The position numbers and the translations under genes are program-made. 43,840 nucleotides of DNA from Actinomycetota bacterium (GTDB lineage Bacteria > Actinomycetota > Actinomycetes > S36-B12 > UBA5976), in the NCBI GenBank assembly GCA_009923495.1, contig RFTJ01000009.1:1-43840 (forward strand), read 5' to 3'. The notes under the pieces are model-generated. The model did no database searches. It was not told the DNA's origin and saw only the letters and a list, made by a program, of their open reading frames with translations. How positions within the stretch are numbered: the first letter of the stretch is position 1; every line of letters begins with the position of its first letter. Positions 1-43,840 of the stretch are shown here, one piece after another.

Positions 1-160
1 CGTCGAAGGCGACCCCTGATCTAATATGTCCAACATGTGGAGCGGCTTGAACTGTCGCACCACAGACATACATCGAAACCTGACCAGGATTCAGCGGTAC
101 GAATTCTCTTAGGGACCGGCTAGCGGTGTCATATAAGCGCACAGGTTCAAGATTACTCAA
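1..160 (-). CDS. cysS: Cysteinyl-tRNA synthetase, N-terminal part (runs off window)
   Basis: Charges tRNA-Cys with cysteine in the cytoplasm (class I aminoacyl-tRNA synthetase). Only the first ~53 codons lie in the window. The reverse-strand translation contains [13 protein letters not shown] followed by [19 protein letters not shown]: the zinc-ligand Cys and the HVGH form of the class I HIGH signature, in the actinobacterial CysS spacing. The start is inferred as TTG at 160-158, whose TTGA overlaps the TGA stop of ispF, so the two are probably co-translated; a GTG a few codons later is an alternative. Gene order carD-ispD-ispF-cysS is the one known from mycobacteria. The identity is secure, the exact start is not. 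Confidence 0.9.
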
Positions 161-645
161 GAATTTGTTCGTTCTAATAATGCTGTGGCCAGCGCAGCAA
201 TACCTTCGCCTCGCCCAGTTAGTCCAAGTCCGTCAGTTGTTGTACCCGAGGCGGATACCGCGGCACCACCAAGTGCTGCTGATAGCGCATGCTCTATCTC
301 AGCTCGGCGAGAGCCAATTTTTGGGGAGTTTGCTATCGCCTGCACACTTACGTTCACCACTACCCAACCCGAGTCAGTCACTAAGCGAAAAACCTCCTGC
401 AGTAACGCAGTTCCCGAGGCGTTGCTCCAGGTCGGATCTGCCGTGCCAAATACTGAACCAAGATCACCGAGACCGGCCGCTGATAAGAGTGCGTCACAAA
501 TTGCGTGGGCCAGCACGTCGCCATCTGAATGCCCCGCACATCCACTGGTTTCATTTGGCCAATGCAGGCCGCCCAGAAACATAGGACGGCCAAGTTCTAG
601 TGGGTGTACATCAACCCCAGAGCCAACACGCAACTGTGTCATCAT
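157..645 (-). CDS. ispF: 2-C-methyl-D-erythritol 2,4-cyclodiphosphate synthase
   Basis: Fifth step of the MEP (non-mevalonate) isoprenoid pathway: cyclises CDP-methylerythritol phosphate with release of CMP. At 162 aa it has the usual full length for the family. Visible signatures are GVDVHPL near the N-terminus (Asp and His metal ligands), [20 protein letters not shown] (third metal-ligand His), GLGDLGSVF and the C-terminal [11 protein letters not shown]. The ATG at 645-643 overlaps the ispD stop as ATGA; a second ATG follows immediately. It is translationally coupled to ispD upstream and cysS downstream, so carD-ispD-ispF-cysS looks like one transcript. Many actinobacteria carry ispD and ispF next to each other. 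Confidence 0.97.
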
Positions 646-1325
646 GCCTCCTGTAGCAAGAATAGTCCGTAGGAAACATCTTCAGGAGTGGTGATTTTGA
701 ATGCGAGCTCACTTCCAGCAACAGTGTGCACACTAACGCCAAAGTGTTCTACTAACCCGGCTTCGTCCGTTGCAACATGTATTGCCTCAGAAAGTGCATC
801 CACTAAGACTGAGCGGACAAATCCTTGTGGTGTTTGCACTCTACGTAGCGAGTCTCGATCTACGGTTTCTAAAACGATGCCATTGTTAGCTACCCGTTTA
901 ATGGTGTCAGAAACTGGCAAAACGGGAATAACAGCTTGAGCGCCTGACCGAAGTTCCGTCAAGACGTTGCCGATTACTGACTGTGGAACTAGCGGTCGAG
1001 CCGCATCGTGAATTAATACCAGATCAATGTCAGTTGGCAATATGCGCAAAGCTGCGGCAACAGAATCTTGTCTGGTTGCTCCACCAACTACGATGTGGAC
1101 TTCAGCATCTACGCTTTCCAATTCACGCGCAGCAGCAGCTACGAAATTTTCTGGAACTGCTGCGACTATGATTTCAGCAAATGTTGATAGCGCGAGTGCA
1201 CTTCGAGCAAGCAGTGACAAACCAGCGAATTCAAAAAAGGCTTTTGGTAATTCCCCGCCAAATCGCACGCCTTGTCCGGCAGCGGGGATAAGGGCCGCTA
1301 CTCGGCTGGCAGCGACGCTGGTCAT
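642..1325 (-). CDS. ispD: 2-C-methyl-D-erythritol 4-phosphate cytidylyltransferase
   Basis: Third step of the MEP pathway: transfers CMP from CTP to methylerythritol phosphate. 227 aa, normal for the family. The nucleotide-binding N-terminus reads [10 protein letters not shown]...PKAF (Arg21 and Lys28 are the conserved catalytic basic residues), followed by [32 protein letters not shown] and KITTPED near the C-terminus, all IspD hallmarks. The ATG overlaps the carD stop by one base (TGATG) and its own stop overlaps ispF by four bases, so it is embedded in a tightly coupled operon headed by carD. Confidence 0.97.
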
Positions 1326-1807
1326 CAGGAGGCCAAAACCTCGTCAAGTGTTACTTCAGCCGCGGTTTCATCTGTGCGCTGTGCCAGGGCAATCTCGCTG
1401 ATTAGCTGCGAACGAGCACGGGCAAGCATACTTTTTTCACCGGTCGAAAGCGGTTTTTTCTGAGACCGACGCCACAGATCACGAACCACTTCGGCGACTT
1501 TGATGACATCGCCGGACGAGAGCTTCTCAGTGTTCGCCTTGAACCGACGAGACCAGTTTGACTGATCTTCAACATAAGGTTGACGCAATACCCCAAATAC
1601 TCTTTCTAAACCTTCGGGACTTGTTACATCACGGACTCCAACTAAATCAAGATTGTCCGAAGGCACTCGCACAGTCAGTTCACTCTGATGTACTTGGAGA
1701 ACTAAATATTCGCGCTCCTCGCCTTGAATGATGCGCTTTTCTTTTGCGATGATGTCTGCAGCGCCGTGGTGCGGATACACTACGGTTTCACCAACTTTGT
1801 ATGGCAT
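1325..1807 (-). CDS. carD: CarD family RNA polymerase-binding transcription regulator
   Basis: Essential global regulator in actinobacteria that binds the RNAP beta subunit and stabilises the open complex, notably at rRNA promoters. 160 aa. The N-terminal Tudor-like RNAP-interaction domain starts [17 protein letters not shown]. The C-terminal helical DNA-binding part contains [14 protein letters not shown], in which Trp85 is the residue expected to wedge into the upstream edge of the transcription bubble. A clear ribosome-binding site (AAAGGAC) precedes the ATG, and TAGAAT at 1842-1837 is a plausible -10, so this gene has an ordinary leader. It heads ispD-ispF-cysS and is divergent from an LpqE-like gene, exactly as in mycobacteria. 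Confidence 0.96.
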
Positions 1808-1967
1808 GAATGTCCTTTTGTATACGAATTAGTTAAATTCTACCACGAATGAGTGGCAATCAGATGAGCCTGAAAGGCTTTGAGAATAAGGGCATATCCC
1901 TTGGCAAAGACGAACTGGTTGGTTAAGTAGACTTATTAATAAATCACCGCAGTGGAAGAGGATTAAC

Positions 1968-2480
1968 GTGTCTGGTAAGGGTTTCAAATTGGCAGCACTT
2001 TTAATCGTCATTGGACTTCTAACCTCAGCTTGTGCAGCTGGATTCAATGCGGCCACCAATAAACAAAGAGTTTCTGGAAATGGCCGGTCTGCTGATGTAG
2101 ATGCTATTCAGGTGCGAAATGCAATCATCGTTAAGGACGCCAAGACTTCTGGAAAGGCAGTATTAGTGGCCACAATTATTAATACCGCTGAAGATGCGGA
2201 TAGCTTGACTGGCCTGGAAATTGAAACCGATGCCGGCAAGTCGGTTCCTTACGAGATAGCGCTAGGCCCACAAGAGCCCGTGCAGTTTGGGCTACCCAAG
2301 CAAAACATCTTGCCCATCGAACTTAACGATGAAGTCGCTGCTGGAACATTTGTCCGAGTGCAACTAGATTTCCAAAACAATGCGCCAGTGCCCATGAGTT
2401 TGCTAGTTGAGAACAATGACGGAATGTATTCAGACATTATTTTCAGTGATCTTGGCGGGGAGCACATCCCGTTCCGTTAG
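1968..2480 (+). CDS. LpqE-like secreted lipoprotein
   Basis: Predicted membrane-anchored lipoprotein of 170 aa. The N-terminus has a basic start, a hydrophobic stretch and the lipobox LTSAC, so acylation is expected on Cys21. The rest is a single beta-rich domain (for example KAVLVATIINTAEDADSLTGLEI and GTFVRVQLDFQNN) resembling the PCu(A)C/LpqE-type extracytoplasmic fold. No His/Met metal-binding pattern is obvious, so copper binding is not claimed. The start is GTG with GAAGAGGA upstream. Its position divergent from carD is the lpqE position of mycobacteria, which supports the name, but the function of LpqE is unsettled. Confidence 0.75.
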   Translation: MSGKGFKLAALLIVIGLLTSACAAGFNAATNKQRVSGNGRSADVDAIQVRNAIIVKDAKTSGKAVLVATIINTAEDADSLTGLEIETDAGKSVPYEIALGPQEPVQFGLPKQNILPIELNDEVAAGTFVRVQLDFQNNAPVPMSLLVENNDGMYSDIIFSDLGGEHIPFR

Positions 2481-2502
2481 GGTTTGCGCAGAGGTGCTTG
2501 AA

Positions 2503-3186
2503 CTAAGATTCGAAGCGATAGCCTAAGCCACGAACTGTAGTCAGATAAACCGGATTAGCTGGATCTGGTTCTATCTTTGATCGGATCCGCTTGATGTGAA
2601 CATCCAAAGTTTTGCCATCACCGTAGTAATCAGAACCCCAGACCCGATCCATTAATTGTCCCCGAGTTAACACTCGGCCAGAATTACGCATGAGATATTC
2701 GAGTAACTCAAATTCCTTGAGCGGCATCGAGACTTTCTCGCCATTTACTGAGATTGTGTGTCGGTCGACATCGATACGAATCGGGCCACTTTCCAGAATG
2801 GATGAGTTAGGCACATCAACTTCACCACCGCGACGCAATACAGCACGGATTCGAGCAAGAAGCTCAGGCGTTGAGAATGGCTTAGTCACATAGTCATCTG
2901 CGCCTAATTCAAGTCCTACAACTTTATCTACTTCGGTATCTTTCGCCGTCAACATAATCACTGGAACGCTAAGTGACTTCGAACGAATGTATTTACAAAC
3001 TTCAATTCCTGATGCGCCTGGCAACATCCAGTCCAGTAGAACTAAATCTGGATTAGATTTGTCGAATTCGGCGATACCTGCTGTGCCATCGCTAGCGATG
3101 GCAACGTCAAATCCCTCACGCGTAAGCATGAACTCTAAACCCTCGCGGAAGGACTCTTCATCTTCAACGATTAACACCAGGGTCAT
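2503..3186 (-). CDS. regX3: Response regulator RegX3 (OmpR/PhoB family)
   Basis: DNA-binding response regulator that answers to SenX3 and controls phosphate-starvation genes. 227 aa from the ATG at 3186-3184. That start overlaps the senX3 stop as ATGA and removes a spurious 40-residue extension of the open frame. The receiver domain (1-120) has the acidic pocket VEDEE, phospho-acceptor Asp52 in LLDWMLPG, the Thr of MLTAKD and Lys102 in TKPFS. The winged-helix output domain (~130-227) shows KEFELLEYLMRNSGRVLTRG and the recognition region TLDVHIKRIRSKI. Coupled to senX3 and convergent with the LpqE-like gene, 22 bp apart. Confidence 0.95.
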   Translation of the reverse strand: MTLVLIVEDEESFREGLEFMLTREGFDVAIASDGTAGIAEFDKSNPDLVLLDWMLPGASGIEVCKYIRSKSLSVPVIMLTAKDTEVDKVVGLELGADDYVTKPFSTPELLARIRAVLRRGGEVDVPNSSILESGPIRIDVDRHTISVNGEKVSMPLKEFELLEYLMRNSGRVLTRGQLMDRVWGSDYYGDGKTLDVHIKRIRSKIEPDPANPVYLTTVRGLGYRFES

Positions 3187-4331
3187 GATGCCTTCACTTC
3201 TGGGCTTTGTGAGCCCCCGTTTAGGTATGCCGGAAATCGAAGGGTAAATGTGGATCCTTCGCCCTCGCGGGACCAGACGAAGCAATCGCCACCATGATTT
3301 GCGCAAACATGCTTCACAATCGCTAAACCTAAGCCAGTTCCACCTGTTTCGCGACTACGAGCTGGATCAACTCGGTAAAACCGTTCAAAAATCCGCAGCT
3401 GATTTTCTTCGGAAATTCCGGGACCTTGATCGGTAACTGAGATCTCAATCGAGTCATTCGTGCGACGCGCACCAATACCAACTCGAGTGCCGGTAGGTGA
3501 ATATTTGATTGCATTCGAAATCAGATTACGCAAGGCGGCGACCAATTGGGACTCATCGCCAAGAATTTTTCCGACCGCAACATCTTCGGAAACAACAACC
3601 TGGATCTTTCGTTGATCTGCCGTTATCTTCATGCCATCAACCGCTTCGTTAATAATGGTTTCTACCAAGACAGGATTTGAGTGCTGCAGTGGAGCATCAT
3701 CTTGTACCCGAGAAAGTTCGACCAAGTCTGAGAGCATCGCAGTTAGGCGCCGCACTTCAATTTGCATACGGGCCGCGAAATTTCGTGCCCGCTCAGTATC
3801 GCCGTCAGCAGCCTGAACCGCTTCGGCAAGTAAAGATAATGCGCCAACTGGAGTCTTCAGTTCGTGACTTACGTTGGCAACAAAATCTCTGCGTACTTCG
3901 TTCAGCCGACGCTCTTCGCTGAGATCCTGAGCGATAACCAATGCTTTACTGAAGTCGAGAGGGCTAACTTGAAGACGAGCTTCCCATTCCCCAAGGCCAG
4001 TCAGATTGCGCTTGATAACTACATCTCTACCCATTGTTTTTTGCAGCCGATGCGCTTCTTGATTCAACGCACGAAGTTCTATTGGTGCTAGCCGGTCGCT
4101 GACAATCAACCCCATGGCTACGCAATTGGTACTCGCTGCCAATACATTTCCGTCGCGATCGACTACCGCGGCAGCATCTGGAATAACATCTAAAATGTTT
4201 CCGAGAGCGGAAACTTGGTCGACTGATTCAACTGGCTGTACCTCAGCCGACTTTGGTCGAAAGAACTGACCAAGTCCAAGTCCGATGGCCAAAGAAGCGA
4301 TTACCGCTAATGACCACAATGTTGTTGACAC
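3183..4331 (-). CDS. senX3: Sensor histidine kinase SenX3
   Basis: Membrane histidine kinase partner of RegX3; PhoU and the Pst transporter hold this system off when phosphate is plentiful. 382 aa. A single transmembrane segment lies at about residues 5-22 with almost no extracellular part, then a PAS-like region (about 40-135), the HisKA dimerisation domain with H-box FVANVSHELKTP (His156), and a HATPase domain with NLISNAIKYS, DQGPGIS and GGTGLGLAIVKHV. The start is GTG at 4331-4329. TATCCT lies exactly six bases upstream of it, with no ribosome-binding site, so the mRNA is probably leaderless. The intergenic region shared with phoU may carry the autoregulatory site. Confidence 0.95.
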   Translation of the reverse strand: MSTTLWSLAVIASLAIGLGLGQFFRPKSAEVQPVESVDQVSALGNILDVIPDAAAVVDRDGNVLAASTNCVAMGLIVSDRLAPIELRALNQEAHRLQKTMGRDVVIKRNLTGLGEWEARLQVSPLDFSKALVIAQDLSEERRLNEVRRDFVANVSHELKTPVGALSLLAEAVQAADGDTERARNFAARMQIEVRRLTAMLSDLVELSRVQDDAPLQHSNPVLVETIINEAVDGMKITADQRKIQVVVSEDVAVGKILGDESQLVAALRNLISNAIKYSPTGTRVGIGARRTNDSIEISVTDQGPGISEENQLRIFERFYRVDPARSRETGGTGLGLAIVKHVCANHGGDCFVWSREGEGSTFTLRFPAYLNGGSQSPEVKAS

Positions 4332-4337
4332 ACTCTA

Positions 4338-4343
4338 AGGATA
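4338..4343 (-). promoter_or_regulatory. Putative -10 element of a leaderless senX3 promoter
   Basis: On the minus strand TATCCT is followed by six bases (TAGAGT) and then the GTG start of senX3. A TANNNT hexamer ending six bases before the start codon puts the transcription start on the first base of the codon. No Shine-Dalgarno sequence is present. The matching -35 (TTCAAG, 17 bases upstream) is weak. Confidence 0.55.
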
Positions 4344-4436
4344 GATTGATTTTCCCGTTACTTGAAATTCTCAACACCACAGTTTTCTATCTATTAACCC
4401 AAAAGGTTGAGAAAATTTCCCTTTAGTTTTATTCGT

Positions 4437-4465
4437 GTTCACGAGTGTAAATCGGCGGGTGACCC
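4437..4465 (+). promoter_or_regulatory. Weak PHO-box-like direct repeat between senX3 and phoU
   Basis: GTTCACG at 4437-4443 is followed at 11-base intervals by TAAATCG and GTGACCC. Actinobacterial PhoP/RegX3 boxes are 11-base direct repeats of a GTTCACC-like heptamer. Only the first unit is a good match. Position between the regulator genes and phoU supports it; the degenerate units do not. Confidence 0.3.
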
Positions 4466-4477
4466 AATAAGTCTGGC

Positions 4478-4483
4478 TACACT
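4478..4483 (+). promoter_or_regulatory. Putative -10 element of a leaderless phoU promoter
   Basis: TACACT is followed by six bases (GTCACT) and the ATG of phoU. There is no ribosome-binding site in front of the ATG. The geometry is identical to that on the opposite side of this intergenic region at senX3. Confidence 0.55.
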
Positions 4484-4489
4484 GTCACT

Positions 4490-5137
4490 ATGTCGGAAAT
4501 GAGTGCAGTTGACCTAGTTGATGTAAATGCAGATTTGGTAAAAATGACCGAACTGGTTGGCCGAGCCATCTCTGATGCCACTTCCGCGCTACTAAATGGC
4601 GACCTCGCATTAGCTCAACAGGTAATTAGTGGTGATGAGCCACTTAATGAGCTAAATGCCGGCATTGAAGACAAATGCTTCCTCATAACTTCCACCCAAG
4701 CTCCTGTGGCTCGTAAATTGCGTACTGTCATGAGTGCCGTTCGAATGGCCACTTCCCTTGAGCGCATGGGCGATCTTGCGGTACACATTGCCAAGCAGGT
4801 GAGGCTTCGATACCCGAATCCAGCTATTCCAGCTGAACTGGTTGCCACATTTAGCAAAATGGGCACATCTGCTTTGAAGATTGTGCAGGAAACGGGCAAG
4901 GTTATTCAAGACAACGACGCAAGTATGGCCGAGCAAATCGCAATCTACGATGACGAATTGGACAAACTACATCGTGAACTATTCATGACAGTACTATCCG
5001 ATAGTTGGGAACATGGTGTTGAAGCCGCCATTGATGTGACCCTGCTGTCTCGCTTTTACGAAAGATTTGGCGATCACGCCGTGACAGTTGCTCGTCGATT
5101 AGTACATATTGTTACGGGCGAACCTTACGGCCACTAA
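4490..5137 (+). CDS. phoU: Phosphate signalling regulator PhoU
   Basis: Cytoplasmic negative regulator that links the Pst transporter state to the phosphate sensor kinase. 215 aa, made of two three-helix PhoU repeats. Each repeat has the metal-binding E(R)xxD signature: LERMGDLAVHIA (about residue 90) and YERFGDHAVTVARR (about residue 190). The start ATG follows a TACACT hexamer by six bases, suggesting a leaderless transcript. It is divergent from senX3-regX3, the kinase/regulator it is expected to restrain, and is followed by mshA 76 bp downstream. The Pst operon it acts with lies about 7 kb away in this window. Confidence 0.95.
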   Translation: MSEMSAVDLVDVNADLVKMTELVGRAISDATSALLNGDLALAQQVISGDEPLNELNAGIEDKCFLITSTQAPVARKLRTVMSAVRMATSLERMGDLAVHIAKQVRLRYPNPAIPAELVATFSKMGTSALKIVQETGKVIQDNDASMAEQIAIYDDELDKLHRELFMTVLSDSWEHGVEAAIDVTLLSRFYERFGDHAVTVARRLVHIVTGEPYGH

Positions 5138-5169
5138 GTGCTTCTAGATCCTGCGCTTTCTAGGTTTAA

Positions 5170-5199
5170 CTGACACCATCAAGCGATTTTGGTTAGATT
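5170..5199 (+). promoter_or_regulatory. Putative mshA promoter
   Basis: CTGACA (5170-5175) is a five-of-six match to the -35 consensus. It stands 18 bases ahead of TAGATT (5194-5199), which fits the TANNNT -10 pattern. The predicted start of transcription is about 8 bases before the mshA ATG, so the leader would be very short. No ribosome-binding site is visible. Confidence 0.45.
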
Positions 5200-5213
5200 T
5201 GACCTGATACTTC

Positions 5214-6461
5214 ATGAGCAAAAAACTTGACCGAATTGCAATTTTGTCAATTCATACCTCACCGCTACATCAGCCTGGGTTTGGCGATGCCGGTGGCATG
5301 AATGTTTATGTAGCCGAAACGGCCAAGCGAATTGCGGGCCGAGGGGTTGAAGTTGAGATTTTTACTCGAGCAACCACCGCCGCGGACCCCGAAGTTGTTC
5401 AGTTGGCGCCAGGAGTTCAGGTAAGGCACATTCCCGCTGGCCCATTTGAAGGGCTCAGTAAAGAGGATCTGCCCGCGCAATTGTGCGCAATCACGGCAGG
5501 GTTGCTCAGGGCCGAAGCTAGTAAGGATTTGGGATTTTACGATTTGATTCACAGCCATTACTGGTTATCTGGACAGGTCGGATGGCTGGCCAAGGAGCGC
5601 TGGAATGTGCCTCTAGTCCACACGATGCACACTATGGCTCGAGTTAAGAATTCTTCACTAGCTGGCGGCGATTCCCCTGAACCTGCCGTCCGAGAAATTG
5701 GCGAAGAGCAAGTTGTCGCAATCGCAGATTATTTAGTTGCCAATACAGACCAAGAGGCTAAGGAACTCATTGACCTCTACCATGCCGATCCAAAGCGGGT
5801 CGCAGTAATAAATCCTGGAGTTGACTTAACTGAATTTGTCCCAGGCGATAAATCATTGGCTCGAACTAAGTTGGGGATTGCCCAATCTGCGAAGCTCATA
5901 CTGTTCGTTGGTCGTATTCAACCTCTTAAGGGTCCGGATGTGCTGTTGCGCTCAATTGCAGAATTAGTGCAACATAACTCCGATTTCGCATCAGATTTGG
6001 TAGTGGCTATTTGTGGTGGGCCATCAGGCACTGGCTTGGATCAACCAAATTCATTACGGGAGCTCGCCGACGAGTTGAACATTGCGAGCTTAGTTAAGTT
6101 TGTGCCACCGCTTAATCGCCAAGAATTGGTGACTTGGTTCCAAGCCTGCGACATATGTGCCGTGCCCTCCTACAGCGAATCTTTTGGACTAGTAGCTCTC
6201 GAGGCACAAGCCTGTGGAGCTCCAGTTATTGCTACCAAAGTTGGCGGTTTACTCACAACGGTTGCTGACGAGGTGAGCGGCATCTTGGTTTCCGGTCACG
6301 CGCCCAGTGATTGGGCAAGTGCAATCTTGCGAATTTTGTCGAACCCCTATTTAGCTGCGAATTTAAGCCAGGGGGCGATTGGCCATGCAGCCAAATTTGA
6401 CTGGGATCAAACTACGGACAACTTGCTAAACGTTTATCACCGCGCAGTTGCTGGCTACTGA
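5214..6461 (+). CDS. mshA: D-inositol-3-phosphate glycosyltransferase (mycothiol synthesis)
   Basis: First step of mycothiol synthesis: transfers N-acetylglucosamine from UDP-GlcNAc to inositol 3-phosphate. 415 aa, GT4 family with two Rossmann domains. N-terminal signatures are GFGDAGGMNVYV (donor loop and substrate site) and HSHYWLSG, then HTMHTMARVKN. The C-terminal donor domain has FVGRIQPLKGPDVLL, ICGGPSGTG and PSYSESFGLVALEAQACGAPVIA, which carries the E-x7-E motif. The actinobacterial MshA pattern is clear throughout. It sits downstream of phoU and, as in mycobacteria, close to senX3-regX3. With mshD at 24987 it shows that this organism makes mycothiol. Confidence 0.96.
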   Translation: MSKKLDRIAILSIHTSPLHQPGFGDAGGMNVYVAETAKRIAGRGVEVEIFTRATTAADPEVVQLAPGVQVRHIPAGPFEGLSKEDLPAQLCAITAGLLRAEASKDLGFYDLIHSHYWLSGQVGWLAKERWNVPLVHTMHTMARVKNSSLAGGDSPEPAVREIGEEQVVAIADYLVANTDQEAKELIDLYHADPKRVAVINPGVDLTEFVPGDKSLARTKLGIAQSAKLILFVGRIQPLKGPDVLLRSIAELVQHNSDFASDLVVAICGGPSGTGLDQPNSLRELADELNIASLVKFVPPLNRQELVTWFQACDICAVPSYSESFGLVALEAQACGAPVIATKVGGLLTTVADEVSGILVSGHAPSDWASAILRILSNPYLAANLSQGAIGHAAKFDWDQTTDNLLNVYHRAVAGY

Positions 6462-6518
6462 CCCTAGGTTTTTTGACCAAGAATTCCGAACTTGAACCTG
6501 AGCCCAATACAAAATGAA

Positions 6519-6548
6519 GAGGGGGCCCTGGTTGCCCAGGACCCCCTC
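6519..6548. terminator. Bidirectional terminator between mshA and a convergent PstS-like gene
   Basis: Inverted repeat with arms 6519-6531 and 6536-6548: GAGGGGG pairs with CCCCCTC and CCTGG with CCAGG, with one mismatch (C against A) in the stem and a four-base loop. It lies between the stop codons of two convergent genes, so it can serve both. The T-tracts are short. Confidence 0.7.
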
Positions 6549-6561
6549 AACTTTATGGCTA

Positions 6562-9120
6562 TTAGCTAATTGACTTTACAGTCACCTTGGTGAAGGTGTT
6601 CTGTTCTGAAGTTGTGCCAGTAGCAGTTGGTGACTTACCAAGGTTCTTGACAACAACAGTGTGGTAACCATTCGCTAGGCCAGTTACTGCAACAGTTGCA
6701 GTTCCTGATCCATTTAGGTCCCAACTAATCTTGTTCCCTGTTACCAAGGTTGGATCTACGGCATACTGAACGCCATCGATTAGCACGCTAACCTTTCCGC
6801 CCTTGACATCCTTGCCCAGAACAACGGTCACCGAGGTGCCGAAGATGTACTGGGTACGTGACGCATTGGCTGATGTTGATACGAAGTCACTACCACTTGC
6901 GGTCCAAGTGCCTGAAGCAGCTGAATCCGTAGCATTAATGTTCTTCTTGATGATGCGTGCAGCACTTGCATTGCCTGCGGCATCTTTAAATGCACCTGCA
7001 TCAATTGCTAATGATGCATTGGTTATTGCAGAGGCCTTGACCCGAACAGTCATTGCAGTTACTGCGAATAATCCATTCGGATTGTCTACCTGATTGTTCG
7101 CCCAGAAGTTACATGGACCCCATACAGTTGGCTCTTTGACCGTGGTGCATGAGTAATTCGTCCATGAAGTGACAGCTAATGGAGCTTGGTTCAGGATTTC
7201 AACCGGTGCCACGTTTGCTACGTTCTTAATGACATGGAACTTGCTCAAGTCAACTTCGCGAACTGGTTCGCTGAAGTTGAGGATGAAAGATCCGATGCCA
7301 GTGGCAAGAGTGGTTGCATATTTCGATGCGGCATCTACGGTGATAACCGGAGCAGTTGTGTCAGCAGCTGGGGTGTTGCTTAGCACGCTCGCTGAGAAGG
7401 CAGCAGTTGAATTACCTGCACGGTCAGCAGCTGCACCAGCAGCAAGCGACAGGCTTACTGGCTTGCTTCCGTCGCCATCGTAAGCGATTCCAGTTACCTT
7501 AACAGCGATGTTTGAAACAACCTTATTTGCATAAGGATCCAAATCATTGGTGTTACCGGCATCAAATGCACTTACTGCCACACCCTTGCTATTTGTAGCA
7601 GTGGTAGATACAACTAGAGAACTATTGCCAGTCTGAGTAACAGTCAACTTGCTTGCGTCAGTCATGCGAACTGGCTCGCTGAAGTTGATTGTGAAGGTGG
7701 CCTCACCGGCAGTGTTAGCGCTCGGCGATGGTGAAGCCAAGGTTACTGTAGGTGCAGTTGCATCATTTGGCGTGACTGCTGTGTTCGGGTTACGCACGCG
7801 GCAGTATGAGCCAGCGGATACTGGCAGTGGTGCGAAGCCTTCAGACTTAATTGCACTTTCAATCAGTGACCGGTACCCAACCTGCTTGATGCGGTCCTTT
7901 GTGGTGTCAGTGATTGTGCACAGGAATCCACTTGGACCAACATATGCATTGGTTGCAGCAGAGGCGTAACGGGTGACGTTGTAAACATCGCGTGAGAATG
8001 GGAAGTAACCACTGGTCTTGTCCGCACCCTTTGCAATGTTTGCAATGGTAGGAGCAATTCCGTTGATCTTGCCAAGCGCATCTTCATAGCCACCAGCATT
8101 CTTGCTGCCAGTTGCAGTACGTGAAGAGTAAGCATTTTCCTGGTCCGTGATACCAGCAGTCTGCTTGTAACGACCAACTGACATGAAGTAAATCGCGTTG
8201 TTGGTGTTGCCATCGTACTTGATCGCTGCAGGGAAGTTTTCCTGAACGGTTGAGTAGATAGCTGGGGCAGTCTGGGAAGGAACTGGAGATGCAGCAGGCG
8301 CACTCATCTTTGTTGCTGAGTTAGTGCGGGCTGAGTTGGTCCAGTAGCTGTAAGTACCCGAGTTTGACTGGGTTGTGTACAGAACGATACCGGTAGCTGG
8401 CAACGGATTAGCCTCATTTGAAGCTGCTGGTGAAGCAGTGGCGAAAGGCTTTCCATCAACATCAAGCACGCCAGCATTTCCGTTTAGCTGTGACCAGAGG
8501 GTTACTTCGCCACGGAAGATTGCCTTCAAGGTGTCGGTGTCGATTGAGTCAATGCGACTCGAGGCAGTGTCTGAACCATCTGGGTTCTTGGTGAAGTGGT
8601 ACCAAGTTACCGCATCTTCTGCATAAGCAATGTACTTAAGATCAGAACATTTTTCTGCAGTTGTGCTTGTGGCTGGACCACTTGATGAACGTGCGAAGTC
8701 AACTTGACGAGTGTTCGTCTCAGCTTGCTTACACAATTCAGTCTGACCTGCGCCAGAACCAACTGGGTACAACTCTTTGATTACAGCGTGGCTGTCATTG
8801 ACCCAAGGGAAGCTTGATTTGTCAGAGCCATTGCCTGAAGCCTGGTCGGAAGTATCGCACTGACCATTGCGAGGCTGGCTTGAAGATGATGCCCAAATGG
8901 TGGCGCAACCGTTGGCTGCGTTGTACACCTTGTCCAGGGCCATCATTAAGTCATAGGTGGTATCTGAACCGGAACCAACGATGGTCTTATCCATTGTTGA
9001 TAGGTCAGGGGCGGTGGTAATCGCACTAGCAGGAATTGCTGTTGCAAGAAGACCACCAACGAGACTAATTCCAGCAATAGCAACTTTGATGCTCTTGCTG
9101 AACCTTTCGATTGATCGCAT
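6562..9120 (-). CDS. Large secreted PstS-like protein with C-terminal Ig-like domains
   Basis: Exported 852-aa protein. Signal peptide: basic start, hydrophobic core 12-30, cleavage likely after ASA-33. Residues 45-440 look like a phosphate-type periplasmic binding domain (TIVGSGSDTTYDLM, VDFARSSSGPA, IFRGEVTLWSQL, TTQSNSGTYSYW, GFAPLPVSAGSYC). Two Ig-like modules follow (about 455-580 and 588-725), each opening with a TAPVIT-like strand, containing NFSEPVR and closing with a D-x-AGN turn, then a beta-rich tail (735-852). There is no lipobox, sortase motif or C-terminal membrane anchor, so retention at the surface is unexplained. Strong ribosome-binding site AGAGGA. Last gene of a three-gene minus-strand cluster beside the pst operon. 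A role in phosphate capture is inferred; the ligand is unknown. Confidence 0.8.
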   Translation of the reverse strand: MRSIERFSKSIKVAIAGISLVGGLLATAIPASAITTAPDLSTMDKTIVGSGSDTTYDLMMALDKVYNAANGCATIWASSSSQPRNGQCDTSDQASGNGSDKSSFPWVNDSHAVIKELYPVGSGAGQTELCKQAETNTRQVDFARSSSGPATSTTAEKCSDLKYIAYAEDAVTWYHFTKNPDGSDTASSRIDSIDTDTLKAIFRGEVTLWSQLNGNAGVLDVDGKPFATASPAASNEANPLPATGIVLYTTQSNSGTYSYWTNSARTNSATKMSAPAASPVPSQTAPAIYSTVQENFPAAIKYDGNTNNAIYFMSVGRYKQTAGITDQENAYSSRTATGSKNAGGYEDALGKINGIAPTIANIAKGADKTSGYFPFSRDVYNVTRYASAATNAYVGPSGFLCTITDTTKDRIKQVGYRSLIESAIKSEGFAPLPVSAGSYCRVRNPNTAVTPNDATAPTVTLASPSPSANTAGEATFTINFSEPVRMTDASKLTVTQTGNSSLVVSTTATNSKGVAVSAFDAGNTNDLDPYANKVVSNIAVKVTGIAYDGDGSKPVSLSLAAGAAADRAGNSTAAFSASVLSNTPAADTTAPVITVDAASKYATTLATGIGSFILNFSEPVREVDLSKFHVIKNVANVAPVEILNQAPLAVTSWTNYSCTTVKEPTVWGPCNFWANNQVDNPNGLFAVTAMTVRVKASAITNASLAIDAGAFKDAAGNASAARIIKKNINATDSAASGTWTASGSDFVSTSANASRTQYIFGTSVTVVLGKDVKGGKVSVLIDGVQYAVDPTLVTGNKISWDLNGSGTATVAVTGLANGYHTVVVKNLGKSPTATGTTSEQNTFTKVTVKSIS

Positions 9121-9215
9121 GTGTTTCCTCTTTCAGAGAATGCCAGGAACCTCTCCTAGCACTCCTTATCTAAGTGAGGCTAGGCAACCATTTGGTAATT
9201 GTTATCTAGCAAGTT

Positions 9216-9233
9216 GCTGAAATGTAGGTAAAC
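9216..9233 (-). promoter_or_regulatory. PHO-box-like repeat upstream of the Ig-tailed PstS-like gene
   Basis: Read on the minus strand, GTTTACC, four bases, then TTTCAGC form two degenerate GTTCACC-like units with 11-base spacing, about 100 bases before the start codon. The match is partial (6/7 and 5/7). The location in front of a PstS-like gene is the main support. Confidence 0.35.
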
Positions 9234-9268
9234 AAATGGAAACAGGAAAAACCCTTGAAAATTAAGGA

Positions 9269-10102
9269 TTATATGCCGGCTGGCAGCAGGGTGTCTAGTG
9301 CCAAAGTCAGGGCAACCAAGGATCCTGCGACCAACGGGGCAATCAGAATCCAGCCGACCATGGCGCCGAATCTTTGGTAAATCCCGCGACTGGCAATCAG
9401 TGCTAAAACTAGCACTTGGAGCAGGAGCAACATCAGGGCGAATTGATTGGTGTTGGGTGCCGTTCTGGCATTTTTTGGTGTATCCGGGTATGGCTTAGCC
9501 TGCAATACAGCCGTCACTGTTTCAGATTTAAAAGCTAAAATCGGTGGGCTTGAAGTTACTAATTTCAAGATATTTGAACCGGAGCCAGCCTCTGCCTCTT
9601 TCGGGCCTATCACCTTATAAAGGGACGGACCTTCGACGGTCGTTACTCGAATCTCAGTACCTGGCTTAAGTCCAGGCACCTTAAAGAAAGGAGCGCCAAA
9701 CGTGGTTCGTCGGCCGACAATAACCGCTTCTCCAGCCTGACCCGGCAAAACTGTTCCCGGCACATGACCAGGACCCAATTGAGTGAAATTACTTGTTACA
9801 CCTTCAACAACAACTTGGGTAAGGCCGATTGCCGGAATTTGTAACAGCGCCACAGGCGATCCGTATGCTGGCGCGGTATCTGGAAGCGGACTGACATCCG
9901 ATTGCCCGATTGCAGAAGCAGCTGTAGCAACAACCGATTTGAACTCAGAGGTTAATTGTTGTTGAGATCTTTGTTGCAAAAGTACAGCTAACAGAAATTC
10001 AACAACTAACACTCCGACGGTCACGAGGGTTATGTACGAGAGTAATTGAGATGAGCCACGTCGTCGCTTACTAGTGGCTACTTCACCTTCAACTAAATCC
10101 AT
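9269..10102 (-). CDS. Class E sortase-like membrane protein lacking the catalytic triad
   Basis: Sortase fold without the expected chemistry. 278 aa from the ATG at 10102 (a GTG at 10120 would add six residues). One N-terminal transmembrane segment (about 22-43), an extracellular sortase-like domain (about 85-205) and two C-terminal membrane segments. The class E scaffold is recognisable: LQIPAIGLTQVVVEGV, LGPGHVPGTVLPGQAGE, RTTFGAPFFKV, LKPGTEI. The active-site positions are changed: His of GHRTT is Arg (GRRTT, codon 9712-9710), Cys of TTCNP is Ser (VTSSPP, codon 9553-9551) and the later Arg appears to be Lys (AFKSE). The frame is intact, so this is a divergent pseudo-enzyme rather than a pseudogene. 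It lies between two PstS-like genes; neither has a LAxTG/LPxTG sorting signal. A scaffold or binding role is inferred. Confidence 0.8.
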   Translation of the reverse strand: MDLVEGEVATSKRRRGSSQLLSYITLVTVGVLVVEFLLAVLLQQRSQQQLTSEFKSVVATAASAIGQSDVSPLPDTAPAYGSPVALLQIPAIGLTQVVVEGVTSNFTQLGPGHVPGTVLPGQAGEAVIVGRRTTFGAPFFKVPGLKPGTEIRVTTVEGPSLYKVIGPKEAEAGSGSNILKLVTSSPPILAFKSETVTAVLQAKPYPDTPKNARTAPNTNQFALMLLLLQVLVLALIASRGIYQRFGAMVGWILIAPLVAGSLVALTLALDTLLPAGI

Positions 10103-10103
10103 T

Positions 10104-12215
10104 TTATCCAGAACTCTCACTCGGCTTGCGAACCAAACTCGTTACAGAAGCTGCCGCCCCAATCAAGACTAGTGCCGGAATAACTCCTGCGGCTAAACCA
10201 TTGTGCGGAACAAATGGAGCAGCAAAAATTGAGGGCAACTTTTTGAGTACAGTAGCGCCTCCGCCGACATTTGTTATCCCGCTGTCTATCGAAATGATTC
10301 CAGTTCCGTCTCCGCCATCAGTATCCACCGGGTCAATGACTGGAATCTCTGAATTATTTGGTTCTGGCGTGGCCGAACTGCTCGGGGTAGCAGATGGGGA
10401 TGGCTCAGGGCCCGCGATCTTCGCGATTGCACCAGATATTTGCTGCTTTTGCGCATCAGTTAATGCGACAAATCCACTTGGCACATCACTGCTTTTACTG
10501 TTGTCGCGGATGTGGGCCAACATCGCCTTTAGCGCATCTGCGGCTTTTTGTGTTTCAGTTTCCGTTGGAACCATTGCATAAACGGTAAATACTAAGGGGT
10601 AGGCATTTGGATTCACAGGGTTAAGGTTTGCTGACGCTACACCAGTTTTTTCATCGGTAATCATTTCTGAAATACCCAGTCCAATAGATTCCGTCGTGGG
10701 AGCGATGAATTTACTACCGTCACTATTTGCAATTGATACTGAAGGAAAGCCGCTAAATTTTGCGATTGCCGCATCCATTGGCGCGATGAATCCCACACCG
10801 CCAGTTGGATCATCAGATCCTCGCATTGCAGCAACAACTGCATCCGAATTTGACCTGAATGCACCGGGGTCTAAAGAGTTTGCAAGTGGCATGTAGAGGG
10901 ACGGAGCAGGAAAACCTTCTTCACTGAATTGACCCCCCGGGGCATGGAATGCCTCAGCTGCCTTCTCTAGAAAATACCTCGTCATCAAAAAGTTCAAGCC
11001 AGACGCATCCGCTCGACCATAAACCGAAATACTGCCTGGCAACTGGTTAGTTGGATTTACCAAGCCGCCACTGACATACGCACGTTTGTAACTGCCATCA
11101 ACGGTAAATGAAGTTTGACCTTTTGTCGGATCCGAATCGTCGGCATTTGTGACACTGGTGATTTCATATTCGCTGTTATACCCAGATGGATTTACATCCT
11201 CGACTATCACTGAATCGCCGACATTGAATATTCCATTTGCTGCAAAGGTGATTTTAGTACCATCCCCGCTAGCGTTAGTTACCCGTGGTGACCGAGAGTT
11301 GTTCAATGCATAAATCGCAACATTTTTAGTCGAAGTGGCTGCATGGCTACCCCAACTAAGCGCCTGACCGGTCATAGTGTGAGCGAGCATGTCTGCTGTC
11401 AAATTGATTTCGGGAAGTCGTTGTTGATCTAGTCGATTACGCATTGAGTAGGCAAAAACCAATGCCGAATTTGCAATTGGGACATAAACCGCCGAACGCA
11501 CCTTGTCGGTCATTAGACATTTACCGCCGTGCTCGTCCGCGACCTCAGTAACGGCAAAATCAATCAGCCCACAATTGAAGTCCTGCATACCGCCTTCATC
11601 ACCACGGGTAGCAAGGTAATCTACGGTCACGCGATTTGAGCTTTTACAGAGAGCTATCTGCCAATTGGGCATAATCGCGCTAAGCGCCCCGCTACCGCCG
11701 CCTGTGATGTTATTCATATTCTCGGTTGGGCAGCTGGTTGCCTCGGGCTTAAATGTAATCGGGAAAACGAACCCTAGATTTGGTTTACCTAGATCCTCGA
11801 GATTGGTTAGGACCACATCACACGGTGAGCTTGGACCACATGAAGTTCCATTGGCGCCAGGCAAACTCGTATTAATCGTTCCTTCGGTAGACACCACTTG
11901 AAAATAAGCCAATCCTGAGCCGCTGGCGCTGCTCATCTCTTGGACTAAACCACCGGCACCACTTGAGCATTGGCTTGACTCCGTTGCGTTATTTACGCAC
12001 TGTCGGATGGCAATCAATTGGTAGGGGGCAAACCCTGACCAGGTAACAGTGACCACCTGACCCTCACGGAGGCCGGTTTGTGGACTGAGGTTTACTTGCG
12101 GCGATTCAGCAGATGCAGATGGAACGACTGCCAAGGAGGCAGAGAAAAAAGCAAATACCACCGAGCAGAAAGTGGCAATAAATTTCCGCTGAGTAAAACG
12201 CCTAAAATCAGGCAT
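10104..12215 (-). CDS. Surface-anchored PstS-like protein with neocarzinostatin-like N-terminal domain
   Basis: Exported 703-aa protein from the ATG at 12215 (a GTG at 12233 is also open). Signal peptide cut after about ASA-36. Residues 40-155 resemble the neocarzinostatin-type beta-sandwich: VNLSPQTGLREGQVVTVTWSGF, then QCV...SQCS and SCGPSSPC, two Cys pairs in the family spacing. A PstS-like domain follows (about 165-620: TGGGSGAL, LIDFAVTEV, ISVYGRADASGLNFL, GGVGFIAP), interrupted at about 307-385 by a beta-rich insert (FNVGDSVIVEDVNPSGYNS). A Pro/Ser/Thr linker leads to a transmembrane helix (about 674-693) and a short basic tail, so it is probably membrane-anchored at the C-terminus. First gene of the three-gene cluster, two bases from the sortase-like gene and divergent from pstC. 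Ligand unknown. Confidence 0.78.
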   Translation of the reverse strand: MPDFRRFTQRKFIATFCSVVFAFFSASLAVVPSASAESPQVNLSPQTGLREGQVVTVTWSGFAPYQLIAIRQCVNNATESSQCSSGAGGLVQEMSSASGSGLAYFQVVSTEGTINTSLPGANGTSCGPSSPCDVVLTNLEDLGKPNLGFVFPITFKPEATSCPTENMNNITGGGSGALSAIMPNWQIALCKSSNRVTVDYLATRGDEGGMQDFNCGLIDFAVTEVADEHGGKCLMTDKVRSAVYVPIANSALVFAYSMRNRLDQQRLPEINLTADMLAHTMTGQALSWGSHAATSTKNVAIYALNNSRSPRVTNASGDGTKITFAANGIFNVGDSVIVEDVNPSGYNSEYEITSVTNADDSDPTKGQTSFTVDGSYKRAYVSGGLVNPTNQLPGSISVYGRADASGLNFLMTRYFLEKAAEAFHAPGGQFSEEGFPAPSLYMPLANSLDPGAFRSNSDAVVAAMRGSDDPTGGVGFIAPMDAAIAKFSGFPSVSIANSDGSKFIAPTTESIGLGISEMITDEKTGVASANLNPVNPNAYPLVFTVYAMVPTETETQKAADALKAMLAHIRDNSKSSDVPSGFVALTDAQKQQISGAIAKIAGPEPSPSATPSSSATPEPNNSEIPVIDPVDTDGGDGTGIISIDSGITNVGGGATVLKKLPSIFAAPFVPHNGLAAGVIPALVLIGAAASVTSLVRKPSESSG

Positions 12216-12324
12216 TTTTATCTCACTTTCCACTCGTAGCTGCGCATTTGTGTCTAAGCAGAATGCAGTAATTAAAATCTAGCATCACGCATATTCCGGG
12301 GTTAAATCAAGTCAAAAAGGCCTT

Positions 12325-12346
12325 GTACACCAAGAGTTCACCTAGG
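12325..12346 (+). promoter_or_regulatory. PHO box upstream of pstCABS
   Basis: Two 11-base direct repeats, GTACACC-AAGA and GTTCACC-TAGG, stand head to tail, and a degenerate third unit (GTCAAGG) follows at the same interval. The second heptamer is a perfect match to the actinobacterial PhoP/RegX3 repeat. It lies 98 bases before pstC in the 229-base region shared with the divergent PstS-like gene, so it could serve both directions. RegX3 encoded in this window is the likely regulator. Confidence 0.65.
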
Positions 12347-12444
12347 GTCAAGGCAGCCTTAACTTTGTCGGGATAAAACTACTAATAGCTAACCTGTAAG
12401 GTGAGATTCAGACAATAAATCAACTAAGAAAACGAGAGTAGAAA

Positions 12445-13479
12445 ATGAGCGATGGCCCTAACCAGCCGGGTCCGCATAAAGGTCCAGCTCTTGTTGATTG
12501 GGATCAACCTACGGACGTAACCGCACCGCAAGAACCCCGCACTGTAGCTGCCTCGCGCACTCGAGCTGATCGGATTTACCGAGGAGTAGCAAAAAGTGCT
12601 GGTGCATTAACTCTCGTTCTACTGGTTCTTATCGGTGCATTTCTCCTAATCAGGTCCAGCGATGCTCTGCGCTATATGGGCTCTGGCTTTTTCACAAAAA
12701 CTTTATGGCAACCTCAAGGTAGCCCAGCATCTTTTGGTATCGCTGCAGTTATTTATTGGACTGTGGTTATTGCAGTAATCGCTCTGATAATTGCCATTCC
12801 CCTGGCCATTGCAATTGGCCTATTTTTGACCGACTTTGCTCCGCGAAAGTTGCGTAAGCCACTAACTGCACTCGTAGACTTGCTCGCTGCAATTCCAAGT
12901 TTGATTTATGGACTGTGGGGCCTATTCGTTTTACAACCTGTTCTGGTTCCCTTTGCCGAATTCCTGAGCACAAACTTGAGTTGGATTCCCATCTTTAAAG
13001 TTGATTCGCCGACTTTTACCAGCTCTGCCTTTGTGGCTGGATTCGTGGTCTCATTGATGGTATTACCGATCACGGCTTCGGTGGTTCGTGAAGTTTTTAG
13101 CCAAGCACCGCCCGGTGAGCGTGAGGCTGCCCTAGCACTTGGGTCAACGCGCTGGGACATGATAAGAACAGTTGTCTTGCCGTTTGGTCGTGGCGGCATA
13201 ATCGGTGGATCAATGCTCGGCCTGGGCCGCGCTCTAGGCGAAACAATCGCTGTGGCCTTAATTATCAGCCCCTCATTTACTATTTCTTCTGAAATCTTAA
13301 AGACCGGAACCAACTCAGTAGCTGCCCTTATCGCCCTAAAGTTCGGGGAAGCATCGGGCATTTCACTATCCGCGCTCATGGCTGCCGGTCTTGCCTTATT
13401 CGTAGTCACCTTGATTGTGAATTTCTTGGCATCAATAGTTGTCGCCAAATCTCGTTCTGGTGCGGGAGTTGAAATCTAA
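12445..13479 (+). CDS. pstC: Phosphate ABC transporter permease PstC
   Basis: One of two integral membrane subunits of the high-affinity phosphate importer. 344 aa: a hydrophilic cytoplasmic N-terminus of about 45 residues, then about six transmembrane helices. The coupling loop for PstB is REAALALGSTRWDMIRTVVLP (the EAA motif), followed by GRALGETIAVALI, typical of PstC. It heads pstC-pstA-pstB-pstS and overlaps pstA by one base (TAATG). A PHO-box-like repeat about 100 bp upstream suggests induction by phosphate starvation through RegX3. The start ATG is preceded by a weak GAGAG ribosome-binding site. Confidence 0.95.
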   Translation: MSDGPNQPGPHKGPALVDWDQPTDVTAPQEPRTVAASRTRADRIYRGVAKSAGALTLVLLVLIGAFLLIRSSDALRYMGSGFFTKTLWQPQGSPASFGIAAVIYWTVVIAVIALIIAIPLAIAIGLFLTDFAPRKLRKPLTALVDLLAAIPSLIYGLWGLFVLQPVLVPFAEFLSTNLSWIPIFKVDSPTFTSSAFVAGFVVSLMVLPITASVVREVFSQAPPGEREAALALGSTRWDMIRTVVLPFGRGGIIGGSMLGLGRALGETIAVALIISPSFTISSEILKTGTNSVAALIALKFGEASGISLSALMAAGLALFVVTLIVNFLASIVVAKSRSGAGVEI

Positions 13480-14552
13480 TGACTGTAGTAACTGGCGAAC
13501 GCCCTGAGGTCGGCTTTGAACCGCGGCGAACTGGACGCGGTTGGCACCGTGATGACATAACACTCATGGTAGGTGCCATTATCTCCTCTGGCGTCCTGAC
13601 TTGGCTGGCGATTTACCAACTCACCCCGGTTAGAAATAAACCCGCTTTGGGCTTTATTTGGTACGTACTTTTTCTAGTCATTTACCGAATTGTGGTCGGA
13701 CAGAACGAAGGCAAACTAGCGGCCAAAGACAAGATGTTCACCGTAATTGTTGCCACCGGAGCAGCAATCGTACTCGCCCCACTGCTGTTTATCGTTACTT
13801 ACATTGTGGCAAAAGGCCTGCCAGGACTGAATCGGGATTTCTTTGTTAAAGACCTTTCGGCCACCGGCACGCTAGATCTCGGTGGTGGCGCAGCGCATGC
13901 GATTGTCGGAACTATCCAGCAAGTAGGGATCGCGATTCTCATTTCAGTTCCACTTGGTGTACTTACTGCTGTATTTCTGAATGAAGTTCGTGGACCGATG
14001 CGCAGGCCCGTTCGAACCTTTGTCGATGCAATGTCTGGTGTCCCCTCAATTGTGGCAGGACTATTCATTTACTCAGTGTGGATCATTCAGTTTGGCAACG
14101 ACTTCTCCGGTTTTGCCGCATCACTCTCGCTGTCAGTTTTGATGTTGCCATCAATCACTCGAACTTCCGAGGAAGTACTGCGCTTAGTTCCCGACGGTTT
14201 ACGTGAGGCTTCGCTAGCTCTGGGCTCCACCGAATGGCGCACTACCTGGTCGGTAGTTTTACCTACTGCTCGCGCTGGGCTAGTGACTTCGGTAGTCCTC
14301 GGTGTTGCCCGAGCAGTAGGGGAAACGGCGCCGCTAATTATGACCTCGTTCGGCAATTCGGCAATGAACGCAAATCCTCTGGCTGGTCCGCAGTCTTCGT
14401 TGCCTCTTTTTGTTTACACGCTGATTCGAAATCCATTTGCCGAACAACAAACCCGCGCCTGGGCTGGCGCACTTGTCCTAATTGTTTTAGTCCTAGTGCT
14501 CTTTACTGCAGCACGCATTATCGGTTCCCGACAACTTAAGTCTCGGAGGTAG
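13479..14552 (+). CDS. pstA: Phosphate ABC transporter permease PstA
   Basis: Second membrane subunit of the phosphate importer. 357 aa with a longer N-terminal region than PstC: two extra hydrophobic segments (about 28-45 and 55-72) precede the family core. The core has [16 protein letters not shown], the EAA coupling loop [21 protein letters not shown] and [17 protein letters not shown]. The last is the PstA signature with the GETAPL pattern. Starts one base inside the pstC stop codon and ends two bases before pstB, whose GGAGGT ribosome-binding site lies inside the pstA 3' end. This indicates a single polycistronic mRNA. Confidence 0.95.
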
Positions 14553-14554
14553 AC

Positions 14555-15376
14555 ATGTCGACAACATCCACTAATTCACAAGAAGCCCTCAGCTTTGATG
14601 ATTCAATTCGTGGCGGTTTGGTCGCTCAAGACGTAAGTTGCTGGTTTGGTGAACGCAAAGTGCTCGACCGAGTTTCACTAGTTATGCGGCCAAAGGAAGT
14701 AACCGCATTAATTGGGCCTTCTGGCTGTGGCAAGTCAACCTTTTTGCGCACACTAAACCGCATGCACGAGCTAGTGCCAGGTGCCTCACTAGCTGGCCGA
14801 GTACTCCTCGATGGCCATGACATTTATGACCCAACTTTGCGAGCTACCGATACTCGGCGCCGTGTTGGAATGGTTTTCCAGAAGCCAAATCCATTCCCAG
14901 CCATGAGCATTTACGACAACGTACTTTCGGGGCTGAAATTAGCTGGCATGAAAATGGATAACAAAGACGAAATAGTTGAGACGGCACTGCGTCGCGCTGG
15001 ACTTTGGAATGAAGTTGCTAATCGACTCAAGGATGCTGGCGGGGGACTTTCGGGTGGACAGCAGCAGCGCTTGTGTATCGCACGTTCACTTGCCGTTGAG
15101 CCAGAGGTGCTCCTGATGGATGAACCATGTAGCGCACTTGACCCAACATCAACTAGGCGTATTGAAGAGACAATCGCGGAGATTTCACCGAACGTAACAA
15201 TCGTTATCGTTACCCACAATATGCAACAGGCACAGCGTGTTTCACAACAATGTGCCTTCTTCCTGGCTGCTGAAAATAAGCCTGGGCACATTGTTGAAGC
15301 GGGTCCAACTGATCGGATGTTTAGCAACCCAACAGATCCACGAACTGAAGACTACGTAAACGGAAGATTCGGATAA
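14555..15376 (+). CDS. pstB: Phosphate ABC transporter ATPase PstB
   Basis: ATP-hydrolysing subunit of the phosphate importer. 273 aa. Walker A is GPSGCGKST (54-62), followed by the Q-loop in [19 protein letters not shown], a PstB hallmark, the ABC signature LSGGQQQR, Walker [14 protein letters not shown] and the switch His in [10 protein letters not shown]. The first 20 residues are a non-conserved extension. GGAGGT ribosome-binding site with ideal spacing. It ends three bases before pstS, in the same operon. Confidence 0.97.
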
Positions 15377-15379
15377 ATA

Positions 15380-16900
15380 ATGAAGAAGGTATTTGGCAAA
15401 TTTGCGACAGTTTCAGTCGCAGCATTATTGGCTACTGGAACTGCAACCGCAGCGCTAGCCGACAATCCGACCATTCAAGGCGCCGGTTCCACTTGGAGCC
15501 AGATTGCCGTCGATCAGTGGCGAGCTGATGTAAAAAGCAAACTTGGCTTAAAAGTTAACTTCACTGGCTCGGGCTCCTCTGCCGGTCGCTCGCTATACAT
15601 TGCCGGGAAAGTTGATTTTGCCGTTACCGAGATCCCATTCTCGAAAGAAGGGGATCCGGGCGTCGTTGCCGGTCAGGCGGAAGTAACTTCACTTGAGGCG
15701 CAGAAGAAGACTTATCAGTATTTCCCAATCGTCGCTGGTGGAACCGCGCTCATGTATAACCTGCTTGATGCGACGGGAAAACGCATTACCAGCCTGCAGT
15801 TATCGCCAGAAACTATCGCCCAGATTTTTACTGGCAAAATCAAGAACTGGTCGGATCCGAAAATTGCTGCAGACAACGGGGGCAAAGCTCTTCCCTCTCG
15901 AGCCATCACGCCAGTAGTTCGCTCAGACGGATCTGGCACTTCGGCTCAGTTCTCTGCTTTCCTGGCAAAGCAAGAATCTGCCTACTGGAGCCCATTTGCT
16001 GATGACAACGGTATTCCAACAACAGCAGGCACCTCGAACTATCCAGTTGCAACGGGTTTTGTTGGCCAGACGGGATCTGATGGCGTCGCTAACTACGTAG
16101 CTAACCGATCAACAGGTATTGGAGCTATTGGCTACGTAGAAACTGGTTATGCATTGCAGCGAGGTTTCCCAGTTGCAGCAGTTAAAAATAAATCAGGCAA
16201 GTATGTGTTACCGACTCCAGAAAATGTTTCAGTCGCACTTCAGGCTGCCCGTCTTAATCCAGATAACACCCAGATTTTGACTGGTGTTTACAACAACACC
16301 AATGCAAATGCCTACCCAATTTCGTCATACTCATACATGGTCACTAACAAGGACACTGGGCTACCTAACGATAAGGGTGCGGTGCTGTCTTCTTACGTTC
16401 GTTACTTCGCTTGTGAAGGTCAGCAAAAGGCTGCGGTACTTGGTTATGCTCCGCTGCCACCTGTGCTTGTTCAGGTTGTCTTTGATGCGATAACTCATAT
16501 TCCTGGACACATAAAAATTCCAGCTAAGCCAACTGCGCAAAACTGTGCAAACCCAACCTTTACTGGAAAGCTGGGTGAGGGTGCGAATAGTGCTGGCAAT
16601 AGTGGAACAGGTGGATTCACTGGCTCTGGAACGGGAACCGATGGTACTGGCACGACAACAGGAACTGGAACCGATGGTACTGGCACGACAACAGGAACTG
16701 GAACCGATGGTACTGGCACGACAACAGGAACTGGAACTGTCCTAGACAACAATCAATCACCAGTGAAAGCAGTACAAATAAATGTTGCACCGCAAGGTAG
16801 CAAAGTTGTTTGGCCAGCCCTTGCGGTTATCTTGGTCATCATTGGCCCGTCTTTGGCCGTAACTGCCTACCGAAAAGTTACTTCAAGGAGTGCTAGGTAA
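15380..16900 (+). CDS. pstS: Phosphate-binding protein PstS, C-terminally membrane-anchored
   Basis: Extracytoplasmic phosphate receptor for PstCAB. 506 aa, longer than usual. Signal peptide 1-27 ends ALA and has no lipobox. Residues 28-395 are a canonical PstS: IQGAGSTW, FTGSGSSAGR, DFAVTEIPFS, IFTGKIKNWSDP, VVRSDGSGTSAQFSAFL, GAIGYVETGYA, GYAPLPPVL. A low-complexity Gly/Thr spacer built from an 11-residue unit repeated three times follows, then a transmembrane helix (about 475-495) and a basic tail. The protein therefore seems tethered by a C-terminal helix rather than a lipid. pstS is last in the operon, whereas it is usually first. Ligand assignment rests on the conserved phosphate-site loops and operon position. 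Confidence 0.94.
   Translation: MKKVFGKFATVSVAALLATGTATAALADNPTIQGAGSTWSQIAVDQWRADVKSKLGLKVNFTGSGSSAGRSLYIAGKVDFAVTEIPFSKEGDPGVVAGQAEVTSLEAQKKTYQYFPIVAGGTALMYNLLDATGKRITSLQLSPETIAQIFTGKIKNWSDPKIAADNGGKALPSRAITPVVRSDGSGTSAQFSAFLAKQESAYWSPFADDNGIPTTAGTSNYPVATGFVGQTGSDGVANYVANRSTGIGAIGYVETGYALQRGFPVAAVKNKSGKYVLPTPENVSVALQAARLNPDNTQILTGVYNNTNANAYPISSYSYMVTNKDTGLPNDKGAVLSSYVRYFACEGQQKAAVLGYAPLPPVLVQVVFDAITHIPGHIKIPAKPTAQNCANPTFTGKLGEGANSAGNSGTGGFTGSGTGTDGTGTTTGTGTDGTGTTTGTGTDGTGTTTGTGTVLDNNQSPVKAVQINVAPQGSKVVWPALAVILVIIGPSLAVTAYRKVTSRSAR
16636..16734 (+). repeat. Three tandem copies of a 33-base unit inside pstS
   Basis: Three perfect 33-base units (16636-16668, 16669-16701, 16702-16734) encode a Gly/Thr/Asp linker of 11 residues per copy, between the ligand-binding domain and the membrane anchor. 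A degenerate partial copy precedes them. Perfect identity suggests recent slippage and possible copy-number variation between strains. Confidence 0.9.
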
Positions 16901-16910
16901 AGGTCAATAA

Positions 16911-16944
16911 AAAGAACGGGTAGCCATCATGCTACCCGTTCTTT
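16911..16944. terminator. Bidirectional terminator between pstS and gpmA
   Basis: Perfect 14-base inverted repeat (arms 16911-16924 and 16931-16944, six-base loop) followed by a T-run on the plus strand and, owing to the A-rich left flank, on the minus strand too. It separates the convergent pstS and gpmA genes, so it can end both transcripts. Confidence 0.9.
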
Positions 16945-16952
16945 TTTAGGCC

Positions 16953-17702
16953 CTACTTCTTGCCCTGATTGGCCACTGCCGCTGCGGCCACTGCCGCTGC
17001 TTCGGGATCTAGGTATGTGCCGCCAGCAGTAATCGGCTTCAGGTTTTCATCGAGTTCATAAACTAATGGGATTCCAGTTGGAATATTTAAGCCGGCTATA
17101 TCTTCATCACTAATGTCATCAAGATGTTTAACTAACGCCCGCAATGAATTTCCATGAGCTGCTACCATCACAGTTTTCCCTTGCTTCAAATCTGGAACAA
17201 TGTTTGATTCCCAGTAAGGCAACATCCTGCGGACAACGTCTGCCAAACATTCTGTTGCAGGACGTTGATCGGCCGGGATGTCTGAATATCGTGGATCATG
17301 AGTTTGGGAATATTCGTCATCTTGAGCAATAGCTGGTGGTGGCACATCATACGAGCGTCGCCACAACATAAACTGTTCTTCGCCGTATTCGGCCAAAGTT
17401 TGTGCCTTATCTTTACCTTGCAATGCACCATAATGCCGCTCATTCAATCGCCAAGAGCGGCTCACTGGAATCCAATGGCGACTAGCAACATCAAGAGCAA
17501 TGTTTGCGGTCTTTATGGCTCGACGCAGAAGTGAAGTGTGCAGGACATCTGGCAAGATGCCACTTTCCGAGATTAATTCACCAGCCCGATTGGCCTCGGT
17601 TAGGCCCTTTTCATTTAGATCTACATCTACCCAGCCAGTGAATAAATTCTTTTCATTCCATTGGCTTTCCCCATGGCGAACCAAAATAAGTTTGTAAGTC
17701 AT
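16953..17702 (-). CDS. gpmA: 2,3-bisphosphoglycerate-dependent phosphoglycerate mutase
   Basis: Interconverts 3- and 2-phosphoglycerate in glycolysis and gluconeogenesis. 249 aa. The phosphohistidine motif is [10 protein letters not shown] (His10), followed by [13 protein letters not shown], the substrate loop [14 protein letters not shown] and the second catalytic His in [15 protein letters not shown], all typical of cofactor-dependent enzymes. The C-terminal Ala-rich tail is common in actinobacterial GpmA. Six bases before the ATG lies CAGAAT, so it may be leaderless with a weaker -10. In mycobacteria gpm1 adjoins senX3; here the pst genes and an envelope cluster separate them. Confidence 0.97.
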
Positions 17703-17708
17703 AGGTCA

Positions 17709-17714
17709 ATTCTG
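17709..17714 (-). promoter_or_regulatory. Possible -10 element of gpmA
   Basis: CAGAAT on the minus strand ends six bases before the gpmA ATG, the same geometry as the TANNNT elements of other genes here, but with C in the first position. No ribosome-binding site is visible, which fits a leaderless mRNA. Confidence 0.35.
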
Positions 17715-17772
17715 CCCGACTCCAGTTTTGTTTCACTAATCGCCCTTGGACAATGCAAATTGCCCTACCGAA

Positions 17773-17808
17773 AACTAACCCCCAAGGAGTTTGCCTCGGG
17801 GGTTAGTT
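17773..17808 (-). terminator. Terminator downstream of clpC
   Basis: Inverted repeat with 11-base arms (17773-17783 and 17798-17808: AACTAACCCCC against GGGGGTTAGTT) and a 14-base loop, starting 13 bases after the clpC stop. A TTTT run follows on the minus strand. Confidence 0.8.
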
Positions 17809-17821
17809 AAATTTTGGTAAT

Positions 17822-20326
17822 TTAGGCTTCAGCCACCGGAGCAACATCAATAACTACGTCGCTGAGTTCGCCCTTGAATTCACCGCGGATAGTAAATGCT
17901 TCTTCAGCTCCGGACCCGGTAACATCTACGATGACGATTTCGCCTGGCTTTAAGTCACCAAACAGCATCTTCTCAGATAGCGGATCTTCGATTTCGCGTT
18001 GAATTGTCCGACGCAGCGGCCTTGCGCCGAGAACTGGGTCATAGCCTCGCTTAGCTAACAACTGCTTGGCTGCCGGAGTCAACTCAATTGCCATGTCCTT
18101 ATCGCGCAGACGGTTGTCCAAACGATCAATCATGAGGTCAACGATTTCGATGATTTCATCCTGGCTCAACTGATGGAAGACCACAATATCATCAATGCGG
18201 TTCAAGAACTCTGGACGGAAATGGGTCTTGAGTTCATCGTTGACCTTGGCTTTCATTCGATCGTACGAAGACTGTGAGTCAGCGCTATCGGCAAAGCCCA
18301 GGCTGACTCCCTTGGCGATGTCACGCGTACCCAAGTTAGTAGTCATGATGATTACGGTGTTCTTGAAATCAACAACCCGTCCTTGGGCGTCAGTCAATCG
18401 ACCATCTTCAAGAATTTGAAGTAGCGAGTTGAAGATGTCTGGGTGAGCTTTCTCGATTTCATCAAAAAGCACGACACTAAATGGCTTGCGGCGAACCTTT
18501 TCGGTTAACTGGCCACCTTCCTCGTATCCCACATAGCCTGGAGGCGATCCGAATAGACGCGAAACTGTATGCTTCTCGGCGTACTCAGACATGTCCAACT
18601 GAATCAGTGAATCTTCATCACCAAATAGGAACTCAGCGAGTGTTTTGGAAAGTTCAGTCTTACCAACACCGGATGGACCAGCGAAGATAAATGAGCCACC
18701 AGGACGCTTTGGATCCTTTAGTCCAGCTCGGGTGCGACGGATCGCTTGTGACAATGCCTTGATTGCCTGCTCTTGTCCGATAACTCGCTTATGCAGCTCA
18801 TCTTCCATGTGAATCAAGCGTTGAGATTCTTCTTCAGTTAACTTGAATACTGGAATTCCTGTTGAAGCTGCTAGCACCTCGGCAATGAGGTCTTCGTCAA
18901 CCTCAGCAACCACATCAAGGTCGCCCTCTTTCCATTCCTTTTCTCGAACAGCTTTGGCTGCGATTAGATTTTTTTCATCATCGCGTAGCGAAGCAGCGCG
19001 CTCGAAGTCCTGGGCGTCAATTGCCGACTCCTTTTGCAATCGAGCATTAGCAATCTTTTCATCAAATTCGCGAAGCTCTGGTGGCGCAGTCATCCTTCGA
19101 ATTCGAAGGCGCGCACCTGCTTCGTCAACTAAGTCGATAGCCTTGTCAGGCAAGAAACGATCGCTGATGTATCGATCGGCAAGCGTTGCTGCTGCCACAA
19201 GTGCTGCATCGGTAATTGTTACTCGGTGATGATTCTCGTACCGATCGCGCAATCCCTTGAGAATTTCAATAGTGTGTGCCAAGTTCGGTTCGTTTACCTG
19301 AATCGGCTGGAACCTACGCTCTAGTGCGGCATCCTTTTCAATGTATTTGCGATACTCATCCAAAGTGGTTGCGCCGATGGTCTGAAGTTCGCCACGGGCA
19401 AGCATCGGCTTGAGAATGCTGGCTGCATCAATAGCGCCTTCAGCAGCTCCGGCACCGACCAAAGTGTGCATTTCATCAATAAAAATAATGATGTCACCGC
19501 GAGTGCGAATTTCTTTCAAGACTTTCTTTAAACGTTCTTCAAAGTCGCCACGGTAACGTGATCCGGCAACAAGCGCACCAAGGTCAAGCGAGTACAACTG
19601 CTTATCTTTTAAGGTTTCGGGAACATCTCCCTTAACGATGTTTTGCGCAAGTCCCTCAACAACAGCAGTCTTGCCAACACCAGGCTCACCAATTAGCACT
19701 GGATTATTTTTTGTTCGACGCGAGAGCACTTGCATCACGCGTTCAATTTCTTGGGCGCGACCGATCACTGGATCTAATTGTCCATCGCGTGCAGCCTGAG
19801 TTAAGTTGCGACCAAATTGATCGAGAACCAAAGACGTAGAAGGAGTACCTTCGCCTTGACCAGAGCCCGCACCTTGATTCTTCTCACCTTGGTATCCAGA
19901 TAGTAGCTGAATCACCTGCTGGCGCACTCGATTTAAATCCGCTCCAAGCTTTACCAGCACCTGCGCCGCAACTCCTTCGCCTTCGCGAATCAAGCCAAGC
20001 AAGATGTGCTCGGTGCCAATATAGTTGTGGCCAAGTTGCAGTGCCTCACGCAAAGAGAGCTCTAGAACTTTCTTTGCACGTGGAGTAAAGGGAATGTGTC
20101 CGCTGGGGGCTTGCTGGCCCTGACCAATAATCTCCTCAACCTGAGCTCGGACTGCTTCAAGTGAGATGTCCATACCCTCAAGGGCTTTAGCAGCGACGCC
20201 TTCACCTTCGTGGATAAGACCCAGAAGGATGTGTTCGGTGCCAATGTAATTGTGGTTGAGCATCCGCGCTTCTTCTTGCGCTAATACAACTACACGGCGG
20301 GCTCTATCGGTAAACCGCTCAAACAT
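17822..20326 (-). CDS. clpC: ATP-dependent Clp protease ATPase subunit ClpC
   Basis: AAA+ unfoldase that feeds substrates to ClpP. 834 aa from the ATG at 20326, chosen because a strong AGGAGGAG ribosome-binding site precedes it and the protein then opens with the family sequence [21 protein letters not shown]; the open frame extends 35 codons further but without homology. Domains: two Clp-N repeats ([15 protein letters not shown] and [15 protein letters not shown]), AAA1 with Walker A GEPGVGKT and Walker [10 protein letters not shown], a UVR-like middle region (about 430-465), AAA2 with [24 protein letters not shown] and FLNRIDD, then ClpB-D2. The ClpP-docking loop LGF is present (GVSLGFADS). 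Monocistronic, with its own terminator. Confidence 0.96.
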
Positions 20327-20535
20327 GTGCAACTCCTCCTGCAATAACTCTTGACTTAATGTTAGACCGCAAGCGTGACTCATACCTGCGGACTTGGGCA
20401 TCTTGCGAATGCTTAGCAATAGTGTTCCCACATTTTTAGGGTTTTATCGGAAAGTTGTCCGCTAGAGGCGAACAGTATTAGCGGCGAAAAAGCGAATCAT
20501 CCCTGTGCAAATTCAGGGAACTCAGATCTATATGA

Positions 20536-21837
<1,302 letters not shown>

Positions 21838-21890
21838 TTAAATAATTTTGCGTATCAGCTGCAACTACTCAAGATTAGTGGACAACAAAC

Positions 21891-21924
21891 GATGCGCCCA
21901 CAACGCATTGGTTGTGGGCGCATC
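21891..21924 (-). terminator. Terminator of the DUF4395-rhodanese-DUF1416 operon
   Basis: Perfect 14-base inverted repeat (21891-21904 and 21911-21924, six-base loop) located 15 bases after the DUF1416 stop codon on the minus strand. A moderately T-rich stretch (GTTTGTTG) follows. Confidence 0.8.
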
Positions 21925-21938
21925 TGGCTACTTAATGG

Positions 21939-22238
21939 TTAAATCGTGATGTCTAAATCGGCAATCTGACCTAGTTCAGCTTTTACTTCTGTTCTAGATG
22001 TACCGCCTGGCACGAGTGCAACTACTGTCCAAAGACCAGGAGCGGCGAAAAATCTGAATTCGCCCCGCGCTGAAAGGGGAACTTCAGCAACAAAATCTCC
22101 ATTACGATCATTTAGCCGTGCATAGCCAGTGGCAACCGGTCCAGTCGTTGTACTGATTACTCCTTGAATAACCGCTTGCTTTGTCACATCTACATGGTCG
22201 AGAGAAACGCCGCCGACTACGGCGCCACAGGAGCTCAT
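21939..22238 (-). CDS. DUF1416 (SseC-like) protein
   Basis: Small 99-aa protein starting MSSCGAVVGGVSL. The ATG at 22238 overlaps the rhodanese stop codon as ATGA, so the longer open frame is rejected. It has the DUF1416 layout: a Cys near the N-terminus, then a beta-sandwich reminiscent of carboxypeptidase regulatory domains (VIQGVISTTTGPVATGYARL, GEFRFFAAPGLWTVVAL). In mycobacteria the homologue SseC always follows a thiosulfate sulfurtransferase, as here, suggesting a joint role in sulfur metabolism. The biochemical function is unknown. Last gene of its operon, followed by a strong terminator. Confidence 0.85.
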   Translation of the reverse strand: MSSCGAVVGGVSLDHVDVTKQAVIQGVISTTTGPVATGYARLNDRNGDFVAEVPLSARGEFRFFAAPGLWTVVALVPGGTSRTEVKAELGQIADLDITI

Positions 22239-23083
22239 GCTTTTCCTGGTGCGTCGCCAAGCGCTACTGGGACGCCAACAAGTGAACCGTATTCGGTCCA
22301 TGAACCGTCATAGTTTGTCACATTCTCAATACCAAGTAATTCGCGCAGTACAAACCAGGTATGTGAAGAGCGCTCACCAATTCGGCAATAGGCAATGGTG
22401 TCCTTATTTAGGTCAACGCCAGCACCTTCGTATAGCGCCTTCAACTCATCATCGGACTTGAAGGTGCCATCTTCGTTCGCAGCCTTACTCCATGGGATGT
22501 TTACCGCCGTAGGAACGTGTCCTGCTACCTGAGAGGTCTCTTGTGGTAGGTGTGCTGGGGCTAAAAGGCGACCCGCATACTCATCTGGTGAGCGAACATC
22601 GACCAAATTCTTGGTGCCAATCGCATTTAGCACGTCATCGCGGAACGAGCGCAATGAACGATCCTGATCTGTAGCTACATAATTAGTTACCGGACGAACG
22701 GTTGCTTCACTAACTAATTCGCGACCTTCAAGTTCCCACTTCTTGCGACCTCCGTCAAGCAAACGCACGTCCTGATGTCCATAAAGCTTCAGGTACCAGT
22801 AGGCATAAGCGGCAAACCAATTGTTATTACCGCCATAGAGCACTATGGTGTCATCGTTTGAAATACCTTTTGCTGATAGCAGAGCTTCAAGCGATTCCTT
22901 GCCAATGATGTCGCGACGCAAACCATCTTGCAATTCGGTCCGCCAATTTAGGCCGACTGCGCCACGGATGTGATTCGCTTCATATGCAGCGGTGTCTTCA
23001 TCAACCTCGACGAAAACAATTTTTGGGTCGTCAATGTGGGCAACAGCCCATTCGGTATCAACGAGAACTTCGTTGCGTGCCAT
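22235..23083 (-). CDS. Thiosulfate sulfurtransferase (two-domain rhodanese, CysA2/SseA type)
   Basis: Transfers sulfane sulfur from thiosulfate or a similar donor via a cysteine persulfide. 282 aa, two rhodanese domains. The N-terminal, structural one contains HIRGAVGLNW and VLYGGNNNWFAAYAYW without a catalytic Cys. The C-terminal catalytic one has VDVRSPDEY and the active-site loop YCRIGERSSH with Cys233. The CRIGERS loop points to the actinobacterial CysA-type enzymes; gene databases often call it sseA or cysA. Strong ribosome-binding site AAGGAG. Second gene of the operon, 24 bp after the DUF4395 gene and coupled to the DUF1416 gene. Confidence 0.93.
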   Translation of the reverse strand: MARNEVLVDTEWAVAHIDDPKIVFVEVDEDTAAYEANHIRGAVGLNWRTELQDGLRRDIIGKESLEALLSAKGISNDDTIVLYGGNNNWFAAYAYWYLKLYGHQDVRLLDGGRKKWELEGRELVSEATVRPVTNYVATDQDRSLRSFRDDVLNAIGTKNLVDVRSPDEYAGRLLAPAHLPQETSQVAGHVPTAVNIPWSKAANEDGTFKSDDELKALYEGAGVDLNKDTIAYCRIGERSSHTWFVLRELLGIENVTNYDGSWTEYGSLVGVPVALGDAPGKA

Positions 23084-23107
23084 TATTTTCTCCTTGTATC
23101 TTGTTAC

Positions 23108-23536
23108 TTAGTTTGAAAAGACTCGTTTGCCAATTAAATACATTTGGCATCCGAGGCAGAAATTGAATGCTCCATTTAAAAATGAGGCTGCAAGATGTAG
23201 CACCACAATCACTTGCGCTAGGACTTGCTGGTCTAGCGCTATCGCGACAAGAGCTGCTAATGCAAAGGTAAATCCAACTAACTGGGCAAACTTTGGCGGT
23301 GCCTCGTCTTCGAGCTCAGTTGGTTTTGCTAAGCGTGGCTGGACGAACTTGCGATAAATAACACCGTAAGGCTGAGCCGACAATCCGACAAAAGCTCCGA
23401 GCCCATGTGCCACCAGCTGAACGCCGAGTAAAACTACCGAAGTTGTGGTGGGCAGAGTAATAAGTGCCATCGCAACAACTGCAGTTGTGATGACTGCCCC
23501 GAACCTTGGGCCACGTGGATCGATTTGCTTGCTCAT
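23108..23536 (-). CDS. DUF4395 integral membrane protein
   Basis: Membrane protein of 142 aa with about four transmembrane helices (roughly 14-30, 32-50, 84-100, 104-125). It opens with the family signature DPRGPRFGAV and ends with FNFCLGCQMYLIGKRV; the CLGC pair is a likely redox or sulfur-handling site on one membrane face. DUF4395 genes recur beside rhodanese and thioredoxin-like genes in actinobacteria, as here. A role in sulfur or thiol transport is an inference from context only. First gene of the operon, with ribosome-binding site AAAGGA and a structured leader upstream. Confidence 0.85.
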   Translation of the reverse strand: MSKQIDPRGPRFGAVITTAVVAMALITLPTTTSVVLLGVQLVAHGLGAFVGLSAQPYGVIYRKFVQPRLAKPTELEDEAPPKFAQLVGFTFALAALVAIALDQQVLAQVIVVLHLAASFLNGAFNFCLGCQMYLIGKRVFSN

Positions 23537-23554
23537 TTAATTCCTTTGCTAGAT

Positions 23555-23584
23555 TTTCGGCTGGAAGCAGCCAAAACCGGCTGC
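23555..23584 (-). promoter_or_regulatory. Mutually exclusive hairpins in the leader of the sulfur operon (possible attenuator)
   Basis: On the minus strand GCAGCC (23584-23579) can pair with GGCTGC (23572-23567). The same middle segment can instead pair downstream: TTTTGGCTG (23576-23568) with CAGCCGAAAA (23563-23555 as paired), a stem of about nine pairs with one G-U and a CTTC loop. The two structures cannot coexist. They lie between a five-codon Cys-containing upstream ORF and the DUF4395 ribosome-binding site. No T-run follows, so an intrinsic terminator is not supported. Confidence 0.45.
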
Positions 23585-23587
23585 GAA

Positions 23588-23605
23588 TTAAGAGCAACTA
23601 CACAT
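23588..23605 (-). CDS. Possible cysteine leader peptide (uORF, MCSCS)
   Basis: ATG-TGT-AGT-TGC-TCT-TAA on the minus strand encodes M-C-S-C-S, two Cys in five codons. It ends three bases before the first hairpin arm and 52 bases before the DUF4395 start. Short Cys-rich uORFs that sense cysteine supply are known upstream of sulfur operons in mycobacteria, including rhodanese/DUF1416 operons. Here no ribosome-binding site or TANNNT at leaderless spacing is seen, and a TTGACT (23631-23626) could drive transcription starting inside the ORF. An ORF this short can arise by chance. Confidence 0.35.
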   Translation of the reverse strand: MCSCS

Positions 23606-23798
23606 AGCGGAACTCAAAAGACCAAAGTCAACGACGCGACGTTTGGTTAGCAATGGGCTATGTGGCACCCTTTTACTCTAAGCGAGGTTTCGATCTCTGC
23701 GAAATCAAATTTGTGCTATTGCAAACCATTTGCAGAAAAACATGTGTGCTTCTTCCATTAACCTAGTCGTCTGAGACTTTCTTCCCTAGGGGTACCAA

Positions 23799-24215
23799 AT
23801 GGATACTGGCCTGAAGCTAGCAGTAATCACGCTTGCAGTATCAACAGTCATTGGAATAGTTATGCACTTTAGATCTGGACACATTAGGAAAACCATTCGA
23901 GATCTGCAAATTTCCGAGTCTGATTTGGGCAAACCACTAGGACAGCGGGCAACATTCATTCAATTCTCGAGCGCTTTCTGTCAACCATGTCGGGCCACCA
24001 AACTTTTACTTGGCAGCCTGATACAGAATGCCGAAGGTATTGGCCACATTGAAATTGATGCCGAGTCACATCTCGATTTGGTGCGGCGGCTTCATGTCAC
24101 GCGCACGCCAACGACACTCGTAGTTGATGGCAAAGGGCGAATTGTAGGAAAAGCGGTTGGAGTACCCAAGAAGCAGGAAGTTCTAGCAACTATTGAGGCT
24201 CTTTCTGGAAACTGA
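23799..24215 (+). CDS. Membrane-anchored thioredoxin-like protein
   Basis: 138 aa. An N-terminal transmembrane helix (about 4-22) is followed by a thioredoxin fold with active site AFCQPCRATK (Cys61 and Cys64, CQPC) and the cis-Pro loop TRTPTTLVVDG. The short linker and the position of the domain after the helix suggest a thiol-disulfide role at the membrane; which face is not clear from the charges. In mycobacteria the homologue (ThiX) also lies between rhodanese/DUF1416 genes and glnR-mshD. Ribosome-binding site AGGGG. It is divergent from the sulfur operon and 73 bp upstream of glnR. Confidence 0.88.
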   Translation: MDTGLKLAVITLAVSTVIGIVMHFRSGHIRKTIRDLQISESDLGKPLGQRATFIQFSSAFCQPCRATKLLLGSLIQNAEGIGHIEIDAESHLDLVRRLHVTRTPTTLVVDGKGRIVGKAVGVPKKQEVLATIEALSGN

Positions 24216-24288
24216 ATTACCCGAAATGCAGCCCACTCATGCCTACAGTTACACTCATTGTTAACCGAAAAAGTCAGGCAGGCAAGAC

Positions 24289-24990
24289 ATGGCAACCATT
24301 TTGTTATTGACCCGTGTTGTTACGCCATCCGTCTCGGTTCTGCCGGGTCTTGAGTTGCTCAGCCATCATGTCAAGACCATGACCCCTGAGCCAACAGCAC
24401 TGCTATCCGCGCCTCCATGCGATCTGATTTTGGTTGACGCTAGAACTGATCTCCCAGCAGCTAGAAGTCTTTGTCGTTTGATGGAGGCGACTGGAAACGC
24501 ATCACCAGTTATGGTGATTTCCACCGAGGGTGGCCTAGCAGCAATCGCTTCAGACTGGGGAATATCAGATGTCATTCTTGATACTGCTGGTCCAGCAGAA
24601 ATTGAGACTCGAATCCGATTAGCAGTGGGACGAGTTGCTATTGAGAACCCGCAAGCAACGCAGGCTGAAATTCACGCTGGCGAGCTAGTGATTGACGAAA
24701 CTGCATACTCTGCCAAACTTCGTGGCCGGATTTTGGACCTAACCTACAAAGAATTTGAATTATTGAAGTATTTGGCGCAGCATCCAGGTCGGGTATTTTC
24801 CCGATCGCAGCTGCTTCAGGAAGTTTGGGGCTACGACTACTTCGGAGGCACTCGTACTGTTGATGTTCACATCAGACGGCTACGCGCAAAGCTCGGAGTG
24901 GAAAACGAATCATTGATTGGCACAGTACGAAATGTTGGCTATCGATTTGTTGCAGGAAATTCTGAAGCAACCGAAGACTCGCTAGTTTGA
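24289..24990 (+). CDS. glnR: Nitrogen-assimilation response regulator GlnR
   Basis: Orphan OmpR-family regulator that controls nitrogen uptake and assimilation genes in actinobacteria. 233 aa. The N-terminal atypical receiver keeps Asp50 ([11 protein letters not shown]) but lacks the usual acidic pair and Lys, as is normal for GlnR, which works as a phosphorylation-independent dimer. [20 protein letters not shown] and DTAGPAEIE are GlnR-specific. The winged-helix domain has [40 protein letters not shown] and [10 protein letters not shown], nearly identical to streptomycete GlnR. TACACT (24250-24255) is a plausible -10. The stop overlaps the putative TTG start of mshD, and glnR-mshD adjacency is conserved in mycobacteria. 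Confidence 0.95.
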
Positions 24991-25928
24991 AATTGACGCG
25001 TGCTATGGACTTCGTCATCACGCAACACAGCGCTCTAACTCATAATGAAGTTGCTGAAGTAAAAACATTGATAGCCGCTGTGGCAATTGAAGATGGTATG
25101 TCGCCTTTAGGAGAACATGTCCTTATTCACTTACATCACGGTGGAGATGACGATGCAATCCAGTTACTGGCAAGAGATCGGAACGGAAATTTAGTCGGTT
25201 ACTTACACCTTGATGTAACCGACACCGTTTCTGGACCTGCTGTTGAGGTTGCCGTGGAACCAAATGCTCGAGGCAAGGGATTAGGCACTGCGTTAGTTAA
25301 GGCAGCCGAAGAACTAACAGACGGCCAACCAATCCGCCTATGGGCACATGGCATAAACACAACTGCTCATCTACTCGCGCGCACGTTGGGATACCGAAAA
25401 ATTCGCGAACTATGGCAAATGCGACGCTCACTCTTTGCAGACATCCCCGATGTATCTTCACCGACAAATTTCATAATTCGAACTTTCATCGTGGGCCAAG
25501 ATGAAGCACAGTGGCTTGTGGCTAACCAGGCAGCTTTCCGCAATCACCCAGATCAAGGAAATTGGACTGCAGAAGACCTGGCCATTCGGATGCGAGAAGC
25601 CTGGTTCGATCCAGCTGGATTTTTCATCGCAACTAACTCTGCTGATGAAATCGTTGGCTTTAATTGGACCAAGATTCATGGTGGTCACAAACATGGCGAC
25701 CATCACCATCCGGAAATGGGTGAACTTTATGTTTTGGGTGTGCTGCCTAGCTTTCAGAACCTGGGTCTGGGTAAAGCGCTAACCGCCCGCGGATTGGCAT
25801 ATTTACGCGATCAAGGACTTCCGGCGGCCATGCTCTATGTTGAGTCTTCAAATCAGCAAGCAATTGGCCTTTACGAATCCGTAGGATTCACGCATTGGGA
25901 TACTGACATTATGTTTCGTGAAAGCTAG
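24987..25928 (+). CDS. mshD: Mycothiol synthase (two-domain GNAT acetyltransferase)
   Basis: Last step of mycothiol synthesis: acetylates Cys-GlcN-inositol with acetyl-CoA. 313 aa with two GNAT domains. The N-terminal domain has [19 protein letters not shown]. The C-terminal catalytic domain has [41 protein letters not shown] and [19 protein letters not shown]; the acetyl-CoA-binding Q/R-x-x-G-x-G/A loop is clear in both. The TTG start overlaps the glnR TGA; the ATG at 25005 is an equally reasonable start. Together with mshA it shows the pathway is present. Convergent with the next gene, eight bases apart. Confidence 0.93.
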
Positions 25929-25936
25929 CAAGTAAT

Positions 25937-26635
25937 TTACTCGGTAATCAATTTGGTTCCCGAAGGGAACTCAACTCGGTGGCCTTCGACAAATAACCAA
26001 GCAGATTGTCTGCCTTGAACTTCCCATTCAAATGGTCCACCAACAATCGCTGTGTCTTCATCAATTCCCACCACGGTGACACCATCTGGAACATTCATAA
26101 ATCGGGCAAAAAAGTCTGGCACGTGTGCAAACATTCGATCAAAATGTGGCAGCACTCGAATATGTGGCAAAGTACCTAAACCTTTTGTAGGAGCATGCGC
26201 AGTTAAGCGTAGGCCAGGTATGTGATCGGCAAGCGCCATGGCACCAGCACTGCAACCAGCGAGGGCGGCGCCAGATTTCCAAGCAGACTCGATTGCGCGC
26301 CAAACTAATGTGTCGCGCAATGTGTTAGCCAAAAAAGACGGGTTGCCACCAGATAGATAAATCAGCCCCGCATCATCGATTTTTCTGGCTAATTCAACCG
26401 AGTCAGCATCAAGTCTGGATTGCACTATGACTGGCACAGCTTCTACCCCGATTCGCTGAGCCTGCTCAATTCCCAAGTTCACCCAGTACTGCACAGACTT
26501 TTCACCCTCAGGCGCTGCGGCGGTAGGAATTTGAACATACTTTGGGCTGCGACCAATTAAAAGTGAAGCTTCAACTGATTGCATTACGGGCAAATATTCT
26601 CCAGAGCCAACCAGTGCAATAGGGCCAGCACTCAT
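25937..26635 (-). CDS. Peptidase S51-like (cyanophycinase / class I glutamine amidotransferase-like fold)
   Basis: 232-aa single-domain protein from the ATG at 26635, which overlaps the upstream stop by one base (TGATG). Motifs of the S51/cyanophycinase superfamily: ALVGSGEYLP at the N-terminus, YLSGGNPSFLANTL, the nucleophile elbow AGCSAGAMAL (Ser129) and LPHFDRM with a possible catalytic His. Peptidase S51 members cleave Asp-X or cyanophycin-type bonds, but many actinobacterial relatives have no known substrate. It is coupled to a longer paralogue upstream; the two may work as a pair. No signal peptide, so it is cytoplasmic. Confidence 0.75.
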   Translation of the reverse strand: MSAGPIALVGSGEYLPVMQSVEASLLIGRSPKYVQIPTAAAPEGEKSVQYWVNLGIEQAQRIGVEAVPVIVQSRLDADSVELARKIDDAGLIYLSGGNPSFLANTLRDTLVWRAIESAWKSGAALAGCSAGAMALADHIPGLRLTAHAPTKGLGTLPHIRVLPHFDRMFAHVPDFFARFMNVPDGVTVVGIDEDTAIVGGPFEWEVQGRQSAWLFVEGHRVEFPSGTKLITE

Positions 26636-27795
26636 CAATCTGTCAACTCCCAGATTGTGGTCTCCGGGGAATCCTTCAAGGAGATACCTTGACTCACGAG
26701 TGCGTCCCTAATCAAGTCGGCTTGATCCCAGCGGCCATCGACACGCGCCTGCTTTCGTAACTCAAGGAGAAGTTCTACGGATGGCGCTAGTAAGGCATGC
26801 AAGTCTATTTTTGGAGTTGCCGCCAATTCACCAAGTTTCACAATTAACGAGTGCACCTCTGTTCGTAATGAAGTGTCACGGTCCATTCGGTCAGCCTGCA
26901 GAATTTGGGTTACCGCCAAGTCGATAGCTCCATTAGCTAAAGATTCACGGGCCTGCAAAATATCTGCATCAGAATTTTGTTCAATTTTGATGCTCTTTCG
27001 CTCCACAGCTACTGCCCTAGCGATATCATCAAATGCAACTCTTGTGCCAGATGGATAGGTAGTTACCGAGGTACCTTTTCGTAATGTAAGCGTTCCTCGA
27101 CCAAATACGGATGCAACCTTTTCATCCAAATCAAAACTAATAGCGGTGTGTTCATCAACTCCGATTATGAATACATCCGCTGGTAATTGTGCTTCCAACG
27201 CACGCAGACGATTTTCACCAAGGTAGCAATAGCGGGTGTCGTGATTTCCACCTTCAGCATTATCAAAGTGCGGGATAACTGCAGCCTTGAATCCAGTGTG
27301 CTGCTCCAAGATATTAAGACCTGTTAGCCAATGTGGTTGTTCTCCCACTTTGTAAATTTCATAAACTGGAACAGTATGAGAACCCAAGGTCAGTGCCGCA
27401 GCGGAAGCAAAAATCGCCGCTCCTCGATTAAGAACTGCACTTACATGTTCAGCTAATCCAGAATCTTGCCAAGTTCGCAAAGCATAAGTTGGACTGCCTG
27501 GGCCAGCGAATAGCCACTCGGCTTCTCGCAGTGCACTTACCGCGCGGGCATTCTTGTCGGCAGACTCTGTAACTGATCGATAAGAAACAACCGCAATCTC
27601 ACGGCCCACTGAAGTGCTGAAGTAATCAAGAATCTTGGCGGTTAAATCATCAGCATTTTCTTGGAAGCCAAATGGGGTGTCCAAGACAACTGCTGAATTA
27701 GGCGAATTTGCAACTGACTGCAGAATTTTCTGGTGCGCAGTAACCATAGTCGGGCTGGTCTCGCCACTTCCCATGATCACTAATTGCCTCGTCAC
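26635..27795 (-). CDS. S51-like protein fused to a cysteinyl-tRNA synthetase-like C-terminal region
   Basis: 386 aa from a GTG at 27795 (a GTG at 27831 would add 12 residues). The N-terminal ~265 residues form an S51/amidotransferase-like domain: VIMGSGETSPTM, LFAGPGSPTYALR, a divergent nucleophile elbow IFASAAALTLG (Ser kept but the usual SAGA is changed), IPHFDNAEGG and GVDEHTAI. The last ~55 residues (LLLELRKQARVDGRW, ADLIRDALVSQGISLKDSP, TTIWEL) closely resemble the C-terminus of CysRS/MshC-type enzymes. The combination suggests a link to cysteine or tRNA chemistry, but no function is known. Divergent from ppk and coupled to the downstream paralogue. Confidence 0.72.
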   Translation of the reverse strand: MTRQLVIMGSGETSPTMVTAHQKILQSVANSPNSAVVLDTPFGFQENADDLTAKILDYFSTSVGREIAVVSYRSVTESADKNARAVSALREAEWLFAGPGSPTYALRTWQDSGLAEHVSAVLNRGAAIFASAAALTLGSHTVPVYEIYKVGEQPHWLTGLNILEQHTGFKAAVIPHFDNAEGGNHDTRYCYLGENRLRALEAQLPADVFIIGVDEHTAISFDLDEKVASVFGRGTLTLRKGTSVTTYPSGTRVAFDDIARAVAVERKSIKIEQNSDADILQARESLANGAIDLAVTQILQADRMDRDTSLRTEVHSLIVKLGELAATPKIDLHALLAPSVELLLELRKQARVDGRWDQADLIRDALVSQGISLKDSPETTIWELTD

Positions 27796-27903
27796 GATTA
27801 AATCTTGGCAGTTAATTAGCCCTTTCGTCACATATTGCAGGGAAAATTCGCTATGAGCGTTACCAATTAGACCTTGTTAACCTTCATGTGCCAACCTTTA
27901 CCT

Positions 27904-30063
27904 ATGCCGACTGCCGACTCCAATCAGGGCTTGCCTGATGACCTTCCCGCGGACCGGTTTTTGGATCGCGAATTATCCTGGCTCGCTTTCAATAAGCGCG
28001 TACTAGAACTTGCGCAAGATCAGAATTTGCCACTTCTAGAGCGAGTCAAGTACTTATCCATTTTTGCAAGTAACCTCGATGAATTTTTCATGGTCAGAGT
28101 AGCGGGATTAAAACGTCGTATTGCTACCGGAATTGCGGTTAAGTCGGCCAGTGGAAAAATGCCGAGTGAAGTTCATGAATCGGTACTGACTCGTAGTCAT
28201 GAATTAATGACTGAGCAGTCCCACGTTTTCAAGCACGATGTCTTGCCCGCATTGGTTTCGAACGGGATTTACATACTGCGCTGGGAGCAGTTAGCTGATG
28301 AAGAACAAGCTACTCTGACAAAACTGTTTAACGATCAAGTTTTCCCAGTGTTAACTCCATTAGCTGTCGATCCATCTCACCCATTCCCTTACATATCTGG
28401 TTTGTCGCTTAACCTGGCAATCTTGGTTCGCAATCCTGAAACGCGAAATGAACTTTTTGCCCGCGTGAAAGTTCCACCTTCGTTACCCAGATTTTTGCAA
28501 GTGGGTAAGCAGCGGTTCGTCCCGCTTGAAGATGTAATTGGCGCCCATGCTCACATGCTTTTTCCTGGAATGGAGATTGTGCAACAGCACACATTCCGTG
28601 TTACCCGAAATGAAGAACTTGAAGTTGAAGAAGACGATGCCGAGAATCTCCTACAGGCTCTAGAACGCGAATTGATGCGTCGTAGATTCGGACCCCCAGT
28701 CAGACTGGAGGTAGAAAATTCAGTGGACGATCACGTGCTTGATTTGCTTATCAGCGAACTTGGTGTGACCGAAGATGAAGTATTCAGACTTGAGGGTCCA
28801 CTTGACCTAAAGTCATTGATGGAACTTGTATCGCTAGATCGCGGTGACCTTAAATTACCACCTTTTGTTCCTCATACCAGCACTGCTTTGTCAGCCGTTG
28901 AATCGGCTAGCGCACCAAATGTTCTTGAAGTGATGCGAAGCCGAGATGTCTTACTGCATCATCCGTATGACTCGTTTTCAACGAGCATGCAACTATTCCT
29001 TGAGCAGGCATCTGAAGATCCGCATGTACTGGCCATCAAGCAGACTTTGTACCGAACCTCCGGTGACTCGCCGATTGTTGATGCGCTTATCAATGCCGCA
29101 GAAATGGGAAAGCAAGTCCTAGCAGTTGTTGAAATCAAAGCTCGCTTTGATGAGCAAAATAACATTGACTGGGCCCGCAAACTTGAAGAAGCCGGTGTGC
29201 ATGTTGTCTATGGATTAGTCGGCCTGAAAACTCATGCCAAACTTTGTATGGTTGTGCGAAGCGATGCAGGAAAATTGCGGCGTTACATTCATATCGGAAC
29301 CGGAAATTACAATCCAAAGACAGCGCGCCTGTACGAAGACTTCGGCCTACTAACCACTGATCCCGAAATTGGCGAAGATGTTGCCAGTCTGTTCAATCAC
29401 TTATCTGGCTACGCAGTTCAGGGAGATTATCACCGACTCTTGGTCGCACCTGGCGCGCTTCGCGAAGGTCTGATTGAGCGAATAAATCGTGAAGCTGAGT
29501 TCGGCAAGTCTGGGCGAGAAGCCCGAATTCGAATTAAATGTAATGCGATTGTTGACGAGTCAATCATCGACGCCTTATATCGAGCATCAGGGGCTGGCGT
29601 ACAAGTTGAAATCCTGGTGCGTGGTACCTGTGCCTTAAAGCCTGGGGTAATTGGACTGTCTGAAAATATCCAAGTTCGTTCTGTGCTTGGTCGGTTTCTA
29701 GAACATAGCCGTGCATTTGAATTCAACAATGGCGGCGAGCTCGAGACTTGGATTGGTTCGGCCGACATGATGCATCGCAATCTAGATCGTCGAGTTGAAT
29801 GTTTGGTTCGACTAAGTGCTCAGGATGCTCAAACGGTAAAACATGTTTTGGATTTAGGGCTCTCTGCCGAAAGTGCATCTTGGCACCTTGGCGCTGATGG
29901 TGCTTGGCAACGACACAATCTATCTCCTGCGGGTGAGCGAATTCCTGATTACCAAGAGCAGCTGATTTTAAAACATCCAGCCAGTCGGACACCGACCGCA
30001 GTTAATGCGCCACGCAAGATTGAAAACATACTAAACAAAGTTGGGCTGCGCAGTGTTCGATGA
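27904..30063 (+). CDS. ppk: Polyphosphate kinase 1
   Basis: Reversibly polymerises the gamma-phosphate of ATP into polyphosphate. About 719 aa from the ATG at 27904 (ATG 27886 and TTG 27874 are in frame). Domains in order: N ([21 protein letters not shown]), head, C1 and C2 catalytic phospholipase D-like domains. [19 protein letters not shown] carries the phospho-accepting His region, and [13 protein letters not shown] and [20 protein letters not shown] are family hallmarks. The gene overlaps mutT1, an order conserved in mycobacteria. It complements the Pst and SenX3-RegX3 genes of this window in phosphate storage. No ribosome-binding site or clear PHO box was found upstream. Confidence 0.95.
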
Positions 30064-30976
30064 TGCAGTGATCGCTTCAGGAGCAGCAGTCAGTCGCCCA
30101 GGTAAGTCCCAAACTGAATATTTGCTTATCCATCGGGCTCATCGCTCAGATTGGACGCTACCCAAAGGCAAAGTAGAACCTGGCGAGGATCTAATTTCGG
30201 CAGCAATCAGAGAAGTACGGGAAGAAACTGGCTTAGCTGTTGTACTAGGTGCACCTTTGCCCACGCAACAATACCTGGTTAAGGGGGCGCCGAAAGCCGT
30301 TTTCTACTGGCATGCCTCAATTGTTGGTGGCTCATTTACTCCGAACGATGAAGTTGATGAAATTGTTTGGCTACCACTAAGTAAAGCGGTGAAGAAACTC
30401 TCTTACGAGCACGATGCAGAAGTGTTACGTGCGGCCGCCGAATTAATTCCAACTAGGCCTCTGTTGGTACTCCGGCACACGCAAGCAATGAAACGGGCTG
30501 AGTGGAAACTATCAAACGATGCCCTGGCAGCCAACGATGCAAGTCGCCCGCTAACAGCTATCGGGCGAGGACACGCACATGGCTTAACCACAGTGCTGGC
30601 CGCCTTCGGAATAAATGCAATTCATTCCTCGGACTCGCGCAGATGCCGCGATACGGTCGGCCCATTTGCCAGCGCGCGCAGTTTACCAATCGCTCTCGAA
30701 GCATCACTTAGCGAAGAGCGGCATATGTTAAATCCGGAAAATGCGCACGAGCGTGTGCGCTACTTAGCATCGGTCAACGATGCAATAGTTTTGTGCACTC
30801 ATCGGCCTGTTATGCCCACGGTTATGCAAACTCTTGCTGAAGAGTTCGAATTGGCTCATGAAATTGCTGATGCTTTTGATCCAGCGCTCGCGCCAGGAGC
30901 TTATACGGTATTCCACCGGGATGCCAAAGATTTGAAGAGAATTGTTGCGGTCGAGAGGCATAGACTTACTGACTAG
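30053..30976 (+). CDS. mutT1: MutT1-type Nudix hydrolase with C-terminal histidine phosphatase domain
   Basis: Two-domain enzyme of about 308 aa, likely to sanitise 8-oxo-(d)GTP or hydrolyse dinucleoside polyphosphates. The N-terminal Nudix box is [23 protein letters not shown], matching GX5EX7REUXEEXGU. From about residue 140 a histidine-phosphatase domain opens with [11 protein letters not shown] (RHG relaxed to RHT) and contains [11 protein letters not shown] and [10 protein letters not shown]. This architecture and its place right after ppk are those of mycobacterial MutT1. The start is uncertain: GTG at 30053 overlaps ppk by 11 bases; TTG 30041 and GTG 30068 are alternatives. Convergent with glgC, one base apart. 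Confidence 0.9.
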
Positions 30977-30977
30977 C

Positions 30978-32198
30978 TCAAAGCACCTGCTGGCCTTTGC
31001 CCAAAACTACAATTCCATTTTCGCTGACTGTGTATCGTGACCTATCTAATTCCAAATCAACGCCAATTTGGGCACCGTCAGGCACGATGATGTTCTTATC
31101 CAAAATTGCGTTACGAATAACAGCTCCACGCCCTACCCGAACTCCAGGCATGAGTACTGCCCCATCGACGTATGCACCCTCATCTACGCGTACGGCATTT
31201 GCAACTACTGAGTTGCGCACGTGAGCGCCAGCCAAAATAGATCCAGCTCCAACGATGGATTCGTGGGCCGTTCCACCTTGCACAAACTTTGCGGGCGCTA
31301 GTGCCGGCATGTTAGTAAGAATTGGCCAGTGGTCATTGTACAAATTGAAAATCGGATGTACCGAAACCAAGTCCATATGCGCCTCATGATAGGCATCCAA
31401 AGTTCCAACATCTCGCCAATACCCTCGATCGCGAGCAGTTGCTCCAGGCACTTCGTTTAACGCAAAATCATAAACTGCAGCTTCGCCAGCTGCTGTCATC
31501 ATCGGAATGATGTTCGTTCCCATGTCATGAATTGAATTGTCGTCTGCTGCATCCTTTTGCAGGGCAGCGATCAAAGCATCAGTATTAAAAATGTAGTTTC
31601 CCATTGATGCATATGACTCTTCTGGCGAGCCCGGAATAGTTGGTGGGTTAGCCGGCTTCTCATGGAATTTTGTGATTCGGGTTCCAGATTCATCGGTTTC
31701 AATTACCCCAAATTCAGTTGCAGATTCTTTCGGCACCCGGATTCCGGCAACTGTCACACTTGCCCCTGATTCAATGTGTTTCTCTAGCATTTGAGACGCA
31801 TCCATGCGATAGACGTGATCCGCGCCAAAAACCAAAATGTAATCAGGAAGTGAATCGTAAACCAAGTTCAAACTTTGGAAAATTGCATCGGCTGATCCTG
31901 TGTACCAGCGCGGTCCAAGTCGTTGCTGCGCTGGAACAGATGTAACAAAGTCCCCCAGTAGCGCACCCACTTGCCAAGATGTAGTTATGTGTCGATCTAG
32001 TGAATGGGACTTGTACTGTGTAAGTACACAAATTCTCAAGAAGCCGGCATTTACCAGATTTGAGAGTACAAAATCGATTAGCCGATATGAGCCGCCAAAT
32101 GGAACTGCAGGCTTCGCTCGATCTGCTGTTAGTGGCATCAGGCGCTTGCCCTCGCCACCGGCGAGAACCATACAGAGGACATTATTGCGTCTGCGCAC
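30978..32198 (-). CDS. glgC: Glucose-1-phosphate adenylyltransferase
   Basis: Makes ADP-glucose from glucose 1-phosphate and ATP for glycogen synthesis. 406 aa. N-terminal nucleotidyltransferase signature [26 protein letters not shown], then [10 protein letters not shown] with the catalytic Asp, TKFHEKP, and a C-terminal left-handed beta-helix of hexapeptide repeats ([27 protein letters not shown]). The start is GTG with TAGGCT placed six bases upstream and no ribosome-binding site, implying a leaderless mRNA. It is divergent from the GlgA/GlgM gene, with only 34 bases between the two start codons. Confidence 0.97.
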
Positions 32199-32204
32199 AG
32201 CCCT

Positions 32205-32210
32205 AGCCTA
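32205..32210 (-). promoter_or_regulatory. Putative -10 element of leaderless glgC
   Basis: TAGGCT on the minus strand ends six bases (AGGGCT) before the glgC GTG. It is the exact inverted copy of the glgA/glgM -10 element ten bases away. The -35 for either promoter would have to lie at or inside the opposite gene's start. Confidence 0.6.
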
Positions 32211-32220
32211 TCCATAGGTC

Positions 32221-32226
32221 TAGGCT
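32221..32226 (+). promoter_or_regulatory. Putative -10 element of leaderless glgA/glgM
   Basis: TAGGCT followed by six bases (TACAGT) and the GTG start codon. No ribosome-binding site is visible. Spacing is identical to that of glgC on the opposite strand. Confidence 0.6.
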
Positions 32227-32232
32227 TACAGT

Positions 32233-33387
32233 GTGCGGATATCCATAGTTACGCGAGAATGGCCACCAGACATTTACGGTGGGGCTGGGGTGCATGTTGA
32301 GCACCTTGTTCATGAACTACGCAAACTTATTGAGGTAGCAGTTCATTGTTTCGGCGATCCAAAGCCAGGTGCCACTGCTTATTCGCTTCCGGTTAATTTG
32401 ACCCAAGCCAACCCGGCAATCCAAACCTTAGGAATAAACCTTGAAATGCTTGGAGATTTTGCGGATTCACAGGTAATTCACACCCACACCTGGTACGCAA
32501 ATATGGCCGGACACCTCGGCGGTCTGCTGCATGGACGGCCGCACATTATTACGGCGCACTCGCTAGAGCCAAGGCGGCCATGGAAAGCGGAGCAACTGGG
32601 CGGCGGTTACCAGATTTCATCTTGGGTCGAGCGAACATCTTATAACTCTGCGGATGTGGTCATCGCAGTTAGCAACGGAATGCGCAAGGACATCCTGGCT
32701 TGCTACCCCGAACTGGATCCAGCCAAGGTAAAAGTGGTTTACAACGGCATTGATACCCAAGCAATCAAAAAAGTGACGGATTCAACCGCATTAGCCAAGT
32801 ACGGGATTGATTACCAGCGTCCATATGTACTATTTGTCGGACGCATCACGCGACAAAAGGGAATTATGCACTTGCTGCGAGCAGCCGAACAATTGCCTAA
32901 CGAGGTAGCACTAGTTATTTGTGCCTCTTCACCTGATACCCCAGAACTTGGTGCAGAAGTATCGGCGCAAATAAGCAAACTTGCAGAAACTAGAACGGGT
33001 GTACATTGGCTAAAAGAGCAGCTACCCCGACCAGAACTTATTGAAGTACTTTCACATGCTTCGGTTTTTGCTTGTCCCTCTATTTATGAACCGCTGGGAA
33101 TTGTCAATCTTGAGGCTATGGCTTGTGAGGTTCCGGTTGTTGCCAGCGATGTCGGTGGCATCCCTGAAGTTGTAATTGATGGAACTACAGGTCTATTAGT
33201 TCACTATGACGAGTCTGACATAGAAAAATTTGAGAATGATTTTGCTAGCGCTCTAATAAAAGTGATTTCGGATAGCAGTCTTGCAACACAGATGGGAACA
33301 GCTGGTCGGCTGCGTGCTGTAACTGATTTTGGTTGGGACAAAATTGCTAGGCAAACGATTGAAATTTATCAAAGCGTCCAACATTAA
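32233..33387 (+). CDS. glgA: GlgA/GlgM-type glycosyltransferase (glycogen or maltose-1-phosphate synthase)
   Basis: GT4 glycosyltransferase of 384 aa that uses ADP-glucose made by the neighbouring glgC product. Actinobacterial proteins of this type are annotated GlgA, but the mycobacterial homologue (GlgM) makes alpha-maltose 1-phosphate for the GlgE pathway, so that is the more likely reaction. Signatures: REWPPDIYGGAGVHVEHLV, HTHTWYANMAGHL, TAHSLEPRRPWKAEQLGGGY, FVGRITRQKGIMHLL and PSIYEPLGIVNLEAMACEVPVVASDVGGIPEVV. GTG start with a -10 six bases upstream, so probably leaderless. Convergent with purC, 47 bp apart with no clear terminator. Confidence 0.93.
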   Translation: MRISIVTREWPPDIYGGAGVHVEHLVHELRKLIEVAVHCFGDPKPGATAYSLPVNLTQANPAIQTLGINLEMLGDFADSQVIHTHTWYANMAGHLGGLLHGRPHIITAHSLEPRRPWKAEQLGGGYQISSWVERTSYNSADVVIAVSNGMRKDILACYPELDPAKVKVVYNGIDTQAIKKVTDSTALAKYGIDYQRPYVLFVGRITRQKGIMHLLRAAEQLPNEVALVICASSPDTPELGAEVSAQISKLAETRTGVHWLKEQLPRPELIEVLSHASVFACPSIYEPLGIVNLEAMACEVPVVASDVGGIPEVVIDGTTGLLVHYDESDIEKFENDFASALIKVISDSSLATQMGTAGRLRAVTDFGWDKIARQTIEIYQSVQH

Positions 33388-33434
33388 ATAATGTTAATAA
33401 CCGCCTCGAATAGGCCTGGCTAGTAAATTCCGAA

Positions 33435-34331
33435 TTACTGAAAACGCTTTCCAGTAAGCGTCTCATAGGCTTGAACATATCGATTACGAGTTTTCTCAAC
33501 CACATCTGCTGGTAATGCTGGTGGGACTTCGCCAGAGTTCTTGTCCCAGCCTGAATCCGCAGATAGCAACCAGTCACGGACGAACTGTTTATCGTAAGAC
33601 GGTTGCGAGTTTCCGGGCGCCCATTGATCAGCAGGCCAGAACCTTGATGAGTCCGGAGTTAGCACCTCATCGGCCAGTACGATTCGATTTTTGTTTGATC
33701 CTTTCATGCCGAGCCCAAACTCGAATTTCGTATCCGCCAAAATGATGCCCCGCTTAACGGCAATCTCGGAGGCCGATTGATAAACGTTCATTGTTATCCG
33801 TCGGAGCTGTTGCGCCTCTTCTTGGCCGATGGCAGTCATCACTTCGTCGAAAGTCACATTCTCGTCATGATCTCCTACTGCTGCTTTTGTGGCAGGTGTA
33901 AAGATGGGCTTGGGCAGTCGAGAACCATCTACAAGCCCGGGTGGCAATCCGACACCGCAAATTGACCCTGAGTTTTTGTAGTCTAGGAGCCCAGATCCAG
34001 TTAAATAACCTCGAGCAACACATTCAATCGGGAACATCTCGAGGGGTTCGCAAATTGTTGCCCGGCCATTGACTGAAAAGGGCACGTTGGTCGAAATTAT
34101 GTGATTGGGCACGATGTCTTCAAGTCGATCGAACCACCAAAGCGACATCGCTGTCAGAATTCGTCCTTTATCCGGAATGGTCGTTGGTAGTACGTAATCA
34201 AAAGCTGAAATTCGATCTGATGCGACAAATAATAATTTGCCATCAGGAGTTTCATATAGATCGCGAACTTTTCCGGAGTAAATATGTTGATACTCCGCGG
34301 GTAGCTCATAATCTTGAGCGATGTTGGTCAC
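33435..34331 (-). CDS. purC: Phosphoribosylaminoimidazole-succinocarboxamide synthase
   Basis: ATP-dependent ligation of aspartate to CAIR in purine synthesis. 298 aa. Motifs: YSGKVRDLYET at the N-terminus (nucleotide loop), FVASDRISAFDYVL, PIECVARGYLTGSG, ILADTKFEFG and LADEVLTPDSSRFWP. The GTG start overlaps the purB stop as GTGA, so it is translated together with purB. Third gene of purD-purB-purC, so three purine enzymes are encoded in one transcript; purA is elsewhere in the window. Confidence 0.97.
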   Translation of the reverse strand: MTNIAQDYELPAEYQHIYSGKVRDLYETPDGKLLFVASDRISAFDYVLPTTIPDKGRILTAMSLWWFDRLEDIVPNHIISTNVPFSVNGRATICEPLEMFPIECVARGYLTGSGLLDYKNSGSICGVGLPPGLVDGSRLPKPIFTPATKAAVGDHDENVTFDEVMTAIGQEEAQQLRRITMNVYQSASEIAVKRGIILADTKFEFGLGMKGSNKNRIVLADEVLTPDSSRFWPADQWAPGNSQPSYDKQFVRDWLLSADSGWDKNSGEVPPALPADVVEKTRNRYVQAYETLTGKRFQ

Positions 34332-35761
34332 AGAATTGGCTCCGGTCGATAGTTTGCTGCCTCAGAATCAGTAATTATGACCATCGTCGAGCTGCGAACT
34401 AATGAAGAAATTTGTTCGCGGGCAGCACCAGTGAATTCAAGTGGATTATTTAGTAATGACTCCAACTCCAACACATCTAGACCTAGTCGGCCATCTTGGG
34501 CTAGCCGGGCTAATAAATCGTTGCCATCACCGCCCGCAGGGCCTCGCATTTCTAGGGCTACTTGTACTGCATGTTCTTTAATTACTTCGTGCGCGGTTTC
34601 GCGCCCGACACCTTTGCGAACGGCAGCCATCAAAATTTTTGTTGTCGCTAGGAATGGCAGGTAACGTTGCAGTTCACGTTCAATAACTGCCGGGAAAGCG
34701 CCAAACTCCTGCAGGACGGTAAGCATGGTTTCCAATAAACCATCAAGGGCAAAGAATGCATCAGGCAAAGCCACGCGTCTGACTACTGAGCAGGAGACAT
34801 CGCCTTCATTCCACTGCGACCCCGCAAGCTCTCCGGTCATACTCGCATAGCCGCGCAAAATTACCGCAAAACCGTTCACTCGCTCGCAGGAGCGCGTGTT
34901 CATCTTGTGTGGCATCGCACTAGAACCTACTTGACCCTCCTTGAACCCCTCTGTCACTAACTCATGGCCAGCCATCAATCTAATGGTCAGCGCCAAACTG
35001 CTCGGGCCAGCGGCTAGTTGAACTAACGCTGAGATGGTGTCATAGTCCAGTGAGCGTGGATAAATCTGACCAACGCTGGTCAGAACATTTGCAAAACCGA
35101 GGTGCTTTGCAACATTGACTTCCAGCTCATCTAGTTTGCGAACGTCGCCATCTAGTAGATCAAGCATGTCTTGTGCCGTACCGACCGGACCTTTAATGCC
35201 ACGAAGTGGATAGCGCTTAATCAACTCATCCAGTCGAGCAATTGCAATAAGTAGTTCATCGGCTGCCGATGCAAAACGTTTTCCCAAAGTTGTAGTTTGT
35301 GCAGCCACATTATGACTACGGCCGGTAAGCGCTACATCGCAGTATCGAACTGAAAGCTCGGTAAGAACCGCAAGCGTCGCAACGGCCTTAAATCTTATTA
35401 ACTTTAACGATTGCATAATTTGTAACTGCTCGACATTTTCAGTCAGGTCTCGACTGGTCATTCCTTTATGAATGTGTTCGTGACCAGCAAGAGCACAGAA
35501 CTCTTCAATGCGCGCTTTCACATCGTGACGCGAAACTTTTTCACGTAGAGCAATGGAGTCAAGGTCAACTTGTGAAATAACTTTTTGGTAGTCCCCAATC
35601 ACACCATTGGGAACCTCTATGCCTAAAGATTTTTGCGCTTGAAGGACAGCAATCCATAATTGGCGTTCGGCAATTATCTTGTTGGTCGGAGACCAAATAG
35701 TTGCCATCTGGGTAGATGCATACCGGTTGGCTAATACATTTGGAATTTTCGGTTTTGTCAT
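34328..35761 (-). CDS. purB: Adenylosuccinate lyase
   Basis: Cleaves SAICAR and adenylosuccinate to release fumarate, serving two steps of purine synthesis. 477 aa, the longer actinobacterial form. Fumarase/aspartase superfamily signatures: HKGMTSRDLTEN, the region around TGRSHNVAAQTTTLGKRFA with the catalytic His, and the flexible catalytic loop VGSSAMPHKMN. Overlaps purD upstream (ATGA) and purC downstream (GTGA), so the three genes are translationally coupled. Confidence 0.96.
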   Translation of the reverse strand: MTKPKIPNVLANRYASTQMATIWSPTNKIIAERQLWIAVLQAQKSLGIEVPNGVIGDYQKVISQVDLDSIALREKVSRHDVKARIEEFCALAGHEHIHKGMTSRDLTENVEQLQIMQSLKLIRFKAVATLAVLTELSVRYCDVALTGRSHNVAAQTTTLGKRFASAADELLIAIARLDELIKRYPLRGIKGPVGTAQDMLDLLDGDVRKLDELEVNVAKHLGFANVLTSVGQIYPRSLDYDTISALVQLAAGPSSLALTIRLMAGHELVTEGFKEGQVGSSAMPHKMNTRSCERVNGFAVILRGYASMTGELAGSQWNEGDVSCSVVRRVALPDAFFALDGLLETMLTVLQEFGAFPAVIERELQRYLPFLATTKILMAAVRKGVGRETAHEVIKEHAVQVALEMRGPAGGDGNDLLARLAQDGRLGLDVLELESLLNNPLEFTGAAREQISSLVRSSTMVIITDSEAANYRPEPIL

Positions 35762-37029
35762 GGCACTTTAATCTCTCCCTGTTGCGCTTTCAATGCGATA
35801 TCACTGCGGTGGTGACTGCCAAAGTAGTCAATTTCTGCTACTGCTGCATAAGCCTTTTCTCGCGCACTTTGCAAATTCTCGCCAGTACTTGTAACACAAA
35901 GAACCCGACCACCACTGACCTGAATTTTCGAATCAATTAATTTCGTTCCCGCATGGAATACAACAGCATCATGCTTTGCCACGCTTTCAAGGCCAGAAAT
36001 TTCCGCTCCTGTTTGTGGATTGTCTGGATAACCTTGTGCTGCTAGCACAACCGTGATAGCTGACTCATCTGACCATTCAAGTGATTCAATTTGGTCCAGT
36101 GTTCCGGTTGCTGCAGCAAATAGTAACTCGCTCAGTGATGACTTTAATCTTGCTAGTACGACTTGGGTCTCTGGATCTCCGAATCGCGCATTGAACTCGA
36201 TTACTTTAATTCCTTTTGGCGTTAGAACTAAGCCCGCATAAAGCAGTCCAGAAAATGGGATTCCGCGTTTTGCCATTTCAGTGATTGTTGGTTGAAGTAC
36301 TTTTTCCAAAGTTTGTTCTACTAAATCTGCTGGGGCCCAATCAAGTGGTGAGTATGCTCCCATGCCACCAGTATTCGGGCCCTCGTCATTATCTAACGCT
36401 CGCTTGAAGTCTTGTGCTGGCGACAAGGCCCGTACCGTATTGCCATCGGTTATGCCAAACAAACTTACTTCGGGTCCAGCGAGATATTCCTCAATTACAA
36501 CGGCACCGGATTGGCGACCTTCGATGCAGGACATCGCATGGAGCAGGGCAATTGCATAATCATCAGTTACTACAACGCCTTTGCCCGCTGCCAAGCCATC
36601 TTCCTTCACGACAAACGGAGCGCCAAATTCTGTTAGAGCAGCCTCAACTTGCTCTGCATTAGTACAAACAAATGAATGAGCAGTTGGTACTCCCGCAGCA
36701 AACATTACTTCTTTGGCAAATGCTTTGCTTCCCTCAAGTTGGGCTGCTGCTTTATCTGGTCCAAAAACTGCAAATCCTGCTTTTCGCAATTCATCCGCGA
36801 TGCCTGCAACTAGTGGGGCTTCGGGACCAATTACCACTAGGTCTGCGGATAACTTAGTTGCCAATGCGCGGACTTGGTCTGAATCAAGCACATCAAGTGG
36901 GAAAGTTAGGACTTCAAGAGCAATGCCGGCGTTTCCTGGCGCACAAAATACTTCAGTTTCCTCATCCTTATTTAGCGAATGTACGAGTGCATGTTCTCTC
37001 GCTCCGCTGCCAATAACGAGGATTTTCAC
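35758..37029 (-). CDS. purD: Phosphoribosylamine-glycine ligase
   Basis: ATP-grasp enzyme making glycinamide ribonucleotide, the second step of purine synthesis. 423 aa. Motifs: VIGSGAREHALVHSL at the N-terminus, ATP-grasp region FVVKEDGLAAGKGVVV, DFKRALDNDEGPNTGGMGAYSP and FNARFGDPETQVVL. The start is GTG; TAAAAT lies exactly six bases upstream, so the operon mRNA is probably leaderless, although GGGAAA just before the GTG could be read as a poor ribosome-binding site. Heads purD-purB-purC, 41 bp after argA. Confidence 0.96.
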   Translation of the reverse strand: MKILVIGSGAREHALVHSLNKDEETEVFCAPGNAGIALEVLTFPLDVLDSDQVRALATKLSADLVVIGPEAPLVAGIADELRKAGFAVFGPDKAAAQLEGSKAFAKEVMFAAGVPTAHSFVCTNAEQVEAALTEFGAPFVVKEDGLAAGKGVVVTDDYAIALLHAMSCIEGRQSGAVVIEEYLAGPEVSLFGITDGNTVRALSPAQDFKRALDNDEGPNTGGMGAYSPLDWAPADLVEQTLEKVLQPTITEMAKRGIPFSGLLYAGLVLTPKGIKVIEFNARFGDPETQVVLARLKSSLSELLFAAATGTLDQIESLEWSDESAITVVLAAQGYPDNPQTGAEISGLESVAKHDAVVFHAGTKLIDSKIQVSGGRVLCVTSTGENLQSAREKAYAAVAEIDYFGSHHRSDIALKAQQGEIKVP

Positions 37030-37035
37030 TTTCCC

Positions 37036-37041
37036 ATTTTA
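37036..37041 (-). promoter_or_regulatory. Putative -10 element of leaderless purDBC
   Basis: TAAAAT on the minus strand ends six bases before the purD GTG. TTGGAG 18 bases further up may be a weak -35. It lies in the 41-base gap after argA. Confidence 0.55.
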
Positions 37042-37070
37042 GTCGGCAAATAGCCTGCACTCCAATGCAG

Positions 37071-37568
37071 TTAAAGCTGCAGCAGCATTCGAGTATTGCC
37101 AAGAGTATTTGGTTTTACTCGCTCTAGATCAAGGAATTCGGCTACACCTTCATCGCCCGATAGCAGCAACTCGGCGTAAACGCTGGCATCAACAGGGGCA
37201 TCTTCAATTGCAACAAAACCTGCCTTACCGAAGAACTCTGTTTCAAAGGTAAGGCAAAACAATCTGCGTAAGCCTAATGATTTTGCCTGTCCAAGTAAGG
37301 CGTCAAGTATCTGAGATCCTATTCCCTTACCTTGCATTTCAGGCTTTACTGCAAGAGTGCGAACTTCGCCTAAGTCTTCCCACATCACGTGCAATGCGCC
37401 GCAACCGATAACTTGCCCGTCTATTTCAGCAACAATGAACTCTTGGACATCCTCATAAATGGTCACAGTGTGTTTTGATAGCAGCCTGCGATCTGGAGCA
37501 TAAGTGTCAATCAAGCCACGAATAGTTAAAACATCACCGGTCCGAGCTGGTCGAATTACTACTGGCAC
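37071..37568 (-). CDS. argA: Amino-acid N-acetyltransferase (short actinobacterial N-acetylglutamate synthase)
   Basis: Single GNAT domain of 165 aa, predicted to acetylate glutamate in the first step of arginine synthesis. The sequence follows the short actinobacterial ArgA closely: VIRPARTGDV, VQEFIVAEIDGQVIGCGALHVMWEDLGEVRTLAV, the acetyl-CoA loop QGKGIGSQILDALL, LTFETEFFGKAGF and EFLDLERVKPNTLGNTRMLL. Unlike enterobacterial ArgA there is no amino-acid kinase domain. GTG start two bases after the lysS stop, so it is co-transcribed with lysS. Specificity is inferred from the family; a mere GNAT label would be the cautious alternative. Confidence 0.88.
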   Translation of the reverse strand: MPVVIRPARTGDVLTIRGLIDTYAPDRRLLSKHTVTIYEDVQEFIVAEIDGQVIGCGALHVMWEDLGEVRTLAVKPEMQGKGIGSQILDALLGQAKSLGLRRLFCLTFETEFFGKAGFVAIEDAPVDASVYAELLLSGDEGVAEFLDLERVKPNTLGNTRMLLQL

Positions 37569-37570
37569 GG

Positions 37571-39070
37571 TTACTCAGGCTTTACTAACGGAAAGAGAAT
37601 AGTTTCTCGAATATTCAAGCCCGTTAAGGTCATCAGTAGTCGGTCAATTCCAACACCAATACCCCCCGTAGGTGGCATGCCATATTCAAGCGCCCGCAAG
37701 AAGTCTTCATCCAACTGCATCGCCTCTAAATCACCGCCATCTTTTAGCGAGGATTGAGCAACGAGGCGCTCCCGTTGAATGACTGGGTCTACTAATTCGG
37801 AATATCCAGTCGCCGCTTCATATCCTGCAATGTACAAATCCCATTTTTCAACTACACCTTTAGTGGCGCGGTGGTCGCGGACCAGTGGCGAAGTGTCAAC
37901 CGGGTAGTCGATAACAAAAGTTGGCTTAGTGAATTTTCCAACGACATAGTGTTCGAGTAACTCCTCAACGCACTTTCCAGCAATCCATTTCGGATCTGGC
38001 GATATCCCCGCATCTTTCAACAGTGTTCGTAGGGTTTCGATTGGCGTCTCCGGTGTAACTTCTTGACCAACCGCAGCGCTCACTGCTGGATAAACCGAAA
38101 CTCGATCCCACTGTCCGGATAGATCGCGGCTACCGCCTTCAACTAAGTCAAAAGTCAAAGATCCGTGCACTGCCAGAGCGGCTTCTTGAATCAGTTCTTG
38201 GGTTAGCTGTGCCATGTCGTTGTAATCGGCATAAGCCTGATAGCACTCCAACATGGCAAATTCTGGCGAATGCGTCGAGTCTGCACCTTCATTACGGAAA
38301 TTTCGGTTGATTTCGAAAACTCGCTCAATGCCGCCGACTACGCACCGCTTTAGAAATAGTTCGGGTGCTATTCGTAGAAATAGTTCCATGTCGAATGCAT
38401 TTGATTCGGTAACAAAGGGGCGAGCTGCAGCACCACCATGCATGGTCTGCAGCATTGGTGTCTCAACTTCAATGAATCCCCGTGATGCAAAGCTATTTCG
38501 CAAGCTTGTCATTACTGCGGGTCGCAACCGAGCTACCGTTCGGGCTGTGTCTCGCATAATTAAATCTGCATACCGTTGTCTGACGCGAGTTTCCTCATTA
38601 AGGGGTTTGTGGGGGTTGGGAAGCGGGCGCAGTGCCTTAGCGGCCATCATCCAAGTATCGGCAAGGACTGAAAGTTCACCACGCTTACTGCTAATAATTT
38701 CTCCTGAGAAGGCGACTTGATCACCAATGTCAACCAGTGCTTTCCAAGCTTCGAGCCCTTCCTCCCCTATTCGATCAAGTGACAACATTGCTTGCAATAC
38801 TGTTCCATCTCCAGCTTGAATTTGAGCAAAGCATAGTTTGCCGGTATTTCGCAGGAACATGACTCGGCCAGCTACGCCGACCACATCCCCAGTGACATCT
38901 TCGGCCACTAGATGTTCGTACTTCGCACGTATTTCACCAATAGTTGTAGTAACTGGGACAGTTACCGGATATGCCTCAAGGCCAGCTGCCAAAATGTTGG
39001 CACGTTTGTCCCGACGCACCTGCATTTGCTCTGGCAGGTCATCTAGTTCTTCTAATGGTTCGTTTGACAT
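37571..39070 (-). CDS. lysS: Lysyl-tRNA synthetase (class II)
   Basis: Charges tRNA-Lys. 499 aa, full length. An N-terminal OB-fold anticodon-binding domain (about 60-150: VVGVAGRVMFLRNTGKLCFAQIQ) is followed by the class II catalytic core with motif 1 (FIEVETPMLQTMHGGAAARPF), motif 2 (FRNEGADSTHSPEF) and motif 3 (GIGVGIDRLLMTL). ATG start with TAATGT seven bases upstream and no ribosome-binding site, so probably leaderless. argA follows after two bases. Genes upstream (coaX, panC) are oriented the same way but separated by 74 bp. Confidence 0.97.
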   Translation of the reverse strand: MSNEPLEELDDLPEQMQVRRDKRANILAAGLEAYPVTVPVTTTIGEIRAKYEHLVAEDVTGDVVGVAGRVMFLRNTGKLCFAQIQAGDGTVLQAMLSLDRIGEEGLEAWKALVDIGDQVAFSGEIISSKRGELSVLADTWMMAAKALRPLPNPHKPLNEETRVRQRYADLIMRDTARTVARLRPAVMTSLRNSFASRGFIEVETPMLQTMHGGAAARPFVTESNAFDMELFLRIAPELFLKRCVVGGIERVFEINRNFRNEGADSTHSPEFAMLECYQAYADYNDMAQLTQELIQEAALAVHGSLTFDLVEGGSRDLSGQWDRVSVYPAVSAAVGQEVTPETPIETLRTLLKDAGISPDPKWIAGKCVEELLEHYVVGKFTKPTFVIDYPVDTSPLVRDHRATKGVVEKWDLYIAGYEAATGYSELVDPVIQRERLVAQSSLKDGGDLEAMQLDEDFLRALEYGMPPTGGIGVGIDRLLMTLTGLNIRETILFPLVKPE

Positions 39071-39077
39071 TGGTTTT

Positions 39078-39083
39078 ACATTA
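39078..39083 (-). promoter_or_regulatory. Putative -10 element of leaderless lysS
   Basis: TAATGT on the minus strand ends seven bases before the lysS ATG. No ribosome-binding site is visible between them. Confidence 0.5.
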
Positions 39084-39144
39084 TCGGGTTAAGTCTGTGA
39101 AGTTGCCCAGCAGTATGGGTTTGGGCATTTCATGGCTTGGATGA

Positions 39145-39900
39145 TTATTGATTCTTGGCGAAGATCAAACGAAGTCCAATCAAAGTTAGATCGGGCTCAT
39201 GACAGGTTATCGTTTCAGACTCGGCAACTACAATGCTCGCCAAACCTCCAGTTGCAATGACCGCTTTTACTTCTGAATCCAACTCCTCAACAATACGATC
39301 CACCAGGCCATCAACCTGCCCAGCAAAGCCAAAGATCATTCCAGATTGCAATGCTTCTACCGTGTTTTTACCAATTACGCTTCGCGGCGTAGCTAATTCA
39401 ACTTTGCGCAACTGGGCTGCTCGTGTCGCTAGCGCATCTAGAGAAATCTCGATGCCAGGCGCGAGAGCACCGCCCATGAACTCACCTTTTTCTGAAATCA
39501 CATCCAGATTTGTCGAAGTACCAAAATCTACAACGATGCACGGCCCACCAAATAACGTGAATGCGGCCAGTGAATTAACGATCCGATCTGCGCCCACTTC
39601 TTTCGGATTGTCCGTCGTTATCGGCACTCCTGTTTTGATGCCCGGCTCGACAATTACGGTAGGAACCTCTGCGTAATATCGGCTGAGCATAATTCTCATC
39701 TCACTTAGTACTGATGGCACCGTTGAACATAATGCGATTCCGGTTACTGGGTAGTCCGTCAACAATCCGCGAAAAGTTAATTCAATCTCATCGGCGGTTT
39801 CTCGGGGGTTGGTGTTAATCCGCCAAGATTGGACCAAATTTTCTTCATCAAATAGTCCAAGAACGGTATTTGTATTTCCAACATCAATCGCTAATAACAT
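39145..39900 (-). CDS. coaX: Type III pantothenate kinase
   Basis: Phosphorylates pantothenate, the first step of coenzyme A synthesis. 251 aa. Type III (ASKHA fold) signatures: LAIDVGNTNTVLGLF at the N-terminus (phosphate 1 loop with catalytic Asp), EVGADRIVNSLAAF, VVDFGTSTNLDVI, GGALAPGIEISLDAL and ATGGLASIV. The start lies 17 bases inside the 3' end of panC, so the two are coupled. In mycobacteria panD sits between panC and coaX; here it is missing from the cluster. Confidence 0.96.
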   Translation of the reverse strand: MLLAIDVGNTNTVLGLFDEENLVQSWRINTNPRETADEIELTFRGLLTDYPVTGIALCSTVPSVLSEMRIMLSRYYAEVPTVIVEPGIKTGVPITTDNPKEVGADRIVNSLAAFTLFGGPCIVVDFGTSTNLDVISEKGEFMGGALAPGIEISLDALATRAAQLRKVELATPRSVIGKNTVEALQSGMIFGFAGQVDGLVDRIVEELDSEVKAVIATGGLASIVVAESETITCHEPDLTLIGLRLIFAKNQ

Positions 39901-40774
39901 TTTCTTTCCTTATCTCCACGGGAAGGTTGTCTATCAGTCGAACACTATTTACTGATACGGCAAGAAGCATTCGTGCTCTACCAGGTTCGATAACCTGTAG
40001 TAATTCATCGGTCAGGATTTCGAAGTACTCAAATGAGATGCCCGGCTGGTTTGCTAGATAATCAGCTACCGCATTTCTTGTTTCAGCTATTGAATGTCCT
40101 TCGCTCAGCAGATGTTCAGCCAGTGCAAATGCTGCCGGGATTTGTTTGGCTAAACCTTGACCTGTGATTGATAGGCGCTCATTCCGGCTCGAGAGTGCAA
40201 TGCCTGACGAATCCCTAACCGTGGGTACGGAAATTATTTTCAGTTGCGCGCTTTTGCTGGAAAAGTAATCGGTAACAACGGCTAATTGCTGGAAATCCTT
40301 TTCGCCGAAGAAAGCGGCGTTTGGCATGACAATGTTAAATAGTCGATCAAGTACAGTGATAACACCGGCAAAGTGCCCAGGTCTACCAATGCTTTCAAGG
40401 CCTTGCGCTTTTGTGCCTGGATCAAGTGATACAACCTGATTTAGTCCCTCGGGGTATATATCACTCTCGCGGGGAAGGAACAACACATCAACAGCATTAT
40501 GGTCGCATAACCTGATGTCGTCATCAAGGGTGTTTGGATAATTCTCAAAGTCTGAGATTTCGGTGAACTGAGTTGGATTTACATAGATTGATACGACAAT
40601 CTTGCCGCTTGAATTGTGGTGCGACTTCAAATAGCTACGAGCAGTTGCTATCAAAGCTAAATGTCCATGGTGCAGTGCGCCCATCGTGGGGATAAACATT
40701 ATCGGCTCTTCAAAGATGCTTGCTCGCCATTGGCTGAAGCTTTCATGTGACGCAAGGACTGCTAGATCACTCAT
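39884..40774 (-). CDS. panC: Pantothenate synthetase (pantoate-beta-alanine ligase)
   Basis: ATP-dependent condensation of pantoate and beta-alanine. 296 aa. Nucleotidyltransferase-like signatures: MFIPTMGALHHGHLALI with the HxGH pair, VVSIYVNPTQF, AAFFGEKDFQQLAVV (KDFQQ) and the KMSKS-like IALSSRNERLS. The ATG overlaps the DUF2520 gene by eight bases upstream, and coaX starts within its 3' end. Its substrate beta-alanine would need PanD or another source that is not in this window. Confidence 0.96.
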   Translation of the reverse strand: MSDLAVLASHESFSQWRASIFEEPIMFIPTMGALHHGHLALIATARSYLKSHHNSSGKIVVSIYVNPTQFTEISDFENYPNTLDDDIRLCDHNAVDVLFLPRESDIYPEGLNQVVSLDPGTKAQGLESIGRPGHFAGVITVLDRLFNIVMPNAAFFGEKDFQQLAVVTDYFSSKSAQLKIISVPTVRDSSGIALSSRNERLSITGQGLAKQIPAAFALAEHLLSEGHSIAETRNAVADYLANQPGISFEYFEILTDELLQVIEPGRARMLLAVSVNSVRLIDNLPVEIRKENVISD

Positions 40775-41678
40775 CCGATAGCACCACCAACAGTTGTTCG
40801 GCGGAATTAACCGTGAGCCGGTCGGCGTCTAAGGCGCGAGCAGCTGTGAGTCTGGCAAGTGCCAGATAACTAGGTAAGACTTCAGGTTGATTTTCTCGCA
40901 AGGAATCTATGTGCACTTTGACTGTGGCTACATCTCCACGAACCACAGGTCCCGTAACTGCACTTTCGCCAGCACGTAATGCGTTATCTAGCGAGGCAGT
41001 AAAAAGTGGTGCAACCAATTCCGAAGGACTCTCAATTCCAGCTTTCACCAACAAGTCAATAGTCTGGTTTACCAATGTCATCAGATTATTCGCACCAAAA
41101 GTTAATGCTGCGTGATACAGCCCGCGACTTTGCCGCGGAACCCAAACGGGGTCACCACCCATTTCAACTACGAGGGCTTGCGCTACGGGTTGCAACTGCG
41201 CGGGAGTAGTCACAGCAAATGGGCAACCAGATAAGCGATTCAGATCAACACTCGTTCCAGTGAATGTCATAACCGGATGGATTGCTAACGGCAAGCAACC
41301 TTGCGCTGTTAGCGGTTCGAGAACTTCGTCTCCAAATCTGCCGGCGGTATGCAATACGAATGTGCCCGGACTTACCGAACCTGTTTGAGCTAAGCCACTT
41401 ACTAAGTCGATTAGAACATCGTCGGGGACAGTGAGTAGTAGTAAGTCGCAAGCCTGTACCGCCTCCGATATTTGTTTTATGGGCACTCCAGGCAGAAGTG
41501 ACTCAGCTCGGAGTTTGCTCAATTCACTGACAGCAGTGCAGGCAACAACCTTGTGTCCCACCCGTCTTAGGGCAGCACCGAGTACGGAACCGACTCGTCC
41601 GGTTCCGATTACCGCAACATTAAGTCGCGCAGGTGTTTGGGTCCAGGGCGATTCGCTCCCGGCCGATGGATTGACCAC
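40767..41678 (-). CDS. Rossmann-fold DUF2520 protein (putative pantoate-pathway oxidoreductase)
   Basis: 303 aa: an N-terminal NAD(P)-binding domain (VAVIGTGRVGSVLGAALRRVGHKVVA, GxGxxG; then LLLLTVPDDVLIDL) and a C-terminal helical DUF2520 domain (HPVMTFTG, LYHAALTFGANNLMTLVNQ, GPVVRGDVATVKVH). The layout resembles ketopantoate reductase or 3-hydroxyacid dehydrogenases. Actinobacteria keep this gene directly upstream of panC, which suggests but does not prove a role in pantothenate synthesis, such as ketopantoate reduction. GTG start with TAGGCT six bases upstream, so it is probably leaderless and heads DUF2520-panC-coaX. Confidence 0.88.
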   Translation of the reverse strand: MVNPSAGSESPWTQTPARLNVAVIGTGRVGSVLGAALRRVGHKVVACTAVSELSKLRAESLLPGVPIKQISEAVQACDLLLLTVPDDVLIDLVSGLAQTGSVSPGTFVLHTAGRFGDEVLEPLTAQGCLPLAIHPVMTFTGTSVDLNRLSGCPFAVTTPAQLQPVAQALVVEMGGDPVWVPRQSRGLYHAALTFGANNLMTLVNQTIDLLVKAGIESPSELVAPLFTASLDNALRAGESAVTGPVVRGDVATVKVHIDSLRENQPEVLPSYLALARLTAARALDADRLTVNSAEQLLVVLSDE

Positions 41679-41684
41679 AAGACA

Positions 41685-41690
41685 AGCCTA
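41685..41690 (-). promoter_or_regulatory. Putative -10 element of the leaderless DUF2520-panC-coaX operon
   Basis: TAGGCT on the minus strand ends six bases (TGTCTT) before the GTG of the DUF2520 gene. It is the same hexamer and spacing as at glgC and glgA/glgM. Confidence 0.55.
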
Positions 41691-41729
41691 TCTGTCAGTG
41701 GCAACCATTGTTGTGGCACGATTAACCAC

Positions 41730-42860
41730 ATGGAAATTAGGCAGCGAATTGGATTTTCGCCAGCAGATGCAGTTCGAAGTGACTCAGTCCTAAATCTTCC
41801 TAGTTATTCGCCAGTTACTCACGGAATGTGCCAGCTAGATCTCATACACAGCAACGGCAGGATTATCTCTGCAGATCCAGTCCTGGGATCCATGCACCGG
41901 GGAGCGGAGAAGTTATTCGAGTCACGAGATTATCGCCAAGTATTGGGGCTGGCTAATCGACATGAGTGGCTGAGTGCATTTTCTGGCGAAGTAGGAATAG
42001 CCCAACTAATCGAACGTGAACTAGGAATAGATGTGCCAATCCATGCCCGATGGTTACGCACACTGATTTTGGAAGTCAGCCGAATAACTTCCCATGCCGC
42101 CTTCCTGGCTGGCTTTCCTTGGTTGGAAGAAGAATTGACCTTAAACATCAGGCTGATGCGTGAACGATTCGTGAATCACATTCGGTTGTTTACCGGAAGT
42201 CGAATGCATCCCATGCTCACCCAGATCGGTGGCATAACTCACGCTCCCACTGCAAAGTGGCTAATGGAACTGGATGGTTTGGTTCGAGATTCGATAGTTG
42301 TGACTGAATCATTTGAAGAAGGAATCGCATCTAAGCTTAGGCAATACCAATCTGTCGGTGTCCTTAGCCAACCTGCGGTAGTTGATTGTGCCGTAAGTGG
42401 TCCAGCGGCGCGAGCCAGCGGACTGGCAATAGATCAACGAAATTTGGCAACGGATTTGCTCTACCCTAAGTTGCAAACTTTTAGATCTACAACCAGAAGT
42501 TCGGGCGACATTTCAGCTCGATTACTTCAATTACTTGATGAGGTAAAAATTGCTTGTGAAGTCGTTAGTGAATGTGTTGGTGAATGCTTGAGTCACATTG
42601 GCTATGAAGTCAATGTATTGATTCCAAAAGTGCTAAGAGTTCCTGAAGGCGAGTACGAGCACAGTATTGAGACTCCACTGGGCATTGCTTCCTGGTTTCT
42701 AGTTTCTCGTGGCGACAAATACCCCTACCGGCTTAAATTGCGACCAGCTAGTTTGCATACAGTTCTAGCTCTGCCAGAGGTTTTGCGCGGACAATCAATA
42801 GACATGTTAGAACCAATTGTTGCTTCCATGCCCTTTATTGCCGGAGATGTGGACCGATAA
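41730..42860 (+). CDS. Orphan NuoD-like (49-kDa subunit / NiFe hydrogenase large-subunit fold) protein
   Basis: 376 aa from the ATG at 41730, where homology begins; the longer open frame runs back over the divergent DUF2520 gene. It resembles complex I subunit NuoD: SYSPVTHGMCQLDLIHSNGRIISADPVLGSMHRGAEKLFESRDY, RWLRTLILEVSRITSHAAFL, VSGPAARASG. The HG of the quinone-binding loop (VTHG) is kept. The preceding HP pair is lost, and the region that normally carries the quinone-binding Tyr reads NRHEWLSAF, with Trp where Tyr is expected. No other nuo genes are nearby. It may be a divergent, non-canonical paralogue of unknown role. Convergent with the next gene, three bases apart. Confidence 0.75.
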   Translation: MEIRQRIGFSPADAVRSDSVLNLPSYSPVTHGMCQLDLIHSNGRIISADPVLGSMHRGAEKLFESRDYRQVLGLANRHEWLSAFSGEVGIAQLIERELGIDVPIHARWLRTLILEVSRITSHAAFLAGFPWLEEELTLNIRLMRERFVNHIRLFTGSRMHPMLTQIGGITHAPTAKWLMELDGLVRDSIVVTESFEEGIASKLRQYQSVGVLSQPAVVDCAVSGPAARASGLAIDQRNLATDLLYPKLQTFRSTTRSSGDISARLLQLLDEVKIACEVVSECVGECLSHIGYEVNVLIPKVLRVPEGEYEHSIETPLGIASWFLVSRGDKYPYRLKLRPASLHTVLALPEVLRGQSIDMLEPIVASMPFIAGDVDR

Positions 42861-42863
42861 GTT

Positions 42864-43715
42864 CTATCGTTTCAAGGCCAGTTCGGCCAGATTAGCTAAC
42901 CGATGCATTAGCTCTTCAATTAGTTTTTGCGAGGCATCCAACCGATCGCGCAAATCCTTAATTTCATCTCGCATAATCATTAATTCGAGTGAATGATCTG
43001 GCGGTGAGTTTTGCACCGAGGCTTCAGGCTGCGGCTCGGTGTCAGTTGGTGTAAAAACTCGTGCTTGTTCAAATTGGATAAATGGCTGTTCGCTAGGTGC
43101 AACACTTTCAGATGCGGGCGGTTCATTCTCGAGATCGACAATGGGTTGCTGAACAACTTTTGGAACTACTGGTGGAGTGCTTTGCGCCAGTTGCGGTGTA
43201 AAAATCGGATGAGAAAAACTTTCTGCAACCTGATTTAAATTAAGTTGCAGACTTGCTCGCATGGCTGCAATTCGCTTGCGCGCTTGATCTAGTGCCTGTG
43301 CCGGTGAAGTTACCGTGTCAGGGTCAGCAACAATTTCTGATACCGAGACCTGTATGTCTTCGGTTTCTTCTATGACGACTTCTGCCTGAATTACAGCTGG
43401 CTGTGCTGCTTCTGGCTCTGGCAGTGATGTGCCTGCTGTTTGATTTGCTGGATGTTCGGCAGCGCGCCTTTCTGCTTCAGCCAATGATTCGCCTGCGCGG
43501 ATTATTGGCACCCAACCGGTGTAGCCACCAGTAATGATGTCATCAATCTTGGGAGGCGGAGCTATTGGAGCAGGTTTTTTTGCAACTCTTAGGTCCAAAA
43601 AGAATTCCTCAAGCGGTGGCGCGAGCAGAATGTCATCATCATCGTCAAGCATCCAATTGGAAGCTGTTAAGGGATCGAGGGGTTGGTTTTCCGCAGGGTC
43701 ATTTTCGGTGGCCAT
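42864..43715 (-). CDS. Acidic, proline-rich protein with C-terminal coiled coil, unknown function
   Basis: Not recognised. 283 aa from the ATG at 43715, chosen because a strong GGAGGT ribosome-binding site precedes it; an upstream in-frame ATG lies before that site. The N-terminus is very acidic (WMLDDDDDILLAPPLEEFFLDLR), the middle is low-complexity Pro/Glu/Ala-rich and probably disordered, and the last ~45 residues (LELMIMRDEIKDLRDRLDASQKLIEELMHRLANLAELAL) form a clear heptad coiled coil. No signal peptide or membrane segment. The architecture suggests an oligomeric scaffold or adaptor in the cytoplasm. A TAGGCT -10 stands about 37 bases upstream of the start. Confidence 0.7.
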   Translation of the reverse strand: MATENDPAENQPLDPLTASNWMLDDDDDILLAPPLEEFFLDLRVAKKPAPIAPPPKIDDIITGGYTGWVPIIRAGESLAEAERRAAEHPANQTAGTSLPEPEAAQPAVIQAEVVIEETEDIQVSVSEIVADPDTVTSPAQALDQARKRIAAMRASLQLNLNQVAESFSHPIFTPQLAQSTPPVVPKVVQQPIVDLENEPPASESVAPSEQPFIQFEQARVFTPTDTEPQPEASVQNSPPDHSLELMIMRDEIKDLRDRLDASQKLIEELMHRLANLAELALKR

Positions 43716-43751
43716 ATCTGGCACCTCCTTACCCATGCTTACTATTGCTCT

Positions 43752-43757
43752 AGCCTA
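43752..43757 (-). promoter_or_regulatory. Putative -10 element of the coiled-coil protein gene
   Basis: TAGGCT on the minus strand, the same hexamer used at glgC, glgA/glgM and the DUF2520 gene. Here it lies far enough upstream to give a leader of about 30 bases that includes the GGAGGT ribosome-binding site. Confidence 0.4.
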
Positions 43758-43808
43758 CGACTGAATTTTGGTGCAGTGAAATTACCTACTTCATGCCATG
43801 CTTTAGTT

Positions 43809-43840
43809 ATGAATGCTTTGGCACAGACCATTGCCGGCGC
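43809..43840 (+). CDS. Possible start of a further gene (runs off window)
   Basis: An open frame beginning ATG at 43809 (M-N-A-L-A-Q-T-I-A-G) continues past the window edge. CATGCT ends six bases before the ATG, like the leaderless geometry seen elsewhere but with C in the first position. Ten codons are too few to identify a product or to be sure that this is a gene. Confidence 0.3.
   Translation, partial: MNALAQTIAG

Follow-up and report, generated by a model that had tools for sequence, protein, structure and literature searches.

A sortase-fold pseudoenzyme as a proposed component of a variant actinobacterial Pst system

An inactivated sortase encoded in a 43,840-nucleotide stretch of actinobacterial DNA (the window) is classed here as belonging to a new form of the Pst system. 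Textbooks treat sortases as cysteine transpeptidases. The window protein, designated the pseudosortase, has a sortase fold without a catalytic triad. It has a single origin, is under purifying selection, is linked near-invariantly to a separate Pst clade, and is conserved together with two PstS-like proteins, X and Y. The evidence leans, if only modestly, toward the inactivated sortase being a fixed accessory membrane scaffold or docking subunit of a distinct actinobacterial Pst importer. Its physical binding to Pst or to X and Y is inferred, and gene neighbourhood is not proof of contact.

A sortase fold without the catalytic triad

The pseudosortase gene (9269..10102, minus strand) is intact from its ATG and encodes 277 amino acids; a GTG at 10120 is an alternative start. 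The protein consists of an N-terminal transmembrane segment (about residues 19-42), a sortase barrel (about residues 80-205) and a C-terminal two-helix hairpin (residues 221-245 and 247-270). In the AlphaFold2 model the cytoplasmic part is limited to short tails. The reading frame and the model thus confirm the one N-terminal and two C-terminal membrane helices of the original prediction.

The sortase scaffold was also correctly recognized. The protein matches Pfam PF04203 with 46.5 bits (cut-off 26.6), and the AlphaFold2 model, built from a 39-row alignment, has a pLDDT of 91.8 and a pTM of 0.86. Superposition with VIA-align gave a Z score of 18.1 with the class D sortase SrtD of Clostridium perfringens (4d70) and of 15.2 with the class E sortase SrtE1 of S. 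coelicolor (5cuw; rmsd 1.9 Å over 124 residues). By these three measures it belongs to the sortase superfamily fold. Class E is the best NCBIfam sortase class, and like SrtE1 the pseudosortase has a sortase barrel and an N-terminal transmembrane segment. However, its score with the class E model NF033747 is 68.5 bits, under the curated cut-off of 160, and it falls short of three features of the class E enzyme, namely the triad, the NF033747 cut-off and a long β6/β7 loop. Unlike SrtE1, it has the extra C-terminal hairpin and is not adjacent to LAxTG or LPxTG substrates. It is a sortase-fold pseudoenzyme and is not to be filed as a class E sortase.

The catalytic sites were assigned by profile alignment with ten canonical class E sortases from related genomes. 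Where SrtE1 has the triad His251, Cys320 and Arg329 (PMC5148588), the pseudosortase has Arg131 (CGA, 9710..9712), Ser184 (TCA, 9551..9553) and Ser193 (TCT, 9524..9526), all on the minus strand. The spacing between Ser184 and Ser193 is the same as that between Cys320 and Arg329. The alignment bears out the predicted change of the catalytic His to Arg and of the nucleophile Cys to Ser, each at the codon originally named (9712-9710 and 9553-9551). The third replacement had been read as Lys. Since the profile alignment puts Ser193 on the Arg position, the replacement is Ser; the Lys is K192, one residue earlier. It aligns to a Lys that precedes the Arg and is not conserved, ruling out Lys as an Arg substitute.

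The losses are common to the whole set of 126 distinct full-length homologues, none of which keeps the His, Cys or Arg at its triad site. At the His site 125 of them carry Arg and a single one carries Lys. The nucleophile site is occupied by Ala in 97, Ser in 18, Gly in eight, Thr in two and Val in one, so that no homologue has Cys there, and none has Arg at the catalytic Arg site. Of the pattern that was to be looked for in homologues, the Arg and the absence of Cys are therefore conserved and the Lys is not. An alternative triad within the pseudosortase, which would have refuted the prediction, was ruled out: the protein has no Cys, and its single His, H113, is part of a conserved GPGH turn motif.

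Could the protein still cut or transfer surface proteins, using Ser184, or some other residue, for nucleophilic attack? The barrel and the GPGH and LPGQ motifs are kept and the Cys site is Ser in the window's clade, as such a residual enzyme would need. A serine enzyme is unlikely, however, because most homologues have Ala or Gly at this site (97 and eight of 126), the His and Arg partners are missing, and the PstS and X partners lack sorting motifs (L[PA]xTG in 2 of 121 C-termini). An Arg two residues past the lost catalytic Arg, on the same strand, occurs in 72 of the 126 homologues and is absent from the window protein; residual chemistry through it is unlikely, and activity is untested. 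Retained enzymatic function is thus considered very improbable.

The β6/β7 segment, measured from a Tyr to the Thr before the Cys site, is 20 residues long in the window protein and 20-27 in the pseudosortase family, in contrast to 27-37 in the ten canonical sortases. The long β6/β7 loop shapes the substrate groove of the class E sortase (PMC5148588). With the loop shortened, peptide binding in the groove may therefore be lost; docking contacts could be made via the membrane helices alone.

Two further features of the chain were observed. In the linker before the barrel (residues 71-76) SPLP is invariant across the window's family, and the nearest relatives read SPLPDTA, a string similar to an LPxTA sorting signal; in SrtE1 the active-site groove is occupied by the N-terminal linker peptide (PMC5148588). 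The C-terminal end reads LLPAGI or LLPATI in the window's family and LLPN in the wider family.

Conservation and origin of the pseudosortase

Long orthologues were found in 9 of 43 genomes of the window's family, in two genera, all with Arg and Ser at the His and Cys sites. Homologues occur also in Streptomyces, Micromonosporaceae, Jiangella, Amycolatopsis, Nakamurella, Microbacteriaceae, Cellulomonas and Nanopelagicales. The dN/dS values of orthologue pairs within the window's family are 0.06 and 0.08; the nearest pair (the window and G035) was left out, its synonymous sites being saturated. The pseudosortase is under purifying selection, as the original prediction had supposed. Since the triad loss is shared by the homologues and dN/dS is this low, the loss is old. 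The absence of three catalytic residues is also what a pseudogene or a sequencing error might leave, but intact orthologues with the same replacements in two genera, more than 120 homologues and the dN/dS values rule out decay or error, and this explanation can practically be dismissed. No close relative with a normal triad, the other finding that would have told against the prediction, was found.

Phylogenetic analysis placed the pseudosortases in one clade against the canonical sortases (support 100/99). Wider sampling of the phylum brought in two sortases with a similar C-terminal region and an intact His/Cys/Arg triad, L216 (7031-7915 of its locus, plus strand) and L217 (8107-9066, plus strand). 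They share the barrel with the pseudosortase, and their C-terminal regions align with its hairpin and LLP end. Both lie outside Pst loci, with no Pst operon nearby and only weak ABC-ATPase similarity. When they were added to the tree, the pseudosortases remained one clade (98/95), nested beside these active forms, which branch just outside it; backbone support outside the pseudosortase clade is moderate. L216 and L217 are likely active cousins of the pseudosortase. As the pseudosortases form one clade beside active hairpin sortases, the triad was probably lost once. The simplest history is a single loss, after the C-terminal hairpin was already present in the ancestral sortase.

Linkage to a separate type of Pst transporter

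The window contains a Pst locus in the strict sense that PstS, PstC, PstA and PstB all score above curated cut-offs. The genes are on the plus strand: pstC (12445..13479; TIGR02138, 270.3 bits, cut-off 196.45), pstA (13479..14552; TIGR00974, 271 bits, cut-off 193.45), pstB (14555..15376; 344.5 bits, cut-off 343.2) and pstS (15380..16900; TIGR00975, 205.3 bits, cut-off 205). PstS retains the classic RSDGSGTS motif and has a C-terminal transmembrane segment instead of a lipobox, with no LPxTG. Divergent from pstCABS lies the arrangement X-pseudosortase-Y on the minus strand. X (10104..12233) has a neocarzinostatin-like N-terminal domain, a PstS-like domain and a C-terminal transmembrane segment without LPxTG, and its stop codon sits one base ahead of the pseudosortase ATG. 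Y (6562..9120) is a secreted protein resembling periplasmic-binding proteins (PBPs), with no C-terminal transmembrane segment (TIGR02136, 31 bits, cut-off 206.6). No C-terminal LPxTG or LAxTG was found in these flanking PstS-like proteins, and the gene does sit, as described before, between two large secreted proteins of this kind.

The divergent promoter of the two gene groups carries a PHO-box-like repeat, GTACACCAAGAGTTCACC (12325..12342, plus strand). It consists of two 11-base PHO-box-like units and fits the pattern GTNCACCN4GTTCACC exactly, the only exact match within the window; the assignment rests on sequence alone. In several relatives, comparable repeats occupy the aligned position. 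The PHO-box core of S. coelicolor is GTTCACC (PMC4415409).

Both neighbours are conserved with the pseudosortase, a check that the original prediction had called for. The upstream protein is homologous to X of linked operons elsewhere (hhalign E 1.2e-38, 458 columns) and the downstream protein to Y of pstB-linked operons (E 1.2e-25, 300 columns). Within the window's family, the 9 of 43 genomes with X are precisely those with the pseudosortase; shared ancestry makes a naive chance estimate overstated here. The best structural match of the PstS fold of X is M. tuberculosis PstS-1; the AlphaFold2 model of X has a low mean pLDDT (64.6) and was used for domain-level matches only. X has RADASG aligned to the PstS phosphate-site motif RSDGSG, and Y keeps the SGT motif but lacks the preceding Arg. 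Judging from these residues, X and Y may bind something other than free phosphate.

The same association is seen across the phylum. In 68 of 69 named loci longer than 9 kb, pstB lies directly downstream of the pseudosortase gene on the same strand. The exception (L154) is from a Jiangella that has a second, pstB-linked copy (L120); Jiangella anatolica thus has two pseudosortase copies, one without pstB downstream. The named loci are the best 80 of 247 matches and some of their genomes recur among the whole genomes, so the figure should not be read as coming from random sampling. Among 28 whole-genome contexts a Pst gene was in reach in 26, and the other two are short contigs with X or Y. Sampling of other classes of the phylum gave five pseudosortase loci, and all five are Pst loci. 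By comparison, none of 13 canonical sortase loci examined as a control had a Pst gene nearby. Elsewhere the genes usually run pstC-pstA-pstS-X-Y-(Ig-like protein)-pseudosortase-pstB, in some cases with genes for WxL-like and WxLIP proteins after them. The view of the pseudosortase as a local oddity is replaced by that of a family-wide component of one Pst transporter type.

That type is separate. The linked PstBs, the window PstB among them, form one clade with full SH-aLRT support (100%), apart from the lipoprotein-type Pst systems. In the large actinobacterial genomes examined there are most often two PstBs: one accompanies a lipobox PstS, and the other is linked to a pseudosortase. Like the lipoprotein type of PstSCAB, the window's system has all four NCBIfam-level Pst proteins and a promoter repeat that resembles a PHO box in sequence. 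Unlike it, its PstS and X are tail-anchored and it adds the PstS-like X, Y and the pseudosortase; PstS in canonical Pst loci is of the lipobox type. Only one PstB, the linked one, exceeds the family cut-off in the window genome (97% complete), whose main phosphate importer is therefore probably of this type.

The window genome also has a triad-bearing class E sortase (G000:C7:10289-10657, L001), encoded directly downstream of a large LPNTG-ending surface protein. The dead copy might then serve as an adaptor that recruits, or competes for, substrates of this canonical enzyme, and the Pst linkage would be a matter of co-regulation only. But the canonical gene is on another contig without Pst linkage, and both the constant place of the gene in the operon, between the PBP genes and pstB, and the linkage specific to one PstB clade point to the transporter. 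The adaptor reading is accordingly judged improbable, if still possible.

Regulatory genes are found in the pseudosortase neighbourhood. phoU (4490..5137, plus strand; TIGR02135, 171.8 bits, cut-off 130.25) lies beside a two-component system resembling PhoR/PhoB-PhoP (2503..4331, minus strand), whose best matches, PhoR (258.6 bits), YycF (248) and PhoB (245.5), are all below cut-off. Their presence, the direct adjacency of the pseudosortase to pstB in most taxa and the substituted phosphate site of X, as might be expected of a sensor, would fit a signalling subunit that senses the occupancy of X and Y and relays it through the membrane helices to Pst, PhoU or a PhoR-like kinase, in place of a mechanical part in uptake. 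Against such a relay, the protein has no cytoplasmic domain beyond its tails, most pstB-linked loci, each examined over about 15 kb only, showed neither phoU nor two-component genes, and most large genomes have a second, canonical Pst. A signalling role appears unlikely, though it keeps some claim to attention.

Some linked operons share features with WxL/WxLIP loci. They include WxLIP_PGBD proteins scoring 28.4 and 39.0 bits against a cut-off of 27.3, and a single WxL-like protein that stays below cut-off at 20.4 bits; the positions are L105:5538-6740 and L150:8675-10943. None was found among the window proteins scanned, and elsewhere they are accessory and variable. Their occurrence suggests a larger cell-wall-bound complex.

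A proposed docking role

A triad-less sortase conserved almost always in one type of Pst cluster means that an enzyme scaffold appears to have been turned into a non-enzymatic transporter part. The original suggestion, in which a sortase fold takes on a new task as membrane scaffold partner of phosphate-binding surface proteins, is supported by the fixed replacements, the Pst linkage and the selection, with binding still an inference. In the proposed mechanism the N-terminal helix and the C-terminal hairpin would sit in the membrane beside PstC and PstA. The extracellular barrel would hold PstS and X, via or near their C-terminal anchor segments, and the secreted Y, without cutting or cross-linking them. 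In this way several phosphate-binding proteins would remain docked above the importer of a monoderm cell whose linked system has no lipoprotein PstS. A covalent surface-protein anchoring enzyme would have become a non-covalent docking platform.

The C-termini of X and PstS each consist of a transmembrane helix and a basic tail. These tail anchors, and the tight coupling of the pseudosortase gene with X, would also suit a helper that aids the membrane insertion or folding of PstS and X and stays outside the mature transporter. A conserved barrel with an invariant Arg suggests instead, by inference, a lasting binding role, and an export or folding function seems doubtful, if still possible. The docking model can be put in a stronger form, in which a separate class of phosphate ABC transporter has the dead sortase as an obligate structural subunit, and this subunit holds PstS-like proteins, both tail-anchored and secreted, over PstCA without covalent bonds. 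This form is a serious possibility, but one that we hold only tentatively and would not quite favor.

No description of a pseudosortase or of a sortase-like protein in a Pst operon was found in the open-access literature searched; subscription papers were outside the search. Within the searched literature, the pseudosortases would, if the model is true, be the first conserved pseudosortase family and the first sortase fold in an ABC importer. A widespread lineage in which the triad was lost but the fold, the membrane topology and the operon position are fixed points to a scaffold doing a non-chemical job. The pseudosortase marks a separate type of Pst transporter with tail-anchored binding proteins. 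Routine annotation obscures this type behind labels like "sortase" and "PstS"; in the small window genome no other system with a PstB was found. The finding opens to testing how monoderms without a lipoprotein PstS for the linked system keep binding proteins at the importer.
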